Source: Rhodohalobacter sp. 614A (GTDB lineage: Bacteria; Bacteroidota; Rhodothermia; Balneolales; Balneolaceae). Taken from it: a DNA stretch of 64,000 nucleotides. Below, piece after piece: positions 1 to 64,000 of the stretch. Positions within the stretch are counted from its first letter, which is position 1; every line of letters starts with the position of its first letter. The stretch spans positions 744,001 through 808,000 of the forward strand of contig NZ_JAKEDS010000002.1 of assembly GCF_021462415.1 (NCBI RefSeq). Reading direction: 5' to 3'. The position numbers were made by a program, and so were the translations under genes. The notes under the pieces are model-generated. The model saw only the letters and a program-made list of their open reading frames with translations. It searched no databases and was not told the DNA's origin.

Positions 1-1581
1 GGAGAAGTGGAGCGTATCCTGAAAATGGTAAATGGTGTAATTTTGCTGGTGGATGCCGCTGAAGGGCCCCTTCCTCAAACCAAATTTGTTCTTAGAAAAT
101 CTCTGGCGCTTAACTATCGCCCCATTGTTCTTATCAATAAAATCGACCGGAAAGATGCACGGCCGGATGCTGTTTTAAATGAGATTTTTGACCTGTTTGT
201 TTCTCTGGATGCAACCGACGAACAATTGGATTTCCCAGTTCTCTATGCGATTGGGATTGATGGAATTGCTAAAACAGAACTCGAAGACGAGGGGAAAGAT
301 TTATCCCCATTGTTTGATTTGATTGTGAATCATATCCCACCGCCAGAACAAATTTCCGATTCACCTTTTAAAATGTTGGTCAGCAGTGTTGACTGGAATG
401 ATTATGTTGGCCGAATTGCCATCGGCAGGGTTGAGCAGGGTACCATCAAGACCAACCAGGAAATTGTATTGATGGACCGAAAGGGAAATCAAAAAGCAAA
501 GGCAAAAGCTACCAAGTTGTTTACGTTTAACGGTTTGAATCGTGAACCCGTTGATCAGGCCAATGCCGGTGATATTTTTGCACTTGCCGGATATGAAGCC
601 GTTGAGATCGGTGATACTCTCACACACATTTCCGATCCAACACCTATCGAATATTTCGATATCGATCAGCCAACAATGGCAATGTATTTTCGGGTCAATA
701 ATTCACCTTTTGCAGGTCGTGAAGGGGATTATGTGACATCGAATATGATCAAAGATCGCCTTCAGAAGGAGATTCGAACAAATGTATCCATCCACGTTGA
801 ACAAACAGATAATCCGGATATTTTTAAAGTATCCGGCCGGGGAGAACTTCAGTTGGCTATTCTCACGGAAACCATGAGACGTGAAGGATATGAATTTGCT
901 GTTTCCCGTCCCGAAGTTCTTTATCGGGAAGTGAATGGTCAACTCCAGGAACCGTTTGAGGAAGTGGTGATTGATGTTCATTCGGACTACAGCAATAAAG
1001 TGATTGACAATCTCCAGAAACGAAAAGGGATCATGACATCGATGGTCCAGGAAGGGGAAAATCACCGGATTGAATTTAGTGTTCCTTCAAGAGGTTTGAT
1101 TGGTTTTCGTGGAGAAATGTTAACAGAAACCCGCGGAACAGGTATTATGCATCAGCAATTTTCGGAGTACAAAGAGTTTGCCGGAGACATTCCGGGACGA
1201 ACCCGAGGTGCACTGATTGCTCTTGAACAGGGTGATGTTACATCGTATGCACTGGAAGGATTACAGGATCGGGGTCAGTTTCTTGTTGAGCCTGGCAATC
1301 CTGTTTATGCCGGACAGGTTGTTGGAGTGAACAACCGTGTGGATGATTTGGTTGTGAATGTTGTGAAGAAGAAAAATCTAACCAATCACCGCGCCACTCA
1401 AACAGCCGATTCAGTTAAGATTTCTCAAGCTAAAAAAATGACTCTAGAGCAGTGCATTGAATTCATCGATAATGATGAACTTCTTGAAGTGACTCCTGAA
1501 AGTCTAAGAATTAGAAAATTGCACCTGGATCATAACGACAGAAAGCGGGCAGAGAAAAAGAAAGAAGCTGTAGAACAGTAA
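1..1581 (+). CDS. typA: Translational GTPase TypA/BipA, 5'-truncated by the window edge
   Basis: Ribosome-associated translational GTPase implicated in ribosome assembly and stress adaptation. The reading frame is already open at base 1 (residues GEVERIL), which in this family follows the DTPGH switch II motif, so roughly the first 80 residues (P-loop, switch I) lie outside the window. The G4 motif NKID is visible near residue 46, followed by the EF-G-like domain II, the domain III/V region and the TypA-specific C-terminal domain, including the signature SRGLIGFRGE and the conserved HRATQ near the end. The C-terminus is Lys/Glu-rich and ends at TAA 1579-1581. A strong hairpin terminator follows 30 bases later. 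GTG at base 7 is an internal Val codon, not a start. Identity is very secure from sequence motifs. Confidence 0.97.
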   Translation, partial: GEVERILKMVNGVILLVDAAEGPLPQTKFVLRKSLALNYRPIVLINKIDRKDARPDAVLNEIFDLFVSLDATDEQLDFPVLYAIGIDGIAKTELEDEGKDLSPLFDLIVNHIPPPEQISDSPFKMLVSSVDWNDYVGRIAIGRVEQGTIKTNQEIVLMDRKGNQKAKAKATKLFTFNGLNREPVDQANAGDIFALAGYEAVEIGDTLTHISDPTPIEYFDIDQPTMAMYFRVNNSPFAGREGDYVTSNMIKDRLQKEIRTNVSIHVEQTDNPDIFKVSGRGELQLAILTETMRREGYEFAVSRPEVLYREVNGQLQEPFEEVVIDVHSDYSNKVIDNLQKRKGIMTSMVQEGENHRIEFSVPSRGLIGFRGEMLTETRGTGIMHQQFSEYKEFAGDIPGRTRGALIALEQGDVTSYALEGLQDRGQFLVEPGNPVYAGQVVGVNNRVDDLVVNVVKKKNLTNHRATQTADSVKISQAKKMTLEQCIEFIDNDELLEVTPESLRIRKLHLDHNDRKRAEKKKEAVEQ

Positions 1582-1611
1582 TAAAAGTCTGCTTTGAATG
1601 ATGATTTTTGC

Positions 1612-1644
1612 GGCTCAGTCATTTTTTGACTGAGCCTTTTTTGT
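1612..1644 (+). terminator. Rho-independent terminator of typA
   Basis: Perfect 10-bp arms, GGCTCAGTCA (1612-1621) and TGACTGAGCC (1627-1636), enclose a TTTTT loop and are followed by six T residues. It lies about 30 bases after the typA stop codon and separates typA from the photolyase gene. Confidence 0.9.
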
Positions 1645-1719
1645 TTCTACTATTTTTTTGACAAGGAATTGAAAATAGTTTTCAGTTGTTGATAAAGGGA
1701 ATTGAAAACAGATCCCTCT

Positions 1720-3198
1720 ATGAAGAATATTAACAGTTACCGGGTTTTTAATAACAACGATCATAAACCAAATAAAGATGGCGATTTTGTAGTCTACTGG
1801 ATGCAGAATACCCGACGATTTCATTACAATTTTGGTTTGGAGTACGCGGTTAGCTGGGCAAACAAACTTGGGAAACCACTTCTCATTTACGAGGCTTTTT
1901 CATGCCACTACCGCTGGGCAACTGATCGCTCACATACATTTATGATGCAGGGAATGAAAGAGCATTTGGATTTTGCGGAGAAACAAGATCTCAACTACCT
2001 CACGTTTTGTGAACAAAAGCCCGGCCAAATTGATAGCATGGTGATGGAAATTTTTGACAGGGCTTCAATCATAATTTCTGATGAGTTCCCGATTTTCATC
2101 ATCAAAAAGAGCAATGAGAAATATTCCCGGAAAGTAAATATTCCATATATCACGGTTGACAGTAATGGCATCATCCCGCTGGGTATTACGGACAAAGATC
2201 CGTACAGTGCATACTTGTTTAGAAAAATCATGCAGAAACATTTCGTGGAAGCATATACTCATCCACCAAAGAAAGATCCACTGGATGACCTTGAGCACAC
2301 GGATAAAATCAGAGGGTTGACAGAAATCACAGACAAGTATCCTTCCGGTAAAGAAGCACTTTCAGAGATTGAATCATTTGTTTCTAAGCTGGAGATCAAT
2401 CATTCCGTCAAGCCGATAGATTGGGAGGGAACTCGTAAAGCCGGTCTCGGTATGTTGGGGCAGTTCATCTCTAATGGATTGTTTGATTATGGTGACAAAA
2501 GAAATGATCCGGATGAACAAAAAACGAGTCACTTGAGCCCGTGGCTACATTTTGGAAAAGTATCTGTTTTCGAGATTGTTCGTGCCGTTTTTGATCATCA
2601 ACCGGATGATTGGAGTCTTGATCGAATAACATTTAATGCCGGTTCAAGAGAAGGGTTTTTTAATGGGGATTCAAATATTTCGAAATTTCTGGATGAGTTA
2701 ATTACATGGCGGGAAGTGGGATTTCATTTTGCTCACCACCGTCCGGATTACGATCAGTTTGATAGTTTGCCGGATTGGGCCCGTGATACATTGAATGAGC
2801 ATCGCGGCGATTCCAGGGAGTGGAATTATTCATACAATGAACTGGCGGAAGCGAAGACACATGATGAACTTTGGAATGCTGCTCAAACACAACTTCGAGA
2901 GGAGGGGATCATCCACAATTATTTGCGAATGCTATGGGGGAAAAAAGTTATTGAATGGACACCTGATCCTGAAACTGCTCTTAAGTACCTGATTGATTTG
3001 AATAATACGTATGCTATTGATGGTCGTGATCCGAACAGTTACACCGGAATTTTCTGGTGCTTCGGCCGCTTTGACAGGGCTTGGCAGGAGCGATCCATTT
3101 TTGGAAAAATCCGTTACATGACCAGTGAGAGTACTCGAAAAAAAGTAAAAATAAATCAATATCTGGCTCAGTATAGAAATCAAACCAATCCGCTGTAA
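1720..3198 (+). CDS. Class II-like DNA photolyase (photolyase/cryptochrome family)
   Basis: Flavoprotein of the photolyase/cryptochrome superfamily, probably splitting cyclobutane pyrimidine dimers with light. The N-terminal Rossmann-like half starts with VVYWMQNTRR, typical of class II enzymes. The C-terminal FAD-binding half carries WREVGFHFAHH, THDELWNAAQ, MLWGKKVIEW and DGRDPNSYTG, the class II FAD and electron-transfer region, with Trp residues in the expected dyad segments. Compared with the archaeal class II sequence as I remember it, the stretch before DRAW is about one residue shorter, so a divergent class II subgroup is possible. I chose ATG 1720; a TTG at 1702 would add six residues, and neither start has a well-spaced ribosome binding site. 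The SatD operator array begins right at its stop codon. The family call is secure; substrate specificity is inferred. Confidence 0.88.
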   Translation: MKNINSYRVFNNNDHKPNKDGDFVVYWMQNTRRFHYNFGLEYAVSWANKLGKPLLIYEAFSCHYRWATDRSHTFMMQGMKEHLDFAEKQDLNYLTFCEQKPGQIDSMVMEIFDRASIIISDEFPIFIIKKSNEKYSRKVNIPYITVDSNGIIPLGITDKDPYSAYLFRKIMQKHFVEAYTHPPKKDPLDDLEHTDKIRGLTEITDKYPSGKEALSEIESFVSKLEINHSVKPIDWEGTRKAGLGMLGQFISNGLFDYGDKRNDPDEQKTSHLSPWLHFGKVSVFEIVRAVFDHQPDDWSLDRITFNAGSREGFFNGDSNISKFLDELITWREVGFHFAHHRPDYDQFDSLPDWARDTLNEHRGDSREWNYSYNELAEAKTHDELWNAAQTQLREEGIIHNYLRMLWGKKVIEWTPDPETALKYLIDLNNTYAIDGRDPNSYTGIFWCFGRFDRAWQERSIFGKIRYMTSESTRKKVKINQYLAQYRNQTNPL

Positions 3199-3256
3199 TA
3201 TCGATAAATTAGCCTATAATGTATTATTATCGATAAATTAGCCTATAATGTATTAT
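3199..3256 (+). repeat. Two perfect 29-bp tandem repeats upstream of satD-like gene
   Basis: Copies at 3199-3227 and 3228-3256 are identical. Each begins TATCGATAAATTAG and contains TATAAT, a match to the bacterial -10 consensus. A third, diverged copy begins at 3257 with TATCGGTAAATT. The repeat starts at the photolyase stop codon and fills the gap to the SatD gene. The direct abutment without spacers argues against CRISPR and suits iterated binding sites or a duplicated promoter. Confidence 0.9.
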
Positions 3257-3306
3257 TATCGGTAAATTAAACGATAAATTGAAAATATCGAATAAAATAC
3301 CGATAT
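3257..3306 (+). promoter_or_regulatory. Degenerate operator-like elements before the satD-like gene
   Basis: This continues the 29-bp repeats with CGGTAAATT (3260-3268), CGATAAATT (3272-3280) and an inverted pair ATATCG (3285-3290) / CGATAT (3301-3306) separated by 10 bases. Counting the upstream copies, the C-G-(A/G)-TAAATT core occurs four times in 80 bases. The last half-site ends six bases before the ATG, so a protein bound here would probably block initiation. The sites are seen; their function as an autoregulatory operator for the downstream HTH protein is inferred. Confidence 0.5.
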
Positions 3307-3312
3307 TGAAGT

Positions 3313-3936
3313 ATGAAAAGTACAATAACCGGAGATATCGTATATTCACAGTCAGTTGAAAAGCCAGACATTTGGTTAAATCCATTAAAAAAATTGTTCT
3401 TAAAGTTTGGTGATTCCCCCGCAGATTGGGAGATCTACAGAGGCGATAGCTTTCAATTAACGGTAGCTACCAAAGATGCGGTAAGAGTTGCAATTCTCAT
3501 TAAATCTGTCATCAAAAAACAAAAGTCTAAAAAACTTGATGTAAGGCTGGCAATTGGCGTTGGAAAGGAAGATGTGTATGCCAATCGAGTTAGTGAAGCC
3601 TATAGCGAAGCGTTTGTTTACTCCGGCCAGTTATTAGATGCATTAAAAGAGAAAAAAATCCATCTTGGAATAAAATCACCTTGGAATGATTTTGACAAAG
3701 AATTCAATATGATGTTTAAACTGGCATTAGTTATAATGAATTCGTGGACAAGCAATTCTGCCGAAGTTGCTGAACTTCTGTTTAGCATTTCAGGAATTAC
3801 CCAAGTAGAAATTGCTGAGAAGCTTGGAATAGCACAATCCTCTGTGAACGACAGGATTAAAAGAGGAGCGATTTATGAAATCATGGAAATGGAGCAGTAT
3901 TTCCGAGAAAGAATTGAAAACAAACCGTACTACTAA
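3313..3936 (+). CDS. SatD-family protein with C-terminal helix-turn-helix
   Basis: The 207-residue protein resembles the SatD family, whose biochemical role is not established. The N-terminal part has TGDIVYSQS (Asp8) and YRGDSFQL (Asp45), then VRLAIGVGKED near residues 77-87 and a SEAYSEAF segment near 94-101. This order recalls the metal-binding aspartates and core strands of class III nucleotide cyclases, which is my inference. Residues 163-188 (TQVEIAEKLGIAQSSVNDRIKRG) form a convincing helix-turn-helix. It starts at ATG 3313, just after the repeated TATCGATAAATT-like elements, and is followed 9 bases later by the DUF3307 gene, so the two are probably co-transcribed. Autoregulation through the upstream array is likely but unproven. 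Confidence 0.75.
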   Translation: MKSTITGDIVYSQSVEKPDIWLNPLKKLFLKFGDSPADWEIYRGDSFQLTVATKDAVRVAILIKSVIKKQKSKKLDVRLAIGVGKEDVYANRVSEAYSEAFVYSGQLLDALKEKKIHLGIKSPWNDFDKEFNMMFKLALVIMNSWTSNSAEVAELLFSISGITQVEIAEKLGIAQSSVNDRIKRGAIYEIMEMEQYFRERIENKPYY

Positions 3937-3945
3937 ATTCAGGAT

Positions 3946-4647
3946 ATGATTCTAGTAAAATTGATCCTCGCACATATTATTGGCGATTTTTTCTTGCAAA
4001 GAGCTAAATGGATTGAAAGTAAGGAGAGAAAAAAATGGTTTTCGCCACATTTGTTCCTACATGTGTTCATCCATTTTATATTGGTGATGTTGATTTTATG
4101 GGATTTTAGCGGATTGCCGGCTGCACTTATCATTATGATTACTCATTATTTTATTGATGGATTTAAACTTAGTTTTCAGAATGAAAAAACGAAAGGTTTC
4201 TGGTTTGGGGCTGACCAGGTTGCTCACCTTCTTGTACTCGTTTTAGCCTGGAATTTCTTCTGGGGCGGGACAATGATCGGCGGACTAAGCGACCAATTTT
4301 GGATTGTGTTAACAGGATTGCTTTTTCTTACATATCCAGCTTCGTATATCATGCAGTATATTATGGATCCGTGGAACGAACAAATTGAACTGGATCAGAA
4401 AGAGTCTCTCCGCGGAGCGGGTAAATATATCGGAATGCTGGAAAGGGTTTTTGTCTATCTTGCCTTTATGACTGGAAATGCACAGGTGATTGGTTTTTTA
4501 TTGGCGGCTAAATCTGTTTTTCGGTTTGGAGATTTAACAAAGTCTAAAGACCGAAAATTAACTGAATATATTCTGATAGGAACTCTCTTCAGTTTTTTAA
4601 TGGCAATTATTGCCGGGCTTTTGAGTACAAGATTTTATATGCTTTAG
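3946..4647 (+). CDS. DUF3307 integral membrane protein
   Basis: A 233-residue polytopic membrane protein of the DUF3307 family, function unknown. It opens with LILAHIIGDFFLQ, the family's typical first transmembrane segment with an embedded GD, followed by HLFLHVFIHFILV, THYFIDGFK and further hydrophobic segments; about six membrane helices are visible in all. Conserved His and Asp residues inside the membrane segments (HIIGD, THYFIDG, DQVAHLL) could bind a ligand or metal. It begins 9 bases after the SatD-like gene with AGGA close to the ATG, so the pair forms one transcription unit. I infer that it is the membrane partner of the SatD-like protein. The next gene is convergent. Confidence 0.8.
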   Translation: MILVKLILAHIIGDFFLQRAKWIESKERKKWFSPHLFLHVFIHFILVMLILWDFSGLPAALIIMITHYFIDGFKLSFQNEKTKGFWFGADQVAHLLVLVLAWNFFWGGTMIGGLSDQFWIVLTGLLFLTYPASYIMQYIMDPWNEQIELDQKESLRGAGKYIGMLERVFVYLAFMTGNAQVIGFLLAAKSVFRFGDLTKSKDRKLTEYILIGTLFSFLMAIIAGLLSTRFYML

Positions 4648-4651
4648 AAAT

Positions 4652-5443
4652 TTAAAGCTGATCAATCAATTCAGTAACAAGCTTCGCAAAATCTTCCTTT
4701 CGGCTTTCGGCTGCTTCTTTCACTTCAGAATGATCTAATTTCCCTGATGAAAGACCGGCCGCCATATTCGTAACCAAGGATATCGCTGCTGCGGGTATTT
4801 TAAGTCTTGAAGCTTCCATTAACTCGGGTGCTGTACTCATGCCAACCACATCAACCCCAAGCCGCTGAAAAGCAGTAATTTCGGCTTTGGTTTCATAATT
4901 CGGACCTTTTACATAGAGGTATGTGCCTCGTTGGATATCTAACCCGATAGAGGATGCGATTCCTCTAACCCTTTCTGAAACAGGGTAAAGGTTATACCGA
5001 AACGTATTGGAAGGTTTGATAGATATTTTTTGAAAAAGTCGAAAAATATCATCGATGACCATTAAATCTCCCACTTTAAACTGAGAATTTACTGCTCCGG
5101 CAGCGTTTGAAATTATGACTTTATTTGCATCGAATTCTTTTGCGATGTGGATGGGAAGGACGGTAGTAGAAAAGGGAAATCCTTCGTAATGATGAAACCG
5201 GCCCGAAAAGATCAGAACAGATTTATTTCTAACTTTACCGGAGATCAACATTCCGTCATGGCCGTGGACAGAAGTAACCGGGAAATGAGGTATTGTGTGA
5301 TAAGGAACTTTTACGGGATGATCTATTGAATCTGTAAATCCACTTAAGCCCGAACCAAGAATTACCGCTGCCTCAAACGATTCAGGAAAGCCTTGTTTTA
5401 CCAGAAATTTTTTCGCTTCGAACGTTGGCTCAGAAAATTTCAT
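4652..5443 (-). CDS. Purine nucleoside phosphorylase
   Basis: Phosphorolysis of purine nucleosides (inosine/guanosine type) to base and ribose-1-phosphate in the cytosolic salvage pathway. The 263-residue length and motifs fit the trimeric PNP family: ILGSGLSG phosphate loop near residue 28, GRFHHYEG near 80, ISNAAGAVN near 110, GPNYETKAE (base-binding Glu) near 180, VVGMSTAPE near 198 and VTNMAAG near 222. Its ATG overlaps the stop of the upstream MBL-fold gene by 4 bases, so the two are translationally coupled. It is the last gene of the long minus-strand run and converges with the DUF3307 gene. The family is secure; the exact substrate preference is not visible. Confidence 0.93.
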   Translation of the reverse strand: MKFSEPTFEAKKFLVKQGFPESFEAAVILGSGLSGFTDSIDHPVKVPYHTIPHFPVTSVHGHDGMLISGKVRNKSVLIFSGRFHHYEGFPFSTTVLPIHIAKEFDANKVIISNAAGAVNSQFKVGDLMVIDDIFRLFQKISIKPSNTFRYNLYPVSERVRGIASSIGLDIQRGTYLYVKGPNYETKAEITAFQRLGVDVVGMSTAPELMEASRLKIPAAAISLVTNMAAGLSSGKLDHSEVKEAAESRKEDFAKLVTELIDQL

Positions 5444-6237
5444 CCTGAAATATTTTCGATGGAGTATCCTTTCTTTTGATCATGTGAAACCAGTTTAAAC
5501 AATGGAGAAACCGTTTCGTGATAAGCCATAATAGTATATTTTTGCTCAAAAGCCAGTTTCTGAAGTTCTTCTCTTTTCTTCAGACTTTTTTCTGGTTCTT
5601 CATCATATTTGGCTTTATACGTTCTATTGATTGCTCCTCGTGTTCCAATTACATCCCCGGCCATCAAATAACGGTCATCTCCATTTTCATAAAATAATAC
5701 CTGATGGAATTTTGTGTGGCCACCAATTCGCTCAACTCTTACATGTGGAATTGGATTGTCTTCTTCTGCCAGAAAGTTTAAATCAGCCTTATTGTCAACA
5801 AAGTGAAAAAATTCGATTTCATCTTCATTATGCTCATCAATGGTTTCCTGTAAACGTTTCCATCCGTCTTTTGAAACCCAAATGGATGCATCCGGAAACG
5901 TTAATTCCCAAAAACCGTGTTTTCTGTTCGCCAGTCCACCCATGTGATCAAAATGAAGATGACTGATGAAAATATCTGTAATATCATATTCATTCAGAGA
6001 ATGTTCAGCGAGATTATTGTGCATGGTATCAATGGACGAATCCTCTCCAAACAAGTCACCTATTCCGGCATCAAAGAGAATGTTATGATTTTCCTTTTGA
6101 ATCAGAAAAGGATTGATTGAAAGTTTAAGAGCGCCTTTATTTGGAGGATCACTTTTCGTAATTCTTTCAAATTCTTCATCTCTCCCTACTGAAAACGTTC
6201 CCTCATACAGAGAGCTTACAAGTGTTTTGTTATTCAT
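5440..6237 (-). CDS. MBL-fold metallohydrolase
   Basis: Metallo-beta-lactamase-fold hydrolase of 265 residues. The metal-binding signature HLHFDH is at residues 93-98, a downstream His (GGHTKFH) near 190, the Asp of MAGDVIG near 210 and a late His (MAYHETV) near 240 complete a two-metal site. Family members hydrolyse esters, thioesters, lactones or phosphodiesters; nothing here fixes the substrate. No signal peptide is visible, so it is probably cytoplasmic. It overlaps the PNP gene by 4 bases and follows phoH by 36 bases. Confidence 0.9.
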   Translation of the reverse strand: MNNKTLVSSLYEGTFSVGRDEEFERITKSDPPNKGALKLSINPFLIQKENHNILFDAGIGDLFGEDSSIDTMHNNLAEHSLNEYDITDIFISHLHFDHMGGLANRKHGFWELTFPDASIWVSKDGWKRLQETIDEHNEDEIEFFHFVDNKADLNFLAEEDNPIPHVRVERIGGHTKFHQVLFYENGDDRYLMAGDVIGTRGAINRTYKAKYDEEPEKSLKKREELQKLAFEQKYTIMAYHETVSPLFKLVSHDQKKGYSIENISG

Positions 6238-6273
6238 ATTACAACCAAGAGATCTGCTGTCAAACAGACTGCT

Positions 6274-7272
6274 TTATTTATTTCTGTTTTCGAATTTTTC
6301 GTATGCCTCAATGATATCCCGGACCAATTTGTGGCGAACAACATCATTTTGGTCGAGATAAACGAAAGAAATCCCATGTATTCCCTGGAGAATTTTTTGA
6401 ATGGATACAAGTCCGGATTCCTGTTTTCTGGGAAGGTCGGTTTGCGTGACATCACCTGTAATGATTGCACGGCTGTTAAACCCGATTCGTGTTAAAAACA
6501 TTTTCATCTGAGTATTGGTGGCATTTTGAGCCTCATCCAATATTACAAAGGCATTGTTTAAAGTACGTCCACGCATATAGGCTAATGGAGCAATTTCAAT
6601 GATATTCTTTGCAAGCTGAAATTCAAGCTTGTCGAATTCAATCATTTCTTCAAGAGCATCGTAGAGGGGGCGGAGATAAGGATCAATTTTTTCCTTAAGA
6701 TCACCCGGAAGAAAGCCAAGATTTTCACCGGCTTCGACAGCGGGCCTTGCAAGAATAATTTTTTTTACCTTGCGTTCTTTTAATGCTCTTACTGCAAGTG
6801 CAACCGAGGTATACGTTTTGCCGGTTCCTGCAGGACCAATTGCAAACAGGATATCATTTTTTTCGGATGATTTGACAATTTCCCGCTGACCTGCGGTTTT
6901 GGCGGTTATAGCCTCACCGGTAAATGTGTGCAAAATCGTATCGCCTGTATCGGTATCTTCTGGCGGTGCCCACATCTTAGATTTGCCCCTTTCAGATTTA
7001 TCAGCAAGTGCCAATAGCGTAGAAAGATCACTTTGTTGAATCTGGCCATTGCGTTTGGCGAGGCGAATCATCTCCTCTATTATTTCCCGGACGGATTCTA
7101 CATCTGATTCCGGCCCAAGGATTTTTACACGGTTTCCCCGTGCGGTAATTTTTGTGGATGGAAAAGCCCGATCAAGCTGATTGAGATGTTCATCTGAAAA
7201 TCCCAACAGAACAACCGGTTCAATATCCTCAATGAAAAGAGTTTCTTCTGAAATTTGTTGTGATGTTTCGAT
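6274..7272 (-). CDS. PhoH-family ATPase, start codon unusual
   Basis: PhoH-like P-loop ATPase linked in many bacteria to RNA metabolism. Visible are a KH-like N-terminal segment, Walker A GPAGTGKT, the segment LARPAVEAGENLGFLPGDL and Walker B FVILDEAQNAT. The first conventional start in frame is TTG at 7206, but that cuts through the family's N-terminal motif; the residues encoded just before it (IEDIEPVVLLGF) continue the expected homology. The frame stays open to a TAA at 7285-7287. AAAGGA (7281-7286) lies 8 bases before an ATC at 7270-7272, so I place the start there as a non-canonical initiation codon. If wrong, the protein starts at 7206 with 310 residues. The family is very secure; the start is tentative. 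Confidence 0.85.
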   Translation of the reverse strand: METSQQISEETLFIEDIEPVVLLGFSDEHLNQLDRAFPSTKITARGNRVKILGPESDVESVREIIEEMIRLAKRNGQIQQSDLSTLLALADKSERGKSKMWAPPEDTDTGDTILHTFTGEAITAKTAGQREIVKSSEKNDILFAIGPAGTGKTYTSVALAVRALKERKVKKIILARPAVEAGENLGFLPGDLKEKIDPYLRPLYDALEEMIEFDKLEFQLAKNIIEIAPLAYMRGRTLNNAFVILDEAQNATNTQMKMFLTRIGFNSRAIITGDVTQTDLPRKQESGLVSIQKILQGIHGISFVYLDQNDVVRHKLVRDIIEAYEKFENRNK

Positions 7273-7325
7273 AAATACAGTCCTTTATAGTTAACAAATC
7301 AAAAATAACAAATATTTGTGATTAC

Positions 7326-8015
7326 TTAAGCCACTGTGTTTGAACCTGATCGAGCAGCTTTCTCTAATGTTGTTATTGCATTGGGGATGTTATCGGCCTT
7401 AAAAACACTACTTCCGGCCACTAAGACATCTACTCCTTTAGAAACAAGTTTCTTGGCATTTTTTGTTCCCACGCCTCCGTCCACTTCAATCAGAAAGGAA
7501 AGCTGCAACTGATCTCTTAATGCGGTGAGCTGAACAATTTTATCATAACTGCTTTCAATAAACGCTTGTCCTCCAAAACCGGGATTGACGGTCATAATCA
7601 ACACCAGGTCTACATCGACGAGGATAGGTACAAGTAAATCCACGCTTGTTGCCGGATTAATTACAACTCCAGTCATGCATCCGTTTTCTTTGATATTCTG
7701 AATTGTTCTGTGAAGATGCGGACAGGTTTCATAATGTACAGAAATGAGATCTGCTCCGGCATCTGCAAAATCGTCAATGAAGAGGTCCGGGTTTTCCATC
7801 ATTAAATGAACATCAAGAAATGCTTCAGGAGTAAGGGAGCGCACAGTTTTCACCATTCCGGGTCCAAAGCTGATATTGGGTACAAAGTGGCCATCCATGA
7901 TATCACAATGGATCCATTGGATGCCGTGGTCAGTACACTCTGAGATTTGATCGCCCAGTCTGGAAAAGTCTGCCGCAAGAATCGATGGAGCCAGAACGGG
8001 AAGATTAAAATTCAT
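7326..8015 (-). CDS. rpe: Ribulose-phosphate 3-epimerase
   Basis: Cytosolic TIM-barrel enzyme of the pentose phosphate pathway, interconverting D-ribulose 5-phosphate and D-xylulose 5-phosphate. The 229 residues show the whole family pattern: APSILAADF near residue 9, HCDIMDGHFVPN with metal/catalytic residues His36 and Asp38, LDVHLM (His70), MTVNPGFGGQAF near 140 and EVDGGV near 175, whose Asp is the second catalytic acid. It follows the PASTA membrane protein gene by 15 bases and precedes phoH, so it sits in the same minus-strand unit. Confidence 0.96.
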   Translation of the reverse strand: MNFNLPVLAPSILAADFSRLGDQISECTDHGIQWIHCDIMDGHFVPNISFGPGMVKTVRSLTPEAFLDVHLMMENPDLFIDDFADAGADLISVHYETCPHLHRTIQNIKENGCMTGVVINPATSVDLLVPILVDVDLVLIMTVNPGFGGQAFIESSYDKIVQLTALRDQLQLSFLIEVDGGVGTKNAKKLVSKGVDVLVAGSSVFKADNIPNAITTLEKAARSGSNTVA

Positions 8016-8030
8016 TTTATGCTAATTGGT

Positions 8031-8858
8031 TCAGTTTTGATTTTGAGAGCTGGTAGATGTCGAATCATCAATTATAGCTCCGGATTCGCTTTCTTCACGG
8101 GCATCGAAACGTTCAGCAACTACAAGCTGAAGGGATTCGCCTTCGGTGAGTTGTTCTTCATTTGGAGTGAATGAGATAACCGTGTTGGGTGTATACTCGC
8201 GACTTGGCTGGAAGCGAACTTCACCCACGCGCAAACCAGCTCTTGTTATGTTTTGTTGAGCTTCTGACAAACGCATACCTACAATATCAGGGACCTCAAC
8301 AATACGCGATCCCAATCCATCACTTACCGCAAGATTTACAACGGTACCACGGGCAACGGAATCTCCGGGAGCCACGGATTGCCTTAAAATGGTATTTCTA
8401 AATCGGGATGATTCATAACTTTTTGTACCTACCGTCAATCCATGGTTTTCAAGCTGAATTTCAGCATTTCTTAAAGACATATTTACTACATCAGGTACAA
8501 CAGTCTGTGGGGTCTGAGCTGTATTGACAGTCAGATAGATTTTGCGGTTTGGTTTTACAATTTGTTGCGGAGATGGGGACTGATCAATAATGTAATTTGC
8601 AGGATATGCAGAATGTGCACGGCGGTCAAGTACTTCATGCCTGAGGCCATATTCATCCAATAGTTCAGCAGCCTCGTCGAGCGATATTTTTGTGACATCC
8701 GGGACGGTGACCCCTTCATTGTAATTGGTATAAGTCGGCATGATGAGAAAATCCAACAAAAGTGCCACTACCAAACCGAGAGCAATCAGGCTTCCAAGAA
8801 AGATGTATAATCTTCTGTCTCGAAGAATTAATTTTAGTTTTTCAATAAAACGATCCAT
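8031..8858 (-). CDS. Membrane-anchored PASTA-domain protein
   Basis: The 275-residue protein has a short basic cytoplasmic N-terminus, one transmembrane helix (about residues 19-40, YIFLGSLIALGLVVALLL) and three consecutive PASTA repeats: about 49-114 (VTVPDVTKISLDEA), 118-184 (VVPDVVNMSLRNA) and 187-251 (VEVPDIVGMRLSEA). A Ser/Thr/Glu-rich tail follows. PASTA domains usually sense or bind peptidoglycan and are normally fused to Ser/Thr kinases or penicillin-binding proteins. Here there is no catalytic domain, and no kinase gene is nearby. It abuts the upstream gene with no spacer (8858/8859). The domain call is secure; its role in the cell envelope is inferred. Confidence 0.9.
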   Translation of the reverse strand: MDRFIEKLKLILRDRRLYIFLGSLIALGLVVALLLDFLIMPTYTNYNEGVTVPDVTKISLDEAAELLDEYGLRHEVLDRRAHSAYPANYIIDQSPSPQQIVKPNRKIYLTVNTAQTPQTVVPDVVNMSLRNAEIQLENHGLTVGTKSYESSRFRNTILRQSVAPGDSVARGTVVNLAVSDGLGSRIVEVPDIVGMRLSEAQQNITRAGLRVGEVRFQPSREYTPNTVISFTPNEEQLTEGESLQLVVAERFDAREESESGAIIDDSTSTSSQNQN

Positions 8859-9839
8859 CTAAAAACGATAGGTTAAAGTGAATTGCTTACCGGGTACAAC
8901 GCTTGAAGTTGCCAATAGCCTGTTTTGTTTCACTTTTAGTGTAAAATATGCATCAAACGCCGAAATAATATGATTGGCAATCAAGATGGATACAAAATAT
9001 CCGCCGCGTCTGAAATCAGTATTAAATTGATCTCCGATTTGAGCTCCCTGGTAGAAAAATGGACTTGCATACGCACCCCCTCTGTCTATTTGATATCTGT
9101 CGTCATAAAAAATATCGGTATGGCCAATAGTATCATGGAAATCATTATAGTCTTTCCAGCCCGCCTGGTATTGATAGTATTTGGAAAGTAATTCGTAATA
9201 TTGCTGACTTCCGTAGTCGGGTAAGGTGTGTGAGAAATTACTGTTTATTTGGGCGTCTGATGTGATATAAAGTGTGTTTCGTTCAACAGCCCGTAAAACA
9301 TTCAAATCAATCTTTTCCCAGTCTGTTTGAATATTAAACGTTGCTTCTTCACCCTCTACCATTTCACGTAATTCATCAATGTGAGGATTATCGAGGTCAT
9401 TAACCTCATGATATCTTACCAACCAATTAGAGTATTCTACAACACTCCAGTTTCTGTTGGCCCACTTTTCAAAGTCTCTTTCTCCATTTCGTGCTTTATT
9501 TCGGTTATCCACAAATAAATACACTGATGCAACCTCTACACCAAGAAACAGACCTGCTTTCCACCAACTATTATTCTTTATTTGTCCGGAACCAGGCATA
9601 ACCAAAGAACTGAAGAAAGCATGAAATTTACTTCCATTTCGGATAGCATATTCTTCTTCATAGGATTGAACGGCAGATTCCCTAAGAAGGAGAGGGGTGA
9701 CTACATAGTAGTTTTTATTCTGGGCCTGATTATTTGTTTTAACTTCAACAATCGGGTCATCACCCAAAGAAGCCAACTCCTGAGCATTTGCACGGATTGA
9801 TAGCAGCAGGATGATTATGCAAAGTAATGGAATTTTCAA
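8859..9839 (-). CDS. Secreted/outer-membrane DUF5683-like protein
   Basis: A 326-residue protein with a clear signal peptide (LCIIILLLSIRANAQ, cleavage near residue 19). A central motif, SLVMPGSGQIKNNSWWKAGLF near residues 77-97, resembles the DUF5683-type PGxGQ membrane segment. The rest is rich in Tyr and acidic residues and ends in LTYRF, an aromatic C-terminus typical of outer-membrane beta proteins. The ATG overlaps the stop of the upstream propeller/barrel gene by 4 bases (9836-9839), so the pair is translationally coupled. The function is unknown and the family assignment is moderate. Confidence 0.6.
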   Translation of the reverse strand: MKIPLLCIIILLLSIRANAQELASLGDDPIVEVKTNNQAQNKNYYVVTPLLLRESAVQSYEEEYAIRNGSKFHAFFSSLVMPGSGQIKNNSWWKAGLFLGVEVASVYLFVDNRNKARNGERDFEKWANRNWSVVEYSNWLVRYHEVNDLDNPHIDELREMVEGEEATFNIQTDWEKIDLNVLRAVERNTLYITSDAQINSNFSHTLPDYGSQQYYELLSKYYQYQAGWKDYNDFHDTIGHTDIFYDDRYQIDRGGAYASPFFYQGAQIGDQFNTDFRRGGYFVSILIANHIISAFDAYFTLKVKQNRLLATSSVVPGKQFTLTYRF

Positions 9840-12800
9840 AACTGATTGAAATCAAAGGTTAAACCAAAGTAAATAAGTAATTCCTTGCCGTAATTTAAAG
9901 AGTTTTCAGATGATGTGGATATAAATTGGTCTGGCAATGTAACGTTAAATCGACTGAAACCATACGTTGTACTTATAAAGAATTTAAGTGGGAAAAGATA
10001 ATAACTATTTAAAGCAAACCTCAATTCAGTTCCAATCCCGGTTTTTATATTGGTTCCTATGTCCAGCGGACCTCCCCATCCATTGCCGGCTTCAAAGAAT
10101 AAATGCGCATAAAGTTTATCTAAAGAATAAGCTCCTATCTGTTTATTGATATCTCTTTTAATGGGTGTCAGAAGAGAAAGCCGTCCCCATGCCGTGCGTT
10201 GGCCACCAATTGCAAAATAGGGATATGAACGCATTCCTGTTAATCCACCGACATAATCAAGATAAAAATAGTCTTCTTGCTCATTAAAGTAACTGAAAAT
10301 TCGGGTGGTTAACATTGTGTGAAATTTATCACCCAAAGAACCACCAAACTGATTTTTTAATTCTATTGAGTAGTTTGTCTTTTTAGAATAGACTGGTGAG
10401 AGTGAACCGTCTTCTATTTCAAATTCCTGTAGCAAACGTCCGTTTTCAACGCGAAATGTTGTAGTCGCCATTGCACCCTCGGTAGCAATATCGGTATGGC
10501 GTGAGGGAACTCTTGTATCTACATAATATGAAGCCGAATAAGAAGCTCCTTTGAAGTATTCTGTTGTTGAACCTGGAATAAACTCATTGTATTCATCGGA
10601 AAAGAAACCATCTGTCGCAACGCTGTAAGGAGAATAAGAGGCTCCCAGTTCAAACAAACTCCATTGATTTAGTTTACTTCTCAGGAAAAGGTTGGCTTCC
10701 CAAACATTGTAACGAATATCAATAGATTTTTGAATGGGAAAACAAGAGGTACACGGAAATTCTTCAATGCTGATTCCATCCCGAACATTTCTCTTAAGAT
10801 TATAAACTTCGAGACTGATGGTGGGAGACCAACTTCTTTTGATAAACGGAATTCCCCTTTGATCGATAATTATAAACATATCACGATCGAGATTATTCAG
10901 GCGGTTGGGGGAGATAAAATCAGAAAAGCTTTCCGCTTCCAGTGAACCCCATCCAAACATGGCGCCACCGAAAATACTGAGTCTTTCAGTTACCTCTCTT
11001 GACGTGAAGTAAGCTCCTGCCTTAAAATCTCTGATGAGGTTTTTTCCAACGTCTCCGAATTTTCCGTCTCCGATCAATCGAATATTACTTCCCTTCAGTT
11101 TGGAATAATTATCAAACCGAACCACAGGAATAATACTAAGCCCGGTTGTGGTTTGGCTATAGGGCCGCCAGGTGAAATCGGTATCAGAAAGAGATGTTTC
11201 GTCAATTACGATTTTCTGTTCGGTGTTGGATGCTTTTAACGAATCGTGAATGAGTGACAGATCGCGGACATTATCATAAGCAGCGATACCTGATAATGAT
11301 TGATCTCTTTCAGTTTGAACCAAATCATTTATTTGATGCGTTTTCCGAAATTCAGGCAGTGGAATTGCAGAAATTTTATAACCACTGGCTTTGTATTCAG
11401 AAAAGAACAGAGAGTCTTTCGAAGCGAATGGCATAAATGCCCCACCATAAACATTGGTGATTTTCTGAATAGAATTTTGATCGGTGCGCTTCCGGTAAAT
11501 GTTGAAAATTCCATTTGCATCGGACGAGAAATATAAAAAATCGCCTTCAGCATCCATCCACGGATCTCTGAAATCTGTCCGCTCATCACGAAATAGGGGA
11601 GTTATTTCACCGGATTCAACATCAATTTCATAGAGATTTCGGTTGTTCAAATCTGCAGAGGAAAAGTAAATTATATCGCCTTCAGGAGACCAAACAGGTG
11701 TATAAATGGTTTCTCCTTTGGTGAAATTTGTGAGCTGTTTTATTTTATTTTCACCGGGTTCTAAAAGCACAATATTTTGTGTTCCCTGTTTAAGTTGAAC
11801 GCCAGCAATCAGGCTGTCGGACGGATGCCAGGAAGGATCTTGTATGCGTGCGTCTTTCGTGATTTTCCGGTTCTTCAGAGAGTCGATTTCAAAAATGTAA
11901 ATATCGTGATATTGTTCTCCGACTTTATTTGTGGCTGTTTTACTGTACACAATTTTTTTCCCGTCTGGAGAAAAGCTGAAACGGTTTCCAACAAAATCGA
12001 TAGCTAACCCCGATTGATCATAAATGCCCAATGAATGATTCTGAGTGGAGTTATCCAACATCGGATTTGTGAATTCATCCACTTCAAGTGTAGAATCCGG
12101 TGTTTGAATGAGGAGTTGAGTGGTTCCATAATCACGCTCACGATTCGTTAAATAAGCGAATATCTTTTCGTTTGGATCGTATTGAGGATAGAAATTCATA
12201 AATCCACGTTTTTCGATCGTAACTATTTCTCCGGGTTCAATTCCCTCAACTTGCTTTACATATTTTTCTTTCCGATCACGAATCCACTCTTCATACAATT
12301 CTTTACCCGGTACACCTGTTACGGCTTCCATCACCGTTCCAAAATTATCACTTCCTTCAGACGACTCCCATGCAAGTTCAGCGATTGTTTTCTCACCGAA
12401 TCGATCCGCTAAATAGCTCACAAAGTCAAATCCCTGGTTGTAAACCGTTTCTCTTTCAATACTCGTTTTCGAACTGAAATGGCCCATCTCAACAAAATTG
12501 AGAGTATTGTTGTAGAGAATATTCATGCGAAGAATCATATCCCGGTGGCTATCCCAGTAATCGTAATAGATATTTTCCCGCATGTATTGAGCCGTTCCTT
12601 CCGAAAACCAAGCAGGAATACTGGCTGTGGAGAATGGATGAGTAATAATGCCATTGGGTGATCCATAAAGCACATCCGGGCGGCGGACATCTTCATAAGA
12701 AAGCCATTGAAAGTAGATGGATTGAATGATGGGTGGACGTTTCATAGAAGCCCCCATTTGCACAATATGAGTAAATTCGTGTGTGATGACATTTCGCAAC

Positions 12801-13174
12801 CATTGATGAGTTCCGCGCAGAGGCGTATCCAGTGGTGGAATCCAAATATCAATTTTATCATCAAAAAAATAAGCGGCCCCATTGGAGTAATCTTCTCTGT
12901 CTCTCAAAACAATGCTGACTTTCCGGCCGGGTTCATATTCATAAAGTTCTGTGATAGGTGTGTAAATCTCTTGAGCGACCAAAGAGGCAACGCCGGCTGT
13001 AGTTTCACTTCCTTCCTGGTAATGAATGAAGAAATGTTCGCCTTCAATCGTGTACCAGGGGAGATGATTGTAAGAAAATTCAATGTCTGAAGGAGAGATT
13101 TGCGCCATCAAGTGCAATGGAAATACGCTTAAGATCAAGCAAAGGTAAAAATGATATGTAATAAATCTTTTCAC
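9836..13174 (-). CDS. HEXXH metallopeptidase-like / PD40 propeller / beta-barrel protein
   Basis: A 1112-residue exported protein combining three modules. After a signal peptide (cleaved near residue 24, MAQ) comes a gluzincin-like domain with HEFTH at 132-136 and the third zinc-ligand Glu192 in SEGTAQY. Residues about 320-640 carry repeated PD40/TolB-type propeller blades (FSPDGKKIVY, WHPSDSLIAG, WSPEGDIIYFS). From about 690 to the end, alternating aromatic strands and the final FGLTFDFNQF look like an outer-membrane beta-barrel. I infer a surface-anchored peptidase with a propeller binding module. It follows the M6-like gene directly (13174/13175) and overlaps the next gene. Module calls are good; activity is inferred from intact zinc ligands. 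Confidence 0.8.
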   Translation of the reverse strand: MKRFITYHFYLCLILSVFPLHLMAQISPSDIEFSYNHLPWYTIEGEHFFIHYQEGSETTAGVASLVAQEIYTPITELYEYEPGRKVSIVLRDREDYSNGAAYFFDDKIDIWIPPLDTPLRGTHQWLRNVITHEFTHIVQMGASMKRPPIIQSIYFQWLSYEDVRRPDVLYGSPNGIITHPFSTASIPAWFSEGTAQYMRENIYYDYWDSHRDMILRMNILYNNTLNFVEMGHFSSKTSIERETVYNQGFDFVSYLADRFGEKTIAELAWESSEGSDNFGTVMEAVTGVPGKELYEEWIRDRKEKYVKQVEGIEPGEIVTIEKRGFMNFYPQYDPNEKIFAYLTNRERDYGTTQLLIQTPDSTLEVDEFTNPMLDNSTQNHSLGIYDQSGLAIDFVGNRFSFSPDGKKIVYSKTATNKVGEQYHDIYIFEIDSLKNRKITKDARIQDPSWHPSDSLIAGVQLKQGTQNIVLLEPGENKIKQLTNFTKGETIYTPVWSPEGDIIYFSSADLNNRNLYEIDVESGEITPLFRDERTDFRDPWMDAEGDFLYFSSDANGIFNIYRKRTDQNSIQKITNVYGGAFMPFASKDSLFFSEYKASGYKISAIPLPEFRKTHQINDLVQTERDQSLSGIAAYDNVRDLSLIHDSLKASNTEQKIVIDETSLSDTDFTWRPYSQTTTGLSIIPVVRFDNYSKLKGSNIRLIGDGKFGDVGKNLIRDFKAGAYFTSREVTERLSIFGGAMFGWGSLEAESFSDFISPNRLNNLDRDMFIIIDQRGIPFIKRSWSPTISLEVYNLKRNVRDGISIEEFPCTSCFPIQKSIDIRYNVWEANLFLRSKLNQWSLFELGASYSPYSVATDGFFSDEYNEFIPGSTTEYFKGASYSASYYVDTRVPSRHTDIATEGAMATTTFRVENGRLLQEFEIEDGSLSPVYSKKTNYSIELKNQFGGSLGDKFHTMLTTRIFSYFNEQEDYFYLDYVGGLTGMRSYPYFAIGGQRTAWGRLSLLTPIKRDINKQIGAYSLDKLYAHLFFEAGNGWGGPLDIGTNIKTGIGTELRFALNSYYLFPLKFFISTTYGFSRFNVTLPDQFISTSSENSLNYGKELLIYFGLTFDFNQF

Positions 13175-16100
13175 TTATCGGGCAATTGCAATTTTAATCA
13201 GTTTCCTCTCCGTGATTCCATCAGATTTGGCTTCAATAAGTGCAAAATATCCACCACTGGCCCAGCTGGATGTGTCCAGCAAAATCTCCTCAGCTATACC
13301 ACCTTTACTTTGAAAAGTATGATTGCCGATGACCCGGCCACTCATCGTCAATATTTTGATTTGAATCTCAGCAGGTTCACGGGTTTGAAATCTGATTTGA
13401 GTTTCGTCCGTCGCAGGATTCGGCCAATTGTATGTCTCTTCATCATTTAATAATGAGAGCTGAGGATTCGACGGCGCATCGGAATTGATGAATCCGGATA
13501 TTTTATTCCTGGTTTGATTTCCATATTTCGACTTCCACTGGAGATTCTTCAAATTCTTAAATTCCCAAACTTTCAAATCTCCCGTATGACTAACAGCAAT
13601 TAATTTATTTCCTGAAATAAGCGGATGAATGGGTTGAGATTCTTCATTTTCAATTCCTCCAACATATAATGGAAATCCATCAATTAACTCACCATGTTGG
13701 TCAAATGCATACAGATTCATGGAGTAATTATCGTATCCGGTAATGATAAACTCATTATTGTTATCTCCATTCAAATCTGCAACGATTGGTGTTCCTGTAA
13801 AACGGGTTTCAGCAGGTGCGGAAATAGGAAATGACGGAAGGAATGCCCCATTCTTATTCTTTGCAATTACCTGGTTTGACGTATAATCAATAAATAAAAA
13901 ATCCAGTTGGCTGTCTTGATTGAAATCAACAAATGCCGGCCAGTCGATGAAACCGGATTTATGAATCACTTTCTTAGTCTGATAGTTTTCATCCGGACTA
14001 AAAACGGAAAGTTGGCCATCCTCAAGAAGGTAGAAGAATACCTGGTCATTCGGCGCTTGAATTAATCCAGTATAAAACCTTTCATCTTCATTTTTTTGAT
14101 TGATGACAAAAGTTTCAGATCCCCCCGGATGATTTAGAATGAGTGAACCATTCTCAATTTTTGATTGGTAATCGCCAATTTTTTCAGAGAACTGAACGGC
14201 GTTGTTTGTGCTCAAAATTTCATTGTTTGACAGATCAATTCTGTCGGTTGTGCCATCAATATCAAGAATGTTTGTCTCGAATGAACTGATAAATGCAGAG
14301 TTTGATTGAATGGTAAATTGGGATTCCTCAGAAATACTTTCTTCATGGAACTGATAAATAGATAACTCAATATTTCCAGTTTCTCCAGGTAATCCGGCCA
14401 CTGTAAATAGGTCGTTATTGATGAACGGTTGCTGAAGAGTGTTTACAGAAATCAGTTGCTCAGAAAGATGTTTATCATTCGGCTGATAAAATTGAATACC
14501 ATCATATCCCGGGATTAAAATCCAATCATTATTAACAACTGTAATTGTTTGAACTGCAAGTGGATATCGTTTCCAATACTCATTTTCGGCATCCGAAAAA
14601 GCGGTGATATTCATATCTGATTTTGAATCCCAAAGCTCATAAATACCAGGGAAAGGCTGAACAGGTCGAATCTCAAAACTTGCAACCGGCAGGTTGTCTG
14701 AAATATTATAGATTTCGAAATAGGAGGGAGCACCCGAATTACTATTATTTGTGGGAGTGGTTTCCGGGCTGAATCGGTTGTTGTAAAATTGAAGGGTGTC
14801 TGATTGGATAATAACACTGGCGTTGTTGCCTGACCACCAGAAATCATAAGGAGATCCATTTACTTCATTTTGAAACAGCCCGATAGAGGTTGGGCGGCCA
14901 ATATCCTGGGCTCCGTCTGCTTCCTCAAGATCTATTCCTCTGCGATCCGCATTATTATTAACGCCTCCTGTATCCATTTTTTCTCGGATGATGCCTTCGT
15001 CAATATGCCAGATTAGAATTCCACCATTTAATGTATCATCAGTTTCCAGATCAGAGATAAATCCGCCCGGGAGCGAAAAATCATAATTGCTTGCAGATAC
15101 AACCACACCGGGTTCCAGCAATTCATCAAATCCGAATTCTTGATTTGTAAATTCTGTGTCGTTGTTTGTAAATGTTTGCTGAACGTAACTCCCGTCATTT
15201 TTTTTAATTGTCAGAGTAATTCCGTTTCCATCAGGGTCACGATGGCGATTTTCGATAAGAAAGTATTCTTCATTGGATATTGAAACTTTGGAAATACTTT
15301 GCTCCTGATGAAGGTTGGCTGCGGGCAAATGAATCGGATTTTCTTCATCATATTCAACGGAAAAGGGGACAGACCATCCGAGGTAGGTTTTTTCCCAAGC
15401 CGAAAGTTCCGGTGGGAACAGGCCGTTGTAGGAGAATATTCCGGCACCGTCCATCAAACCAAATCGGCCAATACCCGATTGGCCCGTATTTGTATCAAAC
15501 AGATCTGGTAAGCCAAGATGGCTTCCGATTTGTGCGGTTAAAAGTCCGTTTATGGAAAGGGATAACAGGAATCGGTCATCAGCAGCATCTGTGCCGGCCC
15601 TTGTAAGTGTTCTGGGGATTATGAGTGAATTGCTCACTAACAGATTGCCATTGTTAATTGGAAAACCGGAGAAAGACGGATCATCCAAAAACCGGGAAAG
15701 AGTTTCTCTGCTTAAATAAAAAGAAGGTAAATCCTGGGGAGTTTTGTCAAGGTTTGTTCCTGTAAGTTCGATGTCACGTCCCACACCCGCATGGAAGATT
15801 ACGAATGCAATGTTATCGGCTTCGGTAAAGTTGTTTATGATTGCATTCGATTCACCTACCATTGTCCAGGCATCAGTCACTAACTCAGCCATACTCGACA
15901 GATCAGGATTTTCACCGGTCGGGGAGTATTCTTCCATCCTTTTGTTTAGCTGATAAACTTCTGGTAGAACTTCAAAATCAATCGAAATTTTACCACCTGA
16001 AACAGTTTCAAAATAGTTTTTGGTGAATTCAAGATGAGCTTCAAAATAGCTGTGATCGTGAGGAAGAGCATCGATATTTGTTCCGGGATCTTCAAGGTAA

Positions 16101-16354
16101 GGAATGCTGCCAGGGCCAAATGTTCCATTACCTGATGTAAAGCGATTGGTGTCCGGAAGAAATTCTACCATCACCCCGATAATTTTTAAATCATCAGGGG
16201 CAGAAATAGTTTTTTGAGGGGGGGAATATTGAGAAAATGAAGCGAGATTCGGTTTGATTTGAACCTGCGCGGATGCATTATCGATCCAGAAAAGAAATAA
16301 AAAAAGCAGTGATAAAATAGATATACCACTGCTTCTTGAAGTTAAATATGTCAT
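13175..16354 (-). CDS. M6-like secreted protein with degenerate zinc site and C-terminal sorting-type domain
   Basis: A 1059-residue exported protein (signal peptide to about residue 30, DNASAQ) resembling M6 (immune inhibitor A-like) metalloproteases: the N-terminal pattern KIIGVMVEF, then GLPDLFDT and SGIGRFGLMDGAG as in active enzymes. Where active members have HEFGHALGLPDL, this protein reads AQIGSHLGLPDL (residues 274-285), so both zinc-binding His and the catalytic Glu are lost. FG-GAP-like calcium-binding stretches (DFNQDSQLDFLFID, DLNGDNNNEF) lie near 820-900. The last ~85 residues (NWPNPATDETQIRF, ILTMSGRVI, GGYFALIE) form a type IX-type C-terminal sorting domain. It lies between the PorV-like and HEXXH/propeller genes. 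I infer an inactive binding or scaffold protein. Confidence 0.85.
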   Translation of the reverse strand: MTYLTSRSSGISILSLLFLFLFWIDNASAQVQIKPNLASFSQYSPPQKTISAPDDLKIIGVMVEFLPDTNRFTSGNGTFGPGSIPYLEDPGTNIDALPHDHSYFEAHLEFTKNYFETVSGGKISIDFEVLPEVYQLNKRMEEYSPTGENPDLSSMAELVTDAWTMVGESNAIINNFTEADNIAFVIFHAGVGRDIELTGTNLDKTPQDLPSFYLSRETLSRFLDDPSFSGFPINNGNLLVSNSLIIPRTLTRAGTDAADDRFLLSLSINGLLTAQIGSHLGLPDLFDTNTGQSGIGRFGLMDGAGIFSYNGLFPPELSAWEKTYLGWSVPFSVEYDEENPIHLPAANLHQEQSISKVSISNEEYFLIENRHRDPDGNGITLTIKKNDGSYVQQTFTNNDTEFTNQEFGFDELLEPGVVVSASNYDFSLPGGFISDLETDDTLNGGILIWHIDEGIIREKMDTGGVNNNADRRGIDLEEADGAQDIGRPTSIGLFQNEVNGSPYDFWWSGNNASVIIQSDTLQFYNNRFSPETTPTNNSNSGAPSYFEIYNISDNLPVASFEIRPVQPFPGIYELWDSKSDMNITAFSDAENEYWKRYPLAVQTITVVNNDWILIPGYDGIQFYQPNDKHLSEQLISVNTLQQPFINNDLFTVAGLPGETGNIELSIYQFHEESISEESQFTIQSNSAFISSFETNILDIDGTTDRIDLSNNEILSTNNAVQFSEKIGDYQSKIENGSLILNHPGGSETFVINQKNEDERFYTGLIQAPNDQVFFYLLEDGQLSVFSPDENYQTKKVIHKSGFIDWPAFVDFNQDSQLDFLFIDYTSNQVIAKNKNGAFLPSFPISAPAETRFTGTPIVADLNGDNNNEFIITGYDNYSMNLYAFDQHGELIDGFPLYVGGIENEESQPIHPLISGNKLIAVSHTGDLKVWEFKNLKNLQWKSKYGNQTRNKISGFINSDAPSNPQLSLLNDEETYNWPNPATDETQIRFQTREPAEIQIKILTMSGRVIGNHTFQSKGGIAEEILLDTSSWASGGYFALIEAKSDGITERKLIKIAIAR

Positions 16355-16369
16355 CCAAAAGAGAAGATC

Positions 16370-17497
16370 TTACCTAAAATTCATCAGAACGCTTAACCGG
16401 ATCGTGTTTGCAAGAGGGTGATCGTCCTCAAGTGTGTAGATATAGCTGAAATCCACTCCGAAAATATTGTACCGAAGTCCGGCTCCCAGGGTTATAAATT
16501 CCCTGTTTCCATTTTCAGGATGTTCGTAATAATATCCTGTTCTCAAGGCAAAAAGCTGATCGTACCAATACTCAAGTCCAAATCCATACATTAATTGCTG
16601 GCCAAGACCAACGCTAACGGTTTCAGTGCCATTGAATCTGTCATAGGAACCCCATGAATTAAACAGGGCTTCGAGGACTCCCATTGTTTCATATTCAGGA
16701 TTTTCAGGATCGTCACTGATACGCTCGTTACGAGCCATGATCTTTGAAATGTCATTGGAGAGTGTGAGCGTATTGATACCATTTGCATCAATATCCATGG
16801 TGTAAGCCCAGCCTAAGCGCATCACGGTTGGAAGGGGATCTTTCTGGGCATTGTCTGTGTATTGTATGCCCGGTCCAATGTTTGAAAGATTAAATCCGGC
16901 ATTAAAAGTCGCCTGTCTGTTAGCTACCTGGAACGGGTTGGTTTTATAAAGTGCTGCAAGGTCAATGCCGACACTTGATCCCGGACTAATGTCCTGACCA
17001 CTAACACTACCGTCCGCAAGTGAACTGTAGATGTATCTTAATCCGGTTCCGAGAGAGAAGTTATCCGAAATGCGGAAACCATAGGAGAGACCGGCTGAAA
17101 TTTCAAAACTGTTAAAACGCCCGAGTTCCAGTCCTGTTTCATCTGTTCGGATTTGCTCGCCGAGATTGAGAAACGTGATGTGTCCGCCAATGGTGCCAAT
17201 GTCTTCCACATAATAAGTTCCCACGAGATAATCATAAAACAGATCTGCATTAAAAGCAGGAAGCCAGTTTGCATGAGTTACACTGATCTGGTTTTGATTC
17301 TGAAAAGCGAGTCCTGCAGGATTCCAAAATATTGCCGACGCATTATCTGCTACAGCAACTCCCGTGTTACCCATACCCGTTGCCCGGGAATCGGGTTCAA
17401 TTTGCAAAAAGGGAACAGCGGTTATTCCAACCTGGGCTTTAACTACAAAAGCGGGGAGTAGTAGAAGTGCTGTAAGAGTGAAGAAAATCTTTTTCAT
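16370..17497 (-). CDS. PorV/PorQ-family outer-membrane protein
   Basis: A 375-residue outer-membrane beta-barrel of the PorV/PorQ (UPF0164) family, whose PorV members act in the type IX secretion attachment complex. The signal peptide ends near residue 21 (VVKAQ). The family motif ATGMGNTGVAVADNASAIFWNPAGLA is near residues 40-65, followed by alternating beta-strand segments; the C-terminus ends in a strand (IRLSVLMNFR). It heads the long minus-strand gene run and is followed 15 bases later by a protein with a type IX-type sorting domain. This suggests it helps secrete or anchor that product; whether it is the PorV orthologue cannot be told here. Confidence 0.85.
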   Translation of the reverse strand: MKKIFFTLTALLLLPAFVVKAQVGITAVPFLQIEPDSRATGMGNTGVAVADNASAIFWNPAGLAFQNQNQISVTHANWLPAFNADLFYDYLVGTYYVEDIGTIGGHITFLNLGEQIRTDETGLELGRFNSFEISAGLSYGFRISDNFSLGTGLRYIYSSLADGSVSGQDISPGSSVGIDLAALYKTNPFQVANRQATFNAGFNLSNIGPGIQYTDNAQKDPLPTVMRLGWAYTMDIDANGINTLTLSNDISKIMARNERISDDPENPEYETMGVLEALFNSWGSYDRFNGTETVSVGLGQQLMYGFGLEYWYDQLFALRTGYYYEHPENGNREFITLGAGLRYNIFGVDFSYIYTLEDDHPLANTIRLSVLMNFR

Positions 17498-17885
17498 AAC
17501 GTGAGTACTAAGTGTTAAATGGATCTGTAACTCTATTTAATATTTGGTTAACTCGGATAATACGTGATCTATTGTTTCGCCAACATTCGGCCATAAGATT
17601 GCAATCTGCTGGATTAATATTGATTAGAAAATTCTAAACGAATGAATGTAATGGTTTAACCCATCACAGGTAGTCAATCTTCTGTTGAATAGTGAAACTT
17701 GTAGCTTTTTACAATAGGCTTCCTTAGAGTTTATAACACACATTTCCAGGGGTGAAGAGAATGTAGACAAATGTACCCAAAAAAGGATCAAATAAGAATT
17801 TTTTTAATGTCTTTCTCTAAGAGAATATAATACGTGCACACCCAAAAAAAGTCAAGTTTCTAAGCTTGCCCTGAATGCCTTCAAA
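17498..17885 (-). other. Non-coding gap upstream of the porV-like gene
   Basis: These 388 bases contain no convincing gene on either strand. The left part must hold the promoter of the porV-like operon; I cannot pick a -33/-7 pair with confidence. The right part lies downstream of the thiolase gene and holds only a weak stem (CAAG/CTTG, about 17851-17867) next to a run of A residues on the plus strand (T on the minus strand), a poor terminator candidate. Confidence 0.5.
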
Positions 17886-19064
17886 TTAAATCATTTCTAC
17901 TACTAAAGCTGATGCCCCACCACCGCCATTGCAGATTCCTGCACACCCAATCGAGCCATTTGTCCGTTTCAGGGCGTTTAGCAGCGTAACGACAATTCTT
18001 GCACCGGAACATCCTATTGGATGACCTATGCTTACTGCTCCACCATAAATATTTACTTTTTCGGGATCCAGCTCCAATAGTTTATTATTTGCCAGAGAGA
18101 CTACCGAAAATGCCTCATTTATTTCAAATAAATCAACATCACTTTTCGCTACACCTGCGCTTTTTAAAGCTTTGGGTATAGCATCAGAAGGCGCTGTTGT
18201 AAACCATTCCGGAGCTTTTGCTGCACTTGCCCTACTTCGAATTCTGGCAATTGGCTTTAAATCCAATTCCTTTGCTTTTTTCTCGCTCATTAGAAGGACG
18301 GCTGCGGCTCCGTCATTAATACTGCTTGCATTTGCCGCTGTAATCGTTCCTCCTTTATCGAAGACAGGTTTGAGTTGAGGTATTTTCTCAAAATTAACCC
18401 TTTCAAGTTCTTCATCCATTGTCATTTTTGTCACAGTGCCCTTTCTGTCAGTGACTTTCATAGCGACAATTTCATTCTTAAAGTATCGGGCTTTATGTGC
18501 GGCGATGGCACGTCTGTATGATTCGGTTGCAAATTCATCCTGCTGCTCTCGTGAGATGTTGCATTCCCTGGCACAGATCTCTCCGGCACTGCCCATATGA
18601 AAGTCGTTGTACACATCCCATAAGCCATCGATCAGAATACCGTCTTCAACTTTGGAGTGACCTAACTTCGAACCAAACCGATGTTTTCGAAGATAGTATG
18701 GTACATTACTCATACTCTCCATTCCACCCGCAACCATAATATCATTTTGACCCAATTCAATTTGATCAGCCGCAATCATAATGGCTTTCATTCCCGAAGA
18801 ACAAACTTTATTGACGGTTGTTGCCGGTGTTGTATCCAGTAAACCTGCTTTAAGGGCCGCTTGCCTTGCCGGTGCCTGGCCAATTCCTGCAGACAAAACA
18901 TTTCCCATCACAACTTCCTGTACATCATCCGGTTTTATTCCGCTTTTTTTAATCACTTCATAAATAACGGAAGCACCAAGATCGGGTGCGGAAAAGGAGG
19001 AAAGTTTTCCGCCAAATGAACCAATGGGTGTTCGTTTGGCTTCAACAATAACAACAGCAGACAT
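17886..19064 (-). CDS. Acetyl-CoA acetyltransferase (thiolase)
   Basis: Thiolase joining or cleaving acyl-CoA and acetyl-CoA. The 392-residue protein has the nucleophile Cys88 in NKVCSSGMKA, the catalytic His in GGAVSIGHPIGCSG near residue 348 and the second Cys in GCAGICNGGGG near 378. The GGMESMSNVP motif near 117 is typical of the biosynthetic (acetoacetyl-CoA) type. No signal peptide is present, so it acts in the cytosol. It could serve the last step of beta-oxidation with the acyl-CoA dehydrogenases and ETF genes found elsewhere in the window. It lies 18 bases after the PLP-enzyme gene and is probably co-transcribed with it. Confidence 0.94.
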   Translation of the reverse strand: MSAVVIVEAKRTPIGSFGGKLSSFSAPDLGASVIYEVIKKSGIKPDDVQEVVMGNVLSAGIGQAPARQAALKAGLLDTTPATTVNKVCSSGMKAIMIAADQIELGQNDIMVAGGMESMSNVPYYLRKHRFGSKLGHSKVEDGILIDGLWDVYNDFHMGSAGEICARECNISREQQDEFATESYRRAIAAHKARYFKNEIVAMKVTDRKGTVTKMTMDEELERVNFEKIPQLKPVFDKGGTITAANASSINDGAAAVLLMSEKKAKELDLKPIARIRSRASAAKAPEWFTTAPSDAIPKALKSAGVAKSDVDLFEINEAFSVVSLANNKLLELDPEKVNIYGGAVSIGHPIGCSGARIVVTLLNALKRTNGSIGCAGICNGGGGASALVVEMI

Positions 19065-19082
19065 TTCTTTCTCTCTTTTGGG

Positions 19083-20228
19083 TTACAATTCAATAGCTTG
19101 TTTTAAATCTTCAACTAAATCTTCAGCATCTTCTACTCCAATGGAGAGCCGAATCAGTGAGTCGGTAATCCCGACTTTTTCCCGAACTTCTTTAGGGATG
19201 GAGCCGTGTGTCATAGAGGCCGGATGACTGATTAATGACTCAACGCCTCCTAAACTCTCAGCAAGTGTGAATATTTTCGTGCCGGACATTACTTGTTTTG
19301 CTTTTTCAATGGTGTCGTCTTTGAGACGAAATGAGACCATTGCTCCAAAATCTTTCATCTGTCTTGCGGCTGTTTCATGCTGTGCATGAGTCTTTAACCC
19401 GGGATAAAAGACGTGATCTACATCGGGATGAGATGTTAACATATCTACGACAGCCTTCGCGTTTTCTACTGAGCGCTGCACACGTAAATGCAGGGTTTTT
19501 ATGCCTCTCAAAATAAGGTAGCAATCCATTGGTCCCGGAACGGCTCCGGATGTTTTTATCTGAAAACGGATTTTTTCCATGAATTCCTCATTGGAAGAAG
19601 CAACAGCTCCGCCAATTACATCTGAATGACCGCCCAAATATTTTGTAGTGGAATGCATAACGACATCAGCGCCTAATAACAGGGGCTGCTGAAGGTAGGG
19701 AGAGGCAAATGTATTATCCACAGCAGTGAGAGCATCACTTTTCTTTCTTGTTAGATCTGCAACCGCTTCAATATCAATTACCCGCAAAAGGGGATTGGTG
19801 GGCGTTTCAATCCAAACGAGTTTTGTGGATTCTTTTAAAGAGCTCTGAACCTCCTCAAGGTTGGTCATATCAACAAAAGAAAACTCAATGCCATATGGTT
19901 CAAAAACCTGTGTGAATAACCTGTATGTACCTCCATACAGATCATTCGTAGAAAGTACATGATCTCCGGGTTTTAAAGTTTTTATGATCGCATCAATAGC
20001 TGCCACTCCACTGCCAAAACATGCACATTCATCAGCTTCTTCAAGTCCGGCAATAAGTTTTTCAAGAGCTGTTCGAGTGGGATTACCTACTCTGGCGTAA
20101 TCATAACCCTGGTGTTCATTTGGAGATTTTTGTGCGTATGTAGATGTATGAAATACCGGTGGCATAACAGCTCCGGATGTTTTTTCCGGTTCCTGGCCGG
20201 CATGTATTGCTTTTGTGTTAAACTTCAT
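19083..20228 (-). CDS. Cystathionine gamma-synthase/lyase family PLP enzyme
   Basis: Gamma-family trans-sulfuration enzyme. The start at ATG 20228 gives 381 residues beginning MKFNTKAIHAGQEP, the family's normal N-terminus; an ATG 42 bases upstream would overlap the preceding gene. Visible are YDYARVGNPTR (cofactor-phosphate contacts with the partner subunit), FGSGVAAIDA, NDLYGGTYRLF, the Asp of AVDNTFASPYLQ and the Schiff-base Lys in MHSTTKYLGGHSD. The sequence does not distinguish synthase from cystathionine gamma-lyase or a methionine gamma-lyase-like activity. The start falls one base after the stop codon of the TPR lipoprotein gene, so the genes are probably coupled. Confidence 0.92.
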   Translation of the reverse strand: MKFNTKAIHAGQEPEKTSGAVMPPVFHTSTYAQKSPNEHQGYDYARVGNPTRTALEKLIAGLEEADECACFGSGVAAIDAIIKTLKPGDHVLSTNDLYGGTYRLFTQVFEPYGIEFSFVDMTNLEEVQSSLKESTKLVWIETPTNPLLRVIDIEAVADLTRKKSDALTAVDNTFASPYLQQPLLLGADVVMHSTTKYLGGHSDVIGGAVASSNEEFMEKIRFQIKTSGAVPGPMDCYLILRGIKTLHLRVQRSVENAKAVVDMLTSHPDVDHVFYPGLKTHAQHETAARQMKDFGAMVSFRLKDDTIEKAKQVMSGTKIFTLAESLGGVESLISHPASMTHGSIPKEVREKVGITDSLIRLSIGVEDAEDLVEDLKQAIEL

Positions 20229-20229
20229 T

Positions 20230-21441
20230 TTAAAAATTGTAAGATCGTTCAAGAGATTCTGCATCCTCATTCATTCCCAACTCAACATACACCTGGTAAA
20301 GATTGCTGATGTATCCCATATTTTCGGGGTTCAGTTCAGCAAGCCTTTCCCAAAGAGGCAAAGAATACTGCATATATTCACTCTGTAGGTCAGTGAATAA
20401 TTCATCATTATTATAATTAGTTGATAGTTCTTTCAATCTCGTTGAGGTGTTTTTATAGAAAGTGGCTATTCTGAACATGCCTTCCTCCGTTGTGGGAAGT
20501 GATTCCTGAATAGACTCGAAGAGCGAATGAGCTGAATCGAGAAGTTCAGCCAATTCTTCGCGATCGCTCTCTGAAAGTTGGCCTTCACTACTTTGCAGAT
20601 ATTGATCCGTTCGGTTTTTAAAAAGATAATAGAGTTCGGTTGCAAGAGATTCCTGGTAATTATAACGGGTGGGATATTCTTCCGAGAGCTCTTCCAAACG
20701 TTCAATGGCCTCTTCATGCCTGTCGCTCAATATCAGAACGTTTATTAAACCATGATGATAGAGTAGTTGGTCCGGATGGCCTTCAACAAGTTGCCTGTAA
20801 CGATTTTCAGCCTCAACTAAATCACCGGATTCGAGGTATAAATATGCCAGTTTTTCTTTCACCTCTGGTTTTTCCACTTGATTTCGATTGTCAGCTGTTT
20901 CCAGTATTTCAATTGCATCACTCAAATTCCCGCGCTGGTAGTGAGTTGTTGCCAGCACATTGTACGTCTTAAGACTATCCGGCATAAGGGTAATAGCGTT
21001 CTCAAAATGAGCAACAATTCCTGTCACTTCTTCCTCCGAACGTTCGGAAGCATTTTCCTGGAGCTTTTTAATGCCGTTGGTTTGTTCATCTCGCCAGGCT
21101 TTTAATAAAATATCATTTAGCTGGCCGGACTCGGCAACAAACTGAGCCGAATAGTTATCCGCAATACCTCTGATGTTCGAATAAACAGGTTGGCGATTTG
21201 CCGGATTCGAAATGGTTTGAGAGTAACGATAAAGCAAATTGCCTTTTTCAACCGGAAGTTCACTATTCTCCGGGTTTTCTGAAATCTCCCGATTGATTTC
21301 CCGAATCTGTTCCTGCAGAGATGTTATATCGGAATTCGATGAACCATCTGATTCGGTATTTTTGAGATTACTACATGAAAAACTAAAAAAAATCCCGAAT
21401 GCAAGTACGAGACTTGACATTCGGGTAAATCGATAAATCAT
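20230..21441 (-). CDS. TPR-repeat lipoprotein (paralogue 1)
   Basis: A 403-residue exported lipoprotein. The signal ends in a lipobox FSFSCS with Cys23. The mature part contains several tetratricopeptide-like repeats, for example near residues 160-260 (YNVLATTHYQRGNLSDAIEI, LAYLYLESGDLVEAENRY, LINVLILSDRHEEAIERL), and finishes with another TPR (NLYQVYVELGMNEDAESL). It shares architecture and the local motif RQPVY with the gene immediately upstream, suggesting tandem duplication. TPR lipoproteins usually scaffold envelope complexes; its partner is unknown. It ends one base before the PLP-enzyme start. Confidence 0.8.
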   Translation of the reverse strand: MIYRFTRMSSLVLAFGIFFSFSCSNLKNTESDGSSNSDITSLQEQIREINREISENPENSELPVEKGNLLYRYSQTISNPANRQPVYSNIRGIADNYSAQFVAESGQLNDILLKAWRDEQTNGIKKLQENASERSEEEVTGIVAHFENAITLMPDSLKTYNVLATTHYQRGNLSDAIEILETADNRNQVEKPEVKEKLAYLYLESGDLVEAENRYRQLVEGHPDQLLYHHGLINVLILSDRHEEAIERLEELSEEYPTRYNYQESLATELYYLFKNRTDQYLQSSEGQLSESDREELAELLDSAHSLFESIQESLPTTEEGMFRIATFYKNTSTRLKELSTNYNNDELFTDLQSEYMQYSLPLWERLAELNPENMGYISNLYQVYVELGMNEDAESLERSYNF

Positions 21442-21450
21442 AGAAAAAAA

Positions 21451-22776
21451 TTAGTTGGAGTTATCCATTCCTGCTTTTTGCATGGCTTCTTCAGCCTTTT
21501 CTTCCATTCCAAGAGCCGTGTATACCTGGAAGAGAGACTGCCAGTTTTCCGGGTTTTCCGGGTTGATTTCGGCAGCACTTTCATAATAGGTCATGGCTTC
21601 TCTCAGATTTTCTTTTGCACTTTCATCAAAATTGTCAGCTTCCTGATTGTCGGTAGTGTTATTTCTTCTCTCAAATAAGTTGGCTGCACGGTTCTGATAA
21701 ATAATTCCAAGAATGAAGTTGGCTGATTCACTATCGGGTTCAAGCTCAACTACTCTCGACATTTCACGAATAGCAATACCGGTCAATTCGTCAATTTCTT
21801 GTTCTTTAGAATCAATTTCAGACTGAAGTTCTTCAATTTCAGCTTGTGTTTGCTCAAGTTCTTGTCCGCGTTGATTTCTTGCAGCTTGTCTCAATTCGAA
21901 AAGTTCTTCGTACAAGTCAGATACGTCATTAGAAATACGCTCAACGCTTTGGTAAACCTGAGTACCAAGTACCCGTCTGTATTGTGGGTTATTTGGTTCT
22001 TGTTCAATTAATTGCTCTACCAAAGAAATCGCCTGATCCCTTTCACCTGACTGGATGTAAGCATCGGCGAGAAAGCGTACAAACATCGACTCCTCAGGAT
22101 ACATTTCACGGCCTTCTTGTGATAACTGAATAGCCTCTTCGTACTGGTTGTTGTAGAGATAGAGGCTGTTGAGGTATTCATAATCTTCAGGAGTTGGCTT
22201 ATCGAGAAGATCCATAACTTTTTCATAGCTTGAAATAGCTTCTTCAACCCGGTCTAACTGAAAATAGGTTGATGATATAACCTGAAAAGTCATTGCACTA
22301 TCGGGGTTGATGATAGTAGCATTTTGAAGGTGCTCAAGAGAAGCTTCATATGGGTTCTCAGTAGCATTAAAGAGGCTGTCATCATTCTGAATACTTACCC
22401 CTGCATTATATTCATCGGCCCAGAAAGAGACTATAGAGTTGTTTAATTCTTCAAGTTCTGCCGGGGTTTCTGGTTGTTCCTGCATTAAAGATTTGGCAGT
22501 ATCGAATGAAGCTCTTGCTTCTTCATAAACAGGCTGTCTGGAACTTGGTGGATCCATCTCCCAAGCTTGTGATGACAGAACAATTCCTTTATACATATGT
22601 GCAACATAATTGGCAGAGTCTGTTGCAAGTGCAGTGTTTACTGTTTCAAGCGCTGCATCATAGTTCCCTGTAAATAGATCTACTTGCACATCGTCAACAA
22701 GCGGGTCTGCTGTTTCACACGCCCAAAATAATGCCAAAGGAGCAAGTATTAGAAAAAGTATTTTAGTGCTTTTCAT
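21451..22776 (-). CDS. TPR-repeat lipoprotein (paralogue 2)
   Basis: A 441-residue lipoprotein with lipobox LFWAC (Cys20). TPR-like helices run through most of the protein (NYDAALETVNTALATDSANY, LADAYIQSGERDQAISLVEQ, ITYYES-type units), and about residues 290-340 (rich in Glu, Gln and Leu, LEQTQAEIEELQSEIDSKEQ) form a coiled coil. The C-terminal TPR (SLFQVYTALGMEEKAEEAM) closely matches the end of paralogue 1 nine bases downstream, and both share RQPVY. It is the first gene of the minus-strand group lipoprotein-lipoprotein-PLP enzyme-thiolase. The function is unknown; an envelope scaffold is plausible. Confidence 0.8.
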   Translation of the reverse strand: MKSTKILFLILAPLALFWACETADPLVDDVQVDLFTGNYDAALETVNTALATDSANYVAHMYKGIVLSSQAWEMDPPSSRQPVYEEARASFDTAKSLMQEQPETPAELEELNNSIVSFWADEYNAGVSIQNDDSLFNATENPYEASLEHLQNATIINPDSAMTFQVISSTYFQLDRVEEAISSYEKVMDLLDKPTPEDYEYLNSLYLYNNQYEEAIQLSQEGREMYPEESMFVRFLADAYIQSGERDQAISLVEQLIEQEPNNPQYRRVLGTQVYQSVERISNDVSDLYEELFELRQAARNQRGQELEQTQAEIEELQSEIDSKEQEIDELTGIAIREMSRVVELEPDSESANFILGIIYQNRAANLFERRNNTTDNQEADNFDESAKENLREAMTYYESAAEINPENPENWQSLFQVYTALGMEEKAEEAMQKAGMDNSN

Positions 22777-22951
22777 TTTTGTATGAGTGATGTTTTTCTT
22801 ATTTAATTCAATATGTAGAAAGTAACCATATATAGAGGATTCCGCAATATTAGGTTCCTTTCAAATCATTAATTCAGGCTAATTTACAATAGCTTTTTAA
22901 AAGCCCGTTAATCTATCTTCAAATTGAAATTTTTATGGTGTAAAAACACGT

Positions 22952-23332
22952 ATGATGAAAAAAATTGTTAAAACGGATAAAGCTCCATCCGCAATTGGTC
23001 CGTATAGCCAGGCAGTTATAATTAATAACACTCTGTATTGTTCCGGTCAGATTGCCTTAGATCCCCAAACAATGGAAATGGTTGGTGACAGTGTTGAAGA
23101 CCAAACAAAACAGGTGATGATAAATATTGAACAGATTTTACGCGCAGCCGGCAGTAACTTCAGCAAAGTTGTTAAATGCTCGATATTTCTGGATAATATG
23201 GACGATTTTAAAATCGTCAACGAAATTTACGGCAACTATTTTAAAGAAAATCCGCCTGCACGAGAGACAGTTGAGGTGAGCACATTACCCAAAAACGCGA
23301 AGGTAGAAATTAGTTGTATCGCTTTTATCTGA
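22952..23332 (+). CDS. ridA: RidA-family enamine/imine deaminase
   Basis: A 126-residue member of the RidA/YjgF family, which hydrolyses reactive 2-aminoacrylate and related enamines made by PLP enzymes. It shows the full family pattern: APSAIGPYSQAV near residue 11, CSGQIALDP near 30, CSIFLDNMDDF near 76, and PPARETVEVSTLP with the substrate-carboxylate Arg104. ATG 22952 is followed directly by a second ATG, so either may be used. It is transcribed divergently from the TPR lipoprotein and ends 2 bases from the convergent M23 peptidase gene. The nearby PLP enzyme is a natural source of its substrate. Confidence 0.95.
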   Translation: MMKKIVKTDKAPSAIGPYSQAVIINNTLYCSGQIALDPQTMEMVGDSVEDQTKQVMINIEQILRAAGSNFSKVVKCSIFLDNMDDFKIVNEIYGNYFKENPPARETVEVSTLPKNAKVEISCIAFI

Positions 23333-23334
23333 TT

Positions 23335-25206
23335 TTAAAAAGAAAGGGATGCCGTTCTTGATGACCGATTTCCCATGCCGTCAAAAACTTCTGCTTCTAT
23401 ATTATTTTCTTTTGAAGGAGTAAATCCGGGGAGGTAGTAACTGAGGGAATTTATGTCAGGATCATATTCAACAATTCCCCTTTGCCCATTTACAGTAATG
23501 ATTGACGAGCGATAATCTATGCCGGTTTGGCGATCTATCGCTGGGATTTTTACGATCCAGTTTCCAGCGAGATTTTTACCAAATTCCGGCATTCCAACCC
23601 AGGGAGGAGTGTCATCTTCCATAATCACAAGACTGCTTATTTCCCGCATAGATGATCGAATATATCCATCAGAGTTCACGGCTCCCATAAAATAAAGCCG
23701 ATTTCTGAACTTGTCAGCTGAAAAGAGTCCAAGATGTGGGTTCTCTTTTAAATCTTCAGGGAGAATGTAATTGAAATAAATTTGTCCATCTATCGGAAGC
23801 CTGTCCGGCGAAAAATTGAATTGAATTTCATCGTCCATTTGAAGGATGTCCAAATGAAGATCAAGTGTGTCGTAAAGTGCATCTTTGGGGAATTCGACCC
23901 ACAATCTCTGATCCGGAGTATGAAAAATTTGTTTTACACCGGGCGTGAGTTTTTTTTCGATTGAAGAGGTAGAACTGAAGCGAATCGGGGTTTCATTCTT
24001 CTGGATTTCAAAGTCAATATCTTCAGCGTTCGCCAATAGTGGCGTTTCATCATTCAGAAGTATTTTGTTCCAGCTGATTGCAAATGGTTTTTGCGTTTGT
24101 GACGGGACCGGATAAGTTGGAACATGGGTGATTTTTTCGGGTCCCTCATAATTATTCACACGAATTGTTACGGCAGCCGTGGTTCTATTGCCGTAAATAT
24201 CCGAAGCGATAATTCGAAGTGGATAAGTGCCGTCTTCAAACGTTAGGACACCTTCATTTTTTAAAATTTTATAAATGGGAAGCTTGTTTCCAGCTACACG
24301 GTACAATCGCTGAAATCCCCTGCGTGTTTGAGCCAACATCAAGTAAGACCGGTCTAAAAACATTTGTCCGGTTTCTTCATATGAAAACTGATCCACACTG
24401 GAATGATAAAGTGTATCCGCTTCATAAACCAATGTCAGTGTATGAACGGCATAGACATTTGGGGTCTGATTGGCACGGTCATGAACATTTACAGCAAGAC
24501 CAATGGGTTGATTGACCGTAACACTTCCAAAATCATATAGATTACCATTTCTTCGGGCATTTATAATTTCGAATCCATCGGGTTTCAAGGAACCTGAGTC
24601 CAGGAATTCAATGCCAAGTTGTCGAAATACGGGAGGGATATTATCTGTAACCCTGATATTTGTCAGAAGTGGATTGAATGGTTCGTGATCCGGGGTTCGG
24701 AGTTCAAAATGGAGATGTGGCGGGCCGATTCCGGTAGAACCTGAGAAAGCAATGACTTCGCCTTTTTTATAAGTAATGGAATCCGCTTCAACAATTTCAT
24801 CAATTGCTGAGGAGTAATCAGTCATTCGAATTGAATCTACAAATGCCTGGAGTTCGGGTTCAAACCGATTAAGGTGGGCGTAGACAGAGTAAGATCCATC
24901 TTTATGTTTGAGATAGACAACATTTCCATATCCATGCGGACCGGTGGCAATTCGATAGACTATGCCGTCACGGGTTGCGAAGACGTTATATCCTTCTTGT
25001 CCCCAGGTTCGGATATCCAATCCGGCATGTAAATGCGCTGATCGGGTTTCTCCAAAAGTGGATGAAATTTGATGGGTAGCATCCGTAGGCCACGCGTATG
25101 TTACAGAATCTTCCAAAAAGGGGAGAGGCTGAGACATGATCTGGCTATTTGCCAGCATCAACAGGCCAAGAACCAATACCAAGATTTTCAGATTACGCGC
25201 GAACAT
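23335..25206 (-). CDS. Secreted M23-family (LytM) peptidase
   Basis: A 623-residue exported protein (signal peptide cleaved near residue 26, IMSQ) with an N-terminal M23 domain. The zinc-site residues are complete: HAGLD (His60, Asp64), YAHL (His111) and HLHFE (His164, His166). The domain sits at the N-terminus, unlike the usual C-terminal position, and is followed by about 440 residues of beta-rich, Ig-like sequence (TLRIIASDIYGNRTTAAVT is one such segment). M23 enzymes cut peptidoglycan cross-bridges or are regulatory; an active endopeptidase is likely given the intact ligands. It overlaps the end of the FAH-family gene by 14 bases. Confidence 0.88.
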   Translation of the reverse strand: MFARNLKILVLVLGLLMLANSQIMSQPLPFLEDSVTYAWPTDATHQISSTFGETRSAHLHAGLDIRTWGQEGYNVFATRDGIVYRIATGPHGYGNVVYLKHKDGSYSVYAHLNRFEPELQAFVDSIRMTDYSSAIDEIVEADSITYKKGEVIAFSGSTGIGPPHLHFELRTPDHEPFNPLLTNIRVTDNIPPVFRQLGIEFLDSGSLKPDGFEIINARRNGNLYDFGSVTVNQPIGLAVNVHDRANQTPNVYAVHTLTLVYEADTLYHSSVDQFSYEETGQMFLDRSYLMLAQTRRGFQRLYRVAGNKLPIYKILKNEGVLTFEDGTYPLRIIASDIYGNRTTAAVTIRVNNYEGPEKITHVPTYPVPSQTQKPFAISWNKILLNDETPLLANAEDIDFEIQKNETPIRFSSTSSIEKKLTPGVKQIFHTPDQRLWVEFPKDALYDTLDLHLDILQMDDEIQFNFSPDRLPIDGQIYFNYILPEDLKENPHLGLFSADKFRNRLYFMGAVNSDGYIRSSMREISSLVIMEDDTPPWVGMPEFGKNLAGNWIVKIPAIDRQTGIDYRSSIITVNGQRGIVEYDPDINSLSYYLPGFTPSKENNIEAEVFDGMGNRSSRTASLSF

Positions 25207-25849
25207 ATACTTCTAACGTCGAAAATTGATTTCCTATAGATGCTTTAATGGTATCTCCGCTAACAATGGGGCTGACACCTTCCGGTGTGCCGGTAAAAAT
25301 TAGATCTCCCGGATAGAGTGTAAACTGATGAGATAAGTAGGATATTATCTCATCCGCCGAAAACAGCATATTCGATGTATTTCCGCTCTGTCGAAGTTCA
25401 CCGTTTACTTGCACCTGAATATCCAGATCTTGGAGATTTAATTTTGTAGTAAATTCAACCAAATTGCCAATGGGTGCAAAGCTGTCAAATCCCTTTGATA
25501 ATGCCCAGGGTAAACCATTCTTCTTTGCATTTGATTGGATATCACGTGCCGTAACATCAATACCGACTGCTATCGCTTGTATTGAATTTAATGCGTCATC
25601 AACAGGAATATTTCGAATCTGTTTCCCGATCAACAAAACAAGCTCCACTTCATGATGAACATTTGTGGATTCTTTTGGAAGAAGAATAGTGTCTTTATTA
25701 AAAATCAGACTGCTTCTGGGTTTTAAAAAAACAACGGGATCTTCCGTTCTCTCACTTTTCATCTCTTCGATGTGCCTGGCATAATTTCTGCCAATGCAGT
25801 AAATGGAGCCGAATTGTAAATAGGGGTATTCTTTGATCTCGAAACTCAT
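25193..25849 (-). CDS. Fumarylacetoacetate hydrolase-family protein
   Basis: A 218-residue member of the FAH family, which hydrolyses C-C bonds or decarboxylates/isomerises beta-keto acids. Motifs are IYCIGRNYARHIEEM near the N-terminus, DPVVFLKPRSSL, HHEVELVLLIG (metal-binding Glu), GIDVTARDIQ, KGFDSFAPIG and FTGTPEGVSPI. I chose ATG 25849 (MSFEIKEYP); a longer frame from 25879 would run through the ribosomal-operon terminator. The physiological substrate is not evident; oxaloacetate tautomerase or acylpyruvate hydrolase-type activity is possible. It overlaps the downstream M23 gene by 14 bases. Confidence 0.9.
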   Translation of the reverse strand: MSFEIKEYPYLQFGSIYCIGRNYARHIEEMKSERTEDPVVFLKPRSSLIFNKDTILLPKESTNVHHEVELVLLIGKQIRNIPVDDALNSIQAIAVGIDVTARDIQSNAKKNGLPWALSKGFDSFAPIGNLVEFTTKLNLQDLDIQVQVNGELRQSGNTSNMLFSADEIISYLSHQFTLYPGDLIFTGTPEGVSPIVSGDTIKASIGNQFSTLEVYVRA

Positions 25850-25854
25850 AGACC

Positions 25855-25894
25855 AAAAATAAAAAAGCCCTGACAACAATGTTATCAGGGCTTT
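25855..25894 (-). terminator. Terminator of the rplU-rpmA operon
   Basis: Arms AAAGCCCTGA (25864-25873) and TCAGGGCTTT (25885-25894) form a hairpin; on the minus strand the stem is followed by a T-rich run. It lies 17 bases after the rpmA stop and just before the start of the FAH-family gene. Confidence 0.85.
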
Positions 25895-25911
25895 AAAAAA
25901 ATTAAAAAAAT

Positions 25912-26166
25912 TTAAACTTCTTCTACGGAAACGTATTTACGACCGTTACCACGGGTTCTGAAAGTAACCTGACCGTCGATGAGTGCAAAAAGTGTATCAT
26001 CACCGCCACGGCCTACGTTTTCGCCGGGATGAAATTTTGTTCCACGCTGTCTTACGATGATGTTTCCGGCACGGACTACTTCACCGCCGTATTTTTTTAC
26101 ACCAAGTCGCTTCGATTCTGAATCTCGTCCGTTTCTTGTCGATCCTTGACCTTTCTTATGTGCCAT
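25912..26166 (-). CDS. rpmA: 50S ribosomal protein L27
   Basis: A large-subunit protein at the peptidyl-transferase centre. The 84-residue sequence begins [20 protein letters not shown] and continues with [10 protein letters not shown] and [12 protein letters not shown], the diagnostic L27 pattern. It has no N-terminal cleavage extension of the kind found in Firmicutes. It lies 17 bases after rplU and ends at a strong terminator. Confidence 0.98.
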
Positions 26167-26183
26167 AATAGATTAACCTTGTG

Positions 26184-26501
26184 TTAAGAAATTTTTTCGA
26201 TTTGAAGTTGAGTAATAGGCTGTCGGTGCCCGTTTTTAACTCGGTACCCTTTTCTTCTTTTCTTCTTGAAAACCATCACTTTATCGGCTTTCAGGTGTTC
26301 AACGATTTTTGCTTCTACTTTAGCACCTTCAACACTTGGTTTGCCGACCGTAACCTTTCCTTCAGCGTCTTTTACCAGAAGAACTTCATCCAAAGTGATT
26401 TTTTCATCATCAGAAGAAATTCGGTTTACATAAATTGTTTGGTCTTCAGCAACCTTATATTGATGCCCGCCAATTTTTACGATAGCGTACATGTCAGTCA
26501 A
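26184..26501 (-). CDS. rplU: 50S ribosomal protein L21
   Basis: A large-subunit 23S rRNA-binding protein. It is recognised by YAIVKIGGHQYKV at the N-terminus, the central VGKPSVEGAKVEA and the C-terminal KKKRRKGYRVKNGHRQ. ATG 26501 gives 105 residues (MTDMYAIV); a second ATG at 26492 would give MYAIV, which is closer to the usual family start. It is the first gene of the rplU-rpmA operon. Confidence 0.97.
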   Translation of the reverse strand: MTDMYAIVKIGGHQYKVAEDQTIYVNRISSDDEKITLDEVLLVKDAEGKVTVGKPSVEGAKVEAKIVEHLKADKVMVFKKKRRKGYRVKNGHRQPITQLQIEKIS

Positions 26502-26672
26502 TTTCTTATTATTTGTTTCGAATTTTATACAGATTCCAAAGATAATGTTTTTTCAAATGAATTGAAACCTGTATCAATATGATTTTTTGTGCAACGAACG
26601 CTATCGGTTGGATTCATATTTAGAATAATATGCTACGGAGTTTTAATGGAATAACATATAATCTGAACTGCT

Positions 26673-26861
26673 ATGAGTAAATTACCGGATCTTCACAAAC
26701 AAGCCTTTAAATATAAGAACACCAAAAAGCTTCAGCATGATGGCGGACGGGCGTGGATTAAAGATTCACAACTATTTGAATCCCGAAAGGGCGGAAATGG
26801 CCGACTCGTTACCGAGAAAAAACAGTCGCGAGAGACCAAAAGCAAAATGCATGAGATGTAA
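26673..26861 (+). CDS. Small basic hypothetical protein
   Basis: A 62-residue, strongly basic, hydrophilic protein with many Lys residues (MSKLPDLHKQAFKYKNTKKL; KKQSRETKSKMHEM at the end). No known domain is recognised. It lies between the divergently placed rplU gene and the convergent lexA gene, in an otherwise empty stretch, with its own ATG and TAA. Codon use looks like that of its neighbours. It may be a small nucleic-acid-binding protein, but this is a guess from composition. Confidence 0.5.
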   Translation: MSKLPDLHKQAFKYKNTKKLQHDGGRAWIKDSQLFESRKGGNGRLVTEKKQSRETKSKMHEM

Positions 26862-26893
26862 CCATTTCGGGAATGAACGGATTTAGGCTCAAA

Positions 26894-27553
26894 TTAGCTA
26901 GCCAGTTTCCGTGGTAACGCCTTGTGTATTCCGCTTCGGTTTACATGGCCAATGTATTTACCGATGATTCTCACTTCTTCAAATACATCCGGTTTAATGA
27001 TAATGTCGTCGTATTCTTCATTTGCTGGTTCAAGTCTCAGGCCATTTTTATCATAAAAAATCCGTTTCAGACTGGTTTCTCCGTTGTAAAGTACTGCACC
27101 AATGTCTCCCTCTTTTACGTCATTGTCCATCAGCAGAACAAAATCTCCATCATAAATACCGGCGTCTTTCATACTCATTCCGGAAACGCGGAGTGCAAAC
27201 ATATCATCCATATTTGGGAAGAGAGTTTCCAGGGTGATTTGCCCCAAATCTGCTTCCACGGCTTCCTGAAGATACCCGGCAGCAATTAAACCACGAACAG
27301 GAATGCCCGAGTTTTTTTTGAGGCCGAGATTTTCTTCATAATTCGGATGAATATCGTATTCGTCATCATCAGTTTTAATTAGGTATCCTTTCTTTAGCAA
27401 TGCCTGTATATTTTGCGTAACACTATTTGGGGATTTGTAATTGAAAGCCTCTGCGATTTCCCTGTACGTTGGCCAAACATCATGTTCTTTTTTATAGTCG
27501 ATGATGAAATCAAAAAACTCTTTTTGTTTTCGGGTAAGTTGAGCGTTGTCCAT
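26894..27553 (-). CDS. lexA: LexA repressor
   Basis: SOS-response repressor and self-cleaving serine protease. The 219-residue protein has an N-terminal winged HTH (TYREIAEAFNYKSPNSVTQNIQALLKKGYL, about 29-58), the cleavage site Ala92-Gly93 in LIAAGYLQ, the nucleophile Ser127 in SGMSMKD and the general base Lys163 in ETSLKRIF. All residues needed for RecA-stimulated self-cleavage are present. It is divergent from the cyclophilin lipoprotein gene with a 64-base gap. On the plus strand the gap contains the direct-repeat-like TGTATGATGTATGTG (about 27570-27584), a possible operator, but I cannot assign a LexA box. Confidence 0.95.
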   Translation of the reverse strand: MDNAQLTRKQKEFFDFIIDYKKEHDVWPTYREIAEAFNYKSPNSVTQNIQALLKKGYLIKTDDDEYDIHPNYEENLGLKKNSGIPVRGLIAAGYLQEAVEADLGQITLETLFPNMDDMFALRVSGMSMKDAGIYDGDFVLLMDNDVKEGDIGAVLYNGETSLKRIFYDKNGLRLEPANEEYDDIIIKPDVFEEVRIIGKYIGHVNRSGIHKALPRKLAS

Positions 27554-27617
27554 AGAATTTTATTTTTTATGTATGATGTATGTGTAATAAACAAAGAACT
27601 CTTTATAAAAACAATAG

Positions 27618-29579
27618 ATGAACCTTTTTTTATCCAGGGACAATTTCGGATCGATTTTACTCTTGTTTAGCGCGCTTATTTTATTCAATTCTTGTTTGGA
27701 AAGACCTCAACTGGAGAGAAATGAAATCATCAAAATTGAATATCCAAAAATTGCGGATGCTATAATCGGGAGAAATTTCGACCGATTGTGGAGCTTTACC
27801 ACTCATGAAAACGAAGATGTTCGAAAACTTGCCTGGAAATCAATTGCTAAAAGTAAGTCCCCTAATCTTCATGAGTTCTTTGAATACGCTATCCAATATG
27901 ACAACTCTTTCGCGTGGTATGCACTTAGTTTTCATCCGTTATCAGATAAGCAGGTTGAGTTTTTGAATGAATATTTCGCTGATGGTATCATTCGGTCTGA
28001 AGGTGTTTGCGAGGTCTTTTTCAGAAAGGGAAATTTGACCACATTAAACATACTGCTCAATAAGAAAGAACAATTACTCAAGAGTGAGAAGTGTGCAAAA
28101 GCAGTGGGCGGAATTTTATCTCGCATAGAGGTGGATGATCTCAAAAAAAGAGAGGCATTTTCACTGGCTATGAATTCAGATCATGCCATCATTTGGCGGA
28201 ATTTTTTATACGGATTTTACCGATCACCAATTAATCGTCCTGCAGAAGGTTCTGTCTTAATGAATGATTTTTCTAAACTATTGGATAACTACGATGGCCA
28301 TTTTTCCACAATGATGGATGAGTACATCGTTCGGATTCTCGGAAAAACTGGTTTCATGAAGGTTATGGAGCGAAGATCTGATATAACGCTAAACCATGCC
28401 ATTCAACTCTCCACAGAGCTGGCGAATACAATGACTCTTTTTAAAAAGAGTGAATTAAACCATCCACATATTAAACGTTTGTTGAGACATCCGGTGGATA
28501 ATGTTGTAGCACAATCACTTCAGTCTTTAAAAGGATTCGACTCCATACCGGATGAGCTAATTAACCTTGTGAACAATGAAATTGCTCCAAATACTCGAGA
28601 TGGAGAAGTGTTCATTGAAGCATTGGAATTGCTCATTAAAAATGAAGTTGATATTGAGGAGTATAAATACAAAATGGAATTTTTGGGTCATCATAATGAA
28701 TTTCTTAAAGATCGGATACTCACGCTTTTTAGCACGTTTGAATCAACGGATGACTACTTGGAAAGAGTGAGAAGAGACGTTCATGATGGAGGTATTACCG
28801 GATCAATGGCGCTTCAATCTCTTGCTTTTTACTACTCTGAGAATGTTGAGGAACCCGGCATTCATAACAAACTGAGAGCAATTGTACTAAATGTGCTGGA
28901 AGAAAGTGATGCCACCATGTTTTCTTCTCTGAATATGTTTTTGATGAGCAGTGATCTGTTTACTGAGGAAGATTATGAGCGTTTGCATACTTTATACAAA
29001 GCTTTTGCAGAGGCCGGAGAATGGGATAAAGCATACGTTCTGAGGTCAGTTTTTGAAAACAGGTTTCAAGACCGTTTTGAAGCACTTGAAAGGCCCGAAT
29101 TATCATTTCGAATTCCTGATTGGAATCGTCTCTATGAAATGGGTGTTCAGCCTTTCTGGAGATTAAAAACCGAAAAAGGCATAATTGAAATTCAACTGGA
29201 CCCGCTGGCTGCTCCCTTTACTGTTTCTTCAGTTGACAGCCTGACACGAGCCGGTGAGTACGACAATATCTCATTTCACAGAATTGTCAGAAATTTTGTT
29301 GTACAGGGCGGGGATATAACCCTGGATAAAAACGACCAATTGCGAGTTGATTACAGACTTCCCACAGAGCCATCTTTTCAATCGTTTGAGCGTGGTATGG
29401 TTGGAATTGCCAGCTCGGGACAAGATACAGAAGGGAGCCAATTCTTCATTATGCTAAACTGGTCCCCGCATTTAGACGGTAACTACACCGTTTTTGGGAG
29501 AGTAACAAAGGGAATGGAAGTAGCGGATCGAATACAGATTGGGGATAAGGTTTTAAAGGCAGAGATTTATTTAAGGTGA
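27618..29579 (+). CDS. Lipoprotein with HEAT-like region and C-terminal cyclophilin domain
   Basis: A 653-residue lipoprotein (lipobox LFNSC, Cys26). Residues about 40-480 are alpha-helical and resemble HEAT-type repeats (NEDVRKLAWKSIAKSKSP, DNVVAQSLQSLKGFDSIP). From about 515 to the end lies a cyclophilin-type peptidyl-prolyl isomerase domain: TEKGIIEIQL, FHRIVRNFVVQGGD, GMVGIASSGQDTEGSQFFIML and NYTVFGRVTKGMEVAD. The catalytic Arg of FHRI and the QFFI motif are present, so it is probably active. It is likely a periplasmic or outer-membrane-attached folding factor in which the helical arm binds clients; that role is inferred. Confidence 0.87.
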   Translation: MNLFLSRDNFGSILLLFSALILFNSCLERPQLERNEIIKIEYPKIADAIIGRNFDRLWSFTTHENEDVRKLAWKSIAKSKSPNLHEFFEYAIQYDNSFAWYALSFHPLSDKQVEFLNEYFADGIIRSEGVCEVFFRKGNLTTLNILLNKKEQLLKSEKCAKAVGGILSRIEVDDLKKREAFSLAMNSDHAIIWRNFLYGFYRSPINRPAEGSVLMNDFSKLLDNYDGHFSTMMDEYIVRILGKTGFMKVMERRSDITLNHAIQLSTELANTMTLFKKSELNHPHIKRLLRHPVDNVVAQSLQSLKGFDSIPDELINLVNNEIAPNTRDGEVFIEALELLIKNEVDIEEYKYKMEFLGHHNEFLKDRILTLFSTFESTDDYLERVRRDVHDGGITGSMALQSLAFYYSENVEEPGIHNKLRAIVLNVLEESDATMFSSLNMFLMSSDLFTEEDYERLHTLYKAFAEAGEWDKAYVLRSVFENRFQDRFEALERPELSFRIPDWNRLYEMGVQPFWRLKTEKGIIEIQLDPLAAPFTVSSVDSLTRAGEYDNISFHRIVRNFVVQGGDITLDKNDQLRVDYRLPTEPSFQSFERGMVGIASSGQDTEGSQFFIMLNWSPHLDGNYTVFGRVTKGMEVADRIQIGDKVLKAEIYLR

Positions 29580-29717
29580 TTGGTAAAAAAATAAACAGAG
29601 AAATCGATTCATAAACGATTGAATTAGTGTTTTACTTCATTCAAACAGCAATCCCAGAATCTTCAAGAGCAGATTAATTTTTGAATTTCTTAGAAAACTA
29701 AAACTTTCTCTGTTTTA

Positions 29718-30926
29718 TCACTCATTTCCCTTCGGCGTAAATGCCTGGATTCCCGTAATCTCTCTCCCAAGAATTAATCCATGAATATCATAGGTTCCTT
29801 CATAGGTATTCACCGATTCAAGGTTCACCATATGATGAATCACACGATATTCTCCGGTAATACCATTTCCTCCATGCATGTCTCTGGAAACACGGGCGAT
29901 TTCGAGAGCCTTTCCAACATTATGGCGTTTTGCCAACGAAACCATACTTGGGTGAAGACGCCCGGAATCCTTCAGTTGTCCCAATCGCCAGGCCAACATT
30001 TGCATGGAAGTAATATCCGTCAGCATATCGGCAAGTTTTGTTTGCGGTAACTGATTTGCACCAATCGGTTTGCCAAATTGCTTTCGATCCAAAACGTATT
30101 GTCTTGCCTTTTGATAACAAAATTCCGCAGCTCCCACGGCTCCCCAGGCAATTCCATAACGTGCACTATTCAGGCACATAAACGGGCCTTTCAATCCCCG
30201 GATATCGGGAAATACATTTTCATCCGGAACAAAAACATCCTCAAAAACCAGTTCGCCGGTTGAAGAAGCTCGCAAACTCATTTTATGTTTGGTAGCGGGA
30301 GCTGAAAATCCGTCCATCCCTTTTTCAACCAGAAATCCACGAATGACGGGTTCATCATCTTTATTCTCTTTTGCTTTTGCCCAGACGACCGCAAGATCGG
30401 CAATGGGAGAATTGGTAATCCACATTTTTGCACCGTTTAAAATCCAGCCGCCATCCTTTTTTAAAGCGGTGGTCGTCATCGAGCCGGGATCGGAGCCATG
30501 ATCAGGTTCAGTCAATCCGAAACAACCAATGATTTCTCCTGTTGCAAGTCGTGGAAGGAAACGCTCTTTTTGCTCTTCCGTCCCGAACTCGGAAATCGGG
30601 TACATTACCAGGGATGACTGCACGGACATGAATGAGCGATACCCAGAATCTACACGTTCAACTTCACGGGCAATCAGTCCGTAAGCCGTTTCGCTGACTC
30701 CGGCTCCGCCATACCTTGGATCAATTGTTGCACCTAAAAGTCCCATGTCGCCCATCTCTTTGGCGATCTCGATATCAAATATTTCATCCTGATTGCCTTC
30801 GAGTGCTCTGGGTTCAAGTTTGGACTGAGCATATTCCCGGGCGGTTTCCATCACCATCCGATCGTCTTCAGAAAGCTCGGATTCAAAAAGGTAAGGGTCG
30901 TTGATATTAAAGGTGTTTTTAGCCAT
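29718..30926 (-). CDS. Acyl-CoA dehydrogenase, glutaryl-CoA dehydrogenase type
   Basis: A 402-residue FAD enzyme of the acyl-CoA dehydrogenase family. Glutaryl-CoA dehydrogenase-like signatures are SGYRSFMSVQSSLVMYPI, CFGLTEPDHGSDPGSM, LNSARYGIAWG and the catalytic Glu in NTYEGTYDIHGLILGR. Glutaryl-CoA dehydrogenase oxidatively decarboxylates glutaryl-CoA to crotonyl-CoA in lysine/tryptophan breakdown and gives electrons to ETF, whose genes are 14 kb away in this window. It converges with the cyclophilin lipoprotein gene. The family is certain; the substrate call is good but rests on motifs. Confidence 0.88.
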   Translation of the reverse strand: MAKNTFNINDPYLFESELSEDDRMVMETAREYAQSKLEPRALEGNQDEIFDIEIAKEMGDMGLLGATIDPRYGGAGVSETAYGLIAREVERVDSGYRSFMSVQSSLVMYPISEFGTEEQKERFLPRLATGEIIGCFGLTEPDHGSDPGSMTTTALKKDGGWILNGAKMWITNSPIADLAVVWAKAKENKDDEPVIRGFLVEKGMDGFSAPATKHKMSLRASSTGELVFEDVFVPDENVFPDIRGLKGPFMCLNSARYGIAWGAVGAAEFCYQKARQYVLDRKQFGKPIGANQLPQTKLADMLTDITSMQMLAWRLGQLKDSGRLHPSMVSLAKRHNVGKALEIARVSRDMHGGNGITGEYRVIHHMVNLESVNTYEGTYDIHGLILGREITGIQAFTPKGNE

Positions 30927-30958
30927 GGCAGATAATATTTAATTCACTTGATTGATTT

Positions 30959-31022
30959 GTGGAGCCGTCAGCTATCAGTCATCATAATTATTCTGAATGC
31001 TAACAGCTGACGTCTGACAACT
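30959..31022. repeat. Degenerate heptamer-type repeats in inverted arrangement
   Basis: In the gap between the amidohydrolase and gcdH-like genes, CGTCAGC-TATCAGT-CATCA is followed, after an AT-rich spacer, by GCTGACG-TCTGACA-ACTGGA. Each side reads as a 7-base periodic motif (xxTCAGx and xCTGACx), and the two sides are reverse complements in part (CGTCAGC/GCTGACG). The arrangement resembles the tandem heptamers at 41976, 43384 and 43487. Confidence 0.55.
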
Positions 31023-31027
31023 GGAAA

Positions 31028-34000
31028 TTAATGGTTTGTTTGGCAACTGCACTGAATCACGTTATCGGATTCGATAATGGCATGCCAGTCGAACTGTTCA
31101 TCATGATCCATTTGTTCCCACCAAAAGGGGAGACGCTCTTTCGGATGATTACCAATTTCATTCATTGTCGCTGCATCATACAACCGGCCATTTACCATTG
31201 TATACACAACATTTTCTGTTTCCTGTAGATTTTCGAGCGGGTTACCATCAATTACAATTAAATCAGCAAGTTTTCCTTCTTCAAGAGAACCGAGGTGTTC
31301 GCCAACTCCAATGTAATTTGCACCATTAATGGTAGCTACTTTTAGTGCTTCATGATTACTCATTCCGCCCTGTTCAAACATCCAGGTTTCCCAATGCGCG
31401 CCGAGGCCTTGTAACTGGCCGTGAGCTCCAATATTAACCGTTACTCCCATATCATGAAGATCAGCCGCAGAAGCAGCGCTTAACATGTGTCCCATTTCAT
31501 ATTCTTCCTCCGGAACCATTGTTCTGTGGCGGGATCTTGAATCAATGATAGACCGTGGTGTAAAGTTCAGCAGGCGTTCTTTTTCCCACACATTTGTATG
31601 TTGATACCAATAAAATTCGCCACTCATTCCGCCATAGTTCACAATGAGCGTTGGTGTATAGCCAACATCCGTGTTCGACCACAGTGTCAACACATCTTTG
31701 TAAAGCGGATAAATGGGAACGTTGTGCTCAATGCCGGTGTGGCCGTCTATGATCATGGACATATTGTGGGTATAAGTTGAACCACCTTCGGGTACTACAT
31801 TGATGCCAATTTCCCTGGCAGCCTGTAAAACCTGCTGGCGCTGTTCTCGCCTGGGTTGATTGTAACTTTTAACTGAAGTAGCACCAAACGCTTTTGTTCG
31901 CCGGATGGCCGATCTTGCGTCATCAAGACTATTAATAACCGCCTTAAAATCACCCTCGGCGCCATAAAGAATTCTTCCGGATGATAAAATTCTTGGCCCA
32001 ATCATATTTCCCGCTTTTACCATTTCGGATTGTGAAAAAATCATCTCCGTATCAGACGAAGGATCATGGGCTGTTGTCACTCCATATGCCAGGTTTACAA
32101 AATATTCCCATTGCTGATTCGGGCTCAAACCCTGACGGAAATTCCCAATATGAGCGTGTGCATCAACCAAGCCGGGCATGATCGTTTTTCCTTCAACATC
32201 AATAACATGGGCATCCTCGGGGATATCCATTTCTTCTGATGAGCCAACAGCGGAAATCCGGTTTTCTCTGATGACGATCGTTCCATTTTCAATCACTTCA
32301 TCTCCATTCATAGTAATGATATGGGCATTCGTAAAAGCAATAGTACCGGCGGGCATATCCAGGTCCAACTCGAGTCCAATATCAATTCCTTCATTGCTCT
32401 CAAGGGGGAGTTCATCATTGTTCTCACCCTCAAGAAAATCAAAGGCTTTTTGGAGTTCAACAGAGTAATATTTTGGGCCGAGTGTCCAGTGGAGCTGATC
32501 GCCTTCATTCGACCAATGAAGACTGATTCCTGCATCTTTTGCAACGTGCGTGACCGGCATCGCTTTGGTATTTGCATTTAAATCAATACCACTTCCTACT
32601 TGCGGCATAGGAGCGATGTACACTTTAAACAATTCATTAAATGCCACCCATTTGTTGTCAGGGCTAAGCACAAAATTGTTGGCATACTTAGACGTGAAAT
32701 GGGTTTTGTGATCCTCTCCATTCAGATTCATTGATTTATATTCACGATCCAGATAAGAGCCGCCAAGATAAAATATTCGTTTCCCGTCCGCGCTAAAAGA
32801 AGGATCTTCGCCATTCTCATAAATCAACGTCTGTTCACCACTTGAAACCGGTATGGTGTAAATTCCCGGATTTACCGTGTAAGCATGCCCTTGATGATTA
32901 TTACCGTTTTCTCGCCGGAACAGGATAGAAGTTCCTTCAGGGGAAAACGAGGGTTCGCGGTAAATCCCTTTTTTGTTGGTGATAGTTTGTGGCGAAGCGT
33001 TATTTCTTGTGATATCCAACACATTGATACTTCCCATTTCCACATCATTCCAGGTAACATAAACCAGCTTACTGCCATCTGCAGAAAACGAAGGTTCAAA
33101 CTCCAGGTTCGAATCATTTGTGAGCCGTTCTGGAGTTCCATTGGGTAATTCTTTTTTCCAGAGATATCCGGCTGCATTGAACACCAGTGTTTCTCCATCC
33201 GGAGACGTTACGGCATGGCGTATAGCTTTCGCAGTGAATGTTTCAGAAGCAGGATTAAATTTGTAATGAACGGCATCGGCTACTTCGTAATTGATTTCAG
33301 CTTCAAACGGAATCTCCTCGACTGCCAGAGTTTCTACATTCAATTTGTTGATTTTTCCCTGGGCCCAGAAAACAAGATGTTGTCCGTCCGGAGTCCAGTC
33401 GAAATTTGTGTAGGGCCCAAAAATAGCCCAGGCTTGTTGTTGATCCGGGCTCATATTGTCGTAAACAGGCCTTTCAATTCCGGTCTCAAGATCACGGATG
33501 TAAAGAACGGATTTTGTCCGAACTCTTTTTACAAACGCCAGTTTTGATCCATCAGGAGATACGGTAGGAGAGATAGCTCCGCCGGGACCACCGGTTACGC
33601 GTTCAATTTTACCTTCTTGACGGTCATAGCGATTAATTGCATAAATCTGGCTGTTCGGATCTTTGTTGTACTGAAAAAATCCACCGGGATAGACATCCTG
33701 GCTGTAATACACGTAGCGGCCATCGGGAGAGACAAAGGGTTGTCCCACATCTTGTTGATCATTCGGCCGTTCAGTTAATTGAATTCCTGATCCACCAGAA
33801 ATATGATACATCCAGATTTCTCCGGCTCCCAGTGAGCGTGTGGAGGTGAAGTGTTTTCTTGCAACCAGATAATTTCCGTCCGGCGTCCAGGAAGCATTAT
33901 TCAAAAGTCTAAAGCCTTCTTCAGTTATTTGTTTTGCGTTTGATCCGTCGCGATTCATCACCCAAATATTATCACCGCCACCGGCATCGCTTGTGAAAGA

Positions 34001-34309
34001 AATTTTGCTGCCATCCGGACTGAATCTTGGCTGTACTTCATAAGCCACACTTTCCCGAATGGCTTCTGCTTCACCGCCTTCTATCGGAATCACAAAAATA
34101 TTTCCCAGCAGATCAAAAACAATTTCTTCTCCATCGGGACTTACGTCCAGGTTCATCCAGGTGCCTTCGGTTGTTTCAAAACTAATCTCTTTACTTTCAG
34201 CTCTGTGTTGAGTTACATCCCATTTTTCATCATTATTTTCTGAATCCTGAGCGGAAAGAGTGGCAGTGCAACAGATGGTTAACACAAATAGCAGCAGACG
34301 CTTTATCAT
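31028..34309 (-). CDS. Secreted PD40 beta-propeller / amidohydrolase fusion protein
   Basis: A 1093-residue exported protein. I chose ATG 34309, which gives a proper signal peptide (MIKRLLLFVLTICCTATLSAQ); the frame is open to 34441 but that extension would mask it. Residues about 50-620 hold repeated PD40/TolB-type blades (DVSPDGEEIVF, RFSPDGSKISF, SFSADGSKLVY). The C-terminal ~400 residues are an amidohydrolase TIM barrel with the metal motif GLVDAHAHIG and later His residues (TYTHN, GIEHN, GAHGQ), ending in the usual LADLIVIDGNPL strand and MVNGRLYD. Such proteins are annotated as imidazolonepropionase- or dipeptidase-like hydrolases; the substrate is unknown. A peptide or cyclic amide substrate in the periplasm is inferred. 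Confidence 0.85.
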   Translation of the reverse strand: MIKRLLLFVLTICCTATLSAQDSENNDEKWDVTQHRAESKEISFETTEGTWMNLDVSPDGEEIVFDLLGNIFVIPIEGGEAEAIRESVAYEVQPRFSPDGSKISFTSDAGGGDNIWVMNRDGSNAKQITEEGFRLLNNASWTPDGNYLVARKHFTSTRSLGAGEIWMYHISGGSGIQLTERPNDQQDVGQPFVSPDGRYVYYSQDVYPGGFFQYNKDPNSQIYAINRYDRQEGKIERVTGGPGGAISPTVSPDGSKLAFVKRVRTKSVLYIRDLETGIERPVYDNMSPDQQQAWAIFGPYTNFDWTPDGQHLVFWAQGKINKLNVETLAVEEIPFEAEINYEVADAVHYKFNPASETFTAKAIRHAVTSPDGETLVFNAAGYLWKKELPNGTPERLTNDSNLEFEPSFSADGSKLVYVTWNDVEMGSINVLDITRNNASPQTITNKKGIYREPSFSPEGTSILFRRENGNNHQGHAYTVNPGIYTIPVSSGEQTLIYENGEDPSFSADGKRIFYLGGSYLDREYKSMNLNGEDHKTHFTSKYANNFVLSPDNKWVAFNELFKVYIAPMPQVGSGIDLNANTKAMPVTHVAKDAGISLHWSNEGDQLHWTLGPKYYSVELQKAFDFLEGENNDELPLESNEGIDIGLELDLDMPAGTIAFTNAHIITMNGDEVIENGTIVIRENRISAVGSSEEMDIPEDAHVIDVEGKTIMPGLVDAHAHIGNFRQGLSPNQQWEYFVNLAYGVTTAHDPSSDTEMIFSQSEMVKAGNMIGPRILSSGRILYGAEGDFKAVINSLDDARSAIRRTKAFGATSVKSYNQPRREQRQQVLQAAREIGINVVPEGGSTYTHNMSMIIDGHTGIEHNVPIYPLYKDVLTLWSNTDVGYTPTLIVNYGGMSGEFYWYQHTNVWEKERLLNFTPRSIIDSRSRHRTMVPEEEYEMGHMLSAASAADLHDMGVTVNIGAHGQLQGLGAHWETWMFEQGGMSNHEALKVATINGANYIGVGEHLGSLEEGKLADLIVIDGNPLENLQETENVVYTMVNGRLYDAATMNEIGNHPKERLPFWWEQMDHDEQFDWHAIIESDNVIQCSCQTNH

Positions 34310-34454
34310 AACAAATATTTCTTTTTGATTTGATTTGCTTGATGTTACTAAAAGTTGAGGAGAAACGAAGAATAGAATCGTATTTTTTCGAACAACGAAC
34401 TGATGGTTTTGAGGATCATTTAATAGGCAAGAAAAATACAATGTCCGGATTGCT

Positions 34455-34492
34455 CAAAAAAAAATGGCGACCTGATCAAAGCCGCCATTTTC
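34455..34492 (-). terminator. Terminator of the collagen-like lipoprotein gene
   Basis: Arms AAATGGCG (34462-34469) and CGCCATTT (34483-34490) form a hairpin; on the minus strand it is followed by a run of eight to nine T residues. It lies about 27 bases after the stop codon at 34518. Confidence 0.85.
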
Positions 34493-34517
34493 ACGTTAAC
34501 TTTAGGGGTAAAAACTC

Positions 34518-35042
34518 TTAAAGTCTTTCTATTTCCATTCCCAAAAATTGTTCCAGCTCATCCACAGATTGGATATTTTCAAATGCATCAGGTTTCATCT
34601 TCGCCACGAAATCTGCGGGAATATGAACCGCACGAATCAGAACATCCTGGTAACCATCGGAAGCGGATAAGTTGTAGTTGGCGTCCAGAAATATTCGAAC
34701 ATCTATTGCGGTGAAATCGAAATCAAAAAGAACAGTTCCTCTTGAATTGAATTCCGTAATGGGAAGTTGCCGCCAGACTTCATAATCTCCATCAAAACCT
34801 TCCAATACAAAAGCCAAGACAATATCCTGATCAAGAACTTCAATGGATCCGGGAATATCTTTATAGAATTCAAATCCATTTCCGGAAGTCAGGGTTGCGT
34901 TAAATTCAAAAGAGGTTGGCAGAATTTCTGGTCCTGCGGGCCCGGGAGGTCCTTCCGGGCCAACAGGGCCGCGACCGCCACAGGAAATAAAGAATGCCGT
35001 CATCAATAAGAGAGCCGTTGCAGCTTTTATTACTTTTTTCAT
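34518..35042 (-). CDS. Small lipoprotein with collagen-like Gly-X-Y segment
   Basis: A 174-residue predicted lipoprotein (lipobox FFISC, Cys21). Immediately after the lipidated Cys lies a short collagen-like run of five G-P-x triplets (about residues 25-39, GPVGPEGPPGPAGPE), followed by a beta-rich domain of about 130 residues with no recognised family. The short triplet run could trimerise the protein at the membrane and present the C-terminal domains as a stalk. It has its own terminator and appears monocistronic. The domain composition is seen; trimerisation is inferred. Confidence 0.75.
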   Translation of the reverse strand: MKKVIKAATALLLMTAFFISCGGRGPVGPEGPPGPAGPEILPTSFEFNATLTSGNGFEFYKDIPGSIEVLDQDIVLAFVLEGFDGDYEVWRQLPITEFNSRGTVLFDFDFTAIDVRIFLDANYNLSASDGYQDVLIRAVHIPADFVAKMKPDAFENIQSVDELEQFLGMEIERL

Positions 35043-35265
35043 AAGAGTGATGATTTAATTACAGGTTATATACATTCTAACGTTGTCCCGTAGTTAAGTT
35101 GCACTCAGTAAAATAGTGTAATAAATGAATCTATCTTATTGATAAAATTGTAGTTATGATGATTTACTTTAAATAGCATTTTCATGTTAGAAGCGTAAAA
35201 TGCTGAGAGTGAAAGGATAAGAAATGAGAATTAGTGAGCTTGGAATGTAGAAAAAATTGAGACCG

Positions 35266-35640
35266 CTATAACCACTGAATAAGCTCATCCAAAACGGACC
35301 GCTTACGGTAAACACTATAAATCGAAGCAACCCAGATGGCTGCGTGAATCAAAGGTAAAATCCATGTAAAGGGCAGACTTAACATACTTAAAGCGAAACC
35401 AATTGAGAACATGAAAACTCGGTAAGCCATATAAAATAAGATATAGAGCGGAACTAAGGTTCCGAAAAAGATGGCAGCTGCATCTAAATAACTTTCATAT
35501 TTTTCATCCTGAGTTTTTTCCAATTCATTTTTACGTTCTTCCTTTTTTAGCTTTTTTCTGAGTTCCCGATCTAAATTTTTATCAAACACTTTTTCCTCAC
35601 TCAAACGGATGAATACAGCTCGGTCTACATTTTGGTACAA
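35266..35640 (-). CDS. Small two-helix membrane protein, hypothetical
   Basis: A 124-residue protein with a charged N-terminal half (about residues 15-50, LRKKLKKEERKNELEKTQ, a likely coiled coil or amphipathic helix) followed by two hydrophobic segments (IFFGTLVPLYILFYMAYRVF and FTWILPLIHAAIWVASIY). No family recognised. It starts 6 bases downstream of the large lamin-tail protein gene, so it is probably in the same transcript. Confidence 0.65.
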   Translation of the reverse strand: MYQNVDRAVFIRLSEEKVFDKNLDRELRKKLKKEERKNELEKTQDEKYESYLDAAAIFFGTLVPLYILFYMAYRVFMFSIGFALSMLSLPFTWILPLIHAAIWVASIYSVYRKRSVLDELIQWL

Positions 35641-35646
35641 TCAATA

Positions 35647-38598
35647 CTATTTAATTAAAGTCATTTGACGCGTGTATACTACACCACTTACATTTAATTG
35701 ATAATAATAGACGCCACTCGCCATGTCAAATGCATTCCATGTTACCGCGTAGGAACCGGGAGCTTTTGATTCATTGACAAGTGTCGCTACTTTTTGTCCC
35801 ATTACATTAAAAATGCTCAATTCTACGTCAGACTGAACCGCGATTTCATAGTCGATATTTGTAGTTGGATTAAACGGGTTCGGGTAATTTTGTCGCAGTG
35901 CAAAGCGATCCGGTATATCGTTGTTTGTGGAATTTTTTGAATCAGGGTAAATGGTGAGAGTAAAACGATTCTCCGGCGGAGCTTTTTCTCTTTGAAGTGG
36001 ATTCTTTATCAATGGGTGAAATGGTTTCTTATCTGCAATTTTTGCAGAACTGCCTGCTGAGAGAAATTTGTAGGAATCTGTCTCTTTGAGATTAACGGTT
36101 TTACCGGTTTGGTTATCCTTTAAAATAAGAGACCACTCAATTGGAATGTTTTTTAACTCGGGCCAAGTCAGGGATACTTCTTCGCTTATTGTTGTCCAAC
36201 CCTCATCAACGGCTTGAAATGCATTTATGTGAAGTGGAATTTCAAGCGCTTCGGTAAACTCAATTGGCAGATTATTGATATCAAGAAGGATTCCCTCCGT
36301 TTCTGTGGATAAGCTTAAATAATCATCATGGTCGAGCGGAGTAAGTTCAAGTCCGTCAAAAGAATCCATTCCAGGTTGTCCAGCTTTATTGAATGAAAAG
36401 AAAGCTTCATTAAACATCTTGTCTGTCTCAGCTTTCAAATGAATGGAAATTGCCTCATCAATTTTCTCTTTGTAGAATGTACCGCCAATAACTTTGTCTG
36501 ATTCTTCGATCGTTAGTGATGCGGAACCGGCTGCGTCAGTGATCACCCAAAAACCTTGAAAAGGTGCGATTCTTCCATCATTTAAAGATCCGGAACTTCC
36601 ATTCCAAACCCGATAGCTTCCGGCTACCTCACTGGCTTCAACGTCAGAACCGATTGGTGTTCCATAGCTATGGTCGTAGACATAAACTGTATTTGTGAGA
36701 TTATTTTTATCCAACAAATCCCAATCAACAGGAGAGAGGTATGGATTTCCCACCAGTGTGGCTTCGCCTCCTGAACCGGAGTGAATGGAAGGAGTTACCG
36801 TTCCTGAATTTTCAGTGCCAGCCATTTCCAAAATTTTGGGAAATCCACTATTTGCTTCCGACTCGTTATGATTATCATCACTGTAGACAAATACCAAAAC
36901 CCCTTCACCTTCATCCATCGGCCCTGTAAGATCATCCACAGCGTTAAAAGTGGTACCATCATACGTAACAACATTTGGTGCTCCACCTGAATAATTTGCC
37001 CCTGTTGAGCTTCCCTGTGTCCATATGGAACCTAACAGATCATCATATGAATTATTGGAGGTAGGAGTGGAGAGCATCCGCCAACCTTCTGTTCCGGTTA
37101 TTTCTAACCAGGGATGGAATGGGAATCCTCCAATTCGGGTTCCCGGCGAGAAAGGTGAACCGTCATGAGTATCCGCAGTTGAATGATCTGTAAAGTTGCC
37201 GGTAAGATCCGGGCTTCTTGTAAAGGATTGATTTGATGATCCTTCAGTGCCTCCGTAGGTGTACCATATGATTTCTATTCCTGAATTATTCTTAAGAGTA
37301 ATATCGTCTCCGCTGTTGTTAAGACTGAGGCTTCCGGTTGTCTGGACAATGGCGCCACCAAATTTTCCGGTTGGTGTTCCTCCGCCAAAGACCAGAACCG
37401 CCTGATTTGGTTTAAGAACTGTTGGGTTTTCAAATGTATGAGTAGTACTATTTGAATCTTCTATGGTCCAATCAGAAATATCTAAATCCGCAGTTCCGGT
37501 GTTAACGAATTCAAGAAATTCATCATCATCTGAATCGGTACTTCCGTCTCCATTCGCATCCCCATCCGGATCAGCCAAAAATTCGTTTAAAACAATATCA
37601 GGAGTATCGAGAGTGGTTGCCTCACCCTGGGGCACGGCACTGTCAGTTTTATAATCGATATCAGAACCTGTATTTGTGTAGGAAAATATTTTAAAATAGT
37701 ACGTGGTTGTTTCATTCAGACCTGAAAAACTTGCAGATTCTTCACCAGAGTTTACATTTAGCGCTCCGGAACCATCGGACAGATCTGTATCATTTGGTTC
37801 GGTATTCGTGTCAGATGGATTTGAAATAGAACCGAAATCAGTATCACTTACTTTTATTAGATAAGCATCAGGAGCTGGAGTGCCTGATGCATCGGTCCAG
37901 GTTAACCCAACAGAATTTACAGAACCCGTTGCATTAAAAGAGGTAACATGATTGGCCGGTTCTGTCTTTAAAGACGAGATTATAACAATTGATCCGTTTG
38001 TTTGAGAAGCATTAATAGAGCCAACCGTTGCAACCTCGTACGTCCAACCACTTCCATTATCACCTACAACATTGTTTGGTGCCTGAAGGCTGTTGTCGTT
38101 GTCGGAATCAGAGCCGATTTCATGGAGGTAATTGTCAGCTTCTGGTGAACCGGAAGTTGTGATATCATTACTAATATCACCAACACCACCCCAGGCAACG
38201 GCGTCGATTACATTACCCGATTCGTCGTAAAGAATAATTCCATCTGGACCGCCTTGCAGACTTGAAGAGATTGACTCGTCAGCCCCGGAAGAGAAATCAC
38301 CAGCACCGAGTACATAGAATCCTAAAGCATTACCTTCAGAATCGGTAACCCCATCATCGGGAATAACAAATGCCCCAATAGTATGGGTGAAAATTTCTGA
38401 ATCTCCATTGCCATTCACATGATATATTTCGTATCCGCTTAGGTCAGTCCCGGCAATTCCTATGAGTTCGATGAATTCAATATCATCCGAACTATCATCA
38501 TTTGAACGAATTTCATTTATTCTTACCTGTCCCTCTACTGTTCTCCAAAACATAAAAAATAATAGCATGGAGAAAAGAATAGTTGTATTCTTTTTCAT
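35647..38598 (-). CDS. Lamin-tail/FN3 secreted protein with type IX sorting domain
   Basis: A 983-residue exported protein (signal peptide to about residue 23, VEGQ). It holds an N-terminal lamin-tail-like domain (RINEIRSNDDSSDDIEFIEL), a fibronectin type III-like domain (about 215-330, NSVGLTWTDASG), a second lamin-tail domain (IVLNEFLADPDGDANGDGS with DDDEFLEFVN), a long Gly/Ser/Asp-rich region, and a typical C-terminal sorting domain (LRQNYPNPFNPTTNIDYEI, GVYYYQLNVSG). The Asp-rich stretch near 340-360 could bind calcium. It is probably a surface or secreted adhesin/matrix protein exported by type IX secretion. It is divergent from the DUF3078 gene across a 292-base gap. Confidence 0.85.
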   Translation of the reverse strand: MKKNTTILFSMLLFFMFWRTVEGQVRINEIRSNDDSSDDIEFIELIGIAGTDLSGYEIYHVNGNGDSEIFTHTIGAFVIPDDGVTDSEGNALGFYVLGAGDFSSGADESISSSLQGGPDGIILYDESGNVIDAVAWGGVGDISNDITTSGSPEADNYLHEIGSDSDNDNSLQAPNNVVGDNGSGWTYEVATVGSINASQTNGSIVIISSLKTEPANHVTSFNATGSVNSVGLTWTDASGTPAPDAYLIKVSDTDFGSISNPSDTNTEPNDTDLSDGSGALNVNSGEESASFSGLNETTTYYFKIFSYTNTGSDIDYKTDSAVPQGEATTLDTPDIVLNEFLADPDGDANGDGSTDSDDDEFLEFVNTGTADLDISDWTIEDSNSTTHTFENPTVLKPNQAVLVFGGGTPTGKFGGAIVQTTGSLSLNNSGDDITLKNNSGIEIIWYTYGGTEGSSNQSFTRSPDLTGNFTDHSTADTHDGSPFSPGTRIGGFPFHPWLEITGTEGWRMLSTPTSNNSYDDLLGSIWTQGSSTGANYSGGAPNVVTYDGTTFNAVDDLTGPMDEGEGVLVFVYSDDNHNESEANSGFPKILEMAGTENSGTVTPSIHSGSGGEATLVGNPYLSPVDWDLLDKNNLTNTVYVYDHSYGTPIGSDVEASEVAGSYRVWNGSSGSLNDGRIAPFQGFWVITDAAGSASLTIEESDKVIGGTFYKEKIDEAISIHLKAETDKMFNEAFFSFNKAGQPGMDSFDGLELTPLDHDDYLSLSTETEGILLDINNLPIEFTEALEIPLHINAFQAVDEGWTTISEEVSLTWPELKNIPIEWSLILKDNQTGKTVNLKETDSYKFLSAGSSAKIADKKPFHPLIKNPLQREKAPPENRFTLTIYPDSKNSTNNDIPDRFALRQNYPNPFNPTTNIDYEIAVQSDVELSIFNVMGQKVATLVNESKAPGSYAVTWNAFDMASGVYYYQLNVSGVVYTRQMTLIK

Positions 38599-38890
38599 GA
38601 AAAACCTGCCAAAGTATTGTTGGTTAGTCTATACCGAAAAGGAGAAAGGCTATTGTGTTTACCCCAAAAATCTCTCTGCTACCACTGCCAAAAGCCAAAC
38701 CCTGATGAATTAAATCTACTTATACTATAAACCTCCTTTTTCAGGAAGTCAAATGAATTGCCGATTCTTTCCGGGATTAAGAAAAAGTTTTTTTAAAAAT
38801 GTTGAAAAATCTGCTGGAAAAAGAGGAACATCTATCGCTTATTTATGATTAGTATAAATAGAAAAGTTGCTCGCTATTAACTAATGAAAG

Positions 38891-39766
38891 ATGACGTTTT
38901 ATAAGAAAGCCTGTTTGTCAGTTTTGTGGCTTTTCTTGACCGCCCAACCACTGTACTCTCAAGCAATATCGATTCCGGATACACTTCAAGGTTGGGATAC
39001 TATATGGATGGCTGGTTTAAATGGATCACAAGCTGCATACAACAATTGGTCTCAGGGAGGTGCTAGTTCAGTCAGCGGAACGGGCTCTTCGGTTTTTACT
39101 CTTTTGAACCGTAAAGGTGAACGAGGATATGGATTCAGGGTCAACTTAAAGTATGGGCAATCCTACAATAATGGCCAGGGAATTCGGAAAACAGATGATG
39201 TGTTGTCCATTCGAAACCGGGTTACCAAAAGTTTTAAAGACGAAAAAAAGTTAGCCGTATACGTGTCCACATGGTTTCAAACCCAATTCGATGAAGGATA
39301 TAATTACAATGCAGGGGTAGGGGAAAGCGATTCATTGATTTCCGATTTTTTGTCACCCGCATATATCACAGAAAGTATGGGACTTGCCTATACACCTGAC
39401 GATTTCTTTACGATGGAAGTTGGGATCGGATTAAAACAAACAATTATTAAAAATGGGGATCTTTCAGTGAATTACGGGCTCAACCCCGGAGAACATTTTG
39501 TTTCGGAGGGAGGTGTGTCTACCGGTTTGAACTATAAGAAAGAGATTTTTACAAATATTTATTATACGGCGAGTTTTGAAACCTTTACCAACTTGTTGAA
39601 TGGTTTGAAAAAAACCGACATCTATTGGTATAACGAGTTGCATGGAGAAATCAATAAGGTAGTAAGTGCCACCTTTCAATTCGAACTAAGATACGACAAT
39701 GATTTCTCGAGCCAGTTTCAGATGAAAGAAGTTCTGTCTGCAGGTGTATCTCTAAAAATATTTTGA
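38891..39766 (+). CDS. DUF3078 outer-membrane-like protein
   Basis: A 291-residue exported protein (signal peptide to about residue 24, LYSQA). It carries the DUF3078 pattern near the N-terminus, GLNGSQAAYNNWSQGGASSVSG, and then alternating hydrophobic/aromatic beta-strand segments, ending VLSAGVSLKIF as in outer-membrane beta-barrels. The function of DUF3078 is unknown. It begins at ATG 38891 after a gap that carries its promoter; no confident promoter motif is visible. Confidence 0.8.
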   Translation: MTFYKKACLSVLWLFLTAQPLYSQAISIPDTLQGWDTIWMAGLNGSQAAYNNWSQGGASSVSGTGSSVFTLLNRKGERGYGFRVNLKYGQSYNNGQGIRKTDDVLSIRNRVTKSFKDEKKLAVYVSTWFQTQFDEGYNYNAGVGESDSLISDFLSPAYITESMGLAYTPDDFFTMEVGIGLKQTIIKNGDLSVNYGLNPGEHFVSEGGVSTGLNYKKEIFTNIYYTASFETFTNLLNGLKKTDIYWYNELHGEINKVVSATFQFELRYDNDFSSQFQMKEVLSAGVSLKIF

Positions 39767-39811
39767 ACACTTTTATGTGCTAGAAAAGAACTACTCGTAT
39801 CCAAGCTCTTT

Positions 39812-40996
39812 CTATATTTCTCTTGCAATGATTAATCTCTGAATTTCGGATGTACCTTCGCCTATCGTCATCAATTTTACATCTCGCAAAAAGCGCTCTA
39901 CATGATACTCTTTTGTATAACCGTATCCACCATGTATTTGGATGGCTTCGAGAGTCGCCCGTTCCGCCATTTCCGACGCAAAGAGTTTGGCCATCGATGC
40001 CTCTTTTGTAAATGGTTTTTGTTGATCTTTATTCCATGCAGCCCGATGAACCATTAAGCGCGCGGCTTCAATGTCAACAGCCATGTTTACCATCTTATGT
40101 TCAATGGCCTGGAAATCTCCAATCGATTTTCCAAACTGTTTGCGCTCCCTGGCGTATTTCATGGATTCTTCCAAAGCTCCTCTCGCAATGCCCACCGAAA
40201 GCGCCCCGATGCCGATTCGTCCGCCGTCTAAAACTTTCATGGTGTCAACAAACCCGTGGTTAAGTTCGCCAAGCAGATTCTCTTCCTGCACCTTCACACT
40301 TTCGAAAATAACTTCTGATGTATCGGATGTATTCATTCCAAGTTTGTGAATAGATTTTCCCGGCTCAACGCCATTCCAATCCCGCTCAACAATAAATGCA
40401 CTGATTCCCTTTGTTCCTTTTTCGGGATCTGTTCGGGCAAGAACAACATAGATATGGCCAACGGAGCCTTGTGTGATAAATGTTTTGGTTCCATTTAACA
40501 TCCAGTGATTGCCATTTTTTACAGCAGTGGTTTTCAGGTCAGATGCATCGCTGCCGGTACCAGGTTCTGTTAGGCACCAGGCGCCAAGCTTTTCTCCTTT
40601 TGCAAGAGGTGTGAGATATTTTTCTTTTTGATGATGATTTCCTGCAAGGGCAATATGTCCGCTGGCAAGAGAGGTGTGTGAGGCAACTGTTAAAGCAATT
40701 GAGGCATCCCATCGAGCAATCTCTTCGATAGCCAGGCAAAAACTGACGGTGTCAAATCCGGCACCACCATATTTTTCATCATGATAGATTCCAAGCAATC
40801 CCTGGTCTGCCAGCATTTTAATAATTTCGTGTGGGAAGTTTTTTTCCTGATCTCTCTGAATAACATCCGGTGCAATATATCGCTCCGTAAAATCACGGAC
40901 ACTCTCCCGGATCATCTGATGATCTTGCGTTAATTCGAATGATAGATAATGAGTTTTTTCAGGGGAATTCAAATGTGTACGAGGATTTAATTTCAA
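39812..40996 (-). CDS. Acyl-CoA dehydrogenase (short/branched-chain type)
   Basis: A 394-residue acyl-CoA dehydrogenase. Motifs: [36 protein letters not shown] (substrate/FAD contact), [40 protein letters not shown] and a C-terminal [16 protein letters not shown] with the catalytic Glu. It introduces the alpha-beta double bond in fatty or branched-chain acyl-CoA and hands electrons to ETF. The etfB-etfA-fixC-fixX operon that would accept these electrons is only 0.6-5 kb downstream in window coordinates. Chain-length preference is not determinable. Confidence 0.92.
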
Positions 40997-41206
40997 ATTA
41001 TGGAAACGCTTCCAAAATATAACGGTTATCTTCCCAAATTCATTTGATTATTCCTGTCTTTAAAGAATTGAAATATTAGAATTTAGTTTTTTAAAAGATT
41101 TTTGGAACATTCTTGCGTGCCGGATGTACCAAAAAATAACAACAAGATGAATTCATCATCTTTGCTCAATCAACAATAATTCAAGATAAAAGCGCAAGAG
41201 GACATC

Positions 41207-41557
41207 ATGATTAAGAAAGCAATAATGTTAGCAAGTGTTATGGTTCTTAGTTTTGGAATCGCATTTGCTACAACAAACCCTGAAACAACGAAAGCAGATA
41301 CTGAAGCCTATGCAATCATCACAGGAAGTGTGGTTGATGCGGAAACAGGAGATGCTGTAACGAATGCTACCATAACCCTTACGGGTACTGAACTGTCTAC
41401 CACTACTGATGAGTACGGTACATTTACCTTTGAAGAGGTAGAAACCGGAAGTATTACTCTTACTGTTGAAGCTGATGGTTATCAGACAGCAGAACAATCA
41501 GTAGATGTTACAGAGGCAGGGGCCAATGTAGAGATTGAAGTTACCCCTGAAATGTAA
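41207..41557 (+). CDS. Secreted CarboxypepD_reg-like small protein
   Basis: A 116-residue exported protein with a signal peptide (MVLSFGIAFA, cleavage near residue 21) and a single carboxypeptidase-regulatory-like/PEGA-type beta-sandwich: GSVVDAETGDAVTNATITL, TDEYGTFTFEEVETGSITLTV and ADGYQTAEQSV. Free-standing modules of this type are often found beside secreted proteins; the role is unknown. It is isolated, ends at a strong hairpin terminator and converges with fixX. Confidence 0.8.
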   Translation: MIKKAIMLASVMVLSFGIAFATTNPETTKADTEAYAIITGSVVDAETGDAVTNATITLTGTELSTTTDEYGTFTFEEVETGSITLTVEADGYQTAEQSVDVTEAGANVEIEVTPEM

Positions 41558-41584
41558 CTTATACGTCTTAACTACTTATTTAAA

Positions 41585-41613
41585 AAGCCCTCCATTTGCG
41601 AGGGCTTTTTTTA
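41585..41613 (+). terminator. Bidirectional terminator between the CarboxypepD_reg-like gene and fixX
   Basis: Arms AAGCCCTC (41585-41592) and GAGGGCTT (41600-41607) are followed by T residues, and preceded by A residues that form a T run on the other strand, so it can serve both convergent genes. Confidence 0.88.
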
Positions 41614-41636
41614 TTTCCGGAATAATCAAAACAGAT

Positions 41637-41939
41637 TCATCCAAAATTCCAGTTGACACCCCGCCCGATTTCAGGATCAGGAAATTCCCAGCTTACCGCT
41701 CCCTGATCGCATGCATACATACAAGTGCCGCATTCAATACAATCTTCTACCTGAAAGTGAACCACGTTTTTCTCATCAATGGTGTAGCAATTTGCAGGGC
41801 AGGTATACGTCGTTGCTTTATGAGGACACGTAGAATTGCAAATGTCCGTATTTACTTTTATATGAGGTTTAATATCTGATTTTGCCTGATTTCTGTAGTT
41901 CACAAGGCCGAGACGTTCGGGAAGACTTAGCAATTTCAT
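41637..41939 (-). CDS. fixX: Ferredoxin-like protein FixX
   Basis: A 100-residue iron-sulfur protein matching the FixX family, partner of FixC in electron transfer from ETF to quinone. The Cys residues are grouped as CNSTC, YTCPANC and CIECGTCMYAC, fitting [4Fe-4S] ligation. Its C-terminus ends GRGVNWNFG, typical for FixX. It is the last gene of the minus-strand operon etfB-etfA-fixC-fixX, separated from fixC by a 108-base gap containing heptamer repeats. Confidence 0.92.
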   Translation of the reverse strand: MKLLSLPERLGLVNYRNQAKSDIKPHIKVNTDICNSTCPHKATTYTCPANCYTIDEKNVVHFQVEDCIECGTCMYACDQGAVSWEFPDPEIGRGVNWNFG

Positions 41940-41975
41940 TTCGAAAGAATTTTTTAGTAATAAGTTTCTTTTGTT

Positions 41976-42025
41976 TGTCAGTAGCCAGTGGTAAGTGGTT
42001 TTTTAATTCTAAACCAATAACCAAC
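41976..42025. repeat. Degenerate tandem heptamers between fixC and fixX
   Basis: Three 7-base units TGTCAGT-AGCCAGT-GGTAAGT (41976-41996), each ending AGT, are followed by AACCAAT-AACCAAC (42012-42025). The two groups have reverse-complementary character (GGT/ACC), similar to the array at 30959. They lie in the non-coding gap of one operon. Confidence 0.55.
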
Positions 42026-42047
42026 TGTTCCCACGAATCACATTCAT

Positions 42048-43370
42048 TTATAGTGCTTTCCCACCTTTTATTCCTACTTTCATCAAATCCCACCAGGAAG
42101 CATGTTTCTTTACGGAATCATTAAGCATCGTTCGCGCTTTCTTTGTGGGTTCATTTTTGATGGTGAAGAAATTCCGCCCGAAGTCACAAATCAGGTTTGG
42201 CACTTTTTGTGTCATAACCGGATCATGTAACAGGTGAACGGCATCCTGGAAATTGTTGATGTCTTTCATCACATAACTCTCGCTCAATGCATTCTCATAT
42301 TCTATTAAAGCGTTTTCGCTGAAATCATTTTTTTCTTTTGATTTGGCAATGGTTTCAGCCGCAAGAATTCCGGAACGCATTGCATAATCCATTCCCTGAA
42401 TGGCTTTACCGGCATTCATCAGTAAATTGGCTGCTTCGCCGCAAACCAAGAGTCCGTCTTTATACAGTTTTTTGGGCATGATGCGTTTGTCGCCGGAGGA
42501 AACGATATGCGCCGAGTATTCTACGATTTCTCCGCCTTCAATCATATCTGCAATAACAGGATGTGTTTTGAATTTATTAAGGATATCCTGAGGTTTTTTA
42601 TTCTTTTCTCTGAGATCTTTCACTCCCAAAACAAGACCGACGGAAAGAGTATCTCGATGCGTATAGAGAAATCCGCCGCCTTCAACGCCATCTGTGGCAA
42701 ATCCGACAAACTCATTGCTCATTCCGCTTTTCTCCCGAAGTTGAAAACGATCTTCCAGTTTCTTTTGATCGAACCGAATGATTTCCTTGATTCCGGTCAA
42801 TACGTGGGCAGCCGGGACATAATCACTTTGCAAACCGACCTGGCGAGTCAACAGATTATTTACTCCTTCAGCAAGGATCACAGAATCCGCATAGAATTTT
42901 TCATCACCGGTTCTAATGCCCACAGCTTTGTCATTTTCAAACAAAATTTCTTCAACAAGAATATTCGTGGCGATAAAGGAGTCCATTGCGAAATCACTTT
43001 CGTCGATTGCTTCCTGTACTTTTTCGGCCAGCCACCTGTCAAATTTGGAACGAAGGACAACAACACCACTGTAGGGAGGTTCATTAAAATGAGAGGATTT
43101 AAAATCAATGGTGAAGCAGGATTCTTCATCCATAAAACTGAGCCGCCGGTGATTGATATATCGATCCCAGCCACCATCTTCTTTCCAGTATTCGGGTACA
43201 AGTTTGGCAAGATCATTTCCCCATAAAACTCCGCCCGATACATTTTTTGCCCCGGCAAATTCCCCTCGCTCAATTAACAGGAATTTCATGTTATTACGGG
43301 CCAGAGTCATGGCTGCAGAAAGCCCGGCAACCCCGGCACCGACGATTATGCAATCAAACTTTTCGTCCAT
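42048..43370 (-). CDS. fixC: FixC-type electron-transfer flavoprotein:quinone oxidoreductase
   Basis: A 440-residue FAD-dependent oxidoreductase of the ETF-QO/FixC family. The N-terminal dinucleotide-binding motif is CIIVGAGVAGLSAAMTLARN, a later FAD segment is DSVILAEGVNNLL, and the C-terminal half has GGGFLYTHRDTLSVGLVLG and LLVCGEAANLLMNAGKAIQGMDYAM. It accepts electrons from ETF and passes them via FixX toward the quinone pool. The associated 4Fe-4S domain is in the separate fixX gene, as in FixCX systems. It is in an operon with etfB and etfA; the gap to etfA carries two heptamer-repeat arrays. Confidence 0.93.
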   Translation of the reverse strand: MDEKFDCIIVGAGVAGLSAAMTLARNNMKFLLIERGEFAGAKNVSGGVLWGNDLAKLVPEYWKEDGGWDRYINHRRLSFMDEESCFTIDFKSSHFNEPPYSGVVVLRSKFDRWLAEKVQEAIDESDFAMDSFIATNILVEEILFENDKAVGIRTGDEKFYADSVILAEGVNNLLTRQVGLQSDYVPAAHVLTGIKEIIRFDQKKLEDRFQLREKSGMSNEFVGFATDGVEGGGFLYTHRDTLSVGLVLGVKDLREKNKKPQDILNKFKTHPVIADMIEGGEIVEYSAHIVSSGDKRIMPKKLYKDGLLVCGEAANLLMNAGKAIQGMDYAMRSGILAAETIAKSKEKNDFSENALIEYENALSESYVMKDINNFQDAVHLLHDPVMTQKVPNLICDFGRNFFTIKNEPTKKARTMLNDSVKKHASWWDLMKVGIKGGKAL

Positions 43371-43383
43371 AGAACACTAATAG

Positions 43384-43411
43384 TATTGAGTAATGAGTAT
43401 TAAGTATTGAG
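43384..43411. repeat. Four degenerate tandem heptamers
   Basis: TATTGAG-TAATGAG-TATTAAG-TATTGAG at 43384-43411, immediately upstream of fixC in the etfA-fixC gap. The units differ from each other by one or two bases. Confidence 0.75.
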
Positions 43412-43486
43412 AGGTTTTGAAATATGAATCTAATGACAACTTGTATATTTCGTCCGATACTGTTAAACAAGTAAGTTCATAAATTT

Positions 43487-43535
43487 TGCTACTTGCTACT
43501 TGCTACTTGCTACTTGCTACTTGCTACTTGCTACT
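43487..43535. repeat. Seven perfect tandem copies of the heptamer TGCTACT
   Basis: TGCTACT is repeated exactly seven times over 49 bases. The array ends four bases before the etfA stop codon (43540-43542, minus strand). The exact copies indicate recent slippage expansion, and the number probably varies between strains. Confidence 0.97.
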
Positions 43536-43539
43536 CCAA

Positions 43540-44517
43540 CTACTCACTTTTAATTTTCTTCAACTCTTCAATAAACGGTGGAAGTACCTGGTAGAGATCT
43601 CCGACTATTCCGTAATCAGCAATATCAAAAATAGGTGCATCGGGATCTTTGTTGATGGCAACAATCACTTTGCTATTTGCCATTCCTGCAACGTGTTGGA
43701 TGGCTCCTGAAATTCCAACGGCGATATAAAGTTGTGGAGAAACAACTTTTCCGGTCTGGCCGATTTGAAGACTTGGATCATAAACGCCGGCTTCAGTCAA
43801 GGCTCGTGAAGCTCCAATTGCGCCATTCAAAAGAGAAGCCAGTTCTTCGACCAGGTTTTGGCCTTCTTCATCCTTAACGCCTCGTCCGGCAGCCACAACA
43901 GTTTCTGCTTCGGAGAGATCAATTTTATCCCCGGTAGCCCCGATAATCTCTTTCAGAGTGATTCTCAAGTCATTCTCATCAAAAGAAAAGTCGATTTCTT
44001 TTATTTCAACATCGGCAGATTTTTCGGTTGCTTCGTAGGAACCGGATCTTACCGTAATAAAAACCGGGGTTCCTTTTGCCTCAACAGACGAGATGATTTT
44101 CGATGCCATTACGGGACGTTTTCCTTTCACGCCTTCATCAGTCAATTCAAATTCCGACATGTCCGAAAGGGCAGGGGCGTTCTGGTTTGCAGCCAAAGCT
44201 CCCAGAATGTCTTTTGAACTTTCTGTGGATGCAAAGGCCAGTAATCTTGGATTGATCTCTTCCACAGCCTTTGCCAATGCTTTCAATAAAGGACCATTCA
44301 GGTGATTTTTAAAAATAGGATCCTGGATTGTGTAGATCGCAGATGGTCCGTAACCGCTAACTTTCTGTGCAACCTCTTTGGCATTTGAATCGATGATTAA
44401 AGCAGCTGAATCCAACCCCGATTCTTCAGCAATTTCATTACATCTTGAGAGAACTTCGAGAGAGGAACGTTTAACTTTTCCGTCATTGACGGAAATATAG
44501 GTTAATAAAGTACTCAT
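43540..44517 (-). CDS. etfA: Electron transfer flavoprotein alpha subunit
   Basis: A 325-residue ETF alpha/FixB protein. It carries the C-terminal FAD-binding domain with [48 protein letters not shown] and [19 protein letters not shown]. With EtfB it collects electrons from acyl-CoA dehydrogenases. It starts 27 bases after etfB. The seven-copy heptamer array follows its stop on the transcript, before fixC. Confidence 0.96.
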
Positions 44518-44544
44518 TCTTATTTCTTTAAATTCTTTGTCTGA

Positions 44545-45315
44545 TTAGATAACATTTACTTCAGTGTCGAGAAGCCGTGCAACTTCGCGGGCGATTTCAT
44601 CGGGTTCGCCTTCATATTTCTTTCCGGCCTGGCGAACAGGTTTCTCCTCGAAAGAAAGCGTCTTGGTTTTTATGGATCCAGCTGAAAAATCAACACCAAG
44701 ATCTGTTAATGAAATGGTATCCACCGGTTTTTTCTTGGATTGCATAATGCCTTTCAGGTTTGGAATCCGTGGATCATTCATGTCATTTGAGCACGTTACC
44801 AAACCCGGAGAAGGAATTTCAATCAATTCCTGTCCTAAATCGCCCTGCCGTTTCACTGTTAAAAATCCATCTGTCATTTCCATTCCTACTACATTGGTTG
44901 TGTAAGGAATATCCAGGAATTCAGCGAGCATGGACCCGGTCAGCCCGGCATCCGTATCCTGCGATTGTTTTCCACAAAAGATGTAATCGTATTCTTGATT
45001 TTTGAAGAAAGCGGATAATACCTTTGCATACGCAAAAGAATCAAAATTACTGTCGGTGTCGGTGATAATATGATTTCCTTTGTCAGCCCCCATTGCAAGA
45101 GCTTTCCGGATGGTTTCTTTCGCCTTTTCCGGGCCGACTAACAAAACCTCCACTTCGGCACCGTGAGCCTCTTTCAAAACCAGGGCCGCTTCAACAGCGG
45201 AAGCATCGTAGGCGTTTAAAATATTCCGATCAGTATCCTGTATGAGTTTGCCTTCTTTAATTTGTAGAGGAGCATTTACATCGGGAACCTGCTTTATACA
45301 AACCGTTATTTTCAT
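44545..45315 (-). CDS. etfB: Electron transfer flavoprotein beta subunit
   Basis: A 256-residue ETF beta/FixA protein. ATG 45315 gives the canonical N-terminus MKITVCIKQVPDVNAPLQI; an upstream ATG at 45366 would add 17 residues with no homology. Further motifs are NAYDASAVEAALVLKE, LAMGADKGNHI, FCGKQSQDTDAG and LVTCSNDMNDPRIPNLKGIM. It is the first gene of the etfB-etfA-fixC-fixX operon. Whether it is the bifurcating or the ordinary type cannot be determined by eye. Confidence 0.95.
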   Translation of the reverse strand: MKITVCIKQVPDVNAPLQIKEGKLIQDTDRNILNAYDASAVEAALVLKEAHGAEVEVLLVGPEKAKETIRKALAMGADKGNHIITDTDSNFDSFAYAKVLSAFFKNQEYDYIFCGKQSQDTDAGLTGSMLAEFLDIPYTTNVVGMEMTDGFLTVKRQGDLGQELIEIPSPGLVTCSNDMNDPRIPNLKGIMQSKKKPVDTISLTDLGVDFSAGSIKTKTLSFEEKPVRQAGKKYEGEPDEIAREVARLLDTEVNVI

Positions 45316-45496
45316 ACTTGATGTTTGATTTAAAATTGTTATGGAAACGCTTTTCCAGCGCATCAATGAATATACAAAACATGATCCAAAAAGATTAAGG
45401 CCAATCTTTCCTTAAATCAATCGGGAGATCAATGTATGGATTCCAAATTAAGGCTTGCCGTAAGGAATAAGAAGAGATTTTTTAAAAAGAGGAAGA

Positions 45497-46504
45497 TCAG
45501 ATCTCAGAGTCGCCTGACGGAACAGATGCATCCGTTTGGCTTGTACTTTGTTTGCCAAAACCTGTCGCCCGATCAACGATTTTTTTGAACTCTGATGAAA
45601 TGGATTGAAGCCGTTCATCCCACTCTTTATTCACTGTAACTCCTTGAATAGATTCATGATACGTGATAAGTGTGTATGCAACTGCAAAGGGTTCAAAAAT
45701 GGCACGAATAATCAGGGAAGTAAGGAGAAATACGCCAACTATCGTGATAATCTGAAACCAGATGGCATCAAATAACATCATCATAATAACGCCGGGAATA
45801 CCCAGGATAATGAGCAAGCCGACGTAGAAAGCTTTGCCAAGAAACCACACTTTTAATGCTGACATTAAAATGGGTTTGTAGGATTGAGCATAAAGAATAA
45901 TTCCATGGCGGGCGCTGTTCCAAACATTTTCCTCATCTTTTGCAATTGCGTAGGAAAGAATGGCCTCATCAACATAACTAAGAGATCGTTCAACAATCTT
46001 TGCCGCCCAACGGGCAACATCTGTAGCACCTCCGCCAAGAGGTAACCAATCAACAATTCGCACAAAACGGCGCGTAAATCTTTTCACTACACCATGAATC
46101 AACTGATCGAGTCCGAAGAGAATGCTGACATCTTTGAAATTAGTCTCAACAATTTCACGCCCGTATGCAATTTGAGTTTTCTGATCAGGAAGTTCATTAT
46201 TTACATAAAATTTGGTAAGTACAGCTATATGAGCTCCTTTCACAAGGTAGAGAATATAACGGCGGCCAAAGTAAAGGACTGAATAAGGACCGGCGACAGC
46301 TACGATAAAAAAGAGATAGGCAAGCAACTCCACCCGTTCAGCGAAGAAATAAGCGAGTCCCCCGAAAACACTAAACCAAATAACCGATACCAGGAAAAAT
46401 ACGCCGTACACCAAAATGTTAAGTCCCAAGAAAGGCGTTGTTTTTGTTAAAAGTTTAAATGCTTTTCCAAAAGCTTTTGGCTTGGCTGCTGTGGTTGTTT
46501 CCAT
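45497..46504 (-). CDS. Polytopic membrane protein, hypothetical
   Basis: A 335-residue protein with about five to six hydrophobic segments (LNILVYGVFFLVSVIWFSVF, LLAYLFFIVAVAGPYSVLYF, VWFLGKAFYVGLLIILGIPG, IITIVGVFLLTSLIIRAIF). Between them is a hydrophilic stretch of about 100 residues containing LPLGGGATDVARWAAKIVERSLSY-like amphipathic sequence. The C-terminus is Ser/Asp-rich. No family recognised. It stands alone, divergent from the ABC-type genes. Confidence 0.75.
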   Translation of the reverse strand: METTTAAKPKAFGKAFKLLTKTTPFLGLNILVYGVFFLVSVIWFSVFGGLAYFFAERVELLAYLFFIVAVAGPYSVLYFGRRYILYLVKGAHIAVLTKFYVNNELPDQKTQIAYGREIVETNFKDVSILFGLDQLIHGVVKRFTRRFVRIVDWLPLGGGATDVARWAAKIVERSLSYVDEAILSYAIAKDEENVWNSARHGIILYAQSYKPILMSALKVWFLGKAFYVGLLIILGIPGVIMMMLFDAIWFQIITIVGVFLLTSLIIRAIFEPFAVAYTLITYHESIQGVTVNKEWDERLQSISSEFKKIVDRATGFGKQSTSQTDASVPSGDSEI

Positions 46505-46728
46505 GGAGGTAAAATTGGTGGGTTCGGTTATAAGTCTTTGTTTCTCAGTTTTAAATCATACTATTGGTATATGCGTTTTTTAAATCTGAAATGTATCATA
46601 AAAAAGAAGCCTTCTTCTTATTACTGATTTTATGATCAAAAGCCGCTCTCTGGTAATTTATCTGATATGTATTTCGTGGAATCTTACCTTATATTTCGCA
46701 CGCTTAAATAAAATCTATACTCAGCCTT

Positions 46729-47961
46729 TTGGAAAGAATTTCAATCCGACCTGAATATTCAAAAACTGGAGTTGCCGCTGCTATTATTCTTGTAATCCTT
46801 TTGGGATTGGTATGGACAGGCAACAGCTCTTTTGAAGATCGGGTAATTACAGTTCGCTATTTTCTGTTTGCACTGGTAGCTCTGATTGCGTTTATAACGC
46901 CCTATATTTTGTTCCCGGACAGAAATATTTCCACCATTCAATTGGGAAACTTTTCCGGGGCTTCAATCAGAAAATATATACTGGGAAAAGTCTGGAATCT
47001 TTCCTGGCCAATATTCCTGTTGATTGCATTCATCTACTTTGGAGATTTGCAAACACCGTTTGAATCACTGCTTGAGAAGTTTATGTACACATTCAGCAGC
47101 CTTTCACTTTTCTGCGGAGCTCTGCTCGTCTCCCTGGTTCGATATGTTAAAAGTGGCGAATCATCTCAATTTTGGAAGGAAGCTGAAAAAGGAGAGGGGC
47201 AGAACCATTTTTCATTTTTCCTGAAATACAATCAGATTGATCCGAGTGCGCTTCCAAGTCTTTTAAACACAATGTTGGTTTTTTCCCTTGGAGCCGCATC
47301 TTTGGTTATCGGATCCATTTTGCAGCAGCAAATCTCACTTTTTGCAGAAGGTTTCTTTTACATGAGTATTCTTCTGATGGGTTTGTTTCTTTACTTCAAA
47401 CGAACGCCGTCTGTTGACCGAAGTTTTTATCTGACGGATGCTTTTTTCCACGAATTTTTTGGAGTTACCCTGAAGGGAGAGGAATTAACCGTGAAGCGTG
47501 AAGTTGAACAACTTTGGTGGGTTCCTGGCAGAATTAAGATGCATGTTTGGCAATTTTTGCTTCAGCTTGATCGAAAAATTCCTGCAGGACGCGTAGTAGC
47601 GGCGGGACATGTAGCAGTTTGGTTTATCGCCTATCAACGGCCTGAGCCACAATTTTTGACAATCATTTGGATTCTATTTGGGATATTCCACCAGCTTTTT
47701 ACCCTGATGAGCATCCAGCAAGAAATGGCACCTCACTGGATCTTGCGTTGGGTTGATAATAATCACATTTGGACTCTAAGCCGTTTTTGGATGCAATTGC
47801 GTTGGCTTTTGCCTTTACTGCTTAGTATGAATGTTCAGTATTTTATTTTTGCCACGCCGGGATTTTATGAACAGGCAATTGTCATTACGATATATTTGGG
47901 AAGTGCTTTTTTTACTTCTCTTTTTGGAACCATGAAATTAAAGCAGGATTTGAAAACGTAG
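46729..47961 (+). CDS. Putative ABC transporter membrane subunit
   Basis: A 410-residue, strongly hydrophobic protein with roughly nine to ten transmembrane segments; no soluble domain. The only in-frame start near the N-terminus is TTG 46729, since an in-frame TAA lies at 46705-46707. It ends 2 bases before the ATP-binding gene, indicating translational coupling. Pairing with an ABC ATPase suggests it is the permease subunit of an exporter; the cargo is unknown and I do not recognise a defined family. Confidence 0.7.
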   Translation: MERISIRPEYSKTGVAAAIILVILLGLVWTGNSSFEDRVITVRYFLFALVALIAFITPYILFPDRNISTIQLGNFSGASIRKYILGKVWNLSWPIFLLIAFIYFGDLQTPFESLLEKFMYTFSSLSLFCGALLVSLVRYVKSGESSQFWKEAEKGEGQNHFSFFLKYNQIDPSALPSLLNTMLVFSLGAASLVIGSILQQQISLFAEGFFYMSILLMGLFLYFKRTPSVDRSFYLTDAFFHEFFGVTLKGEELTVKREVEQLWWVPGRIKMHVWQFLLQLDRKIPAGRVVAAGHVAVWFIAYQRPEPQFLTIIWILFGIFHQLFTLMSIQQEMAPHWILRWVDNNHIWTLSRFWMQLRWLLPLLLSMNVQYFIFATPGFYEQAIVITIYLGSAFFTSLFGTMKLKQDLKT

Positions 47962-47963
47962 AA

Positions 47964-48587
47964 ATGCTTGAAATCAACGAGTTAACGAAGCAGTATAAGC
48001 CGGGCAAGCCCATCTTCAACGGGATTTCCAAACAGTTTGAAGCTGGCAGCAGAATTGGATTTATTGGCCCGAACGGATCAGGAAAAACAACTTTTCTGAG
48101 AATTTTATCGGTCAACTCATTTCCCACATCCGGCGAGGTTTTGTTTGAGGGTTTGAATATTCATCAATCCCCGCACCAGTATTTAAAAAACGTTGGACTG
48201 GTTCATGATGAGGAATCCCTGCCTCAACATCTGAGTGCGTCAGAACTGCTTCAGTGGATACTGCGAAGCCGTTCACTTTGGAATGATGATTCCCATAATC
48301 AGATAAACAATATACTGGACGCTCTGTCGCTCGTAGAAAGAGACGAACCAATCGGCACTTATTCCACAGGGATGAGAAAAAAGACACAGATTGCGGCGGC
48401 GTTTATTATCAAACCAAAAGTGCTGATCCTGGATGAACCATTGAGGGGTTTGGATGCTTCTACCCGTGAAGTTGTCTTTGGTTTATTGGATAATGCCAAA
48501 ACTCAGAATACGTTGATTTTAATGGCTTCTCATTCTATGGGGACGGCTCCGGATTTCTTTGATGAGATCGTGGAATTTCCATTGTAG
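47964..48587 (+). CDS. ABC transporter ATP-binding protein
   Basis: A 207-residue ABC ATPase with Walker A GPNGSGKT (residues 35-42), a Q-loop region near VGLVHDEESLP, Walker B VLILDEPLRGLDAS, and the H-loop His in MASHSMG. The ABC signature reads YSTGMRKK instead of the usual LSGGQ; this form is common in small exporter-type ATPases, so ATPase activity is still likely. It follows the membrane-protein gene by 2 bases and probably energises it. Confidence 0.9.
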   Translation: MLEINELTKQYKPGKPIFNGISKQFEAGSRIGFIGPNGSGKTTFLRILSVNSFPTSGEVLFEGLNIHQSPHQYLKNVGLVHDEESLPQHLSASELLQWILRSRSLWNDDSHNQINNILDALSLVERDEPIGTYSTGMRKKTQIAAAFIIKPKVLILDEPLRGLDASTREVVFGLLDNAKTQNTLILMASHSMGTAPDFFDEIVEFPL

Positions 48588-48627
48588 CTTCTTATAGTTA
48601 AAGAGATTTGGCTACAGGATTTTAAGT

Positions 48628-49536
48628 TCAATTTTTTCGGCCAATTTTGGGAATCTCTTCAAGTGAAGCAAAGCGATAGGGCAGAATCTCTTTACCGTAT
48701 TTTTCAGTGTAGACCTGTGTGAATACGGCGCCTACCAAAACAACGAGAATGTTGTAGTACACCCATATCACAAAAATAATAAGAGAACCGGCAGCTTTAT
48801 AGGCCGCTTCAATGCCACTCGTTGAGAAATAATATGCGATGAGGTATTTGCCAATCAAAAATAAAATAGTTGTTACCATGCCCCCAACGGCAACATTTTT
48901 CCAGTTGGCGTGAATGTCCGGGAGAATCATAAAAATGAGCGTAAAGGCAATGGTAGCGATAATGATTGTACCGATTTGTGTGGCAAGTAAATAGTAATCC
49001 AGGCCGATATTGGGTAAATAATTCAAAAGCCATCCGCCAAATGTTCCAAGTGCGGCCTCTGTGACAAGAGATGCAATTAAAAGAAGACTTAACAGGATAA
49101 TCATCCCGAATGAAAGAAGTCTGTTAAAGACAAAATTCCAGATTGAATTAATCCTGATTTCCTTCACATTCCAGATTCTGTTCAGAGCAATCTTTAATTC
49201 TCCGACAACAGTCGTGGCACCAAATATAATGGCAATAATCGCAATGACTGTAGTCACAATCCCACTCTCTTCCGGGTTTCGCTGAACCAGGTATTGGTTC
49301 AGGTTGTTGATCATGGTTTCATCAAGGAAACCTCCGGCAAAGTAGTGTACCTGCTCAACGATGGTTTGCTCGCTTAAGAAAATTCCTCCCAATGCAAGAA
49401 CCAGGATAAGAAGTGGGGCGAAAGAAAAAATGGTGTAGAAAGCAATGGCTGCACTGAAAGTAAAAATCTCGTCTTCAACAGCTTTGTTCACTGTGTTTAC
49501 AAGCAATTCCCAGATATCTCTCAACAAACTTTTCAT
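48628..49536 (-). CDS. YihY/BrkB-family membrane protein
   Basis: A 302-residue integral membrane protein of the YihY (formerly BrkB/ribonuclease BN) family. Motifs are the N-terminal DEIFTFSAAIAFYTIFSFAPLLIL, a middle GATTVVGELKIALNRIW and the later IVLFLIGKYLIAYYFSTSG-like helix, with six hydrophobic segments in all. The cellular role is unclear (envelope or lipid-related proposals exist); the old RNase BN name is wrong. It starts 2 bases downstream of the aminotransferase-fold gene. Confidence 0.9.
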   Translation of the reverse strand: MKSLLRDIWELLVNTVNKAVEDEIFTFSAAIAFYTIFSFAPLLILVLALGGIFLSEQTIVEQVHYFAGGFLDETMINNLNQYLVQRNPEESGIVTTVIAIIAIIFGATTVVGELKIALNRIWNVKEIRINSIWNFVFNRLLSFGMIILLSLLLIASLVTEAALGTFGGWLLNYLPNIGLDYYLLATQIGTIIIATIAFTLIFMILPDIHANWKNVAVGGMVTTILFLIGKYLIAYYFSTSGIEAAYKAAGSLIIFVIWVYYNILVVLVGAVFTQVYTEKYGKEILPYRFASLEEIPKIGRKN

Positions 49537-49538
49537 TC

Positions 49539-50675
49539 TTAAAAAATAGAATCTAAAACGCGGTCGAGTTCATTCGTGGTGTTATAATAATGAGGTGAAA
49601 TACGAACGAATCCTTCCCGCGCTGAAATCGTCATTTTTTCTGTTTGAAGCCGATGAACGACCTCTTCGGCATTGCTATTCTCTGGCAACGAAAATGTAAA
49701 AATACCTGCATGATGCTCAGGTGATTTCGGTGTAATGATTTGAACACCATTTATCGGCAATACATTCGCGAAGAGATGAGCTGTGAGTTCCATAATTTCT
49801 TTTTCAACAGCTTCTTTTCCAATTCCAAGCAGGTTTGAAAGTGAAGCATTGAACCCGACAATTCCCATCATATTGAACGTACCTGTTTCCAGGTGTTGGG
49901 AAATGGGCAGCCACTCTTGGTTGAAATTTGAAAGTTCCCATGGAGTTTCTACAGACAACCAACCGGTTTTTGCCGGAGTAAGATCATTCGCCAGTTTCTC
50001 TGAAAGGTAGAGAAATCCGATGCCCATCGGCCCCATCAGCCATTTATGTCCGCCGGTGGCAAGTGCATCTATTTGGCAGGCTTCAACATCAATCTCTATA
50101 GCTCCGAGTGCCTGAATTCCATCCACAATAAAATAGATGTCATTTTTTTGGCAAACTTCTCCGATGGATTTCAAATCAGCCCGGAAACCATTCAGGTATT
50201 GCACAGCACTGATGGAGACGAATTTAGTTTTTGAGGTAATTGCATCTTCAATCATATCCCTTGTAACCTTTCCCTCGTCATCCGGTTCCAGATAAATCAG
50301 TTTTACACCTTTTCTTTCAAGAATTCGAAAGGGTTGAATGTTGGCGGGGAACTCCATTGTATTGAGGATAATTTCATCTCCGGGATTCCAGTCAAATCCT
50401 TCTGCTACAACCGAAATTGCATCGGACGTATTTCCCATAAACGAGATTCGGTCGGTTCCACCGGTATTGATAAGTTGAGCGATGAGCCCGCGGGTTTCCT
50501 CAGTTATTTTCATCCATTCTTCAAAGTTGTCAATATTTCCGCTGTTACGGTCAGAAATGAAACGTTCTAAAGCTTCTTTAACCCGATCCGATTGAGGAGA
50601 AATTGCCGCATGATTTAGATATGTATGATCTTTTTCAAGGTGAGGGAAAATGGCTCGTAGTTCAGACTTGTTCAT
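49539..50675 (-). CDS. Class V aminotransferase-fold PLP enzyme
   Basis: A 378-residue PLP enzyme of the NifS/class V superfamily. It has YLNHAAISPQSDRV near the N-terminus, GNTSDAISVVAEGF near 82, FIVDGIQALGAIEID with the cofactor-contacting Asp, and the Schiff-base Lys in LATGGHKWLMGPMGIGFLYL. The loop that would carry the catalytic Cys in cysteine desulfurases has no Cys (residues near 345-378), so it is not a sulfurtransferase; an aminotransferase, racemase/epimerase or hydrolase-like role is likelier. It lies between yihY and a DUF502 gene in a close minus-strand cluster. Confidence 0.88.
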   Translation of the reverse strand: MNKSELRAIFPHLEKDHTYLNHAAISPQSDRVKEALERFISDRNSGNIDNFEEWMKITEETRGLIAQLINTGGTDRISFMGNTSDAISVVAEGFDWNPGDEIILNTMEFPANIQPFRILERKGVKLIYLEPDDEGKVTRDMIEDAITSKTKFVSISAVQYLNGFRADLKSIGEVCQKNDIYFIVDGIQALGAIEIDVEACQIDALATGGHKWLMGPMGIGFLYLSEKLANDLTPAKTGWLSVETPWELSNFNQEWLPISQHLETGTFNMMGIVGFNASLSNLLGIGKEAVEKEIMELTAHLFANVLPINGVQIITPKSPEHHAGIFTFSLPENSNAEEVVHRLQTEKMTISAREGFVRISPHYYNTTNELDRVLDSIF

Positions 50676-50684
50676 AAAATAGAT

Positions 50685-51251
50685 TTATTGTTCAATTTGT
50701 GTGACACCGGCGCTGACCGCAAATTTCATGGCATCGGCCGGATTGACGTTGAGCGGAGAAACTTTGGCTGGATCGACTAAAAATAAATTTCCTGAAAAGT
50801 TATAGGAATGAGGAAAATAAACAGCCACCCTGTTCTCAACATGGAAGAGCTGAAGGCTTTCCTCCGTGATGAAACCGATTCGGTCAACTCCTTCCATAAG
50901 GTTTACAACAACCGGTTTGTTGAATTTTTTCTTATTTCCCACAAACGCTTCTGTGAAATCTTTAAACGCCGTATAGATAATTTTTACAAAAGGCGTTTTT
51001 GAGATCAGCTTTTCGAAGTACGAAAAAATGGGCCTCGAAATAGTCCATGAAACCGCCAGGCCAAGCAATACAATCAAAATAAAAGCGCTGAGAATGCCTA
51101 ACCCCGGAATTTGAAATGGTAACCAGGAAAATAGCAATGCATTCAGAGTTGCGTTGGCCCAGTCAACAATCACAATAATGATGTAGAAAGTTGCAAACGT
51201 GGGTAACACAAAAAGGAGGCCGCGAAAAAAGTAGTTAAATATCAGTTTCAT
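50685..51251 (-). CDS. DUF502 membrane protein
   Basis: A 188-residue protein starting MKLIFNYFFRGLLFVLPTFATFY at ATG 51251; the frame stays open 195 bases further upstream but that extension lacks homology and enters the alaS regulatory region. It contains two hydrophobic helices (about 8-30 and 50-72) and a conserved cytoplasmic part (TPFVKIIYTAFKDFTEAF, VVVNLMEGVDRIGFITEE, VAVYFPHSYNFSGNLFLV). These match DUF502, a widespread family of unknown function. It is convergent-free and divergent from alaS. Confidence 0.9.
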   Translation of the reverse strand: MKLIFNYFFRGLLFVLPTFATFYIIIVIVDWANATLNALLFSWLPFQIPGLGILSAFILIVLLGLAVSWTISRPIFSYFEKLISKTPFVKIIYTAFKDFTEAFVGNKKKFNKPVVVNLMEGVDRIGFITEESLQLFHVENRVAVYFPHSYNFSGNLFLVDPAKVSPLNVNPADAMKFAVSAGVTQIEQ

Positions 51252-51330
51252 AGGGTACAGGTTTATTTGTGAGCAAATAATAAATAAAGATACGGAACAA
51301 GTGTATGCGATATGAAGAGAACTTGTCCCG

Positions 51331-51368
51331 TCAAAAGCCTGAACTGAAGAACTTCTTTTGGCTTTTGA
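51331..51368 (+). promoter_or_regulatory. Hairpin in the DUF502-alaS intergenic region
   Basis: Arms TCAAAAGCC (51331-51339) and GGCTTTTGA (51360-51368) enclose a 20-base interior that contains a further small GAAG-AA-CTTC stem. It lies 90 bases before the alaS start and could be part of the alaS leader. No T-box or riboswitch features are visible, so the function is uncertain. Confidence 0.35.
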
Positions 51369-51458
51369 TCTTTTCGTGGTAAATCGGGTGAGGTTAAGTT
51401 TAAAATTTTTTATTTTATGAAGCTTGAGGATAAATCTTACGCCCATTACAATATCGTT

Positions 51459-54119
51459 ATGCCAAAAAAGTCATCTGCACAAATCAGAAACGAATTTTTC
51501 GAATTTTTTGAAGAGAAAGAACATCTGATTGTGGACAGTGCGCCGGTCGTTCCGAAAGACGATCCCACACTTCTTTTTACCAATGCAGGGATGAACCAGT
51601 TCAAACCAATTTTTCTTGGAGAAGAAGACGGATTGAATGAGAAGGGGAAACTGTGGAAACGTGCGGCGAATACTCAACGATGTATCCGTGTGAGCGGGAA
51701 GCATAATGACCTGGAAGAAGTTGGACACGATACGTATCATCACACGCTTTTCGAAATGTTGGGGAACTGGTCCTTTGGCGACTATTTCAAAGAGGAAGCC
51801 ATCGAATGGGCCTGGGAACTGCTTGTAGAGCGTTGGGGCATGGAACCCGACCGTCTGTACGCAACGGTTTTCGGGGGTGATGAAGACGAAGGTTTACCGG
51901 TGGACGAAGAATCGATTGAACTGTGGAGATCCAAAACGTCCATTTCTCCCGATCATATTTTGAAATTTGGCAAGAAAGATAATTTCTGGGAAATGGGGGA
52001 CACCGGTCCATGTGGACCATGCTCGGAAATTCACATTGATTTGCGTCCGGACGAAGAGCGAAAGAAAAAGCCCGGATCAGAGATCGTAAATATGGACGAT
52101 CCGCGTGTAATGGAAATCTGGAATCTGGTATTTATCCAGTTCAATCGCTTGCAAGACGGTTCCCTCGAGAAACTTCCCGCCCAGCATGTGGATACCGGAA
52201 TGGGTTTTGAGCGTTTATGCGCAGTTCTTCAAGGCAAGAAGTCCAATTACGACAGTGATATTTTTGAGCCGATTTTAGACAAAATCAGTGAACTTTCCGG
52301 CAAAGCATATGGTGATGATGAAGAGATTGATATCGCCATGAGAGTAATTGCCGATCATATTCGTGCCGTTAGTTTTTCTATAGCTGATGGAGCCTCTCCA
52401 TCCAATGAAGGCCGGGGATACGTGATTCGAAGAATTTTAAGACGAGCTGTTCGATATGGCTGGGACCGCCTTGGTTTCGACGCTCCCTTTATGGGGAAAC
52501 TGGTTCCGGTATTAGCTGAAGAGTTTAAGAATGTATTCCCTGAACTCCATGCACAGCAAGAATATGTGCAAAATGTTGTATTAGCCGAAGAGCGAAGCTT
52601 CCTGAATACACTTGGCCAGGGAATTCAGCTTTTTAATGAGATGATTGAAGGAGCAGATAAACTTTCGGGTGATGATGCTTTTAAACTTCATGACACGTAC
52701 GGATTCCCGATTGACTTAACCCAACTGATGGCCCGGGAGCAAGGAATTTCTGTGGATGTTTCCGGTTTTAATCAGTTGATGGACGAGCAGAAAAAACGGG
52801 CCCGGGCTGCCGGCAAGTTTACTCATACCGGAGGAAGTGATATTCAGTGGAATCAAATTACTGATGGTGAGTTCGAATTTATTGGATATGATGAGGTTGA
52901 ATCTGAGGTAGAAATTACAGCATCAGCCGTTGATGACGATGAAAACCTGATTTTATTAAACAGAAGTCCGTTTTATGCAGAATCGGGTGGCCAGATTGCC
53001 GACACCGGGCTCTTAGAAAAAAATGGAAGTGTTATAAAAGTCCTGGATGTTCAAAAAACTTTGGATGGTCACGTTCATTATGTTGACCAGCTTCCGGAAG
53101 ATTTGAGCGGAACATGGACTGCAAAAGTTGATGTTGACCGGCGCTGGGAAATTGAGAAACATCATTCGGCCACACACTTGATGCATGCCGCACTGCGGGA
53201 AAAATTGGGGAAACATGTAGTTCAAAAAGGTTCACTTGTAGAACCCAATCGCCTTCGGTTTGATTTTTCTCACTTTGAAGCGGTTTCCAAAGATGAGCTG
53301 GAACAGGTCGAAGAACGCATCAATCAAAAAATACAAGAAAATATCCCACTTAAAGAAGAAAGGTCTGTTCCTATTGAGGAAGCCAAAAAACGAGGAGCCA
53401 TGATGCTTTTCGGTGAAAAATACGGCGAGCGTGTCCGGATGATTACATTTGATCCGAATTATTCGGTAGAACTCTGTGGAGGAACTCATGTGAATGCCAC
53501 TGGAAAAATCGGTTATTTCCGGTTTACACATGAAACTTCTGTAGCCGCAGGAATCCGAAGAGTTGAAGCTGTTGTTGGTAAAAGTGCCGACAAAACATTG
53601 CGGGAAGAACGTAAATTGATGGAGGACATTAAGGGGCTTCTTGGAGATCAAACCGATCCGGCCCAAAGTGTTCAGCATTTGATTGATGAGAAAAAAGCTT
53701 TAGAAAAAGAACTCAAAAAACTTCAGCATCAAAAAGCAGCTGGACGGCTGGACGAGATTCTGGATCAACCTGATGAAGTAAATGGTGTAAAACTCTTTAC
53801 GGGTCAATTGGATGGTGGTTCTATGGATCGGCTGAAACAGTCGGGCTATGATGCCTTAAATAAATCTGACACGAGTAGCGTGATTGTTTTGGCAACCGTG
53901 AATGAAGAAGAAAACAAAGTCTATTTACTGGCAGCCATCACAGATGATCTAATCGGAAAGGGAATGAAAGCTGGCAATTTGGTGTCTGTATTAGGAAAAA
54001 TAGTCGGTGGTGGAGGTGGAGGTCAACCAAACCTTGCAACTGCCGGAGGACGTTTCCCCGATAAAACCAACGAAGCTTTTGAGACGGCTAAAGAGTGGAT
54101 CGAAGAACAGAATTTGTAA
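51459..54119 (+). CDS. alaS: Alanyl-tRNA synthetase
   Basis: An 886-residue class II aminoacyl-tRNA synthetase. I chose ATG 51459 (MPKKSSAQIRNEFFEFF), the usual family start; ATG 51417 would add 14 residues. It has the active-site region with LLFTNAGMNQFKPIFLG and RAANTQRCIRV, FEMLGNWSFGDYF, the editing domain HHSATHLMHAALR (HxxxH zinc site) and CGGTHV, the coiled-coil linker near 740-770, and the C-Ala domain with GGGGGGQPNLATAGG. All essential motifs are present and the length is typical. Confidence 0.98.
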   Translation: MPKKSSAQIRNEFFEFFEEKEHLIVDSAPVVPKDDPTLLFTNAGMNQFKPIFLGEEDGLNEKGKLWKRAANTQRCIRVSGKHNDLEEVGHDTYHHTLFEMLGNWSFGDYFKEEAIEWAWELLVERWGMEPDRLYATVFGGDEDEGLPVDEESIELWRSKTSISPDHILKFGKKDNFWEMGDTGPCGPCSEIHIDLRPDEERKKKPGSEIVNMDDPRVMEIWNLVFIQFNRLQDGSLEKLPAQHVDTGMGFERLCAVLQGKKSNYDSDIFEPILDKISELSGKAYGDDEEIDIAMRVIADHIRAVSFSIADGASPSNEGRGYVIRRILRRAVRYGWDRLGFDAPFMGKLVPVLAEEFKNVFPELHAQQEYVQNVVLAEERSFLNTLGQGIQLFNEMIEGADKLSGDDAFKLHDTYGFPIDLTQLMAREQGISVDVSGFNQLMDEQKKRARAAGKFTHTGGSDIQWNQITDGEFEFIGYDEVESEVEITASAVDDDENLILLNRSPFYAESGGQIADTGLLEKNGSVIKVLDVQKTLDGHVHYVDQLPEDLSGTWTAKVDVDRRWEIEKHHSATHLMHAALREKLGKHVVQKGSLVEPNRLRFDFSHFEAVSKDELEQVEERINQKIQENIPLKEERSVPIEEAKKRGAMMLFGEKYGERVRMITFDPNYSVELCGGTHVNATGKIGYFRFTHETSVAAGIRRVEAVVGKSADKTLREERKLMEDIKGLLGDQTDPAQSVQHLIDEKKALEKELKKLQHQKAAGRLDEILDQPDEVNGVKLFTGQLDGGSMDRLKQSGYDALNKSDTSSVIVLATVNEEENKVYLLAAITDDLIGKGMKAGNLVSVLGKIVGGGGGGQPNLATAGGRFPDKTNEAFETAKEWIEEQNL

Positions 54120-54209
54120 AAACCTGTGTTAGCAAGTCTGTAAACTTCTGAAATTTTGGGTATATTTTGCAACTAATCAAAATTTGAATAGGACATTTTA
54201 ACGAACGTT

Positions 54210-55313
54210 ATGGCGAAGAATAAACAAGAAGCATTTTTTGCGCCTGTGGGCCTGAAAAATAGAAATAACGGTAAAAAAATTGACAAAGCGGTAGATCTGC
54301 CGGAAGCTACAAAAAAGAAACATGACGATTTAGGTCTTTCGAATGAAGACCTCGTTACGATGTTCGAAATGATGTATTTGCAACGGCGTTTTGAAGAACG
54401 TGCTATGCAAATGTATCAGAAAGGTAAATTTGGTGGATTCCTTCACTTATATATTGGGCAGGAAGCGGTTTCGACCGGTACTGTTTTTGCCCTGAATGAT
54501 GATGACGATATTATTACTGCCTACCGGGATCACGGCTGGGGACTTGTTCGTGGCATATCTGCAAAAGAAGGTATGGCCGAGCTTTTTGGAAAAGCAACAG
54601 GTTGCTCCAAAGGGAAAGGCGGATCCATGCACTTCGCCAAAACCGAGAATCATTTTTGGGGCGGATACGGAATTGTTGGCGGACACATCCCGATTGCGGG
54701 TGGAATTGCATTCGCAAACAAATACCAGGAAAATAATCGCGTAACAGCTTGTTTCCTGGGTGATGGTGCTGTAGACCAGGGTTCTTTGCATGAGACTCTG
54801 AATATGAGTCAGCTATGGAAGTTGCCATGTATTTATGTGGTTGAAAACAACGGTTATTCCATGGGTACTTCTGCCCGCCGCCACACGGTTGGGGAAATTC
54901 ATGAAAGAGCGAAAGGATATGGAATGAAAAGCGCCGTATTTAATGGCATGGATACTCTTACCGTTTACGAGAATATGAAAGAGATTGCTGATGATGTCCG
55001 TAAGGACAATCTGCCATATTTTGTTGAGATACGAACCTATCGTTACCGTGGACATTCCATGTCTGATCCTGGTAAATATAGAACCAAAGAGGAACTTGAG
55101 GAATATCATAAAATTGATCCGATTGAACGGATGAAAACCTATCTCATGGATGAAAAAATCATCAAAGAAGACAAGATAAATGAGATACAAGATAAGGTAG
55201 AAGAAGAGGTGATGGATGCAATCGATTTTGCTGAAGAATCCGACTTCCCTGAACCGGAAGCTCTTTATGAAGACATGTTCACCGGTACACCTTATTTCCA
55301 CGATAGACAGTAA
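54210..55313 (+). CDS. pdhA: Pyruvate dehydrogenase E1 component alpha subunit
   Basis: A 367-residue thiamine diphosphate-dependent E1 alpha. The cofactor motif is GDGAVDQGSLHETLNMS with Gly184-Asp185-Gly186 and Asn213-Asn214. GGSMHFA near 137, the phospho-loop-like RRHTVGEIHERA and the C-terminal YRYRGHSMSDPGKYR support pyruvate-type E1. The N-terminus has about 30 extra basic residues rich in Lys and Asn relative to the core. It is followed by the E1 beta gene after 48 bases, so pdhA-pdhB-pdhC form one unit. No E3 (dihydrolipoamide dehydrogenase) gene is in the window. Confidence 0.95.
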   Translation: MAKNKQEAFFAPVGLKNRNNGKKIDKAVDLPEATKKKHDDLGLSNEDLVTMFEMMYLQRRFEERAMQMYQKGKFGGFLHLYIGQEAVSTGTVFALNDDDDIITAYRDHGWGLVRGISAKEGMAELFGKATGCSKGKGGSMHFAKTENHFWGGYGIVGGHIPIAGGIAFANKYQENNRVTACFLGDGAVDQGSLHETLNMSQLWKLPCIYVVENNGYSMGTSARRHTVGEIHERAKGYGMKSAVFNGMDTLTVYENMKEIADDVRKDNLPYFVEIRTYRYRGHSMSDPGKYRTKEELEEYHKIDPIERMKTYLMDEKIIKEDKINEIQDKVEEEVMDAIDFAEESDFPEPEALYEDMFTGTPYFHDRQ

Positions 55314-55361
55314 ACAACCGAATCGAAAGCTAACCAACGATAATCATTAAGAATTTAAAGA

Positions 55362-56345
55362 ATGGCCCAATTACAATTTAGAGAAGCACTCCGTGAAGCA
55401 ATTGATGAAGAAATGGCCCAGGATGATAGCATATTTATCATGGGTGAAGAAGTTGCCGAATATGATGGCGCTTATAAAGTTACGGAAGGCCTTCTTGATA
55501 AGTACGGTTTAAAAAGAGTTATTGACACGCCTATTTCAGAATTGGGTTTTGCTGGTATTGGTGTTGGGGCTGCCATGAATGGTTTACGTCCCATTGTAGA
55601 GTTTATGACCTGGAACTTTGCAGTCTTGGCTGCAGATCAAATTCTGAACCACGCATCCAAAGTAAAATACATGTTAGGGGGACAGGCAAGTGTTCCTATT
55701 GTATTTCGGGGACCGAATGCTTCCGCAGGTCAGCTTGGGGCAACCCACTCCGTGGCATATGATTCAATGTATGCACAGTTTCCGGGGTTGGCGGTTATTT
55801 ATCCTTCAGAACCCGATGATGCCAAAGGACTACTAAAATCTGCAATTCGAAGTAATGACCCTGTGATTTTCATGGAATCTGAGCAGATGTATGGGCTTAA
55901 AGGCGAAGTGTCTGAAGAGGAGGACTACATCATTCCCATTGGAAAAGCCAAAGTGAAACGTGAAGGTGATGATGTGACTGTTATCGCCTCCGGTAAAATG
56001 TATCATATTGTGAAACAGGCCGCCGCACAGTTGGAAAAAGATGGCGTGGAAGTTGAAATCATTGATCCAAGAACAATCAAACCGTTTGATATAGAAACGG
56101 TTATTGAATCTGTCAAAAAAACTAATCGTTGTGTAATTGTGGATGAAGCTCATCCTTTTGGCGGAATGGCGTCAGAGGCAGGATTCTTAATTCAGCGCGA
56201 GGCATTTGATTATCTTGATGCGCCTGTTAGAAGAGTGACCTTACCTGATGTAAGTGCTCCGTTTTCCAAGAAACTTTTCGACCTTTGGTTACCAGATGCA
56301 AAACAGGTTATTGATGCTGTAAATGCAGTTACCTATCGTAGTTAA
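55362..56345 (+). CDS. pdhB: Pyruvate dehydrogenase E1 component beta subunit
   Basis: A 327-residue E1 beta, forming the heterotetrameric E1 with PdhA. Motifs are the N-terminal REALREAIDEEMAQD, MGEEVAEYDGAYKVTEGLLD, TPISELGFAGIGVGAAMNGLRPIVEFMTWNF (kept in segments), PNASAGQLGATHS and the C-terminal DEAHPFGGMASEAG. It sits 48 bases after pdhA and 71 before the E2 gene. Confidence 0.96.
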   Translation: MAQLQFREALREAIDEEMAQDDSIFIMGEEVAEYDGAYKVTEGLLDKYGLKRVIDTPISELGFAGIGVGAAMNGLRPIVEFMTWNFAVLAADQILNHASKVKYMLGGQASVPIVFRGPNASAGQLGATHSVAYDSMYAQFPGLAVIYPSEPDDAKGLLKSAIRSNDPVIFMESEQMYGLKGEVSEEEDYIIPIGKAKVKREGDDVTVIASGKMYHIVKQAAAQLEKDGVEVEIIDPRTIKPFDIETVIESVKKTNRCVIVDEAHPFGGMASEAGFLIQREAFDYLDAPVRRVTLPDVSAPFSKKLFDLWLPDAKQVIDAVNAVTYRS

Positions 56346-56416
56346 ACAGCATACCGATTAAAAAATTACTGATATTTAATAGATTCTAAACCAAATTTGA
56401 ATAACGAACTGATATT

Positions 56417-57640
56417 ATGGCCATAAAAATTGAGATGCCCAAACTCAGCGATACCATGGAAGAAGGGGTTATCGCCAAGTGGAATGTAAAAGAAGGAGAT
56501 AAGGTAAGTTCCGGAGATGTTATTGCCGAGGTGGAAACCGACAAGGCAACGATGGAAGTTGAGGTGTTTGATGAGGGTACGATCCTCAAAATTCTTGCAC
56601 AAGAAGGAGATGCCATTCCGTTAGGAGGCCTTATGGCTGTGGTAGGTGAAGAAGGAGAAGATATTAGTGATATTCTCGATGGAGCTGCGGGCGGATCCGA
56701 ACCAGAAAAAGCTGACGTTGAAGAAGAGGAAAAATCCGACAAGAAAGAATCGGCTCAGAAAGAAGAGAAAAAAGAAGAACCTTCTCAAACCTCATCCGAC
56801 AATGGACGGATAAAAGCATCACCTCTGGCGCGTAAAATGGCAGAGGACAAGGGAATTGATCTGAACCAGGTTGAGGGATCGGGCCCGGAAGGACGAATTG
56901 TTAAACGAGATATTGAGGATTATAAACCATCTGCAGCTTCGGCTCCTTCATTTGCATCTGAAGAAGGCCAGGATATCAAGATTTCCCAGATGAGAAAAAC
57001 AATAGCTCGTCGCCTTTCTGAGAGTAAATTTACAAATCCGCATTTCTATGAAACGATTGATATCGACATGGAAAATGCAATGGACGCCCGTGTTCGGTTG
57101 AATGAAATCAGCGATGTGAAAATCAGTTTCAACGATATCGTAGTGAAAGCATGTGCGGTTGCTCTCAGAAAACATCCCTATGTAAATTCTTCATGGATGG
57201 ATGATGTGATTCGTCAACATGGGGATGTAAATGTAGCTGTTGCCGTTGCAATTGAAGAGGGTTTGATGACTCCCGTTATCAAACATGCTGATAAGAAAAA
57301 CCTTCGACAGATTTCATCCGAAACCAGAGAATTGGCCGGACTCGCCAGAGACCGAAAACTTCAACCGGAACAAATGGAAGGAAGTACCTTTACCGTGAGC
57401 AATCTCGGAATGTTTGGAATTGAAGAATTCACAGCCATTATCAACCCGCCAAATGTTTGTATTCTTGCAGTTGGAGCTATTCGTGACGTACCTGTTGTGA
57501 AAAATGGAGAAGTGGTTCCGGGCAAGCGAATGAAAGTAACACTTTCCAGTGATCACAGAGTTGTAGACGGAGCAAAAGCTGCGGATTTCCTGAGCACCTT
57601 ACGCGAGCTTCTGGAAAATCCACTGAGTATGCTTCTCTAA
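56417..57640 (+). CDS. pdhC: Pyruvate dehydrogenase E2 (dihydrolipoamide acetyltransferase)
   Basis: A 407-residue E2 with one N-terminal lipoyl domain (lipoyl Lys43 in VETDKATMEVEVF), a Glu/Lys/Ser-rich flexible linker (about 85-125), a peripheral subunit-binding domain (RIKASPLARKMAEDKGIDLN and EGSGPEGRIVKRD, about 130-165) and a C-terminal acetyltransferase core with the catalytic DHRVVDG (His380). It transfers the acetyl group to CoA and forms the complex scaffold. It is last in the pdhA-pdhB-pdhC operon and converges with the DUF4249 gene 18 bases away. Only one lipoyl domain is present, as in many non-enteric bacteria. Confidence 0.95.
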   Translation: MAIKIEMPKLSDTMEEGVIAKWNVKEGDKVSSGDVIAEVETDKATMEVEVFDEGTILKILAQEGDAIPLGGLMAVVGEEGEDISDILDGAAGGSEPEKADVEEEEKSDKKESAQKEEKKEEPSQTSSDNGRIKASPLARKMAEDKGIDLNQVEGSGPEGRIVKRDIEDYKPSAASAPSFASEEGQDIKISQMRKTIARRLSESKFTNPHFYETIDIDMENAMDARVRLNEISDVKISFNDIVVKACAVALRKHPYVNSSWMDDVIRQHGDVNVAVAVAIEEGLMTPVIKHADKKNLRQISSETRELAGLARDRKLQPEQMEGSTFTVSNLGMFGIEEFTAIINPPNVCILAVGAIRDVPVVKNGEVVPGKRMKVTLSSDHRVVDGAKAADFLSTLRELLENPLSMLL

Positions 57641-57658
57641 AATAGAGTGAGTTTCTTT

Positions 57659-58549
57659 TTAGGACGGACGGAGGAATATTGTTGAAACGGTGTCGGATGA
57701 AAGACTTCCGAAGATACCTATTCCTCCATCCGTTTGATAAATCAGGTTTGGTATCTCTCCGGGTGATAACGTAGATCCTCCAAGCTGAACCTGTTGAGAT
57801 CGAATCAAGTCCACCAGATTTTTGTCTACGGATTGAGTTACGATTAATGTCTCACCGTAAAAAGCTACGCCCAGCCATGGATATTGCAGTGTAATGGTTC
57901 CATCTGAATTTTCTTCGAAGCTCCCTTCATTGATAAGCCCCGAAGAATTGATTTCAAAATCTGTGTATTCAACATCATCTTCATCAATTGCTGCCCGGTA
58001 AAAAGGAGTCATATTATCAATACTTGCATGAAGGGCTATGGCGCTGAACACAAACACATTCTGAGGTTGAGTTTTCTCAGTAGCTGAAAGAACAAGCTCC
58101 AACTGATTGGCTTGATAGGTTAGGCTAACCGGAATTTCATTGATAACACTAAAACCATCCGGAACTGTAGTTGTGGCCTGGATCACCTCAGATCGGTCCT
58201 CAAAAGATACATCCAGGCGATAGGTTCTTTTTGGTATTACCTGGTGGATGAAATTTTCAGGTTCGTAGATTTTCTTGAGGGAATTGTAGGTGTAACCAAA
58301 AATCTCGTCTTCATTTCCATTTTCATCCAAGAGTACGATCTGTACATTTGCATTCGTAAGTATGGATTCCGACAGAATATAAACCTCATCGGCCGGGTTG
58401 GTTTTAAAAACTCTAACTGCCGGTAAAGTATCATTCGCAACTGCGTAACTTTCAACCACTACGTATTCCTGGTAAGTATCCTGTTCATAAGGATCGCATC
58501 CAACAATGAGAAACAGAAGAACCGGAATTATTGACAAGTATTTCATCAT
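57659..58549 (-). CDS. DUF4249 lipoprotein
   Basis: A 296-residue lipoprotein (lipobox FLIVGC, Cys18) of the DUF4249 family, found next to TonB receptors in Bacteroidota-type genomes. The mature sequence is beta-rich with the pattern VVESYAVANDTLPAVRVFKT near the N-terminus. It begins 1 base after the TonB receptor stop (58551), so the two genes are certainly linked. It is probably a surface or periplasmic accessory component of that receptor, analogous to SusD; the substrate is unknown. Confidence 0.85.
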   Translation of the reverse strand: MMKYLSIIPVLLFLIVGCDPYEQDTYQEYVVVESYAVANDTLPAVRVFKTNPADEVYILSESILTNANVQIVLLDENGNEDEIFGYTYNSLKKIYEPENFIHQVIPKRTYRLDVSFEDRSEVIQATTTVPDGFSVINEIPVSLTYQANQLELVLSATEKTQPQNVFVFSAIALHASIDNMTPFYRAAIDEDDVEYTDFEINSSGLINEGSFEENSDGTITLQYPWLGVAFYGETLIVTQSVDKNLVDLIRSQQVQLGGSTLSPGEIPNLIYQTDGGIGIFGSLSSDTVSTIFLRPS

Positions 58550-58550
58550 T

Positions 58551-60851
58551 CTAAAAATTTACTGTGTATGAAATGGAGGGAAGTATTGGCAGCAGTGTTA
58601 CGTCTTGTCTTTCAATAGGATTTTCATCAAAATCATAATTGTAGAACCAGATATTTCTACGCGAATAAACGTTGATGATCTGTAACTGCCATTCGGCTTC
58701 ACCCAGGTTAAAGAATGTACCCTGTCTGCTGAAGGACAAATCCAACCGATGATAGGAGGGAAGGCGTGCCGCATTCACATTCCCCACCACAAAAACATCC
58801 CGATCGCCGTTATCCCAGGGAATATCTGAAAGTTGATATCTGCCGAGAGGTTCGGTATATGCCTGGCCGGTTGCATAATTAAAGACGGCAGAAAGACTCC
58901 ATCGATCCGACAATCGATAACTGGCGGTAACATTTACATCATGAGTTCGGTCATATTTTGGCGGATAAAATTTTGCCTGTGTGGGATCATCAAGAATCGG
59001 GGAATTAAAACCGGGGAATTTTCTCCGGGTGACTCCGTAAGTATATCCCACAAAGCCGTTAAACCGTCCCACCTGTTTTTCAAAAAAAGCTTCCAGGCCG
59101 TATGCATATCCTTTTCCGACCCTGAAAAGTTCGGAGTATTCCTGGCCAGCCGCATCATTCAGAAAGGGATCCAGTTCAAAAAGATCTCGCATTGTTCGGT
59201 AGTAAATTTCAACATCAAATCCATATCCTTCGAAAGGAACTGTTTTAGCACCTATTACAAATTGGTCGCCATAAGCCGGTGAAATTCCTTCATCGGAGGT
59301 CAGCCACAGATCAAAACCAGAAAATGCTTCGTTTGTGATAAGGGTCAGGTATTGATAATATCGGCCATAAGCAGCCTGAAAACGGATTTTCTGAATGGGG
59401 CGAAATTCTGTGGAAAGCCTTGGTTCTAATCTCAGATAATCTCCTTCCGAGAACGAATTTAACCGTATTCCTCCCGTAAATTTCCACTGATTGGATGGAC
59501 GCCATTCATTCTGAAAAAAAGCAGATAAGTATTGGGATTCAATTCGTTCATTAAACGTATCCATATTGTCAAAACGGTCTCTGAAACTCAGGTTCAGATT
59601 TCCGGCCCAAATACCTGCTTTAAACGTGTGTTTCTCATTGGGCAAATATTCCAGGTCAGCCTTTAAAGAAAAATCATAGATTTCATTATCTCTTTCAAAA
59701 GGCGTGCCGGCAATATCAAATTCCGGTTGATTAAAGTATCTGGATCCGGTTGCCGTGAATGTACCAAAAAGCTTCTCTGTGAAGATACGCCTCCACTGAG
59801 CGGTAACGGTCTGATTTCCATATTTAAGAAGAATGCTTCCATCTTCCTGGAACGGGAACGAGACATTATCATTCCCGGAATAGAAGGCCAGAGAAAGACG
59901 GTCATTTGGAGTTGCATCAAAATTCAGTTTTCCGTTGATATCGTAGAAATAGAATTTATCCGGAACGTTATCCACGCTTTGCCTGAGTACGGCCAACAAA
60001 GGTTCCAGTGTAGATCTGCGAACAGCCAGCATCCATGAACCTTTGCTGTACGGACCTTCAATTGAAGCTCTTGATGAGAGCAGACCCAGACTGACGGCTC
60101 CACTGGTTTCATTTCGGTTTCCATCTTTGTTGAAAATGGTTAAAACAGAACCGATTCGTCCGCCAAATTCAGAAGGATATCCGCCTTTATATAAACGAAC
60201 ATCTTTCACCGCATCGGGATTAAATGTGGAGAAAAAACCAAAAAAGTGGGAAGGATTATATACAGTTGTTTCATCCAGGAGAATCAAGGTTTGATCGGGG
60301 CTTCCGCCACGAATGTACAAACCGCTGGAAAAATCAGAAGCTGCTTTCACTCCGGGAAGAAGCTGAATAGAACGAAAAACATCCGGTTGAATTACTGAAG
60401 GAAGTTCTTTAATGAGTTCGATATCAACCTGGGCAGTTCCGATATTCCGGAGTTCTTCACGTTCCGCTTCCGATTCAACATAGATCGCCTCCATTTCAAC
60501 ACCTTCCGGAATCAGTTCTATATCAAATCGTAAGCTTTTACCGGCTTCCAATTCAATTTCTGCCTCAAATCTTCTGAAACCGATATAACTGGCGGCAAGG
60601 GTATAATTTCCCGGAGGAATATTTGTGATCGTGTAATATCCAGATGTATTGGAAGATGTGCCGCGATTGATTTCCATCAGGGCAATATTGGCCATTAAAA
60701 GAGTTTCTCCGGTCTGGCTATCGGTGATAAATCCGTTAACCGAGGCATTATCCTGAGCCATTGCCTTAAAAAACGGAATGAGAGCCAATGAGATGAACAG
60801 CAGCAGTTTTAACTTCAAAGAAATAATTTTTGAGTGTTTTGAGTTTGTCAA
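58551..60851 (-). CDS. TonB-dependent receptor with CarboxypepD_reg-like N-terminus
   Basis: A 766-residue outer-membrane receptor. Signal peptide ends near residue 33 (FKAMAQ). Next come a CarboxypepD_reg-like domain (NGFITDSQTGETLLMANIAL, GYYTITNIPPGNYTL), a plug (LRNIGTAQVDIELIKELPSV, LYIRGGSPDQTLILLDET) and a beta-barrel with typical YGRYYQY, FNYATGQAY and final SISYTVNF strands. It imports a ligand across the outer membrane using TonB-ExbB-ExbD. Coupled to the DUF4249 lipoprotein gene. The ligand is not evident. Confidence 0.92.
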   Translation of the reverse strand: MTNSKHSKIISLKLKLLLFISLALIPFFKAMAQDNASVNGFITDSQTGETLLMANIALMEINRGTSSNTSGYYTITNIPPGNYTLAASYIGFRRFEAEIELEAGKSLRFDIELIPEGVEMEAIYVESEAEREELRNIGTAQVDIELIKELPSVIQPDVFRSIQLLPGVKAASDFSSGLYIRGGSPDQTLILLDETTVYNPSHFFGFFSTFNPDAVKDVRLYKGGYPSEFGGRIGSVLTIFNKDGNRNETSGAVSLGLLSSRASIEGPYSKGSWMLAVRRSTLEPLLAVLRQSVDNVPDKFYFYDINGKLNFDATPNDRLSLAFYSGNDNVSFPFQEDGSILLKYGNQTVTAQWRRIFTEKLFGTFTATGSRYFNQPEFDIAGTPFERDNEIYDFSLKADLEYLPNEKHTFKAGIWAGNLNLSFRDRFDNMDTFNERIESQYLSAFFQNEWRPSNQWKFTGGIRLNSFSEGDYLRLEPRLSTEFRPIQKIRFQAAYGRYYQYLTLITNEAFSGFDLWLTSDEGISPAYGDQFVIGAKTVPFEGYGFDVEIYYRTMRDLFELDPFLNDAAGQEYSELFRVGKGYAYGLEAFFEKQVGRFNGFVGYTYGVTRRKFPGFNSPILDDPTQAKFYPPKYDRTHDVNVTASYRLSDRWSLSAVFNYATGQAYTEPLGRYQLSDIPWDNGDRDVFVVGNVNAARLPSYHRLDLSFSRQGTFFNLGEAEWQLQIINVYSRRNIWFYNYDFDENPIERQDVTLLPILPSISYTVNF

Positions 60852-61064
60852 TTACACGTCTCTTGAACTTAAAAAGTTATCAGGAAATTCCGGTGAAATG
60901 AATATTAAATCACTGAATTAAATGGTAATAAAATAGTTTTGAAGATATTCAGATACGCAGAACTTTAATAATGATCCAGAATACGATTCCCGCTAAAAAA
61001 ACGTTATATTAACTGTGAATCGGGAAAAGAAGTTTTAAACCGATTTATTGTTCATTGAAATTTT

Positions 61065-61428
61065 GGGGATGTACCGGATTCGACGGGTTGAGTACAATTG
61101 CAGGCTGCATGCCGAGATTGACCGATGAATCTCGTTAAACATTCATCATGGAATAATGTAATTGACAACAATTACTCTTACAGACTCGCAGCATAAACTG
61201 ACGAGTCCGTTCCTTTGGGTACTTGCCAGTAGGACCCATCGCGAGCGCCGATAAAACTGGCTTTTCCCAAGCGCATGTCTGTTGCGTGGAAGGAGAACTT
61301 AATACAGAATAGGATGGAGTTGCTTTGCTATTGAGCATTGCTTCATCCGAAACCTTAATCAATAGCTAAGCATGTAGATGCTTGACGATTTACCTTCTCG
61401 GACGCGGGTTCAACTCCCGCCATCTCCA
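61065..61428 (+). ncRNA. ssrA: Transfer-messenger RNA (tmRNA)
   Basis: The RNA that rescues stalled ribosomes with SmpB. The 5' end GGGGATG (61065-61071) pairs with the 3' end CATCTCC (61421-61427), giving the tRNA-like acceptor; the 3' T-arm reads GCGGGTTCAACTCCCGC, and the D-like segment is at the 5' end (ACCGGATTCGACGGG). The encoded tag is best read as VIDNNYSYRLAA, 12 codons from GTA 61158 to TAA 61194-61196, in the expected position for the tag. The final RLAA differs from the common ALAA. The 3' CCA is not encoded after the discriminator A61428. A terminator follows. Confidence 0.95.
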
Positions 61429-61439
61429 CAATTGATTTA

Positions 61440-61476
61440 AAACCCTTGTCTACTTGTTAGGCAAGGGTTTTTTTAT
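61440..61476 (+). terminator. Rho-independent terminator of ssrA
   Basis: AAACCCTTG (61440-61448) and CAAGGGTTT (61462-61470) form a perfect 9-bp stem with a 13-base loop, followed by T residues through 61475. It is 11 bases after the tmRNA 3' end. Confidence 0.92.
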
Positions 61477-61901
61477 TGGGAAATTAGTGTAACACTATCT
61501 GCTATTTTTTTACTGCTCTTGTCTAATCATCCATAGAATAATAGAAGAGAAGAAAATGCAATGAACCCATTCATCCGCTTATCTGCGCGCAAAAGAATTA
61601 CGATGAATTTGATAATTACTTGCATCTCAATGATTTTGGTCATCAAACTTTTATTATTTAAATAGTTACAGATAGGCATGTCTTAAAAAAATTAATGTTA
61701 AAGAAAATTAATATTGAGTATATTAAAAATAACAAGTAAAGCTGTTCGCCTTCATAAACTACAATTTGGAAATCTGTCGGGGAGATGATTCCAAATAAAT
61801 ATTGGTTGGCAATACGTGGAGGTAATTTTTTGGGCCAGTTCTTTCAAAGGGTTTAGCAAATTGTATCTGGTCGTTATTCACACAATTTCTAATGAGCAAA
61901 T
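61477..61901 (+). other. Non-coding gap before the REC-PAS gene
   Basis: About 425 bases, AT-rich. The only candidate gene is the 34-codon frame listed separately at 61561. The right part must contain the promoter of the REC-PAS gene. No other repeat, hairpin or RNA gene is obvious. Confidence 0.5.
61561..61665 (+). CDS. Possible small membrane peptide
   Basis: A 34-codon frame from ATG 61561 to TAG 61663-61665. The predicted peptide has a basic N-terminal part (MNPFIRLSARKRITM) and then a hydrophobic stretch (LIITCISMILVIKLLLF) that could span a membrane. A purine-rich AGAAGAGAAGAAAA lies just upstream. It could equally be chance in AT-rich non-coding DNA, so the call is weak. Confidence 0.25.
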   Translation: MNPFIRLSARKRITMNLIITCISMILVIKLLLFK

Positions 61902-63149
61902 ATGATGAATCAAATTAGAATATGTCTCATCGAAGATTCCGAAAAGGATAGAAAAATCATTTACAATGAATTAATCGACTTGTATGGAGATTGCAAGATC
62001 GATGTAATCGAATCGTATGATAAACTGAAAGATAGTTACAAGCTCAGTTACTATGATATTATCATATGTGATTTTAAGCTCTCGGATTACAAGGGGGTTG
62101 ATGCTCTTTTTTATGTACGCGAACGGGATCTGCATATACCGTTTATTTTTGTTTCTGACCTGGAATGGGAAGATGCCACAGTAGATACCTTGGTTTTGAA
62201 TGGCGCCACGGATTACGTTTTAAAGAGTAATCTTAAGCAACTTCAGTTTGTTATTCGGAGAGAGATTAACCGCAGCCGACATTATTCAAATACAGAGCAA
62301 AAATTAAAGGCAAGCGAGTACAGGTTTCGATCTATTGTGCAGTCGATTAATGGAATTGTCCGCGAGGTGGATTTGAATACGTTTGAATACATTTATGTGA
62401 GTCCCCAGACGGTGAATATTCTGGGTTATGCGGAATCCGATTGGTTTAACAATCACTATTTTTGGATTGAACATATTCATCCGAAAGACCGGAAAAAGGC
62501 AAGTGCAAAAGTTGAAAAAGCGATTAAAGAAGGGGGGAATCATACCATTGAATACAGAATGATCAATTCTGATGGCGATATCGTCTGGATTCGGGATCTT
62601 GTTACAATCAAAGAAGAGAACGGAGTTCCGGTTTGGCTGGATGGTTTGATGATTGATATTTCAGAAGAAAAAGAGGTGGAACTTCAACGAGATCATGCAC
62701 TCGAGAACGAAAAAAGAAGAATGAAAGAGCAGAAATGCCTGTGGAATATCACCAGTTTGGACGAACAGGAATTCACTATCTCTCAGCTTCTTCAGCGATC
62801 TTTAATGCACATTCCCATCGGATTCCAATTCCCATCTGTTACGGGAGCCTGTATCCGGTACAACGGTGAAGAATATCAAACCAGTAATTATGAGGAAAGT
62901 GAGATTAAACTCGTCTCAGAAAACCAAAAAATTCGGAATGGACCACTTTCTATTGAGGTAGTGTATCTGAGTGATGAAAATGTGGATTTAAAGCAACCTT
63001 TTTTGAGAGAGGAGAGACATCTTTTGGATACGATTCTGGATATTTTATATATCAAGATCAGCAAGAAATTAACAACAGATGACCTGAAGAGACACGAGCA
63101 GCTTCTTATAAATACATATGAACTTGCCCAACTCGGACGATCTTTATAA
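61902..63149 (+). CDS. Response-regulator receiver/PAS signalling protein, apparently C-terminally truncated
   Basis: A 415-residue signalling protein. Residues 4-122 are a receiver domain with acidic pair Glu11-Asp12, phosphoacceptor Asp57 (IIICDFKLSD), Ser85 and Lys108. A PAS domain with PAC-like motif follows (about 140-255, RFRSIVQSINGIVREVDLNT, YRMINSDGDIVWIRD). Residues about 280-390 look like a divergent GAF-type domain. A short helix (KRHEQLLINTYELAQLG) leads into what in relatives is normally a further PAS or a histidine kinase, but the frame stops at TAA right after LGRSL. It lacks any output domain. The start is one of two adjacent ATGs at 61902. Confidence 0.8.
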   Translation: MMNQIRICLIEDSEKDRKIIYNELIDLYGDCKIDVIESYDKLKDSYKLSYYDIIICDFKLSDYKGVDALFYVRERDLHIPFIFVSDLEWEDATVDTLVLNGATDYVLKSNLKQLQFVIRREINRSRHYSNTEQKLKASEYRFRSIVQSINGIVREVDLNTFEYIYVSPQTVNILGYAESDWFNNHYFWIEHIHPKDRKKASAKVEKAIKEGGNHTIEYRMINSDGDIVWIRDLVTIKEENGVPVWLDGLMIDISEEKEVELQRDHALENEKRRMKEQKCLWNITSLDEQEFTISQLLQRSLMHIPIGFQFPSVTGACIRYNGEEYQTSNYEESEIKLVSENQKIRNGPLSIEVVYLSDENVDLKQPFLREERHLLDTILDILYIKISKKLTTDDLKRHEQLLINTYELAQLGRSL

Positions 63150-63162
63150 ATAAGAGTGGAAA

Positions 63163-63193
63163 ATGAGATTCTGAATTTAATTCAGAATCTCAT
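63163..63193. terminator. Long perfect palindrome, probable bidirectional terminator
   Basis: Arms ATGAGATTCTGAATT (63163-63177) and AATTCAGAATCTCAT (63179-63193) are perfect over 15 bases with one intervening base, lying between the REC-PAS and KOR genes, which converge here. It lacks a strong T tract, and the 1-base loop is unusual for a terminator. Confidence 0.5.
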
Positions 63194-63200
63194 GTTATAA

Positions 63201-64000
63201 TTATCCTACAGTCCACGTTTCAGGTCCTCGAAGAAGCTCATCCAGATCTCCAACGCCTTTACGTTCAATCACTTCATTCACCTGCGCATTTACACCTCCA
63301 TCATAGCATGGACGGTCAACGGCAAAAAGAACACCAAAAGGCCGTGGAAAGTGAGACTCCGTCTCATCGCGAGGCTGATCAAAGAAACGTGACAGCAAAT
63401 GAGCTTTTGTAGTATCCGTTTCATCATGAATCCAGAGATCGTCCCGGGAATATTCACCATCCTCAAGAGACACGATTTCAGGCTTTAATCCATCAAGGCG
63501 AATTCCCTTTTCACTCTCTTTTCCAAAAATAAGAGGTTCTCCATTTTCAAGATAAATCGCTTCCCGCGGGCGGGATTTTTTATCCGTAAATAATTCGAAT
63601 GCGCCATCATTAAAAACGATGCAATTCTGATAAATTTCCAACATTGAAGTACCTCTGTGCTGGCTTGCACGTTGCAGCATTTGCTGAAGGTGACGAGGAT
63701 CTCTATCCATGGCTCTGGCAACAAACGTTCCATCTGCTCCCAAACTCAAAGAAAGTGGGTTGAACGGATGATCAATGGATCCATATGGAGTAGATTTAAA
63801 GACAGATCCTTCAGGTGAAGTTGGGGAATATTGTCCTTTCGTCAGGCCATAAATCTGGTTGTTAAAAAGAAGAAGATTAACATTTACATTTCTTCGAAGT
63901 AATTGGATGAAATGATTGGCTCCGATAGATAAAGAGTCGCCATCACCTGTGATTATCCAAACACTTAATTCTGGCCGCGATACTTTTAAACCGGTAGCAA
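63201..64000 (-). CDS. korB: 2-Oxoacid:ferredoxin oxidoreductase beta subunit, N-terminus beyond window
   Basis: Thiamine diphosphate-containing beta subunit of a 2-oxoglutarate/2-oxoacid:ferredoxin oxidoreductase. The frame is open to base 64000; the N-terminal part lies outside. The TPP motif is visible as ITGDGDSLSIGANHF then LLLFNNQIYGLTKGQYS. It continues with YGSIDHPFNPL, DRDPRHLQQMLQRASQHRG and LEIYQNCIVFNDGAF. The C-terminus is RGPETWTVG. An alpha subunit gene would be expected beyond the right edge. The KorB call over a pyruvate enzyme rests on overall resemblance. Confidence 0.85.
   Translation of the reverse strand, partial: ATGLKVSRPELSVWIITGDGDSLSIGANHFIQLLRRNVNVNLLLFNNQIYGLTKGQYSPTSPEGSVFKSTPYGSIDHPFNPLSLSLGADGTFVARAMDRDPRHLQQMLQRASQHRGTSMLEIYQNCIVFNDGAFELFTDKKSRPREAIYLENGEPLIFGKESEKGIRLDGLKPEIVSLEDGEYSRDDLWIHDETDTTKAHLLSRFFDQPRDETESHFPRPFGVLFAVDRPCYDGGVNAQVNEVIERKGVGDLDELLRGPETWTVG

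What the first reader, a model, noticed from the sequence alone, without database searches (positions are those of the whole stretch)
3199..3312. Iterated TATCGATAAATT array in front of a SatD-DUF3307 gene pair
Two exact 29-bp repeats, a diverged third, another CGATAAATT core and a 6-bp inverted pair fill the gap between the photolyase stop and the satD-like ATG. Each 29-bp unit also contains TATAAT. The SatD-like protein has its own helix-turn-helix, so a cooperative autoregulatory array is likely. SatD-DUF3307 pairs have no described mechanism, making this the best candidate in the window for an undescribed regulated module.
Basis: partly seen in the sequence, partly recalled or inferred. 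Interest (0 to 1): 0.62.

Follow-up and report, generated by a model that had tools for sequence, protein, structure and literature searches.

The report
Fixed-pitch operator array before satD-DUF3307
In front of a little-studied two-gene bacterial cassette lies a row of evenly spaced mirror-image DNA sites that the cassette's own regulator very probably binds; the spacing has been kept across two bacterial phyla while the letters of the sites changed in step with the regulator, which offers a simple way in to an undescribed nucleotide-sensor-like switch.

Summary
The array is real and larger than reported: four copies of a 20-bp interrupted palindrome, TATCG-N10-CGATA, at an exact 29-bp pitch (3199-3305), ending 7 bp before the satD-like ATG. 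The "TATAAT" is a right half-site with one changed base. 0 of 3000 shuffles reach its score. An unconstrained scan finds a 28- or 29-bp-spaced palindrome pair before satD in 115 of 120 distinct Bacteroidota homologues (83 of 1200 shuffles, 22 of 1200 other windows); arrays also precede 8 of 10 plasmid-borne homologues, nine of them gammaproteobacterial (5 by the free scan, 3 by a directed pattern). The half-site drifts by lineage and covaries with recognition-helix residues 176, 177 and 180 of SatD, which points to SatD itself as the binder. The SatD N-domain is predicted, at high confidence, to have a nucleotidyl-cyclase/GGDEF/Cas10 palm-like fold with two near-invariant acidic residues; DUF3307 is a membrane-type protein with invariant His/Asp and no fold match. 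Best explanation: stacked SatD dimers on the array autoregulate satD-DUF3307, perhaps gated by a nucleotide. Binding, repression and ligand are untested. No description was found in the papers searched.

The parts
3199..3218 (+). operator copy 1, TATCGATAAATTAGCCTATA (right half-site one base off)
3228..3247 (+). operator copy 2, identical to copy 1 with its 9-bp linker, an exact unit duplication
3257..3276 (+). operator copy 3, TATCGGTAAATTAAACGATA, perfect 5-bp half-sites
3286..3305 (+). operator copy 4, TATCGAATAAAATACCGATA, ends 7 bp before the ATG
3313..3936 (+). satD-like gene, 207 aa
   Evidence: ORF; Pfam SatD E 1.2e-6, 28.8 bits against cut-off 29
3313..3684 (+). SatD N-terminal palm (cyclase/GGDEF/Cas10-like) domain, about residues 1-124, with D8 and D45
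   Evidence: AF2 model pLDDT 95.5; structure matches; conservation
3751..3918 (+). SatD C-terminal helix-turn-helix region, residues 147-202
   Evidence: HTH_24 26.1 bits over cut-off 21.9 at residues 161-184; helices
3835..3864 (+). recognition helix 175-184 (Q175, S176, S177, D180), covarying with the half-site
3946..4647 (+). DUF3307 membrane-type protein, 233 aa, starting 9 bp after the satD stop
   Evidence: Pfam PF11750 97 bits against cut-off 23; model pLDDT 90.9; alignment
1702..3198 (+). upstream neighbour, photolyase-like gene whose stop codon abuts operator copy 1; not part of the cassette
   Evidence: TIGR00591 E 7.5e-116, 388 bits, below its cut-off of 550

Best explanation
SatD is a one-component regulator. 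As a dimer, its C-terminal helix-turn-helix reads one 20-bp palindrome; successive dimers touch each other along the DNA, and this contact fixes the 28/29-bp pitch of two to five operators. The array ends, in the window, 7 bp before the satD start, so any satD promoter must lie inside or upstream of it; loading the array most likely represses the satD-DUF3307 operon (autorepression). The predicted palm-like N-domain, with a near-invariant acidic pair, is the probable sensor or enzyme: a bound nucleotide or metal would change dimer-dimer contact and release the array, so that the membrane protein DUF3307 is made. Shown by computation: array, conserved pitch, helix/half-site covariation, predicted fold, gene order. 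Inferred: direct binding, dimer contact, repression, nucleotide ligand, role of DUF3307.
For: Array: score 13.0, 0 of 3000 shuffles. Unconstrained scan of 120 distinct satD loci: a 28/29-bp spacing in 115 of 120 against 83 of 1200 shuffles and 22 of 1200 other windows of the same loci; 75 of 120 score 10.5 or more against 1 of 1200 shuffles and 1 of 1200 other windows; 203 of 275 spacings are 28 and 45 are 29, against 11 and 6 of 735 in other windows. Same genus: TATCG doublet in 14 of 28 genomes, exactly the 14 that hold a SatD of 58% identity or more, reversed control 0 of 28. Phylum sample: 28-bp doublet in 9 of 296 genomes, all nine among the 75 with a SatD hit, reversed control 0 of 296. 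Helix/half-site code over 110 loci: residue 180 D 16 of 16 CG, E 27 of 34 CG, G 17 of 21 CG, K 8 of 9 TC, R 10 of 10 TA, Q 15 of 15 TA or AA; the two loci with R instead of Q at 175 have TGTTAC where the nearest type has TATTAC. Among 63 representatives D180 ranks first for half-site positions 4 and 5 and S176 for position 6, with S177 second or third; partial Mantel r 0.385 on 62 representatives, 0 of 2000 permutations. Distant SatD subfamily: three AACC-N5-GGTT copies at exactly 29 bp in 4 of 5 loci, 0 of 2000 shuffles each. Palm-like fold: Z 9.7 to 8.1 with GTP cyclohydrolase III, class III cyclases, Cas10, GGDEF; D8 in 128 and D45 in 129 of 129 sequences.
Against: No binding, footprint or expression data. 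The loci are related, so the counts are not independent events. In a tree-based test only 3 supported independent pairs exist; the half-site (position 4) moves the expected way in 2.5 of 3 on average and the other way in 0.0, too few for significance; with 14 representatives under 50% identity the covariation signal is weak and other columns rank as high. With 63 representatives E189, outside the recognition helix, ranks second for position 5 and several N-domain columns reach z 5-7. In the free scan 5 of 120 loci had no 28/29-bp spacing (L019, L020, L095, L117, L125); L019 and L020 had a wrong start and L125 was recovered by the restricted scan. 10 of 120 loci failed the restricted scan. Two Salinivibrio plasmid loci showed no array, and in three plasmid loci the array shows only with a directed pattern. 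Last-copy-to-ATG distance ranges from 2 to 97 bp, so promoter geometry varies, and no promoter was located in the window. Four operator doublets lie away from satD. Foldseek alone gave no match at E 0.001 or below (best 1.1e-3), the profile search of solved structures gave none either (best 0.0071, HTH proteins; a class III cyclase at 0.24), and a one-sequence GGDEF comparison found nothing.
Confidence: 0.72

Rival explanations
1. Another regulator of the cell binds the array; SatD only happens to lie next to it.
For: No direct binding data for SatD; four doublets lie away from satD.
Against: Half-site and SatD recognition-helix residues change together across lineages; TATCG doublets were found only in genomes that hold satD (14 of 14 in the genus, 9 of 9 in the phylum sample); the cassette keeps an array in differing neighbourhoods (10 loci looked at) and on plasmids.
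Confidence: 0.1
2. The repeats act in the transcript as a row of hairpins (attenuator or protein-binding leader), not as DNA operators.
For: Each palindrome could form a short hairpin; the array is close to the start codon.
Against: Within a locus the copies keep the same half-site letters rather than only complementarity, and the pitch is fixed at 28/29 bp while loop and linker letters vary; the covariation is with a DNA-binding helix. RNA folding and Rfam were not run.
Confidence: 0.06
3. SatD binds the array but as an activator of satD-DUF3307, or with dual action.
For: In some lineages the array lies wholly upstream of the only TAnnTTTG element seen (for example L042, L071, L083).
Against: In 53 of 110 loci the last copy ends 7-9 bp from the ATG, a place that suits repression; Tn-seq essentiality of an accessory streptococcal satD (PMC11323703 passages) suits a repressor of a harmful partner, though that gene's upstream DNA was not seen.
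Confidence: 0.17
4. The repeats are neutral tandem duplications without function, or tandem promoters (the TATAAT reading).
For: Copies 1 and 2 are exact duplicates; no such exact pair is seen in the same-genus relatives printed.
Against: Pitch is the same in lineages with different half-sites, spacers and linkers; relatives of the genus have CGATA where the window's copies 1 and 2 have CTATA; the promoter scan is at chance level.
Confidence: 0.03

Closest known systems
NrdR repressor and its paired NrdR boxes
   Same: Nucleotide-controlled oligomer that binds a pair of phased boxes upstream of its targets (PMC12051234, abstract seen).
   Different: NrdR is Zn-ribbon plus ATP-cone, uses a pair of boxes and controls ribonucleotide reductase genes; SatD is palm-like domain plus HTH, has two to five sites and, as far as doublets show, controls chiefly its own operon; a 28/29-bp centre pitch is not a whole number of 10.5-bp turns, whereas NrdR binds best at whole turns.
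ArgR with tandem ARG-box palindromes
   Same: Hexameric repressor (PMC7248756, search listing only) on adjacent palindromes (recalled).
   Different: Different fold and ligand; wide regulon; box pairs rather than longer arrays (recalled).
SatD of Streptococcus (secretion and acid tolerance locus)
   Same: Same family name; accessory but essential by Tn-seq in S. pyogenes (PMC11323703, passages).
   Different: No operator array or mechanism in the passages seen; its partner gene and upstream DNA were not examined here.
Class III nucleotidyl cyclases, GGDEF domains, Cas10 palm, GTP cyclohydrolase III
   Same: Predicted fold of the SatD N-domain (Z 8.1-9.7) and a conserved acidic pair in GDI and RGD(S/E)F motifs.
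   Different: Fused to a DNA-binding helix-turn-helix; no activity known; no sequence-level hit over a cut-off.

Membership tests
SatD (PF16264) | score over Pfam gathering cut-off | tested here: not met
   28.8 bits against 29 for the window protein, E 1.2e-6 over residues 5-187; 30 of 35 alignment members, the window protein included, match at E 1 or below, best 5.2e-32. Called SatD-like here.
DUF3307 (PF11750) | score over Pfam gathering cut-off | tested here: met
   97 bits against 23
Palm-fold nucleotidyl cyclase / GGDEF / Cas10 superfamily | palm (ferredoxin-like) fold of the domain | tested here: met
   Predicted model pLDDT 95.5; Z 9.7 (rmsd 2.9, 109 aligned) to 8.1 against the 50 entries listed, nearly all of this superfamily; Foldseek itself gives nothing at E 0.001 or below, best 1.1e-3. 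A shared fold shows no function.
Palm-fold nucleotidyl cyclase / GGDEF / Cas10 superfamily | two metal-binding acidic residues | tested here: inconclusive
   D8 in 128 and D45 in 129 of 129 sequences; superposition on known metal sites was not possible
Palm-fold nucleotidyl cyclase / GGDEF / Cas10 superfamily | nucleotide turnover | not testable with these tools
   needs purified protein
NrdR | Zn-ribbon plus ATP-cone domains | tested here: not met
   neither domain is among the Pfam matches of the window protein at E 1 or below
Known anti-phage defence system | match to a PADLOC model | tested here: not met
   only a 12.5-bit match of the SatD HTH to mad1 (E 0.032) and none for DUF3307

The most novel reading that the evidence does not exclude
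SatD-DUF3307 is a mobile, self-contained stress or defence switch: palm-domain SatD senses a nucleotide change, its dimers stacked at fixed pitch on the array come apart in an all-or-none way, and the released operon makes an otherwise harmful membrane protein with an intramembrane metal site. The array pitch is a structural fingerprint of the SatD-SatD contact, kept across phyla while the recognition code drifts.
Probability: 0.22. Interest if true: 0.85.

Novelty: new variant of a known kind. Interest (0 to 1): 0.68.

Why it matters
It gives a family of unknown function a concrete, testable target and a natural recognition code: dozens of operator/helix pairs that evolution has already varied. 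A pitch conserved across phyla under drifting sequence is strong evidence for a conserved protein-protein contact on DNA. It also ties SatD to nucleotide-handling palm folds and shows the pair as cargo of very small plasmids, which makes its purpose a worthwhile open question.

Tried and rejected
Rejected: TATAAT as promoter (at chance level; same-genus relatives have CGATA). Not used: a regulon of single TATCG-N10-CGATA sites; at up to one mismatch there are 183 in the genome against 85 for the reversed pattern, an excess that I did not explain and that may be composition, so only doublets were counted.

Led nowhere: literature on SatD-DUF3307 (the one DUF3307 paper is a jumbo-phage table entry; SatD passages). 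SatD in IMG/VR: 84 pattern matches, none confirmed. SatD in phage records: one weak partial match, E 0.05; DUF3307 in phage records: no match at E 0.01, though PHROG 2470 matches its N-terminal part at 2.2e-14. DUF3307 fold: nothing convincing. Profile search of solved structures with SatD: nothing at E 0.001. hhalign of the SatD alignment against one GGDEF protein: no match. Nucleotide search for the E. coli plasmid cassette in 5426 E. coli genomes: 809 genomes matched, none over 80% of the query; the 30 listed best places cover only the first 240 bases, the mobilisation-gene end. Pfam SatD in 14 control genomes: none. Tree-based independent-pairs test: expected direction, only 3 supported pairs.

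Rows dropped: 7 duplicate loci; in the covariation set 10 of 120 loci under the score limit (L016-L020, L032, L077, L091, L095, L117). The restricted scan fixes half-site positions 1-3 as T, A or G, T, so only positions 4-6 were free to vary there. L019 and L020 had a wrong start and were redone. Of 32 plasmid records, 7 were fetched, plus 3. Neighbour genes were read for 10 chosen loci and named by eye.

Full report
WHAT IS THERE. Between the stop of a photolyase-like gene (3198) and the ATG of a satD-like gene (3313) lie four copies of a 20-bp interrupted palindrome, TATCG-N10-CGATA, at 3199, 3228, 3257 and 3286, exactly 29 bp apart, with 9-bp linkers. The fourth copy was missed and its arms were reported as a separate inverted pair. 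The free scan (any 5-bp word, spacer 4-12, no rule on pitch) scores 13.0 on the 150 bp before the ATG; 0 of 3000 dinucleotide shuffles reach this (maximum 12.5), and on a fixed grid the two best of 852 windows of the 64-kb window (10.5 and 9.0) are the ones that overlap this array.

CONSERVATION. In the 150 bp before satD, the free scan gives at least one 28- or 29-bp spacing in 115 of 120, against 83 of 1200 shuffles and 22 of 1200 windows taken elsewhere in the same loci; 75 of 120 score 10.5 or more, against 1 of 1200 shuffles and 1 of 1200 other windows. At the lower limit of 9.5 the counts are 76 of 120 and 15 of 1200 shuffles. Of 275 adjacent spacings 203 are 28 and 45 are 29; in the other windows 11 and 6 of 735. 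The loci are related, so these are not 120 independent events. The half-site differs between lineages: TATCGT 30, TATCGG 24, TATTCC 8, TATTAC 8, TATTAG 8, TATCTG 6, TATAAG 6, TATCGA 5 and nine rarer ones, in 110 loci that pass a restricted scan; copies number 2 in 17 loci, 3 in 64, 4 in 24, 5 in 5. The window's genus uses 29 bp, most other loci 28. In four loci two doublets are separated by a different gap (L062, L067, L079, L119), as if a pair of sites were the minimal unit.

SPECIFICITY. A doublet at 29 bp (two mismatches allowed) occurs in 14 of 28 genomes of the genus: exactly the 14 whose best SatD is 58% or more identical; the reversed pattern gives none in 28. A 28-bp doublet (one mismatch) occurs in 9 of 296 phylum genomes, all among the 75 with a SatD hit; reversed control 0 of 296. 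The doublets lie at satD except one place in each of G000, G026 and G027 (67-350 bp from the 3' end of a lipoprotein-like gene) and one in G107 (upstream of a small lipoprotein-like frame read by eye).

OTHER PHYLUM, OTHER SUBFAMILY. SatD-like genes, annotated next to DUF3307 in 8 of 10 fetched plasmid loci (the two Pseudoalteromonas stretches carry no annotated features), occur on plasmids of Segatella, Vibrio, Salinivibrio, Pseudoalteromonas, Pseudomonas, Enterobacter, Klebsiella and E. coli; on the 3,770-base E. coli plasmid the pair accounts for two of five annotated genes. The free scan finds a 28-bp pitch in Segatella, Vibrio (three copies of TTAGCC..GGCTAA) and both Pseudoalteromonas, and a 29-bp pitch in Enterobacter (5 of 10 loci; 0 or 1 of 500 shuffles reach each score). 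The directed pattern AACC-N5-GGTT (one mismatch) finds a 29-bp pair in Enterobacter and P. fragi and in the E. coli and Klebsiella plasmids (0 of 2000 shuffles each), where the free scan is not above chance for the last three. Two Salinivibrio loci show no array. So 8 of 10 in all. A distant Balneolota subfamily (23-28% identity), whose partner in four of five loci is a different small membrane-like protein, has three AACC-N5-GGTT copies at exactly 29 bp in 4 of 5 loci, the fifth showing one.

WHO BINDS. Over 110 loci, residue 180 in the recognition helix tracks half-site positions 4-5: D 16 of 16 CG; E 27 of 34 CG; G 17 of 21 CG; K 8 of 9 TC; R 10 of 10 TA; Q 15 of 15 TA or AA; five loci have other residues. 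In the two loci where residue 175 is R instead of Q, half-site position 2 is G instead of A. Among 63 representatives below 70% identity the columns with the strongest covariation are D180 and S177 (position 4), D180, E189 and S177 (position 5), and S176, D180 and S177 (position 6); E189 lies outside the helix and several other columns reach z 5-7. Half-site distance correlates with helix distance after removing N-domain distance (62 representatives, partial r 0.385, 0 of 2000 permutations). A tree-based test points the same way (2.5 of 3 supported pairs, none opposite) but has no power, and with 14 representatives below 50% the signal is weak. Residues 175-184 form a helix in the model. I take this as good, not final, evidence that SatD binds the array.

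WHAT SATD IS. The model (mean pLDDT 95.5) has an N-terminal domain that structural alignment places with GTP cyclohydrolase III (Z 9.7, rmsd 2.9, 109 aligned), class III cyclase Rv1625c (9.4), Cas10/Cmr2 (9.3) and GGDEF domains (8.9), many hits of one superfamily; Foldseek alone gives no match at E 0.001 or below, its best being 1.1e-3. Motifs GDI..S and RGD(S/E)FQ are near-invariant: D8 128 of 129; S12, G44, D45, F47, Q48 and R78 129 of 129. The comparison with cyclase metal sites is my inference. Pfam SatD is missed by 0.2 bits in the window protein; 30 of 35 alignment members match it at E 1 or below.

THE PARTNER. Of the 122 loci outside the distant subfamily (7 duplicates included), 96 passed a motif filter for a DUF3307-like frame after satD, 24 more are DUF3307-like by eye, and L063 and L113 were not resolved. 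The commonest arrangement is a start 4 bases inside the satD stop (65 of 127 loci); in the window the gap is 9 bp. DUF3307 has invariant H10, D14, Q18, H39, H43, H67, D71, Q91 and H94 in 45 sequences, all but Q18 inside predicted helices, which suggests an intramembrane metal site (inference), and no convincing fold match. Neighbours at 10 chosen loci differ: the cassette looks self-contained.

MECHANISM. The fixed pitch with variable linkers is best explained by contact between neighbouring SatD dimers. In the window the last copy ends 7 bp before the ATG; in 53 of 110 loci it ends 7-9 bp before it. TAnnTTTG, the Bacteroidota -7 element (recalled), is found in 46 of 110 upstream regions against 237 of 2200 mononucleotide shuffles, within or beside an operator in 30 of the 46. 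This suits autorepression, but activation is not excluded. Tn-seq essentiality of an accessory satD in S. pyogenes (PMC11323703, passages) suits a repressor of a harmful partner; that is an argument by analogy. A nucleotide as signal is inferred from the fold only. NrdR (PMC12051234, abstract) is the nearest working analogy, not a relative.

NOVELTY. No paper listed by my searches describes a SatD operator array, its pitch, or a SatD-DUF3307 mechanism (open-licence PMC library; two searches were swamped by other meanings of the word); subscription papers were not searched. Iterated operators are a known kind; this one is a new variant, unusual in pitch conservation across phyla, in its readable recognition code and in the predicted palm-HTH regulator.

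Noticed in passing
G000:C2:627483-627531 (L150:4984-5032), L151:4988-5036, L152:5054-5102: Operator doublets away from satD, in the three genomes with the most alike SatD, each 67-350 bp from the 3' end of a similar-looking lipoprotein gene with an ECF sigma-like gene within a few kb; no gene obviously driven.
   Followed up: partly
L168:1501-1548: A 28-bp-pitch doublet just upstream of a 50-codon lipoprotein-like frame (read by eye) in another Bacteroidota genome, a possible second target of SatD.
   Followed up: partly
L093: satD-DUF3307 lies between genes that look by eye like purL and purC; in the window the next gene is a purine nucleoside phosphorylase. A purine link may be chance.
   Followed up: no
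L156: A 3,770-base E. coli plasmid (and Klebsiella plasmids of the same size with an identical SatD-like protein) carries the pair as two of its five annotated genes.
   Followed up: partly
G000 whole genome: Single TATCG-N10-CGATA sites (up to one mismatch) outnumber the reversed pattern, 183 to 85; cause not examined.
   Followed up: no
window 5440-6237: Metallo-beta-lactamase-fold protein resembling YtnP-type lactonases, well below the NCBIfam cut-off (102 against 425 bits).
   Followed up: no
L017-L020: Distant SatD subfamily paired with a different membrane-like protein of about 250 aa, with its own 29-bp operator array.
   Followed up: partly
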